DNA of 64,000 nucleotides, from assembly GCA_021432605.1 (NCBI GenBank), contig MU271156.1, forward strand, positions 372,001 through 436,000. Reading direction: 5' to 3'. Made by a program: the position numbers and the translations under genes. The DNA is from Coniochaeta sp. PMI_546 (Eukaryota; Ascomycota; Sordariomycetes; Coniochaetales; Coniochaetaceae). Shown piece by piece: positions 1 through 64,000 of the stretch. A model generated the notes under the pieces. The model did not search any database. It worked only from the letters and a program-made list of their open reading frames with translations, and had not been told where the DNA came from. Numbering within the stretch: the stretch's first letter is position 1; each line of letters opens with the position of its first letter.

Positions 1-516
1 GCATTCCTCATCGGATACGTTGGAGACCAAGTTGCAGCAGCCCATAACGTAATGTCTGATACGAGCCAGGGGATGGGCTTGACGCGGAGCTTGATGGCTG
101 AAAGAGAGTCCCGAGTCGAGCAGATAGGGAACATACACCAGGTTTGTGAATAGTTCGAAGCTGGCATTGTCCAAGACGATGTCGACGCGCCGTCTACGGT
201 AAGACTTCAGATAGTCCCACGCCCATGGCATATTGTTACTCACAATCCGGGCTCCGTCCTCGTAGATTGTCTTCGCTCCTTGAAGAACCTAGATCTGGTC
301 GAGACTGAGAGAGCTCCGCGTGCTCAGATCGGTTGCGTTGCCCCAGAGTGCGATCTCGGTCATCTCAGAGAAGATCAAGGGCTGTGCTTCTTCATTGGTC
401 TTTGTGAAGGCGCCGGCGTTGGTGAGCGACATGTATCTCTCACAGGTCTTTGACAGCTGCCATCTCGGTTCGAGTAAGGTCGACGGGACATCATTACTGT
501 CTAGCTCACGCCTCAA
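1..516 (-). pseudogene. DUF89/ARMT1-like damage-control phosphatase, decayed and partial
   Basis: Reading leftwards, the sequence shows the family run LWGNATDLS, then KTIYEDGARIV, WDYLKSYRRRRVDIVLDNAS, FELFTNLV and LLDSGL. These match the metal-binding core of DUF89 (ARMT1/YMR027W) proteins, which hydrolyse reactive sugar phosphates or methylate glutamate. The gene is broken. A TAG stop lies just after SLSLDQI (near 289-291) where the family usually has a glutamine; CAG to TAG would fit a C-to-T change. After LLDSGL the reading continues only in another frame (IKLRVKPIPWLVSDIT, about 20-95). The N-terminal third upstream of 516 is not recognisable. The gene runs off the left edge. Family assignment is firm; loss of function is likely unless the assembly is wrong. 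Confidence 0.8.
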
Positions 517-1063
517 ACTATGTTACTCGAGGCGGGATTCGACCCATGCTAAAGCAACGAGGAACCGAGCATGCTCAGAGTCTGAGATCGATTACTTCTT
601 CGAAATGAATATAACGTTCTCGCAGTCCGCCAGAGTTGGGGGTGAGGGGAGAGACGCCGGCCCACCGATCGACCGTCCACATCTTCGAGAACGAAATGCG
701 TTCGCTACCGGACTGTTCCAACACAGTCAACGGCCACACCACCAATCGAACACAGGCTGTGCCAAAACATTGGCGGCATCGCTAATCTGTGCCTGATCCC
801 AACTGATAGCGAGGGTGGCATTCAGTATCCCCTTCTCAATTTAAGCTAAACATAGCTTATGCATCCGAGAAGAGTTATAAGATACAACTCAGACAAGTTC
901 GGGAACTCTAGGAACCACTCAGACCACATACATAAAGCGCAACCCAACGCAAGCTGCGGCCGCCAAGCGGGACATATTTACGCAGAACCAGGAGTAGTTC
1001 TAGCCCAATGTAATTCAACATGTTTATTCTTACACAACACGTGTTTCCACCTCCCAGGTTCAT
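517..1063. other. Intergenic, no gene seen
   Basis: This stretch lies between the decayed DUF89 gene and the 3' end of AIM24. Short open frames on both strands show no family resemblance. It may hold the eroded N-terminus of the DUF89 gene. Confidence 0.5.
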
Positions 1064-2353
1064 CTACCTGACAAACTCCTTCAGGCCTGTCCCCTCCTCA
1101 AACGTAACCTTCCCATCCCTCGCAACAGTCGCAACGTGAACAGCGACGGCCCCGTCGCTGACCATACGCCCATCCTTCTCCTCCTTCGGCTTGCTCGCAA
1201 GTTCAACAGCATCCGGCACCTGCCCCGCCTCCACATCCGCAATCTCGGCCACCTGCTCGCGGCTCAGCACATCCCTCACCCTCGTACCCCTGCTCGACAT
1301 GACGACCGTCATGGGGCCCTTGAACTGCAAGAATAGCCTGTCGCCCCAGATAGTCCTCCTCGTCGCCGTACGTAGAGCGAATAGTACTCGGGCAAGGTAA
1401 CGGTAGGTGGATGTGTCGCGCAAATTATTCCAGAACCGACTCAGACCGGCCGGGACGAGGCGGCCAGCCGCGCTGATTATGGATTTCGGTATGCTCGGCA
1501 CCTGCAGCCGGAGACTGCTGCTCCGTAGCCTGAAGGGCAGGGGCGGATTGCGGTTGAGGCTGTACGCTACCACGTGGCTTGGGTGGAGGACTATCTCCTC
1601 ACCCTCGTCCAAGGTGAGCTGGTATGCCTGCCCAGGCGAGGACAGGGCTGCGAGACCGCGACCTGTGAGGTGCGTGTTGCCCCAATGTGCGAGCGACAGA
1701 CCGCGGTGGATGCGGGGGGAAGGCTGCAGAGTGTGGCCTGTCCAGGCGAGCAGGGCGTTGCGCTGAGCCACCATCCAGTCTGTCGTGCCATCGAGGTGGA
1801 GGACGGAGAAGGTCGTGGTCGGCGAGGAGGTGGCGATGAGGGCTGTTAATGGCGTGGTGGAGGTTATGCGTTGGTAGAGGAAGGGGATGCCGAGGGCGGC
1901 GCGGCGGAGGGGGGACAGCAGTGTTAGTGTGGATTGGGCCTGACATACGTTAGTTGATCTTGTTGTTTAAGGTGCAAAAAGAAAACTCATACGTTCTCGA
2001 CATTGCCTGCTACGGAGACCAGAGTGCCTCGTCTTGTGTAGAGCTTCTGGGATGCGGAGAGAGTGACAGAGAGAAGAGAGTATGGCGACCCGATGACCTC
2101 GAAGCGGGCGTCTGCACCACATGTAAGTCAGCGATCGAGGAAGAAGAAGAATTGGGCGTAACGAACCAGCCGAGTCCCTGGACGTCGTACTCGGAGCTCC
2201 AAAGACATCACTGCCGACCTTTGGCGACTCCGTCGTCGGCGATGCGCTGATCTGGATTGTGCGGCATTGCCAGCAGATGTAGGCCGGTCTTGCTGGTATC
2301 CTACATGCTGCAGCTCGTCGCGCCGACCTGATCAGCGGCGATTGACCGCGCAT
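1064..2353 (-). CDS. AIM24: AIM24-like mitochondrial protein
   Basis: Three exons give 385 residues: 2191-2353, 1993-2111 and 1064-1939. The introns are GTACGA..GTGCAG (branch CTGAC) and GTATGA..GTCAG; the first is less certain. The N-terminus is basic and serine-rich, as in a mitochondrial presequence. The AIM24 fold follows: [31 protein letters not shown], then [29 protein letters not shown] and [20 protein letters not shown]. In yeast Aim24 sits in the inner mitochondrial membrane and supports MICOS and respiratory-complex organisation (established knowledge). The gene is divergent from the kinesin gene, with 360 bases between the two ATGs. Length is normal for fungal Aim24. Confidence 0.9.
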
Positions 2354-2713
2354 CGTGTAAGTGGTCGTGGAGCTAAGAATTGCCTGATTGCGAAGTCGTT
2401 GGATGAAGTCGCTTCAAGATTTCCGTATGCCGACATCATCGGGCACGGACCATGTAGAAAGTACTGTGGTACTGGTGGGATGTTGCTCGGTCAACCATTA
2501 GGCCCACTTCCAGCCAACAAACCCAGACGACAGCATCACCGCCAAACCTAGACCAACAAGCATCCAAGCTTCTCGACAGCTGCAATAATACTAATCCAGG
2601 AGGTATATGACGACAATTGAGCAATTGCATCATTGTCTATCCTCCAGATACGCCACCATCATCACTTCGTTCCCTTCTTTCATGCCTCGATATCAAGGTC
2701 AAACTTCCCCGAA
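2354..2713. promoter_or_regulatory. Shared divergent promoter region, AIM24 / kinesin
   Basis: The two start codons point away from each other across 360 bases, so both promoters and 5' UTRs must lie here. No TATA box or recognisable operator stands out. Confidence 0.55.
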
Positions 2714-4973
2714 ATGTCTGTCCGTGTCGTCGCGAGGATACGTCCTCTCCTGAAGAACGAGCTGGACAAGGATGTCATTGTCACAGTGGACAGCACCGAG
2801 GAGGGGCGGGCCCCGAATCTTGTCAAGATCCCCAGTCCAAAGAACGCGGCCGAGGAGTTCACCTTTGCCTTCAACAGTGTCTACGACCAGCAGACCAGCC
2901 AGGAAGAGCTATTCTCCGCCGAAGGTGCTTCACTCAACCCAATTGACACCCACCAATTTCGCTGACATTTTATCTGCAGTCGCTCCCCACCTCAAAGCAC
3001 TCTTCCAAGGCCTCGACCTCACCATCTTCGCCTACGGAGTGACGGGTACCGGCAAGACACATACAATGCGTGGCGGCCTTAAGCTTGCCGAACGCGGCGT
3101 CATCCCTCGTCTGCTTAGCGGCGTCTTCCGCAGGGGGAAGAAGATTGCCAAAGATACAAATGGCGAGACAACGGTCGACGTTGCGCTATCCTATTACGAG
3201 ATATATAACGATAAGGTCTTCGACCTGCTCGAACTCCCAGAAAAACGTACCCCATCAGGCCTACCCCTGCGCGAGAAGGACGGGAAGACCATCGTGATCG
3301 GCCTTTCAGAGCGTTCCTGCCAAGATCTCAAAGACTTCGAGACTCTCTATATCGAAGCCAACACCAACCGCGTGACAGCCGCAACCAAGCTCAACGCCCA
3401 TAGCAGCCGCAGCCACGCCATCCTGCGCGTCAAAGTCACCCAGACGACCGGAGACATGGTTCTCTCAAGCACAGCCAGCGCCATTGATTTGGCAGGCTCA
3501 GAAGACAACCGCCGCACAGACAACGGCAAGGAACGTCTAGTCGAATCAGCCGCCATCAACAAATCCCTCTTCGTGCTAAGTCAGTGCATCGACGCCATAT
3601 CCCGAGGCGACAAGCGCATCCCCTACCGCGAGAGCAAGATGACGCGCATCCTGTCTCTGGGCCAGAACAACGGCATCACCATCATGATCCTCAACCTGGC
3701 ACCCATGCGCAGCTACCATCTCGACACGCTCAGCAGCCTCAACGTGAGCAGCCGTGCCAAACGCATCGAGGTGCGCGAGATCGAGAACGAGGTCGTCTTC
3801 AAGATGCAGCCGCCGAAGACGACTTCGAGTCTGATGAGCGGGCGGCAGCCACTGCGGCCCTTGGCCAATGCACATAATGTGCATACCGGGCTGGCAGCCA
3901 AGGAGAAGGCTGCTGCAGCGTCTGCGGTTGCGGGCGATAAGCCTGTCAAGGCGTTCTCGGTGTACACCGACCGCGCCAAGCCACCAGCGCGGACTACGAT
4001 AGCACCCAACACCGCCCAACCACGCCGCTCGGCCTCTACAACAGCGAATAAACGTCCCTCGGACTCGGCATCGGCAACTGAGCGACCTAGTAAACTCGCT
4101 AAACCGACGCACACCTCCCTCGCCCGCCCTCAAGCACAGCCGCAATCAGAAACGCTCTCCATCTCCGCTGCCCAGATAGAAGCCATGGTCGAGCGCAAAG
4201 TCAGCGAGATCCTCGCTTCCCGTGCGGCCGCCCAACCGGCACCGGCGCCCCCTTCTGAACCCTCGCAACCTGAATCATCCCATATCAGCGTCGAAGTAGC
4301 GCGGAGGCTGGAGGCGTTGGAGCGCCGCATCGAGACGAGCGAGTCCGACAGCAAGTCGGAGGGTCTCCGATACCTATTGCAGGCCAGGCAGGCGAAGGAG
4401 CGAGGCGACGACGAGGGCGCTCTGTTCTGCTACGAGAGTGCCCTGCCGTTTTTCCCGGGGCAGGCGAAGCTATTGGGTAAGATTGAGAAGCTGCGGGAAC
4501 GGATCGCCGCGAGACAGGCTGGCGGATGTGGTAGGATTGAGCCTGTTTCAGTGAGGGACGTTGAGAAGGCCAGGAGAAGCAAACCGAAGAGAGAGAGGAG
4601 GGATGTCGGCTCTGAAAATGACGGGTCCTTCCACGGTAGCGACGCGGATGCCGACGAGGAGAGTTTTGTGGACAGGCCGCGGAAACAGAGTCGGAAACAG
4701 ACCAGTAAACAGCCGGCCGCATTCTCTGCTATCCCGGACCCGGACGGACCGCCGACGCCGAGGACACGGCGCCTGTTGACCGTCGTCAATAGTCGGGATG
4801 TAGCGCAGATCAAAGCGCTGCATGGGTTTGGGGCGAAGAAGGCGAAGGATCTCGTTGATTATCTCGAGCTTAAGGACGATGACGAGATACAATCGCTGGC
4901 GCAGCTCAGGATGGTCCCTGGCATGGGAGGCCGGGCTGTGGAGAGGGCTTATGAGGGATTGGTTGGGGTGTAA
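2714..4973 (+). CDS. Kinesin-10/KIF22-like motor with C-terminal helix-hairpin-helix
   Basis: Two exons (2714-2924, 2980-4973; intron GTGCTT..CTGCAG) encode 734 residues. The motor domain begins at residue 1 (MSVRVVARIRPL). It shows a P-loop GVTGTGKT near 90-97, switch I NAHSSRSH near 208 and switch II DLAGSE near 240. A low-complexity linker, a short coiled coil and a TPR-like helical hairpin (RYLLQARQAKERGDDEGALF, about 532-551) follow. The last 65 residues (IKALHGFGAKKAKDLVDYLE, VPGMGGRAVERAY) form a helix-hairpin-helix pair. An N-terminal motor with C-terminal HhH is diagnostic of KIF22/Kid, the chromokinesin that binds DNA and moves chromosome arms (established knowledge). The ATG at 2714 is chosen because the motor starts there; the ATG-less upstream frame extends only 27 residues. 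Confidence 0.88.
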
Positions 4974-5278
4974 ATACCATTGTTTGGCTGGGTTATGCAT
5001 GCGTGGCGCATTGCGAGGTGTCTGGAGTTTGGCGGGACTGGGCTCGGTGGTGTTTGCGGCTGTTTATAGCTTTTAGTTCGACTGTTGAATTGCATCCTCT
5101 CTGAGTTGGGTGACCAATGTGTTCACAGTTCTCATCTTATTGTCGTCTCATCCAACATCAAGATACTTTGCTGCCTGGCACCACTGAAAACATCACGATT
5201 ATGGTAGCCCATCCAATTCTATCCCCTCCATACCTAAATGTCCATATATATATACCAGCCAAGGCATCGCCATCGAGC
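4974..5278. other. Convergent 3' region, kinesin / ATM1
   Basis: The kinesin and ATM1 genes end 305 bases apart and face each other. The stretch must hold both polyadenylation sites. No separate gene is visible. Confidence 0.6.
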
Positions 5279-7447
5279 CTATTTCTTCGGCTTCTCCTGC
5301 TCAACGGCCCCATCATCAACATCATCCCCAATGACAACCTCCCTCTCGCTCCCATCCCCATGGAAAAGCGTCTCCTGGGCGCTCCACAACTCGCTATACA
5401 ACCCACCCCGGTCAATCAGCTCCTTATGCGTCCCGTGCTCTGCCACCCGCCCTTCCTTGAGCACAATGATCAGATCCGCGTCATATATCGTCCTCAGCCT
5501 GTGCGCAACAAACACGCTCGTCCGGTTCTTCTCCTTGAGGATGGAGTTAATCTCCCTCATAAGCGCCTGCTCGGTATGCGTGTCGAGCGCGCTCGTTGCC
5601 TCGTCAAAGAACAGCAGCGGCGGGTCCTTGAGCAACAGCCTGCTCACGGCCAACCTCTGCTTCTCGCCTCCGGAAATCATGAGACCACGCTCGCCGACCT
5701 TGGTCTGGTATCCGTCCTTCCACTTCTCGATGATGTGATGTATCCTCGCCCGCTGCGCTGCGGCGATGACCCTCTCCCTCGGCGCAGACAGGTCGCCGTA
5801 GCGGATGTTGTGCTCGACCGTGTCGTTGAACAGCGGCGTGTCCTGCGGCACGACGCCGATCGCTTTGCGCAAGGAATCCAGCGTCACGGTCCGGATATCC
5901 TGGTCATCGATCAGGATCCTCCCGTCGCCAACGTCGTAGTACCGGAACAGTAACCTGAGCAGGGTACTCTTTCCGCACCCGGAGGGTCCGACGATGGCGA
6001 CTTTCTTGCCGGCCGGTATGGTCAGCGACAGGTTCTTGAGGATAGGTTGGTCCGCGTGATATCCAAAGGTTACATCCTGGAACTTGATCTCCCCGCCTTT
6101 ACTCAAGACGAGAGGCTTCGCCCCCGGCTGCTCGGCGACAGAGACGTTCACCTTCTGCAGGTTGAAGAGCGTCTCCATGTCCAGCAGGCTCTGTCTCAGT
6201 TCGCGGTAGACGCTTCCGAGGAAGTTGAGCGGCACGCTCAGCTGGAACACGAGCTGGTTGATCATGACCAGATCTCCGACAGTCAGGGTTCCCTGCGCCA
6301 CGCCGTTGGCACCGAGATACATCATGGCGGTCAGCGCCGAGCTGAAGATGATATTCTGCCCGCTGTTCAAGAAGGCCAGACTCGTCCCCACCTTGATGGA
6401 GCTCTTCTCGTACTGCTTGAGCGCGGCGTCGTACCGGCTCACCTCGAACTTCTCGTTGTTGAAGTACTTCACCGCCTCGTAGTTGATCAGACTGTCCACC
6501 GCGACGGTAGAAGCCTTGTTATCCGCGGCGTTGGCCTGCCTCCTGAACTTGGTCCGCCAGGCGGTCGTCCAGATCGTGAAGGCCGTGTACGCCGTCATCG
6601 TCAGGGCGGTGATGGCGGCGAACTGCCCGCCGTACTGGTAGGTCAGGATGCCGCAGACCATGGTGATCTCGAGCGCCGTGGGGAGGATGTGGAAGACCAT
6701 GCTGGTCAGAAGGAAACTGATGCCCTTCGTGCCCCTGTCGATGGCCCGCGTGAGACCACCCGTCTGCTTACTCAGGTGGAACGCCAGATCCAGCCGCAGC
6801 AGGTGGTCGAACACGTTGCAGGCCACCTTCCGTATGGCTTTCTGCGCGACACTGGCGAAGACGGCATTCCGCAGCTCCTGGAACAGCGTCGCGCCTATCC
6901 TCGCCCCTCCGTAGGCCAGGATCATCGCCCCGGCTACGGTGGCCGCCGTGCCCCCTGTGGAAGCGATGTCGACGTTCATGCTGTCGACGATGGACTTGAA
7001 GTAGAAGGGCACCTGGACGTTGAGCACTTTGGCGCCAATGAGGAGGGCGACGGCCAGGCTGACGCGGAGCTTGGACGACAGGTCGTTTTTGGGCCACAGG
7101 TAGCGACTCATCTCGCGCATGATGGCCCAGTCGGCCTTGCGCTGGTCCGAGGTGGACTTTTCGAGGGTTGCGAGGGGGTCGGCGGAGGGGCTGCGGGTGT
7201 GCGTTGGGAGCTTCGGAGAGGATGGCGGAGGGCCATCTTTGGTGGTCGAGAGCGACGGTGAGTCGGCCTGAGCCGTGACGGAGCTGAGGGGCGCGTTTTT
7301 GTCATCGAGACGGAGGAAGGTGGTCGAGGTGAAGAAAATGCGGGAGGAGGAAGGTTGAGGAAGCCATGGCTGCCGCCACGAGGGGAGCTGGCTGTGGCCT
7401 GTCCGAAGCAGGACTGGGGCCCGATGCAGGCCTCTGAGGACGATCAT
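5279..7447 (-). CDS. ATM1: Mitochondrial ABC exporter of the Atm1/ABCB7 family
   Basis: One exon encodes 722 residues from the first ATG ([11 protein letters not shown]). A cleavable-looking, Arg/Ser-rich mitochondrial presequence of about 100 residues comes first. A six-helix half-transporter domain follows (about 130-420, including [19 protein letters not shown]). The nucleotide-binding domain has Walker [10 protein letters not shown] (near 491), signature ISGGEKQR (near 588) and Walker [13 protein letters not shown] (near 609). Atm1 homodimers in the inner mitochondrial membrane export a glutathione-linked sulfur or Fe-S species needed for cytosolic iron-sulfur assembly (established knowledge). 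All catalytic motifs are intact and length matches yeast Atm1. Confidence 0.95.
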
Positions 7448-8111
7448 CTTGGCTGACACGGCGGTGGCATCGTCTGAGCAGAGATCTAGCCAATTGACGG
7501 CTCGTGGTCAAGTGAAGGTGCAGGTATCACAAAGTAGTCTCTTCGTTGAGAACTGCTAGACAGGAGCTCCAGCTTAGGTGAGCGGGAAGCTTCGGGTTTA
7601 GTGCGAATCAGCGCCGATGATGCAATCATTCTCGGCCTGAGGCGTCAATTGTAACGCCGCTCTCGGCCATAGGTTAAATCTTCCTCAGTCAAGCTTTTAA
7701 TTGTGTAGTATATTTTTGGAAGCCGAGTCAACAAAGTCACCGCAGAGTCAGGGCAGACAGATAAAAAATCATATAATAAATTATGAATTATGAACCAAGA
7801 ATGGCAAACTTATTGGTAAATCTTCCGTATATTGTAGCCTCGGTCCAGAACAACCTGAGCATAATCCCATGCTTAAACCACCTATCTAACCTGCCCCTGA
7901 ACCAGGCCCGTGATCATCCGTTTATCTATCCAGCCTCAGATATATGTATAACCGGTGGTATAAGAGGATAAGAGAATGTGAGATCTAGTAATTAGGTCCG
8001 TATGTCGGATCATTGTTGCACAGAAAGAAGTTATCACCATTCCAATTACGCCTCTCACTCCCCGCCAATACAAGTAACTCAAAAAGAAACACCAAGCCAT
8101 TCAGCCCACAA
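7448..8111. other. Intergenic, AT-rich in part
   Basis: This holds the upstream region of ATM1 and the 3' flank of the propeller-WSC-oxidase gene. The part from about 7680 to 7830 is AT-rich. No gene is seen. Confidence 0.55.
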
Positions 8112-11100
8112 CTAATTCGTTGGCGGGTTCACCATAGCACCCCAGTTCGTGCTGGGGTCGGGCGGCGAGGTATTAGCCCCCGTCATGTTGAGCCACTGTC
8201 CGGTCTTGTAGTTGCCGGCGGCGTTGCCCTTGCGTGAGATCCCCAGCACATCACAGACCGTCCTGTGGCTGTTGGGGATATACGGTGCGCTCGCCTGCAG
8301 CACGTCCGGCGCCTCGATGAAGGTCGCCGTCAGTCCGGACTCGACGTGCCACTCAGTGTGGCAGTGGAACAGCCACACGCCAGGGTTGTTGGCCCGGAAC
8401 CTGAGCGTGGCGGAGCCCTCGGCGTACACAACGACTGTGTCGCGAGCCATCGGCACGGCTGGTGCAGAGTTCAGGCCAGGGAAGAGGGCGCCGCCGTCGG
8501 CGCGGTTGACGATCTGGAAGGTGTGTCCGTGCAAGTGGAAAGGGTGGGCGCGATCGTCGTGGTTATTGATATTGACTTCTACGATCGCGTTGTATGGGAT
8601 GACATATGGATTGCACGCGCGGCCGTAGATGGTCGGGTTCATGATCACGTCGGCCGGGGCGGTGAGCGCTGTGAACATGGTCGGCACCTTTTGTGCGACG
8701 TAGGTCTGTCCGTTGAACATGGAGCGCGTGGAGTCAGTGGCGTCTTGGTTAATCGACACGGTCAGATAGATCGTGAACGTTGGTGGGTCGAGCAGAGACT
8801 CCCCCTCAAAGGGTATAAGATCAGTGTCGTCCCATGGTTGCCGTTGGAGCGTGAATGGGTCCGGGAGGGCGGCTGCGGAGTTGTACACGAGCCATCCGGT
8901 AACCTGTCATTGGTCAGTACACGTCTACTGTAGGATGAAAGAGGAGAGAAGAGGGATAGATGGCCGAGACGCACCGAATTCACAGGCGGCTGGGCCATAT
9001 CACCGAACATGTTCGGATTCATCATAGCAACAACGGCGAAGTTCTGCGTAGCGCTGGCCTTGGCCTTGAGGAGCACCGTGTACCGCTGGGCGACGGCGAC
9101 ATACAGCTGGTTCGTGTCATATGGCATCGTCCAGACACCGTCGGCCTCGACAACAGTGACAGTATGCTGGTCGAATTGCAGGTATGTTCCAGCGATAGCA
9201 CCCATGTTAATGATGTGTATCATGTACGTCTTGCCCGCCGTAATCGGGAACTTCACATCCCGGGCATCGTTCATCAGAAGTGAATCGGGCACCGGCTCAG
9301 CGCCGCCAGTGGTGTCGCTGTTGTCCGGCGAAAGGTAGTAATTGATGAGTCTAGGAGCCTCTTGATGATAGGTATCCGCCAGTGTCATGGTGAATTCCGA
9401 ATCGGCCTTGTAGGGGGCGCACGGGTCTTTGATGATCAGCGCTCCACGTAGACCGTCGACGTACTGCCCGCCAATGTGAGCGTGCCACCAGTAGGTGCCA
9501 GTCTGGAGGAACCGGAACTGATACACGAAGCTCTGACCGGGTGAAATTGGGCACTGCGTGACGCCGACCGGACCGTCCTCGAACGTCGTGTTCTGCTGGA
9601 ATATGCCGTGGAAATGGAGCGACGTGCTCTGGTTGCCGAGCTGGTTGACAAGGTTGATCTTGACCGTGTCACCCAGATTACCGGTGATTGGCGGGTTGGG
9701 CCACTGCCCGTTGATGCCAATGAATGGTCGCGTGAACCCGTCAGGAGCTGCATTCACCCAACCTATGTTCCAGTTGTACGTGATGATCTTCCCGGCTGGG
9801 AGTGAGGGGGTGCAAGCTCGTGACGGGGTGACAGTTGACTGGGCGGATGTCGAAGTACTCGAAGTAGACGTCGTCGACGTCGACGTGCTTGAGGTCGAGG
9901 TGGTCAGCGGCGATGACGTGGAGGACGTGGAGGATGTGGAGGAAGTCGACGTGCTCGATGTGCTAGTCTCTATGGTGGACGAGTCTGTTGTTAGAGAGGT
10001 CTCACTAGTGGTAGAAGAGAAATCGCTGCTGGTAGAAGAGAAATCGCTGCTGGTAGAAGAAATGTCTGTGGTTGTCGACGAACTTGAGTCCGTGGTTGAA
10101 GAAGAAAAATCCGTACTTATCGTGGTTGACGACACCGACGACGAAGTGGAAGACGAGCTAGACGTGCTGGAAGACGAGCTCGAGGAAGAACTGGACGATG
10201 AGCTCGACACAACCGGGCGCTTGGTGTAAACGGACAAGCGCTTGCCGGCGCCGCAATACTGGTACAGATTGCCCTTGCAGGGGCTCTTGCAGTCGGATTG
10301 CGGCGCCGAGACTGACCCGGCGTTCAAGCTGTTTCCGCAGTAGCATTCACGCGCATACTCGGTGCCGAAGAACTGGTATGCGGCGCAGAAGCTGGCGCAA
10401 GCCTCGAGGGTCATCGTGTCTGCGGCAAACGACTTCAGGCTGAGGGCGCGGCCGGTGGTAGCTTCGGTGTAGCATCCGTAGTAGATCCAATCAGTGCCGA
10501 TCGTAGCAGGCTGGGTTAGCGTTGGTGCGGCCGAGCTCGTGGTGCTGGAGCTTGTGGAGCTGGAGGAGCTCGTGGTGCTGGAGCTCGTGATCGTGCTCGA
10601 CGTGCTGGATGAGCTGGATGTAATCGACGACGTAGACGTCGACGAAGTGGTTGAAGAAACGCTGGTTGAAGAGGTAGTCGAGGACGACGACGACGAAGTT
10701 GAAGAGACGCTCGAGGTGGACGAACTGGATGAAGTCGTAGAGCTGCTCGAGGAGCTCGTCGTGGAGCTGGAGGACGAAGTGGAGGTTGTTGTCGTGGAGC
10801 TCGAAGACGAAGTTGTTGTCCTCGTGCTGCTGCTCGACGAAGTCGGGCTGGTCGAGCTGCCAGTGGTGGTAGCTGGTCTGGTCCCGATGGCGGTGATCTT
10901 CGCATTAGCCATCACATAAACTCGGCTGTTGCCGAACACTGGTCGCTGGTTCTTCATCAGCCTGCCTGTATTGACCGGCAGTGTGATCTGCTGCAAGACT
11001 CCGTTCACGGGCACGGCCTTGTACGCAACGAGGCCGTTGTTGACGTCGACCATCCAAACGATTCCCGTCCCTGGCTGGCCGTTCAAAGTGGTCACGACGG

Positions 11101-12755
11101 GAACGCCCTTGGCAGCAAAAGTCAGAGATGTTTGCCCGGCCAGTGTGAAAAATGGCTTTCCGTTCGAGCCAAGGCCGAAGCTGTAGGCGTACAAGGAGTT
11201 GGATGTTGGACAGAGGTAGATGTAGCCGCCTTCGAGGGGATAGCTTGCCGCACCACTGAAGAACGACGCAACACCTGTGAACTGGTCGATCTTCTGAAGA
11301 ACGCCATCAGTGCCGCCAGACCCCATCCTGAATCCTCCGAGGTTATTGGCGTCCAGGATGAAAATCTGGCCGGACTTGTGCATGGCCACAAGCACCTGTG
11401 TGACCCCACCGCCAGAGAAGTAAGGATCAAGCAGACTCAGCCCAGAAGATCCAAAATCACGATCCCCTCCGTTCATGTTGTCAAAATCAAACGGCTGGAA
11501 ATAATCTAATTGAGTGAGGTTTCCGGTGTTGGGGTTGACCCCCCAGGCGGATACAGCTTGCATGAGGGAGCTGATGGGGACTTTCCCGCTGGCAGGTGTG
11601 GTGCCACTGTTCACGCCGGGCCCTCCTTTGCCGTTGCTGCAGGTTCATGTCAGCTCGCTTCTTGAGTCAACCGCATGTTCACGAAAGCGTTACATACCCA
11701 GTCACAACAAAGACACGGTTGGTAGCCTCGTCGACCGCAGGGGGCTGACCAGACATCCAGATACCAGCCTTGCCTCCACCTTCAACGGTAATATCCAGAG
11801 ACTGTGGGGACGGGGCTCCAGGTGCAGCTTGCATAGCCTGCATGTTCGTGATGCCAACGCCAGTCGTCTTACTAACCGTCATCAAGTACCCGCTATCAAG
11901 AAATATGGATCAGTACTTTTCTAGACAACCGGGAGGTCATTGGGGACCAACTTACGTGTAGTTAAAGTTGTCGCAGTGACCACCAAACGGTAGCACAATG
12001 GTATTCCCCAGCTGCGTTATGGCTGATCGCTGGAGGAGCGTTCCGGCGACAAAGTAACGGCTGAGATCGTTGTTGGCCGGCTTGTTTTCGAGGATGTACG
12101 GCCAACCGGGAATATCCGTCAACGTCGGCAGCGTCACGGCGTAGAGCTTATATTGGCCTATGCGAATTGGTTACTTTCACTCTCTGACTTCAGAGGAAGC
12201 ACTCGTACTAACCACTGATAGTGTTGATCGGCCCTGTTTGGCCGCCCTTGTAGCCTTTTGAGGTGAAGTACATGATATTAGTATTCTTGTCGATGACTGG
12301 CGTGGCCGTGATACCAATATTGCCCGGGATATCACCACAGTTGGCATCGGTTGACGAGAAGGGCGGGTCGAGTGTGCGTTGGGCGATGAGAGTGCCGGTA
12401 ATGCCATCCCACACTCTGACAATGTTAAGATTCGACACTACAATGACCAGTTCGTTGCCACCACCCGGAGGTGTCCAGACAAGCGGCTTCGCATGGACCA
12501 ACTCGCCCTGTGTCGACAGTAATTGACCTGTCCATTGCGCCGTCCACGAACTGATTTTGGCAGGGTCGATAGGGTGATTGGGCAGATAGCCCGATTGCGC
12601 TGAATCCTAGTGAACGAGTAAGTCATGAGCTTGGAACTTGAGTTCACGAGGTTACCATGACCTACGGCATCTTGCAGTGTATCTGTCGACACCCAGGACC
12701 GCACGAGAGATGGCAGCAAGGCGGCTGCCACTCCGGCAAGTGTTGACAGCCTCAT
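8112..12755 (-). CDS. Secreted PQQ-type propeller / WSC / multicopper oxidase fusion
   Basis: Six exons (12656-12755, 12213-12599, 11956-12157, 11698-11892, 8975-11636, 8112-8903) give 1445 residues; each junction is canonical GT-AG and keeps frame. Residues 1-20 look like a signal peptide. About 25-545 form a quinoprotein-like beta-propeller (NIGITATPVIDKN, GGKAGIWMSGQ, FGGHCDNFNYTG, DRDFGSSGLSLLDP). A Ser/Thr linker (550-670) leads to a WSC domain (674-770; YYGCYTE, ECYCGN, YQYCGAG), a second Ser/Thr linker, and a multicopper oxidase (about 901-1445). The oxidase has all four copper motifs: HFHG, WWHAH, HPFHLHGH and HCHTEWHVESGL. The GAEPVP stretch near 1072 resembles the Fet3 region carrying the iron-site glutamate. 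No C-terminal membrane helix is present, so it should be secreted or wall-bound through WSC. Substrate is unknown: laccase-like or ferroxidase-like. Confidence 0.88.
9818..10210 (-). repeat. Ser/Thr-rich linker with short tandem repeats
   Basis: This stretch codes for the second Ser/Thr linker of the fusion gene. It includes a perfect unit of about 24 bases (GCTGGTAGAAGAGAAATC core) repeated around 10010-10070. It should be heavily O-mannosylated and form an extended spacer. Confidence 0.7.
10500..10872 (-). repeat. Ser/Thr-rich linker between propeller and WSC
   Basis: Coding sequence of low complexity, almost only serine and threonine codons, joins the propeller to the WSC domain. Long open frames on the opposite strand here are shadows of this composition. 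Confidence 0.7.
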
Positions 12756-12787
12756 GGCGGGTGTATAGTTACTTGACTAGGACACCG

Positions 12788-12802
12788 AAGACATATATAT
12801 TA
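12788..12802 (-). promoter_or_regulatory. TATA-like element of the fusion gene
   Basis: The minus strand reads TTAATATATATGTC about 35-45 bases upstream of the ATG at 12755. Position and sequence suit a TATA box with a very short 5' leader, if transcription starts close to the ATG. Confidence 0.4.
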
Positions 12803-15800
12803 AGTCGTAAGGCCAATATCACATCCCCTAAAGAAAAGCAACGATAGAACGTCCAGCAGCTTGACTGTGGACCAAAAGAATGACTTGAAGATACCGATGA
12901 AGGTATACAGAATGACAGAACGACCGACACTGGGGAAAGAAAACAAGAGGTTTGATGGCATCGGGGCTACCACGACGCTATATTTCCTGGTGCGATCGAG
13001 GTAACATTGAACCAGGGAAAGACAAGCGCCCCCAGGGCTGACGGCAATTCCGAAAAGGGAAACGTATCGACATCCCAACCCGTGCCCTCCATGGTGTGTC
13101 TTTGTTCCTTGACACACTGTCTGACCTTTCGCTCAAGCTTGTCCGCTAGTAGTACGGCTAGCACTGGCTAGCAGCTTAACACAACAGCTCTGGAGCCGGC
13201 ACAAGCTTCTCTGCACGGTCCCGCCCGAGACAGAAGCATTTCTCGACCTGAATCAGTTGTTGACATTGAAGACATTCTGGCACTTCGCTTGTGAAGTTCT
13301 CGAATTACTGGAAGCTGCTTCATCCCACTCTCATCCCATGTCGCGAGGATACGCTGCGGCGCGAACCAGAAATCTGGGTCGACGCTCGACAAGGGGAGAG
13401 AAGCAAGGACGTGAGATAGGAGTCCAGAATGCAACGCTAGTATCTTGGCAATTGGGCGTCGTTGTTCTGGACCGAGCTTTGGTTGTTAGGGGGCCCTGGG
13501 GGCGTCAGCTCTTGGCGATCACCCATCAAAGCTTCGCAGGGAAGATAACCCTTGCACATGGTTGGAACATTGACAGCACAAATGCCAGGAACAGGAAATA
13601 GATGGGCCTGGACCCGCTTAGCAGCAGGGGCCAATGGAGCTGATCGGGGTTAGCGTCGTGGTACGTCCCAGCAGCCACACAACCTTAAACTGTTGAGGCG
13701 TCCTGGGCATCAGCAATATTGCCAGGAGCTGTGGGTCTGGCCAATACTACCGTGGCAGCATGGTACTTCCAAGTCGGCGATTGGCGATTGGAGCCAAGCC
13801 AAGTCTTGGGAAACAGCTGCACTATTGAATTTCCTGTTTGCCGACTCGAGCAACGGCCGGTCTGGCTGCAAGGTCACGGTCGTATGCCACATTTTCGCCC
13901 TTTCAGCCCTCAAGGATGCAAAGTTTGATCGCCAAAATACCGTCATACCGTGTGATTCATGTCCGGAAAGGGGAAAGTACACAGGCAAACTGATGAACAC
14001 TCAGTGATGTACACGTGTACTGCCGCAATCGCAGCGCGCCTCCGGAAATTTGCATCGATTTTGTTATCAAGGACACTCCTGACCCTTATGTACATGCACA
14101 CCTGCAGATTCCATTGCTGGGATCGTAGTCCTCCTCAGTGGATCGGGTCACTCGCCCGAGCCAATTGCCCAATGCAAGACTGTCACTGCTACCCACGCGC
14201 GGTATATTGCTGACTTGCTGACTGATACCGTTACTGCTCAATAAGGTAGGTATACATTCGCGAACCTTGGTCAAAGAGACTCCACTTTATTCCTGTCTCC
14301 CACATACTGTGGTAGGTCGGCTATTTTTGTTCCTCTGAGCTTCCCAACTTCCAAGAAACGAATGCCCACATCCCGCGCCCATCCACTCCTTAGTTTTCCT
14401 GGTTGTGTGCAATATCGAACGGCGGGAGGGCCACGTCCCCGGGGCTGGCAATTTATTCGTTGCGTCGTAAAGGCGCAGCCGTGCCGTGGAAGGTTATTGC
14501 GGACGGGAAAGATGTGAAGCACCGTTGGCGCCCTTAAGATGGCGTCGCTGCAGTTAAATGTGCATTCATTCTGGTCACTCCTGGTTGGACATCCTATAAG
14601 ACCATCATACGACATCGTTGTGACACGGAGGGCTATCCAACGGGTGGCACCGGCCTGGCTCCCGGTGAAACCTGCCGGTAGTCACTGACGAGACAGCTCT
14701 GGACGTAACAGAAGGCATCTCATGCTACGGAGAAGCGTTTGTTCTTTTCAATATTGAGTAATATGAACAACATCTCTGCCATGGGGCTCAGCTGTTCGGC
14801 ACACGTAGGTTGCGCAGCAACCCAGCAATATCGAAGCGTAGATGCAGTGGGATGCCGCAAGTCAAATCAGACGAGGAGAGGTGCGGTCAGTCGACCTAAT
14901 CAAGCTCCTAGCTCGTTGAAGGGCTGCGGAGATCTGAAAACCTGTCATGATCGCGGTATGTGACACACTCCTGAGATATTGAGGACTGTTTCGTTCGCCT
15001 GTTGTCGTCCGCGACATACTCCTCATCCGAACGGACATGCGACCACCGTCGGGATACAGGTTCAATCAAGGCGGTTATATCTACCCAATGCCCGAAGCTG
15101 GGTTCAGGGAGCAGCTGAGTTGAGTGGAGGTGGCACCGCCAGATACACCGGGCCGTCGAGGTTGTCGAAGAGGATAAAAGTTGGGCTAGACAGAGTCTTC
15201 GATCACACCCGGATATCCTGGACAAACCCCCTAGCACTTGACGACTTTGTTCATCTGTGTCTTGCGGCAGGGTCTGTTCGATTGTTTTATCATACGGAAG
15301 AAATCCCTGAGAGTATGTCGGGTACTTGTTGGTGCAATCTCCGTCATGTCATGTCCTTCTCCAAACTTTTCATTCTGTTCATCGCTGCGCGCAGTTTCTT
15401 GTCAAAATTGAACCAGCAAGTTTCGTGTTGAATCCCACGGCCGCGGTATGCAGTACATACCGCCGCTCAATTGAGGTTCGGCGGAGCTCATTGGGTCCAA
15501 GGCCTGATGATGCCATAACAACGAAGTCGAAGCATCACGACGAGGACACCTTCAGAGTCGATCTTCAAAGTGCCTTGCCGCCATTCAAGACAGGTGCTGA
15601 TATCTGCACCGAAATCGCCGATATCTCCAGCATCATCGCGCTGTAACAACTCTGCGGCGTGGAGGTTCAGTTCCACACATCTAATGTGTTGCTTTCTTGC
15701 TTGATAGTCATGCTGCCAGGTATACATTAGCCATTATGGACGGGGTCGATCATCAATCCCATGGTGACAAGTTGTCATGAATTTACCACCAAGTCTGTCA

Positions 15801-16569
15801 TATGTGCTAGCGCTGCGCCTTGAATCTGAGCTGCATGATGATTACCTCAGTTTTATCATTGGACATGTCGGCACCCAAGTGTCAAAGAGCATGATAGCCC
15901 AGCTCTCCCTTGAGCCTCCATGGTCCATGGAAATCCCAATTTGTGGCCTCTTTACAACCTGTATCACGTCGCGAGACTTCGCCTTGGGCGATCTACACAT
16001 TCATGACGCCAATAAGAAGCTCGTTGTAAACATCAGTTGGACTAGCTTCTTGAACGACCAAGGATAAGCTGAGCCTTACTGTGTAACTGGACATGGGATT
16101 TCTGATTTAAAGGCCAAGCGCCATTCATCTAAAATCCTGCCCTCCCAAAATCATCGTCCGTCAACGTCCAATCTATTATTTACGAGCATTCGCCATACCA
16201 TGACTTTCAGTCAAGGCATCGCGTAACTATTTACTTGCTTGTGCCCCTCGACCTTGCGTGGTTGACCAGGCAATCCCTCTATCCTCTGTTACTCTATTTT
16301 AACAGATCAAAAGTCAAGACACCCACGGGCCCTACCATGGTATGGAAGACCCTACCCGACTACAGTGTGCCCAGGCTCAACTTATTCAGATACCTGATCG
16401 CAGAGCCCAGACAGAGGTTACAGTCCCAACATCTATGAGCCGACCCACGACTAAAGGCAAACTTCTTATTGACCTCCAAATTTATCATTCATGTGCGCGA
16501 CCGTCTGACTAATGCTGACTGAACCCCATCGCTCTTAGGCAGGCAACAATTAGCCAATCCCGGCGCAGA
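12803..16569. other. Gene-poor region, no supported gene
   Basis: About 3.8 kb without a recognisable protein. Open frames are short, overlap on both strands and contain no family motifs. The longest plausible single frame is 15777-16067 (+, 96 residues, unrecognised). I see no RNA gene or transposon ends. Confidence 0.5.
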
Positions 16570-17100
16570 CGAGTTGAGCTTCCGCAACTCAGGAGGAGCA
16601 GGCAATGTGCGGCCTCACAGTAGACGATGCGAAGGCCACGGTGGCGGTGCGGGCGGTGTCAAGAGGCAGGGGAAAACGGGATGTTTAAGCCCGGAGGTAC
16701 AGGCGGTGCCTACCAACTACCGGGCACAACCAGGGACAGGGAGGGCGTGACCCCGGAGGCGGACAGTGCCGGGCCCGCACCAGAGGTGGTCTCGAACCCC
16801 TTGCTCGCGGTAGCAAGAGGTTGCGGAGGGTCTGTTGGACAACGAGATAGTCATGATTGCCAAGGCGGCGGCGATGTCGATCAATATCAAGGCACTCGAG
16901 GCAACCAGGGACAGGGAGGACGTGGTCGTAAAGGCAAACATTTCGGCGATCCACCAGTGGTGGACTCAATCCCGGTATGGGGGAGTTTAACCCGGGTAAC
17001 TCAGCAGGGGCAGGGAACAGGCGGCCTCGCGGCAATGACCCGGAGGGCCATGGCGATGATGCCGGCGGTATCGAGAAGCGGTATTGAGGAGCTGGGGCCC
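16570..17100. repeat. Internally repetitive G-rich block
   Basis: Two imperfect copies of a roughly 95-base unit lie at about 16577-16670 and 16984-17090; both contain AACTCAG, GCAGG and GCGGCCTC in the same order. A second repeat, CAACCAGGGACAGGGAGG, occurs at about 16727 and 16907. In one plus frame the copies read as Gly/Asn/Arg-rich protein (NSAGAGNRRPRGNDPEGHGD). No frame stays open across the block with a convincing start. It could be a decayed glycine-rich repeat gene. Confidence 0.45.
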
Positions 17101-18264
17101 AATAGGGCGACCACATGTGAATGTCGGCCAGACTCTGACTCTCATGGAGGGAGTGGCGGACATGGTACTCGAGGCGTTTTGTGGTGCGCACAGAGGAAGT
17201 CTTGTCGAAAAAGAAGCGGTGCCTGGAGGGGGTTTGTGAAAGACAGCATTGCAATGGGCGCAAGGTGGACAGTATTTGCCAACCAGATCGATCGATGTCT
17301 GTGCAGATGGGGGAGTGGTCTGCTCAGAGAGAGATCGCGCCTCACTTTGTAGAGAGAGACAAAATAATATGTTTTGCCTCGACAGAGCAGACACGCATGT
17401 CCTCATATCGAAACCACGCAGCCACACTACACTGTTCGGTTGGTACTGAAGGAATTGAGACGGCTACTGGTTCTACTTTCGACTAATGGAGGAAAAATGG
17501 TTGCTACTGGGCCCTTTTCGGCTGTATTGTATGTCAGATTGTCCTCACGGCTCCCAAGACGTTCTTCGGGACAGTGCTAGGGTTGCGTTATACCTGCTTC
17601 ACGCTCGTGTGGTGTAATGGAGACGGCCAGTCGTGACATGAAGTAACAACTCCAGACGATTCCTGAGACTGTCTACTCCAGGGATGCAAGTTGGAAAGTG
17701 TTAAAAGAGTCGAGAGAACGTGAATCAGGCCGCCACGTTCGAGATACACTTGACGCAACATGGGCAGTAACATGAATGAATCTGAACGGTGAAGTCTTCG
17801 CAGTCACGAGATGTCCTGGACTGGAGACACCAGAAGAATCGCAATCAGTCTGGATCTTACGACACGCATAGGCAGACCTGGTACGTACCATTGCCAAATA
17901 CCAGAATGACGCGCTCGTGTACTTCGCACCCGTTTAAGTTTAGAACGACCCTGAATCAGCCCAATGAAAAATTGACCATGGTCCGTAAAATCACAACCTT
18001 AGGTACAAAGTCAATATGGTGAAGAGGTACGTCGCGTCACGTCAGGACACGACGCGCGAAATCAGGATGATCAGCCCAGGATGGTCTCGTAGATAAATGG
18101 ACTTCCTTCCAGCCAGGGAATCCTTCTCTTTTCCCCCTTCTCCAACCCACTCTCATACCAGTCTTGTAAGTGTCGACGTCCCTGTCTTACTTCTTTGCCT
18201 TGCTTAAGCAGGTCGAGTCCCCTAGACAGTTATAGATTTTCAACCATACTCTTGGTCTTCAAAC
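17101..18264. other. Intergenic, no gene seen
   Basis: Nothing with family resemblance is visible. One plus frame at about 17115-17220 looks protein-like (NVGQTLTLMEGVADMVLEAF) but is isolated. Confidence 0.5.
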
Positions 18265-18375
18265 TCATACCTTATGCTTCGCACCTCATGTACTGAGCTG
18301 CATACCTCACGCCTCATGCTTCGTACCTCACACCTGATACATGTCTCATGCTACATATCTCATGCCTCATATCAA
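18265..18375 (+). repeat. Degenerate short tandem repeat (CCTCATGCTTCGTA-like)
   Basis: Several diverged copies of a CCTCATGC / TACCTCAC motif spaced about 14-20 bases apart fill this stretch. It is non-coding. Confidence 0.5.
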
Positions 18376-18599
18376 AATCTATGTTCTACCAAGCTTGTTA
18401 CACATAATTTATCCATTGTATTCTCACAATTATGCGTCTGCATATGTCGTCGTCATGTTGTTGCTGTCACTCAGACCATTATTTCTTCTGGACTATCTAC
18501 CCCATATTTACTCTGTTTCTTCAGGCTCTACCATATGTCTTCACATAACTCATGTTATCCCAAGTTTGAACAATTGCAGACGTACTCGCCGCTCCTCAT

Positions 18600-18758
18600 T
18601 TGACCATTGCTTTATGTCCTTAATCGTTGTTCTGTCCTTGACCATTGTTTTATGTCCTTGACTATTGTTTTATGTCCTTGACCATTGGTTTATGTCCTTG
18701 ACCATTGTTTTATGTCCTTGATCATTGTTTTATGTCCTTGATCATTACTTTATATCAT
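18600..18758 (+). repeat. 20-base minisatellite, about eight copies
   Basis: The unit TTGACCATTGTTTTATGTCC is repeated about eight times. Most differences between copies are C-to-T or G-to-A transitions; one copy is about two bases shorter. Confidence 0.85.
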
Positions 18759-18852
18759 GGAATATACTACCTCCTTGATGCTGATGGACGACCTCCTTCT
18801 CGACGGACCCCTATTCACTGATATGGCAAATGCTGACTAAGCGATATGATAG

Positions 18853-19895
18853 TACCAACAGCAACAACAGCAACAGCAGCAACAGCAGCAACAGCAGCAA
18901 CAGCAGCAACAGCAGCAACAGCAGCAACAGCAGCAACAGCAGCAACAGCAGCAACAGCAGCAACANNNNNNNNNNNNNNNNNNNNNNNNNNNNNNNNNNN
19001 NNNNNNNNNNNNNNNNNNNNNNNNNNNNNNNNNNNNNNNNNNNNNNNNNNNNNNNNNNNNNNNNNNNNNNNNNNNNNNNNNNNNNNNNNNNNNNNNNNNN
19101 NNNNNNNNNNNNNNNNNNNNNNNNNNNNNNNNNNNNNNNNNNNNNNNNNNNNNNNNNNNNNNNNNNNNNNNNNNNNNNNNNNNNNNNNNNNNNNNNNNNN
19201 NNNNNNNNNNNNNNNNNNNNNNNNNNNNNNNNNNNNNNNNNNNNNNNNNNNNNNNNNNNNNNNNNNNNNNNNNNNNNNNNNNNNNNNNNNNNNNNNNNNN
19301 NNNNNNNNNNNNNNNNNNNNNNNNNNNNNNNNNNNNNNNNNNNNNNNNNNNNNNNNNNNNNNNNNNNNNNNNNNNNNNNNNNNNNNNNNNNNNNNNNNNN
19401 NNNNNNNNNNNNNNNNNNNNNNNNNNNNNNNNNNNNNNNNNNNNNNNNNNNNNNNNNNNNNNNNNNNNNNNNNNNNNNNNNNNNNNNNNNNNNNNNNNNN
19501 NNNNNNNNNNNNNNNNNNNNNNNNNNNNNNNNNNNNNNNNNNNNNNNNNNNNNNNNNNNNNNNNNNNNNNNNNNNNNNNNNNNNNNNNNNNNNNNNNNNN
19601 NNNNNNNNNNNNNNNNNNNNNNNNNNNNNNNNNNNNNNNNNNNNNNNNNNNNNNNNNNNNNNNNNNNNNNNNNNNNNNNNNNNNNNNNNNNNNNNNNNNN
19701 NNNNNNNNNNNNNNNNNNNNNNNNNNNNNNNNNNNNNNNNNNNNNNNNNNNNNNNNNNNNNNNNNNNNNNNNNNNGAGAAGGAGAAGGAGAAGGAGAAGG
19801 AGAAGGAGAAGGAGAAGGAGAAGGAGAAGGAGAAGGAGAAGGAGAAGGAGAAGGAGAAGGCCGCCGACGGCAACGACCACATGGTGGTCGACTGA
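18853..19895 (+). CDS. Possible low-complexity protein (poly-Q ... Glu-Lys) split by the gap
   Basis: This is a tentative gene. Left of the gap a poly-glutamine exon could begin after the intron-like 3' end at 18852. Right of the gap a Glu-Lys repeat ends in AADGNDHMVVD and a stop at 19895. Poly-Q and charged tails are common in fungal transcription and signalling proteins, but no conserved domain is visible, and nothing proves that the two sides share one gene. An upstream start (MEYTTSLMLMDDLLLDGPLF, from 18757) closes at a TAA before the repeat and has no internal GT donor. Either repeat may be non-coding. Confidence 0.25.
18856..18965 (+). repeat. CAACAGCAG microsatellite
   Basis: About twelve copies of the 9-base unit CAACAGCAG run into the assembly gap. 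In one plus frame it encodes uninterrupted glutamine. That frame is closed by a TAG immediately upstream, but the preceding TGCTGACTAAGCGATATGATAG is a good intron 3' end, so a poly-Q exon could start at 18853. Confidence 0.85.
18966..19775. other. Assembly gap (810 N)
   Basis: A run of 810 undetermined bases. Different simple repeats flank the two sides, so the gap is not one collapsed repeat. Its true size is unknown. Confidence 0.98.
19776..19859 (+). repeat. GAGAAG hexanucleotide repeat
   Basis: Fourteen copies of GAGAAG follow the gap. In one plus frame they encode alternating Glu-Lys and lead to AADGNDHMVVD and a TGA at 19893-19895. Confidence 0.9.
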
Positions 19896-21415
19896 TTTGT
19901 TTTTTTTCCCTGTCGGGACATTTTTTTAACACTTTGCTGACATTTTTCAAAATTTGCTACCACAATACACATACCTTTTTTTGCTTCACTCCCAGTCCAA
20001 GATTTGGGCCAGGGCGTCTGGAGTCCGTCGAGAGCTCTGCTGTGCTCTCTGCTCTGCTAGGCTGATGCTGTCTCGGCCACCCTCAGCGGGCCGGTGGACC
20101 TCCCGTCGCTCCTCATTCAAGGTCAATTTGCCGGCTAGTGATCTCAAAGAGCTCTCCAAAGTGATTAATTTCTGCAGCGATCTTGCTCTACCGTCCAGGC
20201 CAGCGGTCTGTCAAGCGGATTTCGTGAACTCTGCCGTTACCGCATGGGACTTCTAATCGCTAAGATTCCATCTGAGAGAGATCGAAAAGCTGCCAAGTCT
20301 TTTAAGTCGTCCCTTCAGCTGCCTTCTTGCGCAGCGGTGTCGCCGATCAGCAGGCAGTTCGAGCTCGGCACTAGTCGACGCCATCAAACAATAGCACGGT
20401 GCAAGCGTGTGTATAGCGTCAAGTGCGTCGAACCGACGAGCGGCCAGATGCTGAATGGTCGAAACCCGACAGACATCATCTTTGTGGAGCTTGGAAGTTC
20501 CGCGTCTGACTTTTTCTGTTCCAGCATGATGCACATGCGGAATGCGCAGATGGATATGGTCTGGTCCCTGCAGCAAGCCGGGGCCGGTGCCTTGTGGGTC
20601 CTTGATCCGGCCATGTCTCGGCCGAAGTGGAGATGCATCACAGCACTCGCCCGAATCGCGACTTAGGGAAAGAAAAGTGGGAACAGAACTTGTTAAACTG
20701 GTAATATATTAGTCGTATCGAGCTCGCGCAGCTTGTTACACTTGTGACCTTAGTGTCGAACACAACATGACGGTTGACGGCTGAGCGACCGTTGTACGGC
20801 ACGGGTGTAAGGTTGCTCTAAACGGTGGACGCCAATCACGACAGGAAAGCACCGGCAACTGCCGCGACGATGGGAGAAAAGATGCAGGATGACATAATAT
20901 ATAACAGGTACAACTATGAGCAATAAGTTAATGCTGTGGAACAGAGAACTGCCTGGTTAAAACATCAGACAGATCACAACGTGTACAAAAGCAGAACAAA
21001 AATTTTGACGTGACATAAACGCTTGACCGGTGATCGCGGCTCGTCCTTCTCTTTCATCAATGGGAATATATAGTGCGCGCACACCCTGTAGTTGGCCACT
21101 CCGCCAAAGATCATCGCTCGGAACATCGGTCTCAGTTGGAGCGGCACCCTGTAACCGTCATAAGTCCCCGAGATCGCCGGCAGTGAGAGACCTGCAGTCA
21201 ATGAAGCAGGAGTGGAAGCTGGCGTGCGCATGTGAATGTATCACATTCGAGACCATGGGGCCGTGGGAATGCACATGTCGTATGTGTTGTCGTAATATGT
21301 ACTGGCGGATGTTCATGAAATAGAGCACCTATCGTGTTGCTCCTATGGTTGCGCGTAGGCCTGTATTGCAACGACTTGTTCAGGCAGTGCCTGACTCTCC
21401 TCATCTTCCTCCAAC
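19896..21415. other. Intergenic, no supported gene
   Basis: An unrecognised plus-strand frame at 20244-20666 (140 codons) is open but without motif or signal peptide. The rest holds nothing I can assign. Confidence 0.45.
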
Positions 21416-21793
21416 CTAGAGATCTCTACTCGTTTCGTTCAGGCTGTTTCGGCGTTCTGGCTCCCATGTCCGACTGCTCGGGCGTGCTACTGTAGCCTTG
21501 GACATGGAGCCAAAGCCCGGCATGGAAGACCATCGGTTCAGCTTCTTCCGTTCCTTAGCTGCGATAGCCTCGGGTGATGGTGATGGCGCGGAGCTCCTGT
21601 CAGCTGTCTGTGATGTGCTGTTGGTGTTTGTGGACGAGCCGGTCGTGTTAGGTGTGTTGTAGATGTACTCTCCGTCGACGTAGATGGCATTGGAGACAAA
21701 GGTCGAGCGGCGGTGGCGCCGGCGGGTGTACCGCTGCTCGAGCCGGAAGAGCTCGATCTTGGCTTGAATGCGCTCGAAAATGCTAACACCCAT
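21416..21793 (-). CDS. Small conserved fungal basic protein, function unknown
   Basis: 125 residues begin MGVSIFERIQAKIELFRLEQ, followed by an Arg-rich stretch (RYTRRRHRRSTFVSNAIYVD) and GEYIYNTP. The C-terminal half is Ser/Thr/Asn-rich and ends with RRNSLNETSRDL. The frame is open upstream to 22015, but the ATG at 21793 starts the conserved-looking part and gives a compact helix plus basic patch. I recall similar small uncharacterised proteins across Pezizomycotina, but no functional name. The basic helix suggests binding to nucleic acid or another acidic partner; this is inference. No signal peptide or membrane segment. Confidence 0.65.
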   Translation of the reverse strand: MGVSIFERIQAKIELFRLEQRYTRRRHRRSTFVSNAIYVDGEYIYNTPNTTGSSTNTNSTSQTADRSSAPSPSPEAIAAKERKKLNRWSSMPGFGSMSKATVARPSSRTWEPERRNSLNETSRDL

Positions 21794-23917
21794 GTTGGCT
21801 GGCTTGCGGAATATGTGACAGCGTATGGGAGTGATGAGGCTCGGCGGTTGACAGTCGGAAGGTAGGTGTGCGGCGGCGGTAAGGGCAACCAATGGGTGAA
21901 CAAGGAACCGGTCTGTTGTTGATTCTGGGACAACGATAGGCGAACGCAGAGCACAGCGTGGGAGAGATATCACAATCAAACCCCAGAACGAAAGACCTTG
22001 AGTTTGCCCCCTCAATGCTGTAAAAGAATGGAATTGGTTTCCTCAACAGCAAATGTCTCCAACAATTGAGTCAATTCACCCGAGATAGCAAGTGGCGTAA
22101 GATCCGAGTCAGGGGCGCTTGTTGGGCTGCTGTTTCAGGTTCTTGGATTGGAATCAATCCAGCCGCCTGAATGTAGCTGAGGAAAACACGGATAACAGGC
22201 AAAATGCAGAAAGACCAGTGAGTGACATCGACCACGAAAGCGATTGTCTCAGTGTGATCTCGTGGCGCAAAACTGAAGATGGCTGGATGGTGGAGGTTGG
22301 CAGGAAACGAACTTGACGGCGTGCGGCGTACGGCGTGCGGATGAGCGAGGGCATTGGATCACAGCACCTCGAAAAGCTGCCCCTTGCTCCATGCCCCACA
22401 TTAATTTCCAGGAGTGCAGGAGTTGATGCTAAAGCAAGGGGTAGCACGCCTTGGCGTCACGCTCGCCAGTTGCCAGTGATTTTTGTGACAATTTTTTACA
22501 GATGATAAGCCCAGCCGTCAGCTGTAATCGAAGCGAGTGCTGTCCGACAGCCTGATTTCCATGGCCTGCCGGTCCGACGCCAGCAATAACCCATGCACTC
22601 TTTATGCAGGCTTGGGGACCGTGCGCTCACTTGTAAGTATCACCGGCCCCACCACAACCACCAGCCTGCAAGGGGCAAACGCATCTCATGCGGCTCGACT
22701 CGATTCAACTGGACTTCGGTTTCTCACAAGCTCAGCCCGTCTCAGTTCCCAGCAAAGACTTCTACGTGTGTGCTCATCAGAGAGGGCAGTCCGCAAAATG
22801 AAGAGAAGAAACATCAGCAGCGTGTGTCTGTATAGCAGTCGTGGTTTCTTGTCTTGATACTGAACAATTGAAGGGCCAACGTTTCGAGTCTATAAGCTAA
22901 CAAATGGCAGACAAACTATTGACATCCGAACATCATCTTAGCGATGTCGATCGAACGTGGCCTCACAATCCACCATATCTGAAGAGTTGTGATAAGAAAC
23001 TTTTAATCTTCTCCGCCTCCCTTCTTATCCTTCCTCTGGGAATCCCCATTAGTGCCTGATATGGATTTGTCTCGGGTGGCTAGGCCTTCCAACGAGGATT
23101 GGGATGGATGATCGACGTCGTTCCGAATGAGGCACAGTCTGCAGGCCGCTTTCCACGTGCTGTTTTGCTAGCCCCCACAACGGCACCACAGATCGGAGAC
23201 AAGGTCCCGACTACGGTACACCACACGCTGCAGGCCCACAGCTCGCGGAGCGAGCCGATACACATTCCAACAGAGCCGCCTTGATTTCTATGCTGCGCGT
23301 TCCTGTGCGCGCCTCTGCGATTTAATTCGCGAAGGAACGATGCACTATTGCTTCTTCTACTAGTGTATCAAGCTAGCGGGATATTGTCCGTCATGCTTCG
23401 CGACTCGTGGCCCATGGGATGCTATTGAGCCTCGCGGAGTTTACGCTGTCAGCCTTTCAGGCAGGATCCCAGTTGTTTGTCCCACGCTATTGAATATCAG
23501 CTGGGACATTTTGCACCGTGAGCCACAGCCTCGACACACTATTAACGCCACAACATCTGTTAGAACAAAGCAATGTGGGCGGCCGTGGTGATGTCTCTGA
23601 CGACGTTAGAGCTAGTCAGTTAAAAAAAAAAAGGACTCTGTTGAATCACCCTGCGAGGCTCTCGGCAGAGCAATGCCGCAGTCGTACTGTGGGACAGTTC
23701 TCTACATCTTCTCTTGGCTTCTTAAGAGCAGAGCCGCCTCGGGGTCTCCCATGATTCTACGTTCTTCCTTTTTATCTGTTGTCCGTCGTTGAGATCCGGT
23801 TCATTCTTTCACCAGTCTCGCAGCCTTTCGTTTGGTAGTATTTCTACTTTGGTGTAATCCGGCTACTGCTCCAGTTGCCAGTCACTCATTTAACACACAC
23901 CTCAAATCACCTCTAGG
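21794..23917. other. Divergent intergenic region, no gene seen
   Basis: About 2.1 kb between the small basic protein and the double-WSC gene. Open frames are short and unsupported. A poly-A run sits near 23620-23632. It should contain both promoters. Confidence 0.5.
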
Positions 23918-25552
23918 ATGTTTGTTAGGAACGGTGCCACTCTGGTGGCTGCTGTGGCCCTGCTCGCATCGGTTGATGCCAAGCGTCAGCAGCTCCATGA
24001 GCGAGGCACTCGATGCAACGGTGACAACCTCCTGAACCGCTTCAGGGATCATCGGTATTCCGATGCTGCCATCAGCTTCTGCCAGACCTACGTCAACTCC
24101 GTGACCTATTCGGTCGTGACTGTTTCCACTGACGAGGCCCAGTAAGTTTTCCGTTCTCTGCAGATTTAGGAGCCTCTCTAACATGTCTCCAGCGTGTCCT
24201 CCCCAGTCACAACCTACAGCACGGCTTATCCTTCGCCGCTCCTGACGTCGTCTTATCCAGCGTCCCGTCTGTCCAGTGCCTGCAGCTGCGTGACTCCGTC
24301 GGTAGTTACAGCTGTTGTGACGGAGTACGTCGCCAGCTCGACGTCGACTGCCTCAGATGACGCTGCCACCACCACATCGGAAGATTCTTCCACGACAACT
24401 GACGATTCTTCCACGACAACTGACGATTCTTCTACAACGAGCACTGCTGATCCCACGACTTCCACGGATGCTGCAACAACATCTACAGATGATTCATCCA
24501 CGACCACCACGGAAGATCCATCAACCACCACAACTGAGGACCCGTCGACCACCAGCACTGATGACTCCTCGACAACTACTGAAGACCCTTCCACCACTGC
24601 CACCGAGGATCCTTCCACTACTACCACCGAGGATTCATCCACCACCACCACCGATGATCCTTCCACTACTACTACCGAGGATTCGTCCACTACCACCGAG
24701 GATCCGTCCACCACCACCACCGAGGATCCTTCCACTACTACCACCGAGGATTCGACCACTACCACCGAGGATCCGACCACTACCACCGAGGACCCTTCCA
24801 CTACTACCACCGAGGACCCTTCCACTACTACCACCGAGGATTCGTCCACTACCACCGAGGACCCTTCGACCACCACCACGGATCCAGCGACCACCGCCAC
24901 CGACGACCCTTCAACCACCACCACGGATCCAGCGACCACCACAACTGATGCTCCCGCCGGCCCCACCTCCCTCGGCTGCTACGTGGAAGGCTCCGGCGGC
25001 CGCGCCCTGAAGAACCTCATCCTCGCGGAGGACACCCTCACCATCGAGGCGTGCGCCGCAGCATGCACCAGCTACGGCTTTTTTGGCGTCGAATACGGAC
25101 GGGAATGTTGGTGTGATGACGTGATCGAGCCCACCGCCTTCGTGTCTCCCGACCCCAGCGTTTGCAACATGGCCTGCAAGGGCGACGTCACCGAGATCTG
25201 CGGCGGCAGCTCGACCATCAACATCTACGGCGCTGCGTCCGCCGCTGGCACGACCCCGACCGAGAGCCCGTACACCTTCACCGGCTGCTTTGCCGAGCCC
25301 GCGGGCGCTCGCGCGCTGCCGCAGCTGTATGCCTCCACCAAGATGACGATCGAGCTGTGCCACCTCGACTGCTCCCTGGCCGGGTACTCCTACGCCGGTT
25401 TGGAGTACAGCACCGAGTGTTGGTGCGGTAACTCGATTCCTGACCTGGCTCCGCTCGGACCGGAGTCCTGCAACGCTGCTTGTGCCGGAGACGCCACCGA
25501 GACGTGCGGCGGCAGCAATGCGCTCCAGCTCTACACCGTCACGGCGAACTAG
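23918..25552 (+). CDS. Secreted protein with two WSC domains and a Thr-rich stalk
   Basis: Two exons (23918-24141, 24193-25552; intron GTAAGT..CTCCAG) give 527 residues. Residues 1-21 form a signal peptide ending SVDAKRQ. A short cysteine-containing region (CNGDNLLNRF, CSCVTPSVVTAVVTEYV) follows. Residues about 145-325 are a Thr/Ser/Asp/Glu/Pro stalk of repeated TTTEDPS units. Two WSC domains end the protein (about 332-424 and 430-527), each with the usual cysteines (GCYVEG, ECWCDD, EICGGSS; GCFAEP, ECWCGN, ETCGGSN). WSC domains bind fungal wall glycans (established knowledge). There is no C-terminal membrane helix, so it is released or wall-held and is not a Wsc1-type sensor. Its first WSC resembles the one in the oxidase fusion. 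Confidence 0.9.
24340..24950 (+). repeat. TTTEDPS-encoding tandem repeat
   Basis: Around two dozen imperfect 18-24 base units (core ACCACCGAGGATCCTTCC) code for the stalk of the double-WSC protein. The repeat is prone to copy-number change. The long minus-strand frame across it is a shadow. Confidence 0.8.
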
Positions 25553-26192
25553 GCTCGCAACTTTGGGGTTCTTAGTCGGTGGTATCGACAGCGGACCAAT
25601 GTCTTGGAGATGTCAATAATGATGATGAGTGGACATAATGGAGTCTCACGGGGATCGGATATGATCCAGTTCTAGACCGGGGTATCTTGATATCTTTTTT
25701 CACAGCCTCTGCTGTCGGGGCTCCGCTCTGTCCGAGTGCTGTTTATACACAGAAAATCTTTCTCTTCGGCCGGGCTATGCAGCGATGCATTTTCTGCACC
25801 AATGTAACAATAACGAATCTCGCTTTCAACTAGAAGCATAGACTAGGGCATTACTCTGGCGTTGCATATGGGGTCACAAGCAGCAATGTATAATGATCTT
25901 CGAGATCGAGTAACTTTGATCTGGGATATTATGGTGACGCTGCCATTGTAAACACAGAATTAACCCAGTTGGTCTTCGCTTCTCTGTAATGCTCCTCGAC
26001 GCCCTGTATGACATGTGTCTGCGTCCTTGAATTATTCTGTCTTCCCTCGCCGCTTCCTGTTTCCATCATGAAATACGACTTCCCAGCTTCCATTGACAGG
26101 AGACACCCACCAGTGAGAGCGCACTGTCGGGCTCGATTGGTTGCGCAATTACTGGAGTACCTGTAGTCGGGGGTGTTCAGTGACGATAGTGT
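25553..26192. other. Convergent intergenic region
   Basis: 3' flanks of the double-WSC and BTB genes. No gene is visible. Confidence 0.6.
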
Positions 26193-27175
26193 TCAGTGAT
26201 GATAGTTTCCAACAGCTGCTCGTTCATGATCAAAGCGCTCGAATCTCGTGATCAACCGATCCGTAAGATCCTTCGCAAACTCGGGGTACGTCTCGAAGAC
26301 TTTCTGGAACTCGACAGACTTCCAGAGTATTTCCATCTCGCAGGCAGAATAAGACGACACGAGGTCTCGTAGGCCGCGCGTTGCGTTGTTCAGCTGGACG
26401 GTGTTCATGTATACGTAAGAGGCCAATTGAGCGACGTTGCGGGTCGCAGATTTATAGAGATTGATGGTAGCCAGGACCGCAGCAAGCTTGGTCAGCGCCA
26501 AAGTCTCCAATGCAGATATACCATGGTAATCAGCAAATACGGCCAACCTCGCGTGGCACAGGAGGACCATGGTGCAGTCCTCATCACCTCGATTCTGAAA
26601 GAGTCTGGGGTCCCATCTAGTATCGACATCATAGCGTTCAATCCAAGCATACCAAAGATCCGCCGCGTGACGGTCTCTCGTGACTGCCTGCGGCAGCGGA
26701 TCAGAACTGTCCCAGTATCCAGTTTTCGGCTTGACGGACGACGCCGCCGATCCCCGCCCACTGATATGCCGTTTGTGGGATGTGGAAGGGATCTTGACCT
26801 TCGAGAGAGCGACTCGTGCTTCCTCCGTTTTCGTCTCATCCGACAGGTCGACTATTGGACTCGGTTCCGCCCCATCGTAATCGCCAGTGTAGGCAAACTT
26901 GCAGAAGCGAACGAACGTATCTTGGTCCACATCTGCCCAGACGGCGCAGTCTTCGCAGGCTTCCATCATCTGTCCGTTGACCAGAACATCTAGTGACTTT
27001 GATAACCGTGAGACCACTCCGGAGTGAATTATGAATTCTCGCTTCTCCGGGCCGACAAGAAACCGAAACGGCCTTGAGGCAACGATGCTGCGACAGAGTC
27101 AGCATATAGTCAAGCAAGCAAATCTCGTCCAAGAATGGATCACCTTTTGTAGTCCATGATTTTTATCGATTCCAT
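26193..27175 (-). CDS. BTB/POZ-domain protein
   Basis: A 32-base first exon (27144-27175, MESIKIMDYK) joins exon 26193-27087 through an intron GTGATC..TCGCAG with a CTGAC branch site; together 308 residues. The BTB core (about 10-80) reads RPFRFLVGPEKREFIIHSGV, VSRLSKSLDVLVNGQ, then WADVDQDTFVRFCKFAYTGD. A Ser/Lys-rich loop and a helical C-terminal region follow (VFADYHGISALETLALTKLA). Fungal BTB proteins of this layout are numerous and mostly uncharacterised; some act as cullin-3 adaptors or regulators. No MATH, Kelch or DNA-binding domain is present. The tiny first exon is needed to complete the first BTB strand. Confidence 0.8.
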
Positions 27176-28328
27176 GGTTGCGATACTTGGCATGAATTGA
27201 GCCTAATGGAAGACCAAATAGTCTGGGACGAGTGTAGGTTAGATTGACCGTGACGGATGGAGAACGTCTGTGCAAGAAGATGCGAGGCGAAACAAAACGT
27301 TTGATGGAGAAGCAAGGTTAAGTCTGGGGAACAGTCCTTGACAAAGGAGACCGGGAGGCAAGCAAAGGGGGAGTCACGGTACACGCTGGCTCCGTCAAGA
27401 GGTCGCATCTGAACAGTGCTAAAAGAAGCAGGCGGGAGTACTGCCGCTGAGGCAGGATTGCGTGGAAGCAAAGTAAGGTAAGGTAAGGTAGGTAGGTACT
27501 TCATAACTCTCTTCACTTCCTTTTTTGCTTCACAGCAGTCGCATGTCCGGCAGGTAGACCTGGCCGGACAGTCACGCAACCAGCCTTGATTGACATTACC
27601 TTGCAGCAAAATGCTGTTACTACCTGTTTATAAGCCATGAATCACTTGAGGGTTGACAAGCTCGTCATCTTGGCCTAATTGTCTCGGTTTTCGTAACGTG
27701 TTGGAAGCATCATGCATATATATGCGTGCAGTCCCTGGCAGTAAGACCGTCGACATCCGTGCATATCGAGGCGTAAAATCATTTAGTATGATCGTCTGAC
27801 ACCTGTGATATAAACGTATCGACGCATTTGTCTTGACGTATCCCGACAGAACACTGCGTAAAAGTGAAGCCATCGTCAGTCGTCCATGGTGGGGCTGGCC
27901 AAACACTCAGGTGTTAAGCTCTTAACATTAAACATCCTTACTCACTCATACTTCTGCTAAGCTATCATCACCTATTGTGAACCGCGATTATAGGCTGTTA
28001 TACTATCACAGGATCTGCCAACCCATCACTACGCAAATTCGAAAGTTGTAGTAACGAACTGCGTCGAGTAGCCACCTTTACGATGCAGCCTGTCGTGCAT
28101 TGGCCGCCGTAGACACGGGTCGACGTCGTTACCGAGAATGAGAAAGACGCCGAACGTCGGATCGCTCCGATTCCCCGCAACTCCACTCTTGGCATGTCCG
28201 GCCGTCTCTCCCTTTCTCACGACAAACACATCGGGAGGAAGACCGAGATCTAGATCAGGTATCGCCGACTTTTGGCTCAGTCTATTGAAACTAGGACCAA
28301 TTCCACATTGAGAACGTTACTTGGGACC
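27176..28328. other. Divergent intergenic region
   Basis: The region holds a short (AAGGT)n microsatellite at about 27475-27500. A minus-strand open stretch near 28020-28290 looks protein-like but is unassigned. No supported gene. Confidence 0.5.
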
Positions 28329-30534
28329 ATGGGGAAGCGGACTTGGTCCGAGACAGAGATCGTGAGCTCGCAATCACCATGAACGCCGGACGCTTTTGGA
28401 TTTGTAATCGCTGACGATGTCTTCAGTCCGCGAGTCCGGGACAAACATCTCGGGGCGCTGTTGCACCACTACCACAGCGACAAAATACGCTGCACTCGCG
28501 AGATGTCTCTCAAGATGCTGATGTGATACAACAAACAACTTCGCTACCCCAAATATCCCGGAAAGTCAAAGCCTGTGCAGCATGTCGGAAACAGAAGATA
28601 AAATGCCTTATGGACGAGCGAGGTCCTCCGTGCCGGCGGTGCACGGAAAGGGGCCTGGGATGTGTACTAAACAAGAGTCTGCAGACTCTGATTGATGAGA
28701 AGTCACAGTACTGAGGCCCTTGCAGCGTGAACATGCTCGAGTACATGACTGACATGATCCAGATTCACGGATGCATATTCGCATGACCTTGATATGGTCT
28801 ATCAATCGCTCCAGAGTGTTTTAAGGAAGATAGGGATGGTCCAAATGCCGCCCCTACAATCTTCGAGCCCGGCCACACTCGACGAGCAAAGGTCGCCATC
28901 ACTAACAGAATCACCAGTGAGACGGAAGTTCAACGTCGGTCCGTCCTGCGACAACTCGCCTCAGATCAACCCAGCCGAGGATGGCTTGTCTGACGTACCG
29001 ATACACTCGCTTTACGCACTCACCAAACTCAGTGCTTTCCGTTCCCCTGGGGCGGGCGAGGTAGAGAAGCTACCACCGGACCACTCAAGCAGCCAAGGAC
29101 CGGACGACTTCATATCCAGGGGTGCTATCTCCCGAGACAGCGCCAATCGTCTATTCAGAATCTACAACGACACACTCGACCACTACATGTACCAAATCGG
29201 CTGTCCTTATAGCACGCTAGACGAGCTGCGAGCAAAGAGTTCCATACTAACAGCGTCAATATGTACGGTGGCAGCACTTCATGACCGGGACAGCGACTCG
29301 ATCTATGGGATATGCAGCGACGAGTTCCGGCGACTGATGGGCGCGTGTATGTTCGACAGACTCGTGAATAGAGACTCCTTGAGAGCCATGTGCATAGCTG
29401 CATATTGGCTCAGCGACATATCTTGGACTATCTCCGGCTATGCGATTCGAAGAGCCGGAGATATCAGCCTCAGTCAGAGTTTCACTCGGGTTGTGGCCGG
29501 CGGTACCGAGAGTGACGCGGACTGCTTGAGGTTATGGTACATATTGTACATCTGCGACCAACACCTGGCTATCCTGTACGGCAGGCAGCCCATTGTTCGC
29601 GATGACTTCTCGATCAAAGGGTGCGAGCGTTTCACAGCGGCTGCCGTGGCCACTGATCAGGACACGAGGCTCGTCAGCCAGGTGTCAGTGATGCTAATCT
29701 TTGAGGAAGTTCGAGACATGTTCAGTCGAGTCCCGACGGGACCGCTTCCAGAAGAGTACTTATCAAGGATAGACGAATTTGAACGCCGACTGATCGACTG
29801 GCACAAGACCTGGACAAGCATAGTCAAAGGTATGCTTCACTGTCAGTTGCGAGACGTGTTTTTGCTAATACAGACCTCTCACAGAAACATACGCACACGT
29901 CGGTAGCTTCCCACAAAAAGGAATCGTTCTGCATCTGCACTTCTCCAAGCTGCACCTCTACTCCCACGTCTTTCAGGGGCTTGGCGACTCGCCGATTCCA
30001 ACAAAACTGCTTCCATACGCCTCTGTCGCTATAAGCTCAGCCAGGTCCATCATCGAGATGCTACTGCTAGATGAAGAGGCGCGACGAGGCCTCATTGGCC
30101 CGTCTTATCTCATATCCATGACAGCCTTTGCCTGCATGTTTCTCATCAAGGTTGCCATGAAGTACGGTAACGCGCTGGTGGGCCGAGAAGATGTCACACA
30201 CCTGATTACGCGGCTCGTCGATCTGTTCCGCAAGATGTCGACCGGCAAGTGGCACCTGGTCCATCTCATGGAAGGCGGGCTCGAGAAGATGCTGGGTATC
30301 TTAGCCAAGTGCCCCGAGACGTCAGCGGCTACACCAATGCCCTCGGATACTTTCTCCTTTGGGCCTCTGGTGCCTGGGCAGGACGCGTCGGCTCTTGGTT
30401 ATCAGGACTGGGCTTCCGACTTCCCCGTCGCGAATCTAGATGGGTTCAACTTCATGGATTATAACATTGGGTTATCGCCGCTCTTGCGATTTGATCATTC
30501 GACTGGGTTTGACGGACCGGGGCACGGATTGTGA
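28329..30534 (+). CDS. Zn2Cys6 fungal transcription factor
   Basis: The proposed model has four exons (28329-28361, 28478-28707, 28763-29829, 29885-30534) and 659 residues. The zinc cluster reads CAACRKQKIKC, six residues, then CRRCTERGLGC (about residues 37-67), i.e. the six cysteines of the Zn2Cys6 binuclear class. The LQTLIDEK helix follows and the intron at 28708-28762 restores FTDAYSHDLDMVYQSL. The middle homology region has the family pattern (AYWLSDISWTISGYAIRRAG, YILYICDQHLAILYGRQP). The C-terminus has acidic and aromatic residues suitable for activation. The first exon is tentative: there is no ATG in frame before the zinc cluster, and 28329 (CCATGG context, GTGAGC donor) solves this. 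The target is unknown; it is not next to a biosynthetic cluster. Confidence 0.82.
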
Positions 30535-31923
30535 CACATTTTCGACCTTTGCGCGGGAGTGTGCAGGACAGAAGGACAGGACGGGGCATAAAGCACGACA
30601 GATCTACGAGAAACAGCCCCGAAAGTTGCAGAAACGGATCCTAATGGCTGAGTTCATCAAGACGGTGCGGAGGATCTCTGACGGCTGATCTCCCTCTGTG
30701 AGGTGGTGGGGGAATAAGCCTGCTGACTGGGGAACAGGACTAGGTTGCAAAAAATGATCACCTACCACCCCGAGACCTACTACCTACTTGAACGCGTCCT
30801 CCTGCGTTTTGCCACCAAGCCCTGCGTGTCTCCTGTGTGTTTTCAACTGTCCGCTTTTGAACACCCGTCAAGCATCGAAGCCTACCAAGTGCCTGTGGTG
30901 ATTGCATGACTCTACTTTGTGTCGATGAATCATGGCTGTACCGCCCGCCCTCATGGCTTGGCGTGTACCCCAAGGTTGCAGTTAACGACTTGCAGAATGC
31001 CATGACACTCAGCTGTCCACTTGCATTCCCACTCCCAGTGGAACGCGGCGATACGACAGGAAGCTGTGGCATCATGAAAGTCTGGAACGTGAATTCGCCC
31101 ACCACATGGGAGAGGGGGGTTCAGCTCGCGTTCACCGGTTAAGCCACCATCGCAAAGGGGTCCCCTGGGCTTGGATTATTGACGACAAGGGTGATTGCCC
31201 CATCAGGAGCTATGGCTCCGCAGGTCGCTACGGGCCGCTGGACATCCCCGCAGATCACTATGCGAACCCTACAGGAAGCGCCGAAATGGGCTAGCGCAAG
31301 TTGATCTACCGGGCTGAACTGCGCTGCGTTAACAGCCCTGAACTCATAGTGGCACCAATAGAATGTCTCCTCATCCTCAGCCACCAGTTTGGATATGGAC
31401 TGAAATGAAACCATGCAGGAGACCATCGATCTTTATCGTCATGTCTACTCAAATGCATTCCAATTTGAATTGCTTTTCCTGGGGATCTCGAGCTCTAGAC
31501 TTCCTCCGTCTGGCAGGGACTGAGACAGCTGATTCGATGGCTTTACGGCTCGAGTGCACGCGTGAAGAGGACCATGGGGAAAATGGCGGCTGTATGTGGC
31601 CGTCAAGGGTCCTTTGGTTTAGACCATGAGCTCAAGGCTCATGTCGCATGCCACGGAACAACCGGCATCTGCACGATCCTCGTTCCAGACCCAATACTCT
31701 GTCGACCGGGTCTGGCCATCGAGTTCAGCTCGTCGATTTGCACCTCGCTTTTTGCCACCACCGAGTTCCCTCTCGAGCACGCGACAATAGCGAGGCACTA
31801 GGCTATTACGGAAGTAGATATGCCCCCATCTCCGCATCGTCCATCAGGGGACAGGTCCTTGTGTCTGAACATGGTCAACATTCAAAAGGCCGATGCCATC
31901 CCATCTGAAGACCTCTACCAGAC
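30535..31923. other. Intergenic, no supported gene
   Basis: About 1.4 kb upstream of the STAND gene. Frames are short and unrecognised. An upstream non-coding exon of the STAND gene could lie here. Confidence 0.5.
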
Positions 31924-34900
31924 ATGTTGGGCCTGCGTAAAAGCTTCGGCTCAGGTGTGTTCTCGATCTCACCTCCAAGCCAAGTTTCTTCTGACGGCCA
32001 AACTGCAGCAGGCAAGAAGCTCAAGAAAAGAAGCTCCGTGTCGTCTTCTCTCAACTCGGACAATAACAGCATTGACGAAGACGCGGGGCTCAGCCCATCC
32101 CGTGGTGCAATGGAAACCATCCGTGCCGGGCTCAAGGAGTCCATGTCCGCCATGACTGTTCCCACGAAGCACGCCAAAGCCGCCGAGGTCGTCACCACAG
32201 TCGTCAGTGTGGACTCGTCTTCCAACTCTGAGAAGACTGCCTCAGTTACAGACGAGGTCATTTCCCCGACATCTACAATGGCACGGAAGCAAACTTCAAG
32301 TTCCTTCTTCCGGATCAATCGTGTCACAGACATCTACCGAAGCATCCGGCGGAACATCTTGCAGCTGGACGATTATACGTACACCGAGCAATACTTCGAG
32401 AGGCTAAACATAGAGTCCTACCGGAAATACATCGCCAATGAGCGGCTCATTCGAATGCCGAGACGAGGCAGTAACTGGGACAGAGCACTTCGTGCCGCCC
32501 TTATGTTCGGGGAGAACCTTGTTGAGTTCGGCGACGCGATTCAAGGCTTCTGCTCCGACACGACGGAGGCTTCGGTGACTGGATTGGCAAGCTGCAAATT
32601 GCTGCTCGAGGTAGGAGAAGTCGGCCTATGAACAAGCTACACAGATGACTTACATCATCACCATAACAGATCGAGAACAACAGCAAGGCGCTGGTACCAA
32701 CCTTCCAGGCTCTCAGGGAGCTGGCCCTGCTCGTCAACCAAGTCATCCAGATTGAGGGTCTCTCCGATTCCTCCATGGAGGTCAAGCATGCTACTGCTGA
32801 TCTCTATGTCGACCTCGTCGGCCTTGTTGGTGACATAGCAGTCTTCTACAAGAAGAAACTTGACAGTGTCCCGCACGGGAGTGTCACGATCAAGTTTGAC
32901 GTCGAGTTCGGCAAGCAGATCAAGCATATCTGGGAGCACAGAGCTAGAATCGTCCGCCACATGTGGGAGGTCAAGCTTGGCAAAGACAGCGACGGAGTCG
33001 AGACCATCCGCCAGAAGCTGAATGGGCGTCACTCGGCCCACAACTCGTTCTACGGCCAGGTGAAGAACAATATGCAGCGCGCTGAGGACACCTGCGAGTG
33101 GCTCAAGAGCTACCTCATCGAGTTCCTGGCCAGTGAAGAGAAGACCTTTACCATCACTGGTCCGGCGGGTTGTGGAAAGACAATGCTTGCTACATGGGTG
33201 CGCGAGAGACTCCAGCGTCCGTTGAACGACGAGGAGTTTTTCACATTGTACTACGCCTTCCGTGAGTGCTGGTCTCTGATCGTCGATGAACCGCCTGATG
33301 CTAACATCGTACAGCTTTTGATTCTGCTGAAGAGGCCACCAGTCTGGCCTTCTTGAAGAACATCCTCTTCCAGCTCTTGGAGAGGAGCGTGGGCGATGTC
33401 CATTTGTACGAGAAACTCGTCTCCACATTCGGCGAATACTCCAGAACCAAAGACCAGAAGAAGCTGGAAGCCTCCCTATGGGCGGCATTGGATGTTGGTC
33501 TCCGCACCCTCGATAGTCACGGGCGCCAGGTCGTCGTCATAGTCGACGCCCTGGAAGAGGTGACTGGCACGACCCCACTGGCCTTCCACAAGACGCTTCG
33601 CGAGCACATCGCGAAATCGGAGAGCGCAAGAGCGATCACATTCTCTAAGCATATTTCTCACATCAGTCAGGGCTGCAAGCACCTTCTCATCACACAGAAG
33701 TACATCGTTGACGACATTCGGTCCTTTCTCCGCCAATTCCTTGGAGGTGTTCCTGCCTTCACTGCCCTGACTGGCGTGGCCGAGGATCGCGTGCTGCAGG
33801 AGCTCACCGACAAAGCCAAGGATTCTTTCCTTTGGGCTAACTTAGCTTCCAACCTCCTCGCCAAGGAAGTGAGTAGCGAGTCACTTCTCAAAACGGTACA
33901 GGCTCTTTCCTCCGATTTGCACGATGTCATCGACAAGATCATCGCCAAGCTCCCCCTGATTCTGAAGGCTGGACCTACCAGGAGCATTATATCCACTCTG
34001 CTTGTAGCACACCGACCTCTCAGCGTGGGAGAGGCCACGGATCTGCTTCGTGTTGATGTCGACAAGAAGAATCTCGGTTCCACTGTCGATATCTTCCAGG
34101 AGCTGCCTCACCTTTGCGGTAGTCTCGCTGTGATTCGCGATGCACGGGTCCACTTCAAAAGCAAGGCTGTCCGCGAGCATATGCTCGGCAAGTTGGGCAA
34201 GACCCTTCCATCGTCCAACGAGGCTCATTCAGACCTGACTCGAAGCTTGTTGCTGTACGCCAAACTCAATCTCGATCTGGCGTACGAGCCGTCCTTCGAC
34301 GAATTGAGCAGCGAAGTCGTCGATGAGCACTTCACGTCGTATCCACTACTACAGTACGCCGTGCGGAACTGGCTGTTCCACTTCCGTTCAGCGGGCTTGT
34401 GTAATTCAGACGGCGGCGTTACCTTGACGGCTGAGCTGAAGGATACTTTTCCCGATTCATCCTTGTTTGTGTTACTGGAGCGTGCCTGCTGGACTAGCGA
34501 CAGCACTGATCTGGTTAAGCGCTACGAGGTGGCCCTCAAGGTTCGGGAAGGCTGCTTCCAGGACAAGGGCATTTCAGTATTGCAAACACTCATCATCCTG
34601 GGCAATCTCCACCTCTCACTCTCCAATCAGGAAGGGAGTGCCAAGTACTTCTACAAGGCTGTCAATGTCAGTCAGCTTGTTCTGTCACGCTCCCATACCG
34701 TCACTGTGGTGTGTACCTCGAAGTTTCTCCAGATCACAGAGACGATGAGCTTCACGTGCCGGACAGAGATCGTCACATGGAGGATTCGGATGATCGAGTT
34801 CATGATCGAGGAGACCAAGAGAACGAAGGGTCCTCACAGCCACGCAGTGATCAGGTGGTACGAGCTCCTTGCCACACTGTATGTGAGCATCCACGAGCAG

Positions 34901-37900
34901 CACAACGCGACCCTGATATACAAATTGATCTACGAGATCTATGTGTTCATTGAAGGCAAACACTCCCCCCGTGCACGCAAGATTGCCGAGACCTTTGGCG
35001 GGCTTGATATCACTCTCAATGACGATGGCGATCATCGTCATATAAAGGAGATCGAAAGTGTTCTCCTGGAGACGGATGAAGGTGATGGCGTGGAGTCCAC
35101 GAGCGTCGACATCCGTCTTAGGCTTGCCCTCGTCTACATCGCACAGAAGAAGTGGGTTCTAGCCGAGGAGATCTTCATCACCCTCTGGCGCAGCATCTCT
35201 GTGGCGTGCCGCCTGAAGGCCACCTGGGAACTGCACGTTCTCAAGCTTCGCATTGCGATCGAGTACGTCAAGTTCTTGCGCGAGCTGAAACGGATCGAAG
35301 AGGCGGTGAGTATCCTGACCGTCCTCTGGGTGGAATACGAGCATCTTGTCTTCGAGAACATCGAAATCATCATCCGCTTCAAGGAGATTGGTCTGCTTTT
35401 CAAGGCCTTTGGTCTTTGGGACGTGGCAATTGCGATATTCTCCAAAGTGTGGGGTTGGTTCAAGAGCAAGGGAAAGACTACCCACGACGACGCTGTCGAG
35501 ACGACGGTTCTGATTACGGAAGTCGTCGAGGAGATCACAACCACAACGATCAAAACGAAGACCACAACCAAGACTACGACTGAGGTGACCGAGACTGTCA
35601 TCAGGGAGGTCTATGAGTCGCATTACCATCGTTGCAAGAGGAGTGGAAAGGCCGATGAGGCCTTCTTCAGGTCATGCTTTGTGCTCATCAAGCTGTACGA
35701 GAGCCTGGAGAACTGGGTCGAGGCGGAAATACTTATCAAGCAGACCCTTGAGATCACGTGGAAGGCTATCCTGACAGCAGAGGTCAACATCAAGCTTTGC
35801 GAAACACATATCACGGAGTGCATCCGCCTTGCAACGAGCCTTGCAATATGCCTCCACCGCTTGAGGAGATTCGACGAGACCGAGCGCATCTACCTACGCA
35901 TCTTTCGTGTCTGCTTCGGCTCGTTGGATCTCGAGCACGAGTATGTGCAGGAATCCCTCACCATCCTCATTGCATTCTACGAGGAGCACCATCGCCATGA
36001 GAAAGTCATCGAGATCTACATCGAGGTTCTCGAGCGCTATCGCAAGCACTACGGTGCTAGTCATAGTCGTACGATCGAGGTCCTGTATCTCCTAGCCGCC
36101 CAGTGCAGGATGCTTGGCCGCAAGGACGAGTTCGCCTACTATATTGAGATCACCACAGTGCTGAACAAGGGCAGGAAGCACTGCCACCATGATGCTCGGA
36201 GGGCGAGTGTTCTCCTAATCGAGTACTACTACGAGCACAAGTTGTGGTCCGAGTTGCAACACATCTGCTCTCTGCTTTGGGAAACCTTTGTCCATCACCA
36301 CCACGAGTGCCACTTTGGCGAGGACGAGGTTGCGATCCTTTACGCTAGGTACCTCTATGTCTTGGAGGTCCATGCCAAGGTCGAGTTCACGATTCTGTAC
36401 AAACTGGCCAAGGAATACCACACCCATGTATTGGTGGTCTTTGGTGCAGCAGCGGCAATCGTCATCAAGGCGATGATAGCCTTCGGCGGCATCTGTGAGC
36501 GCCATCACGACCACTACCATGAGTCGGTAACTATTTACGAGGAGGTGATCAAGAAGATTACGACGACCAAGACTACGATAGAGACTGTCACAGAGACAGA
36601 GATCACCACGGTGAAGACGAGACTATCCAAGGTCTACGTTACCATCATTACGTCTGGTGGCAAGACAACCACGACTACCTTCGAGAAAGCCATCCAGCTC
36701 TGTCTTGAGATCTACGCGCAGTTCCGGATCCAATATGGGTGTTGGCACAAGACTACCCTCGGGAAATTGCAGGAGCTAATCATCATTTACCACAAGATGG
36801 GCAACCACGAGTGTCGAGTCAAGATGATTGAGATCCTCCAGACAGCGTTCGTTTCCATCATCAGCGCCTCCATCAGCTCAATGGAGCTGTATACAGCCGC
36901 CACGACCTTAGCTGCTATCTACGTCTCCGCCGGGCTCGTTGAGTGCGCAGAGAAGCTCACCCAAGAGATACAGCATCTGATCATCTTTGGCACTGCATTC
37001 GCAACGAAGGAGATGACGCTGAAGTTTGACATCAAACTCACCAAGCTCGCCTTCGTGTTCTTGACTGGCTTCAAGCAGCGTCTAACGGAAAAGACTGTCG
37101 TGACCTACTCGGAGGTGATGGCCACCTTGCTCCTCGAGATGTCTCTTTACGAGCAGTATTCCTATACTGTCAGCTCCAATAGCAGGATCGAGGTCATCCT
37201 CGAGCACGGCGCCAAGCTGCGTTTCTTCTGGGAGGAGGCGAAGCTGGTTAAGCATGAGCACCTCATCGTTGCGCTGGACCAGAAACTCTTTGCTCTGTTC
37301 AAGAACAAGTATTCAGCCTTCATCACCGCAGAGGACAGTATCGCCAAGGAGTTCTACCTCGCCCTGCTGATAGAGCTCGGCCGGAGCCGTTCGAAGGTAG
37401 ACTTCGCCGCCCTCTCCTGCAAGGCTGGCAACGCCCGCGTTGCCCAATTGCTCCAGAAGGGAGAGTTCAAGCGCGCACACGAGGTCGCCCGGTGCGTCTT
37501 CCACTTTGCAGAGAAGCAGAAGTTCTACCAAGACATCCACCGCGTGCAGTACGGGTACAAACTCGCCGAATTCATGGCCGGCATCGACGTCCGCAAGCCG
37601 AGCGACGCCAAGCTGACAGAGGAGATGCTCAAGACATCCCGCGAAATAATGGCAACCGTTCTAGAAGTCTTTAGGCAAGACGGCATTGACTTTGTGCGCC
37701 TCAACTTCAAGGACCTGGCTGGCATTGTCCGTCTGCTCGGCAGCCAGGGCGACTACAAGGAGCTCGAGGTATGTCCCGCTGAACCACCTTGCCTACTTAC
37801 TATCACATGCTAACTGAAAACCCACTCCAGCGCATCCTCCGCGAGCTCTGGAACTCCCGCGAGGTCAAGGAATGGGACTCAGCCCGCGTCCTCTCCATCG

Positions 37901-38559
37901 GCCGCCTGCTCGTGCACGTCTACTACGCCAACGGCAAGCTAGGCCCCGCCATCGAGATGTGCGACAGGCTCTGCTACAACCTGCAGCGCAGCAAGGGGTA
38001 CCTGCACCCGGACGCTCTCGACATGTCGCAGCTGCTTGCCTCGCTCTACGCCACCGGCTCGTCCGACGTCAAGACCCGCCGCCCGGACAAGGCCATGAAC
38101 GTGTACGAAGACGTCCTCCGGCAAATCGACTTTGCCTGCAACAGCACCGCCTCGTTGCCCAGGCAGAACAGGCAGAGCGGTATGTTCCGCCGGAGCGTGG
38201 GCCATAAGCCTGCCGCCGGGGTGGAGACTGATCCCCAGGTTCTGGCGGCGGCGGCGAGTCTGCAGTTTGAGCTGCTCAAGCGTGCGCATGTGAGGCTCGG
38301 GGCGTGGACGAAGCCGGTGAAGGAGTATGCGGATTTGCATGGCCGACTTGTGGAGAGGCTCGGGAAGGGCAACTTGGCGGTCGCGAGCCCGGAGGTGTGG
38401 AAGGGTGGCGAGAAGGAGAAGGGGGATGGGCTGGGGATGTACCTTGCTCCGAGGGAGTGGAGGCTGGAGACTGGGGAGAGGGTGAATGGGAGTAGTAGCA
38501 AAGGGTGGGTCTGTGGGGTTGGGCCTAATGGGACGATGGGTGCGGCGGTTCAAGTCTGA
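31924..38559 (+). CDS. Large STAND-type (NACHT-like) ATPase with TPR-like repeats
   Basis: Four exons (31924-32610, 32670-33261, 33315-37768, 37831-38559) encode 2153 residues. Residues 1-120 are Ser-rich and disordered. About 120-370 form an all-helical domain of the kind preceding NTPases in fungal NLR-like proteins. The P-loop GPAGCGKT is at 393-400 and the Walker B VVVIVDALEE near 499-508, as in NACHT/STAND ATPases. From about 700 to the end the protein is helical repeats, some clearly TPR-like (RYRKHYGASHSRTIEVLYLL). Two Thr/Lys-rich inserts (about 1156-1196 and 1501-1548) interrupt them. STAND proteins are ATP-driven switches that oligomerise after ligand sensing; many fungal ones control incompatibility or immune-like responses (established knowledge). 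Its ligand and output are unknown. No membrane segment or signal peptide. Confidence 0.85.
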
Positions 38560-39796
38560 TGGGGTAGTTGTGAATATGGATTCTTTACTAATTTCCTTCT
38601 TCAGATGTCATTTTTGTGTCTCATTTTTTGTTTGGATTCTGATGTTCATAGGTTAGTGCGTTTTGAGGTTTGGATGTGCTGTGGTTCGGAACTTGGCTTG
38701 TGAACTGATCGGACATTACTTGTTCTTTTCTAGTTCTCAATATATAACACGTGTGTCTGACGATTGCTTGAGGTACTGGGTTTGGTATTGTGTGTGTTAG
38801 TAAGGTAGTTTAACTCGATTTGTTGTACTATGTTTTTGAGTAATTAGTGAATCAACAATACCGGACGTCGAGGGAGTGTCACCAGGTCAGCACATGAGTG
38901 CACCCGAAAAAACGGCAAAAGGTGTGATGGTTTGCAAATACCCGTTCGACCAGGTGTTGCTGTTGGTTGATCGTGACGGGCAAATCATTACGGTCTGAAC
39001 CTTATTGGACTGCCGTTTTGACTTCGTCTCTAACAACTCCCCCTACTCAACCCCAAATGCTGAAGGTCCCCATTCTTACATACTCTGCCTAAACGACCTG
39101 AAGAGGCTGGCGATCGATATCCCCGGGTTATGGTTCATCTTTTTAAGCTCGGCTTACTGCGGGTAGAGGCCGTGAAACTCGAAGGGTTCATTGAAGAGAC
39201 CTCTTAGCTACAACTCGTGAGTTTCTTAGCATACTTGGACAATCCCTACCTTGATAGTCCACACAGGCGGGTCCCCTTGGCATTTTAGGCTCGTCAGGCC
39301 CTTCCTGGACTCGAATATGTGGTTTCAGTCAGCTCCCCGGTTTGCTCTTGATTCTTGTGCCGAAGAGTTGCAGCTAATTATAAGAACACCTTTGGGTGCA
39401 GATTCTTTTCTTTCCATTAAGAACTAAGCACGTTGATATTAACAGGCATGAAGGCGCTGTCTTATCATATGCGAACACGCTGGAGCTGGAGGTCCCAAAC
39501 TCGAATCCTAGATGGCACCAAAAGGCGGAAAGCCATCCCAATGGGGATAAGGGACAAACTGGAGCCGCAGGATTTCAGCCCTCAATCTTCACCCGACGCA
39601 GTATTTGTCTTCATTCCATTCCTACCTCTCACATTGTATCTTCGAAAATTTTCCTCCCGTTACCTTACATACAAGGTTGTCAGTAAACTCCCTGTAGGCA
39701 GGTCAGGTCTCTTTCACAGGCCTTCTGACTCACGCCTGCGCGTCTTAATTGGCAGCCCGCCCTCATCACAGCATTCACGTTGCGAAGACGTCCGAG
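38560..39796. other. Intergenic, no gene seen
   Basis: 3' flank of the STAND gene and upstream region of the dehydrogenase. No coding signal, repeat or RNA gene recognised. Confidence 0.55.
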
Positions 39797-40900
39797 ATGC
39801 CATTGCCTCTCTTTGACCCGGTCCTTGTCACCGGCGGATGCGGATTCCTTGGTTATACTCTCGTTCGTCAGCTCTTAGATGACTCCGAGTCCGGAGAGGT
39901 CTACGTACTCGACCGCGAGATCAGTCGAAATCAACATGTCGACGCGCACTACGTGGAGGGCGATATCTGCGACCGGCCCGCGATGGAGCGGCTGCTGAAT
40001 CAGATCAACCCTCGTGTCATCTTTCATCTCGCGTCGCCAAATTTCACATTCCCAAAACGAGGGCGAGTGGACTTCTACCAGACAAACGTGAGGGGCACCG
40101 AGATCTTATTGGAGCTCTCGGCCAACTGTATCTCGGTGAAAGCTTTTGTCAATTGCTCAAGCATCGACATCTACGCGGATGCTCCGCACACCGACGTCGA
40201 TGAGACGCATCCGACCTGCACCTCACCCTCTCATGAGGCGTATGCGCACACAAAAGCTCTCTCCGACAGTCTTGTCCTGGCGGCAAACGGTCCACGACTC
40301 CGCACCACCAGCCTGCGCCTCGCGCATATGTACGGGCCAAGGTGCTCTCAGCAGCTGCAGGTACTACTGGACATGTGCGCAGGAAACGGACCGTTATTCC
40401 AGCTTGGACCGGGAACAAACATGATTGAGGTGGTTTCTGTCGATAATGCAGCCGCAGCACATATTCTTGCGGCTAAGGCGCTCGTGGATCCAGGTCGCGC
40501 CCACGGGAAGGTTGATGGAGAGGCATTCAACATCTCGGATGGGAAGCCCGTGCCGTTCTGGTACCATACCACCTTGTTTTGGAGCGCGGCGCGGCGACAT
40601 CCGGTGGCCGAGGAGCTGATCATAATTCCGGCATGGCTTGCGCGCTTCATCTTCGGCTTTGTGCAGTGGGTGTTCTGGATCTTCACCCTAGGTTATGTGG
40701 ATCCTCCGGCAAATATGAGCACCACGGCACTGAGCTATTCTCTGGAAAGCCGCACGTATTCCTCGAAGAAGGCGAAGGAGCGCTTGGGGTTTAAGCCTCT
40801 ATTAGACCATGATGCGATTATTAGTCGATCGGTAGCAGAAGAGTTGGGAAGACGAGAGAAGGAGAAGTCGGCAAAGTTAAAGGGAAAGCAACTTGACTAA
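39797..40900 (+). CDS. 3-beta-HSD / Erg26-like NAD(P)-dependent dehydrogenase
   Basis: One exon encodes 367 residues from the first ATG, just before the Rossmann fold. TGGCGFLG (residues 12-19) is the dinucleotide-binding glycine motif, followed by acidic D35-type residues (VYVLDREIS). The catalytic serine lies in NCSSIDIY (about 119-126) and the Tyr-Lys pair in YAHTK (about 147-151), giving the extended-SDR active site. GPGTNMIEVVSVDNAAAAH is the usual substrate-side segment. A hydrophobic stretch near 275-300 (LARFIFGFVQWVFWIFTLGY) should anchor it to ER or lipid droplets, as in sterol C-4 decarboxylases (Erg26/NSDHL). It is shorter and diverged, so it is probably a paralogue acting on another sterol, terpenoid or ketone. 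It stands alone without a biosynthetic cluster. Confidence 0.85.
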   Translation: MPLPLFDPVLVTGGCGFLGYTLVRQLLDDSESGEVYVLDREISRNQHVDAHYVEGDICDRPAMERLLNQINPRVIFHLASPNFTFPKRGRVDFYQTNVRGTEILLELSANCISVKAFVNCSSIDIYADAPHTDVDETHPTCTSPSHEAYAHTKALSDSLVLAANGPRLRTTSLRLAHMYGPRCSQQLQVLLDMCAGNGPLFQLGPGTNMIEVVSVDNAAAAHILAAKALVDPGRAHGKVDGEAFNISDGKPVPFWYHTTLFWSAARRHPVAEELIIIPAWLARFIFGFVQWVFWIFTLGYVDPPANMSTTALSYSLESRTYSSKKAKERLGFKPLLDHDAIISRSVAEELGRREKEKSAKLKGKQLD

Positions 40901-42322
40901 AGAGTCATCCTCTAGCTAGGGGTTTCTCGGTAACGTAGCCGCAGGAGCCTGTCGGATATGGACTGAGTTGGGCAGTTCAAGAAGGTTTAGACTGAACCTA
41001 AGTATCTATACATTTCACTGCGATGGGCCAGGCCGCCAAACTTACTATGGGCCAAGAGCACCCATTGTGCTATCTTGACTCCAGGGATTGCCCTCAAATC
41101 AGTCTTGGTAAAATTCTAATCATAATTAGCATAAACAACAGTGACAGAGTGTCAAAGTAAATATAGTTACCTCGAACTTATCATCTTGAACTTGAATTAT
41201 TGTTGACAGCACTCTTCTACTCGATGATTCGTATTCTTTCGGTACGGAGGGAACGATGATGCTCGAAAGAATATATTGCTTTCTCTCAGCGTCTAGACAC
41301 ATATTCACGCGTATTTAAGGGGTCAAGTCCAGTGTATATTTACTTGAGCTGATATGCAATGTCAGAAAGAACGTTCGGTTGCAGAGTGGTACCATTTAAA
41401 GCTCGAAACCCCGTCGCAGTTATCTACGCCCTGAGTGTTTTCTTCTTGCAAAACATTAACGAGAATAGCCCCCAACAACTTTGCTCAGTGGCAAGCCTTC
41501 GGATCTTCTTTGCCGGCTGGTAAGACTCTGTTGTTCCCTAGTGCCCTGTCCAACCTTCATCGCTGGCGAAACGCAAGCGACTGCGACATACGGGGTGGCA
41601 ATTCGGTTGGTATCGTGATTCCTCAATAGTTAGAATCATCAAGCTCGATTATATGTATGACTAGCAGCAGTGTGTCAGTGCTCCTAGCTGTACAGAATAA
41701 GGCTTGGCGTTGACTTTCCATTGTTGTCCAAATTGGGATGATATCTCGCGCGTTATGGTCAGTCACGGCCGAGTTCCGAAACTTGGGATAAATTGCATTA
41801 AATTTGGTTGTCCTCTCCTCTCCATCTTCCGCTACTATTTCCCGGTTATACAGTCGCGCTCCAATCAGAACATCAACGCAACTACTGGCATTACGAAAGA
41901 TGTGTAAAAAGTCTGTTACTCTGCCCGGATTCCAGATTTTATACTTCACTTATTAGACTTGCAGCGCAATATGTACAGTGCCTCGAGTGGTGCAGATGGA
42001 AATTAAAGTTGTGTCTTGAGCGCCGCCTCCCACCCTTCGGCGTCACATTGCGTAAGCCTGCCGCTCTAACTGCTGCGTAGAGGGCTTCAGTGTGGTTCTT
42101 ACACTTCGGAATTGCTCCTCACGACCGAGTGGAAGGGCCACCACTGAAATCGGATATGTGGCAAACGACTCCGCAGCAAAGAAGGAAGGTTTTTGAAACG
42201 TAGACAGGATTTGCGGGACGACTTGCTATATATCATCGTCACTTACACAAACCAGATATCCCTCCGCTCTCATCTTCACGCTCCCTCCAACTTGTTATCA
42301 ACCAACACGCCAAGCAAACAAC
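40901..42322. other. Intergenic, no gene seen
   Basis: About 1.4 kb with no supported gene. The end nearest the esterase holds its promoter. Confidence 0.55.
42225..42234 (+). promoter_or_regulatory. TATA-like element of the SGNH esterase gene
   Basis: GCTATATATC lies about 90 bases upstream of the ATG at 42323, a typical distance for a fungal TATA box with a leader of about 50-60 bases. Confidence 0.5.
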
Positions 42323-43144
42323 ATGTATCTTTCCAACTTCCTCCTGACGACTTCGGCATTGGCCGCAGTGGCCTTTGCAGGCCCAATCACAGAGCGCCAG
42401 ACGCAGAAGCTGAGGATCAGTGAGACTCTCATGCACAGACCATTATGAGTAAACAGCCACCTGCTGACATGGACTCAAGTGCCACTCGGGGACAGCATCA
42501 CGGAGATCACCTGCTGGCGCGCCCTCGTCTGGGACCAGATAGTCGATGCCAAGTACGCCGACCAGGTCCAGTACGTCGGCTCGCAGAACAGCAACCCACA
42601 GAACTGCAAGCCTAAGACGGCCAACTGGGACCAGCACCATGAGGGCCACTCGGGTTGGCTGGCCATCGACATCGCGAACAACTACTTGACCAACTGGCTG
42701 CAGAAGACCCCAGCCGACATCGTCATGTTCATGCTGGGCACCAACGACGTTACCCGAGGCCACACCACGACCGAGATTATCGCGGCGTATACGAAGATGG
42801 TGAACATCATGCGTGCAGCTAACCCCAAGATGAAGATCATCGTGAGTGCTCCATGAAGAAGTTCCCTGGGGACGGCGCCACTGACACTGTGGCACCAGGT
42901 GGACTTGGTCATTCCCTTGTCATTCTCCAACTCGAACATCCAAGCCATCAACGCAGCGATTCCGGCCTGGGCAAAGGGGCTCAACACCACGGATTCGCCC
43001 ATCGTCATCGCTGACTGCAGCACGGGCTTCTCGACTTCGATGCTCCGTGACGGCGTGCATCCCAACTTAGACGGCGACAAGGTCATTGCGTCTCGGGTCG
43101 GTCCCCTGTTGCTCAACTACATCAGCCAGTCTCTGGCCAAGTAG
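42323..43144 (+). CDS. Secreted SGNH/GDSL esterase, CE3-like
   Basis: Three exons (42323-42419, 42480-42841, 42899-43144) give 234 residues. A signal peptide ends near ALAAVAFAGP, followed by a possible KEX-type site (TERQ). Block I is PLGDSITE with the nucleophilic serine, block III is GTND with the oxyanion asparagine, and block V is DGVHPN with the catalytic Asp and His. GHSGW and WDQHHEGH are typical of carbohydrate esterase family 3 (acetylxylan esterases). The expected role is deacetylation of plant cell-wall polysaccharide outside the cell. No cellulose-binding domain. Both introns fall beside active-site blocks and restore them exactly (RIMPLGDS, KIIVDLVIP). Confidence 0.9.
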
Positions 43145-43829
43145 GTAGTGGCATGAAAAAAGCTCTTGAACGTCATCGTCGACGCGAAGGAACGGTACCG
43201 TAGAGATTCTGTACATAGCAAACACCAGCTTCAATGTGAATATTCAGTCGTTTATTTCCACCAGTTTGTCACTGATATACGTCCAACGATCGGCCCTTTC
43301 CCTTTGGCTTCGGACCATTGGCTTGTTGATTCTCCAATTGGAAGCTTAAGAGCTTGACATAGAGACTTGATAAGAGAGGCTTTGTCCGAAACTTGGTTAT
43401 TGTTTGCTGTTAATATGTGACACGTCGTGCTTACGGCTTCCGTTGCGTGTTAGTCATGGCCATCAAGGTTACGTATGGCAAGTCCAAACCTCAGCGAGTG
43501 CCGCTTAGCGCATGCAGGCCACATCTCAGGCCTTTTGCGTCTTTCTCAGCCGCCTTTTTCTTCTTGCGTATTTGCGTGCTCTTCTTCGTCAAGGCATTAA
43601 GGTTATCAAGGCATGTCATGGCATGGCAAAAATTACGACTCAACCTCATTCCGACAACGCACACCAGTCTTCGTTGCTCGACAGATCCCCTTGCTTCACC
43701 ATCTCCCAAGTCCGAGAGAGCCTTAGCCAACCCGTCCTAGTGGCGCCGCAGTTCAAGCTCGAGAAACTTGGTGAAGAGAGGGTGTCAACCACTTCCTCCT
43801 GGGCTGTATTTGTAACCCATTACACGTCA
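43145..43829. other. Intergenic
   Basis: No supported gene between the esterase and the broken HET gene. The part from about 43500 may include its eroded start. Confidence 0.5.
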
Positions 43830-45000
43830 ATTGCGGCGAGTCTCCTCAAGGACCCGCTTCGGAACTTGGGCCACGATCAATGCCACCTTGGAGAACTTAC
43901 GGACTACGTCTGAAGCAGGATGTCTCTTTTGTCGTACCCTTTACGGCGGATGCATACGAGCGCTGCCACGGGTCTCTAGCCGCAAGGTCCAGACTCCCAT
44001 GATGGACTCGTTCGAGCTCTTCACGGGGCCCGATGGTCTAGACTTCGGAATAACCATACTACTACAAGCTCCAAGATCCAGCAATCATGTTCTATATCGA
44101 CGAAGGGGAAGGTAGCTATGGTATTTCCTTGGACTTGGTAGCGCTAAGATACTGACATCGTCGATGGCCGATCGTTCGCATTGCAAGCTCTTTCGTGTTC
44201 GACGGAATTATGCTTCAACGACCAGCCGCGACGAATTTGCTGTCCTTCATCCGCCGTTCCAACGAAAAGTGCCATCAGAGCCATCATACGGCCAACAATC
44301 TCGTCGTTCATGCCTTCGCGTCTTGTCCATGGACGCATTGAGAACAAAAAACATGCTGTGAACTTGGTTCAGGGCGCGCCCAACCTCAAATATACCTCAC
44401 CCTCAGCCACTGCTGGGGCAAGAAGATGATATCATTCCCAAGACCTCACTTCCACGATTCGGGACCACCTGATTGACATTCCCTGGGACAATCTGACCCA
44501 GACATTTCGTGACGCCGTTGCAGTCACCGAGAGGCTTGATTACTGCTACATATCTGGCAGGGCGTTGGTCCGGAGTTATGACAAAAGGATCTGTGCTGGT
44601 TCAGCCACTACACCCCTGGAAAGCGACTCTCTACCAGAACTCACTACGTTGCGCATTCATGGTCGTGGGCCTCCGTGTCACGGTCCATCGATTGGACGGT
44701 GGAAGCGGACTTCGAGCCCTTGGCGGAGCTCATCAGTGCTGATTGTACTCCCGCCGGCGTAGACGGCCGGTTAGCAATAGCCAAGAAACGTATACGCGCC
44801 TTGGATCCATTGCCCGGTTGGGCATCAGCGGCTCAACGAACGACAAATCTTCGTTCTTGGAAGGCATTGAGCCCCGAATCGTTAAGCTACTATGACATGG
44901 AACGGGAGCGGCACAAGTCTCTATCACCCAAGTGACAATCTGAAGCTATCATAGGCATGGGAATCTACAACACATGTGATCAGTTCCCCAATATACCGAA
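43830..45000 (+). pseudogene. HET-domain (heterokaryon incompatibility) gene, broken
   Basis: Pieces of a HET protein appear in order on the plus strand: an N-terminal Cys-containing segment (SEAGCLFCRTL), the family signature YLTLSHCWGK near 44395, DIPWDNLTQTFRDAVAVTER near 44475-44540, and a C-terminal part SWSWASVSRSIDW followed by a helical tail. HET domains trigger death or growth arrest when incompatible hyphae fuse (established knowledge). The pieces lie in different frames, a central part of the domain is absent, and several breaks are present, so the gene is dead unless the assembly is poor. The exact ends are uncertain. Confidence 0.7.
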
Positions 45001-46149
45001 CTGAGTCTACTGGCACTGATCATACTGTCGTGACATACGCCGATCCAGCTGTTATCTGTCTTAAGACGTGCCCAGAGCACAACGGTACCCGGGAGCCAAT
45101 AGGCTGTCCAAGCTCAAGGGGTCCTATCTCCCACTGGTCCAGGTGGAACTGTCAGAAAGACACGTGGAAATATCTCCCGTTGGATTTGGGGCCGAGAGCA
45201 GCGCAATTGCTCCCCCACGAGCGCATTGACGCTCGAGGTACAGGTAGACGCACCCCCGCTATTGCACCTTGAATGGTGCTGACACACTCATCACACTCAC
45301 AAAACGGCTGTGGTTGACATGCTTCTCACTCGAGAGGAAGCATTGATAACAGATAATTAGAGGCGCATCGATTCGTGATGCCTCTTTCTGTTATGTGATT
45401 TGCCATGCTGCGCAAGAACCCTGACCGTTTTGTTGTTCTCAGTGCAGTGTACTCGAATTCGGTATCTTCTACATTCAGAATTAGAGATTTCGGTACTGTG
45501 GTCGTGAGGTAAGACCATAACTCTACCTTAGACAACAGGTTTGACGGGCGCAATCATAGGGTCAAAACTTGAAATCCCGTCCAAGGAACCTGGGATCCCA
45601 AAATTTCGTCATAAGCACCTCCCTGAACAGCACGGCCGTAGTCATCACCAAAGTAAAGATTGTTGCAGTTTTGTGCCAGGTAGGACGCCTGTTGAACCAT
45701 TGTGTTGCTGCCGATGCCGCGTGCAGGGCACGCGCTTACTGAGCCCAATGTGGCAACGCACAAGTCGGGAGCCTGGAATTTACGATGCTTTCCGGATAAC
45801 GGAAGAAGTGACTGCCACTCCTCGTGCGCATGATGTCCTGTCAGGCATTGATCGACATGAAAGGGTTGTCCGTTCTGCACGCAGGGAGCCGGACAATGTC
45901 CGACTCTATCCCGACCACCGCCGACATTGAGATATAGTATTCCAGAAAATGACATTACCACCCGGTTCAGTTGGTTAGTTGACTGTATATATTACAGCGC
46001 CATGCTGCCCTCGATCATGATTCAATATTCCCATGACGCAGCACAGCATTTTAACCTGCTACGACCTGATAAGACGCACATTCCAAACAAACGCTCTCCT
46101 CTGCTCATAGTCATCAGTAAATAAAGCCTTCTAGCATCATCGACATAAA
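45001..46149. other. Intergenic with one unassigned open frame
   Basis: A minus-strand frame of 135 codons (45554-45961) contains several cysteines and Gly/Asn/Tyr-rich segments and looks somewhat protein-like. It has no signal peptide and no recognised family. TGTATATATTA at 45984-45994 may be the TATA box of the next gene. Confidence 0.45.
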
Positions 46150-46983
46150 ATGCCCACCTTCACAACCCGCGACGGTGTTGAGATATACTACAAAGACTGG
46201 GGCAACAAGTCCGCCCCGGTCGTGTTCTTCTCTCACGGCTGGCCCCTCAACAGCGACAACTGGGAGAACCAGATGTTCTTCCTCAGCAACGCCGGCTACC
46301 GCACCATCGCCCACGACCGCCGCGGCCACGGTCGCTCCAGCCAGCCCTGGGACGGCAACGACATGGACACGTACGCCGCCGACCTGGACCAGCTATTCAC
46401 CCACCTCAACCTGACCGACGTCGTCATGGTCGGCCACTCCACCGGCGGCGGCGAAGTCGCCCGCTTCACGGCCAAGTACGGCGGCAACGGACGGGTCAAG
46501 AAGGCCGTGCTAGTCAGCTCCGTGCCGCCGCTGATGGTCAAGACCGACGCCAACCCGGCCGGCACTCCGATAGAGGTGTTCGACAGCTTCCGCGAGGCGA
46601 TGATCAAGGACCGTGCGCAGTTCTTCCTCGACGTGCCCACCGGCCCGTTCTTCGGCTTCAACAGGCCGAGCGCCACCGTGAGCCAGGGCCTGATCGACAG
46701 CTGGTGGTCCCAGGGCATGGCAGCAGGCTTCAAGAACACCTACGACTGCATCAAGGCCTTTTCCGAGACGGACTTCACCGAGGATTTGAGGAAGATGGAC
46801 ATCCCGGTGCTGGTGCTGCATGGCGACGACGACCAGATCGTGCCGATCCAGGCCTCCGCGCTTTCTGCTATCAAGCTGCTGCCCAAGGGCACCCTGAAGA
46901 TCATCCCGGGTGGTCCGCATGCGCTGCCGAACATTTATGCTGCGGAGGTCAGTATCACTCTGCTTGAGTTTATCAAGGCTTAG
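46150..46983 (+). CDS. Cofactor-free haloperoxidase-type alpha/beta hydrolase
   Basis: One exon, 277 residues, starting [18 protein letters not shown]. The alpha/beta-hydrolase fold shows HGWP (oxyanion region), [19 protein letters not shown], nucleophile elbow [11 protein letters not shown] (Ser about 98), acid [10 protein letters not shown] and catalytic His in GGPHALPN. These motifs are those of bacterial non-heme chloroperoxidases/perhydrolases; the sequence is unusually bacterial-like along its full length. Family members perform perhydrolysis or ester hydrolysis; the true substrate is often unknown. No signal peptide, so cytosolic. Absence of introns and the bacterial resemblance suggest horizontal acquisition (inference). 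The next gene downstream is a catalase in the same orientation. Confidence 0.9.

Positions 46984-64000: not shown

Follow-up and report, generated by a model that had tools for sequence, protein, structure and literature searches.

A predicted fungal protein joins a quinoprotein-like propeller to a Fet3-type multicopper oxidase

The window analysed here, a 64,000-nucleotide stretch of the Coniochaeta sp. PMI_546 genome, carries one predicted gene of six exons at 8112-12755 on the minus strand (Table 1). Its spliced coding length of 4335 nt comprises 1444 codons (1444 aa) and a stop with no internal stops, and the five introns, of 59, 55, 63, 61 and 71 nt in exon order, are all GT-AG. Exon 5 by itself is an open frame that begins in the propeller, spans both stalks and the WSC domain and ends in the oxidase. 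These results bear out the in-frame, six-exon gene proposed by a sequence-only reading of the DNA. The order that it gave (propeller, WSC, oxidase) was confirmed by Pfam, the translation and a homologue's fold model, and its secreted, stalked design is borne out by a signal peptide predicted by eye and two Ser/Thr stalks. Those fused homologues whose N-terminus is intact also have a hydrophobic stretch there (P0009 is cut short), and no separate signal peptide precedes the oxidase part.

Table 1. Predicted features of the propeller-oxidase gene, in window positions
Feature	Positions	Strand	Basis or remark
Exon 1	12755-12666	minus	spliced translation
Exon 2	12606-12213	minus	spliced translation
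Exon 3	12157-11956	minus	spliced translation
Exon 4	11892-11698	minus	spliced translation
Exon 5	11636-8975	minus	spliced translation
Exon 6	8903-8112	minus	spliced translation
Stop codon	8112..8114	minus	spliced translation
Signal peptide, aa 1-20, MRLSTLAGVAAALLPSLVRS	12696..12755	minus	judged by eye; start of exon 1 (12666-12755)
Quinoprotein-like eight-bladed propeller, aa 31-546	10880..12606	minus	exons 2-5; translation, P0122 fold, PQQ dehydrogenase alignment
Introns inside propeller	12212-12158, 11955-11893, 11697-11637	minus	
First Ser/Thr stalk, aa about 550-668	10514..10870	minus	translation
WSC domain, aa 679-757, eight cysteines	10247..10483	minus	Pfam PF01822
Second Ser/Thr stalk, aa about 765-896	9830..10225	minus	translation; short tandem repeats
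Multicopper oxidase, Fet3 lineage, aa 897-1444	8115..9829	minus	Pfam; end of exon 5 and exon 6
Intron within oxidase part	8974-8904	minus	
Cu-oxidase_3	9422-9766	minus	Pfam
Cu-oxidase	9017-9397	minus	Pfam
Cu-oxidase_2	8304-8699	minus	Pfam

The WSC domain was matched over its full length at 72 bits (cut-off 27.8), its cysteines being counted by eye, and is probably a sugar-binding domain. It is an optional part of the architecture, present in five of ten fused proteins and missing from a fused paralogue in the same genome. The wall tether through WSC that was suggested earlier would therefore not be a general feature.

The fusion itself is kept in related fungi. Among the 120 listed of 221 homologues, whose domain content was taken from precomputed Pfam annotations, nine (P0001-P0009) are single predicted chains with the propeller first and the oxidase behind it, and these come from other genomes or metagenomes. 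The paralogue, on contig C16, gives a 1198-aa fused model that is 59% identical over 1195 positions, with the same domain order apart from WSC and with four of five introns alike in position and phase. In this model the stalk intron could be placed in more than one way, as 76 single-intron joins stay open, and near the copper motif HAHL the splicing seems flawed, with GGQYI missing. That nine of the 120 listed homologues are fused, and that the same-order paralogue has four of five introns in common with the gene, shows that the propeller-oxidase gene is no artefact of assembly or splicing. The single-gene reading is sustained, and it is not the case that homologues are always two genes.

A search for oxidase relatives (120 of 3041 matches listed) showed that, of the 21 nearest models that appear as "oxidase-only" (P0241-P0262, P0255 excepted), 11 have at their start the end of a propeller, a Ser/Thr stalk or part of a WSC domain, and for that reason they look like split gene models. 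The oxidase tree was made from 71 of the 129 rows that had been cut out (P0262, being too short, was not among these 129) and was midpoint-rooted for drawing only. In it one group (33 of 71 rows, support 100/99) unites ten fused oxidases with 20 fragments and three further rows; the placement of P0255 is weak (85/31). The 11 fused propellers lie within one group (24 of 67 rows, SH-aLRT 99) of a propeller tree drawn by a quick method from 67 chosen rows, with eight long branches flagged. Taken together, the sequences and models indicate that the two modules have been inherited together. The other 111 of the 120 listed homologues have the propeller but no oxidase, and 109 of these carry a precomputed WSC match.

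Pfam scores for the three oxidase domains were 131.7, 103.5 and 126.5 bits (PF07732, PF00394 and PF07731), all above cut-off, and the model of a 93%-identical oxidase, P0241, has a pLDDT of 91.2. All 11 copper ligands, ten His and one Cys (H968, H970, H1012, H1014, H1301, H1304, H1306, H1361, C1362, H1363 and H1367), are present in the window's gene and in the C16 paralogue, at the motif positions known for such oxidases. With these ligands and the three domains, the claim of a complete four-copper oxidase is upheld.

Judged by its sequence, this oxidase is of the Fet3 type and not the laccase type. Its best PDB match is Fet3p (1zpu), and E1074 and D1297 are counterparts of Fet3 E185 and D409, equivalents of which are kept by all 10 fused oxidases and all 20 fragments. 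Excerpts of PMC3129051 give E185, D283 and D409 as the acidic Fe(II) residues of Fet3. At the D283 column the window's protein has G1172, with D1173 adjoining, and relatives vary there; two of the three ferroxidase residues are thus kept, and not the full triad. No C-terminal membrane span was detected in P0001-P0009 (hydropathy) or in the window's protein (by eye), versus 75 of 99 other oxidases compared. Anchored Fet3 proteins form a separate tree group (25 rows, support 100/99). No Ftr1 partner was found alongside the gene; Ftr1 matches lie on contigs C2 and C6, and on C6 a Fet3-like gene adjoins one. An Ftr1 neighbour is common for Fet3 and not universal, according to the same excerpts (PMC3129051).

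For the window's propeller, Pfam gave no family match at a threshold as loose as E 10, the propeller alone found no useful match among PDB sequences at E 10, and NCBIfam returned nothing significant for it; PQQ_2 was matched by just 8 of 51 relatives scanned. Despite the lack of a Pfam match, modelling of a homologue shows that the propeller is real. The P0122 model (pLDDT 88.6, pTM 0.89) resembles eight-bladed propellers, the blade count coming from its strands and best matches, and not the six-bladed sorbosone/glucose dehydrogenase fold of AA12, which the Pfam scan at E 10 also failed to recover. Its top Foldseek matches are PQQ alcohol dehydrogenases, and in the fold comparison BamB and YxaL outrank dehydrogenases by Z.

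A family profile of 136 sequences (the query and 135 of 241 matched rows; the 106 others covered at most 480 of 548 positions or spanned too much) aligned with PQQ dehydrogenases at a score of 73.8 (E 2.3e-8 for a single comparison); 60 column shuffles reached at most 24.7, and the reversed profile scored 15.9. The alignment spans about five of the eight blades (aa 31-392) at 15% identity and pairs W274, D352 and K381 with Gcd W404, D466 and K493. The letters were confirmed in Gcd, and we take these residues to be the PQQ-stacking Trp, the catalytic Asp and the Lys at the quinone. W274 is conserved in 135, D352 in 131 and K381 in 130 of the 136 members, and all three are kept in 6 of 6 bacterial-like members, relatives of 25-32% identity from a search with 120 of 145 matches listed. 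The near-invariant residues of the propeller thus include matches to cofactor-site residues of PQQ dehydrogenases, and together with the P0122 fold they support the earlier description of the propeller as dehydrogenase-like. The metal site is less clear. The metal-binding Gcd dyad (D354, N355) lies one column off propeller D224-N225 (D224 present in 107 and N225 in 20 of 136), and N295, found in 132 of 136, is by eye a candidate counterpart of methanol dehydrogenase N261, which with E177 is among that enzyme's metal ligands. The window's propeller has no vicinal Cys-Cys pair; CC is also missing there from Gcd and is present in four methanol/ethanol-type rows of the alignment. When hhalign compared the family with single sequences, the probability was 2.7% for Gcd, in another register, and 1.6% for BamB, and its -glob mode again gave a register different from the main profile alignment.

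Based on these predicted features, we tentatively propose, at somewhat less than even probability, that the protein is a dehydrogenase-oxidase of the wall or matrix in which electrons taken from an alcohol or sugar are handed on to copper and O2. The propeller would bind PQQ, or a related quinone, and a metal ion, and would oxidise an alcohol or sugar from the cell wall or from decaying plant matter. Electron transfer to the oxidase's type 1 copper would be either direct or mediated by a small carrier, for example Fe(III)/Fe(II) or a phenol, and the oxidase would reduce O2 to water. The stalks would give the two redox modules their reach, and WSC, where present, would fasten the protein to glucan, chitin or xylan of the wall. 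In the fungal PQQ dehydrogenase CcPDH, an attached redox domain is required for passing on electrons, as described in excerpts of PMC5960967. Some points run counter to this proposal. Long flexible stalks offer no fixed electron path, the dyad is misaligned, only some five blades align and at low identity, PQQ_2 matches are few among relatives and absent for the window's own propeller, and BamB and YxaL fit the fold; PQQ synthesis is also reported from prokaryotes only, according to excerpts of PMC6881810 and PMC4133262.

It is also quite possible, if a little less probable, that the propeller is a non-redox binding scaffold which, with WSC where present, positions a secreted Fet3-lineage ferroxidase or phenol oxidase in the wall, controlling Fe(II) and hence Fenton chemistry, or coupling phenols and pigments. 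Z scores for BamB and YxaL equal to or above those of dehydrogenases agree with this, as do the many oxidase-less, WSC-bearing propellers, which resemble a wall-protein module, and the uniform retention of the E185 and D409 equivalents. Yet Trp, Asp and Lys are kept at catalytic positions from fungi to bacteria, which is unusual for scaffolds, and the single-sequence comparison with BamB was poor, though that with Gcd was likewise. An improbable alternative makes the protein a secreted, Abr1-type laccase-like oxidase of wall pigment with the propeller as a passenger. Near relatives P0243 and P0246 are named "conidial pigment biosynthesis oxidase Abr1/brown 1", and excerpts of PMC3129051 report anchor-less oxidases thought to be ferroxidase-derived, one with laccase activity. 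However, Abr1 retains E185 alone (excerpts of PMC3129051, PMC7345259) whereas the window's oxidase has both equivalents, most of the informative members of its tree group have kept oxidase and propeller together, and a scan of ten long frames in the window showed no pigment cluster.

A role in high-affinity iron uptake alongside an Ftr1 permease is very unlikely: Fet3p is the closest solved structure, but the membrane span is absent, the D283 column holds glycine, anchored Fet3 proteins group apart and the genome's Fet3-Ftr1 pair sits on contig C6. Least credible is that two neighbouring genes were wrongly joined by the hand splice. Four species do have separate propeller-only and oxidase-only models on contigs that are equal in length (P0124/P0252, P0125/P0256, P0128/P0259 and P0138/P0248), but exon 5 alone runs from propeller into oxidase, nine single-chain models exist elsewhere, the paralogue is joined likewise and the oxidase part lacks its own signal peptide.

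Both modules belong to known superfamilies, and their combination in one chain is undescribed in the open-access literature searched; the fusion is a real, testable enzyme type. The PQQ enzymes shown in fungi, in excerpts of PMC4133262 and PMC6881810, are AA12 members: the six-bladed CcPDH and a Trichoderma reesei enzyme. Since these are AA12 proteins, an eight-bladed fungal PQQ enzyme would be new. It is rather unlikely, though worth stating, that the protein is the first fungal eight-bladed dehydrogenase using PQQ or another quinone with its own terminal oxidase, coupling sugar or alcohol oxidation to reduction of O2 to water in one chain without H2O2, and that such propellers form a new auxiliary-activity family. 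If the propeller is active, fungi would have an O2-reducing dehydrogenase-oxidase that works without forming peroxide, and a function would emerge for a large family of propellers in WSC wall proteins, few of whose tested members are named by Pfam scans.

Among known systems, yeast Fet3p ferroxidase (PDB 1zpu; CAZy AA1_2) is the closest solved structure to the oxidase, from which the window's protein differs in lacking the membrane anchor, the D283 residue and a neighbouring Ftr1, and in placing the oxidase behind a propeller and stalks. With Gcd and the methanol/ethanol dehydrogenases the propeller shares a modelled eight-bladed fold, a same-register profile alignment and putative cofactor-site Trp, Asp and Lys; it differs in its roughly 15% identity, lack of a PQQ profile match and uncertain metal dyad, and in being eukaryotic, secreted and oxidase-fused. 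The quinoprotein-like fold is common to BamB, YxaL and the window's family, with high Z, but BamB is a non-enzymatic scaffold whereas this family keeps cofactor-site residues. The WSC-bearing AA5_1 glyoxal oxidases use copper-radical chemistry that yields H2O2. They resemble the window's protein in combining a copper oxidase with WSC, in their case as N-terminal domains, but their catalytic fold is unrelated and a quinoprotein-like partner is not described for them in excerpts of PMC3620520 and PMC8400822. Finally, CcPDH (AA8-AA12-CBM1) is likewise fungal and secreted and, in excerpts of PMC4133262 and PMC5960967, joins a dehydrogenase to a redox domain and a carbohydrate-binding domain, a plan predicted here too; it is six-bladed with a cytochrome b partner, whereas the window's protein would pair an eight-bladed propeller with a copper oxidase able to reduce O2.

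The fusion in the window is no artefact. The sequence-only reading had proposed six exons joined in frame, and this model proved correct: the spliced gene has 1444 codons plus a stop, with five GT-AG introns of 55-71 nt each. Exon 5 by itself is open from within the propeller to within the oxidase, spanning both Ser/Thr stalks and WSC. Pfam recognised WSC and three Cu-oxidase domains in the protein, each over its cut-off. The homologues are also not always two separate genes, since in nine (P0001-P0009) among the best 120 of 221 whole-protein homologues a single predicted chain contains the propeller together with all three Cu-oxidase domains. Their sources are Acephala, Pleurostoma, Podospora didyma, Apodospora, Drepanopeziza, Rhynchosporium and Cadophora, with two other proteins. 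A second propeller-oxidase copy was found on contig C16 of the same genome. Its model, a spliced alignment of the locus to P0005 in which some splice sites are uncertain, is open over 1198 aa and comprises signal peptide, propeller, Ser/Thr stalk and oxidase. Over 1195 positions, this paralogue and the window's protein are 59% identical, and 4/5 of the introns in the window's gene recur in the paralogue at the same position and phase.

Coordinates of the two fused genes and of a neighbouring gene
Feature	Coordinates	Strand	Remark
Fusion gene, exons 1-6	12755-12666, 12606-12213, 12157-11956, 11892-11698, 11636-8975, 8903-8112	-	hand splice
C16 fused propeller-oxidase gene	L036 (G000:C16:41500-48300), 5745 down to about 1070		16 introns in model, no WSC
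ABC transporter (ABC_membrane, ABC_tran)	5279-7507	-	next long frame downstream of fusion gene, same strand

The 21 nearest "oxidase-only" models (P0241-P0262, excluding P0255) were examined at their N-termini. Three start in a propeller tail, seven in a Ser/Thr stalk without a signal peptide and one in a piece of WSC; nine start at or within the oxidase and are uninformative, and one is ambiguous. In four species, propeller-only and oxidase-only models lie on contigs of identical length. These pairs, and the models with propeller, stalk or WSC starts, look like split gene models, though the pairs are possibly true neighbouring genes in those species.

Among the best 120 of 221 homologues, 111 have the propeller but no oxidase, and 109 of the 111 have WSC by precomputed Pfam. 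Five loci in the window's genome encode the propeller; an oxidase follows in two of them, and three have WSC matches (C7, C4 and C9). In a propeller tree of 67 rows, all 11 fused propellers fall within one 24-row group (SH-aLRT 99), together with 11 propeller-only and two WSC-only models. The proposed three-part order, WSC included, holds for the window's protein but not as a general trait: WSC occurs in 5/10 fused proteins (the window's, P0001, P0006, P0008 and P0009) and is absent from the C16 paralogue. When P0001 (Acephala) and P0006 (Drepanopeziza) were scanned, weak sub-cut-off HYDIN-like Ig matches appeared between propeller and WSC; a similar match occurs in P0197, a propeller relative from Streptomyces. 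More distant relatives in bacteria show PQQ profiles or Ig domains. Among P0204-P0240, remote relatives that are apparently bacterial, many have Ig I-set and some are labelled PQQ-like. The conserved Trp, Asp and Lys are retained in the five of these that were examined (P0219, P0223, P0224, P0230 and P0237) and in P0197.

The window's propeller matched no Pfam family and no PDB sequence even at E 10, and PQQ_2 matched 8/51 of its relatives. An AlphaFold2 model of the relative P0122 (pLDDT 88.6, pTM 0.89) retrieved PQQ alcohol dehydrogenases on top by Foldseek (best E 4.1e-15), but by Z designed propellers, YxaL and BamB lead, and dehydrogenases score about 27 across some 400 residues; fold alone therefore cannot tell enzyme from scaffold. 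A profile of 136 family members was also compared with one built from E. coli Gcd plus eight proteins annotated as PQQ dehydrogenases. In their best local alignment the two profiles run co-linear across aa 31-392, with a score of 73.8, 95.3% probability and an E of 2.3e-8 for this single comparison, against at most 24.7 in 60 column shuffles and 15.9 for a reversed profile. It pairs C120 with Gcd C265, and W274, D352 and K381 with Gcd W404, D466 and K493, which are cofactor-site positions; the Gcd letters at W404, D466 and K493 were confirmed in its sequence. Conservation is high at W274 (135/136), D352 (131/136), D354 (134/136), K381 (130/136) and N295 (132/136), and C120 and C223 are invariant (136/136). 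All seven residues are kept in 6/6 bacterial-like members; the ten fused proteins keep them too, apart from one gap at N295. C120 and C223, with H222 (130/136), possibly form a disulfide or metal site near the pocket.

The chances that the propeller uses PQQ or a quinone are about even. Against such use, the Gcd metal dyad is offset by one column, D224 is present in 107/136 members, and single-sequence comparisons of the family with Gcd or BamB gave no match. Nearly as likely is the main alternative, in which the propeller serves for binding and holds a ferroxidase or phenol oxidase in place at the wall. If the propeller is instead a dehydrogenase, its electrons would, by analogy, pass to the attached copper oxidase and on to O2 as final acceptor, yielding water. 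The acidic Fe(II) pocket of the oxidase suggests iron as a possible carrier. WSC may bind glycan here; excerpts of PMC8400822, citing Oide 2019, report binding to xylan and chitin or beta-1,3-glucan.

Several side observations concern the surroundings. The ABC transporter, which presumably resembles mitochondrial Atm1, may be close to an iron-oxidase-type gene by chance. Another frame, at 24182-25552 (+), lies some 11 kb away from the fusion gene and encodes two WSC domains; it also contains a long tandem repeat (24497-24942). Positions 18966-19775 are 810 N flanked by (CAGCAACAG)n and (GAGAAG)n arrays, and the long open frames there, in several frames, are probably a gap artefact. On C4 (686462-687445, -, and 696731-698272, +), a strong PF07995 glucose/sorbosone dehydrogenase match of 392 bits was noted about 9 kb from a propeller-WSC gene; PQQ may be used by more than one enzyme of the genome. 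The copper oxidase gene cueO adjoins the quinoprotein gene gcd in E. coli K-12 (L041 1-3226), the same pair of enzyme types, probably by coincidence.

Fet3-lineage oxidases, quinoprotein-like propellers and WSC copper radical oxidases (the last in excerpts of PMC3620520) are known kinds. The combination of propeller, WSC and copper oxidase has no description that we found in the open-access literature. PMC13384848 names six-bladed CcPDH as the sole other PQQ enzyme of eukaryotes whose activity has been shown, which is inexact because a second fungal AA12 enzyme is reported in PMC6881810. The AA12 fold differs from the propeller fold found here. In CcPDH, according to passages of PMC5960967, the PQQ domain hands on electrons only with its attached cytochrome domain; the attached module is a cytochrome domain in that fungal enzyme, whereas in the window's protein it is a copper oxidase.
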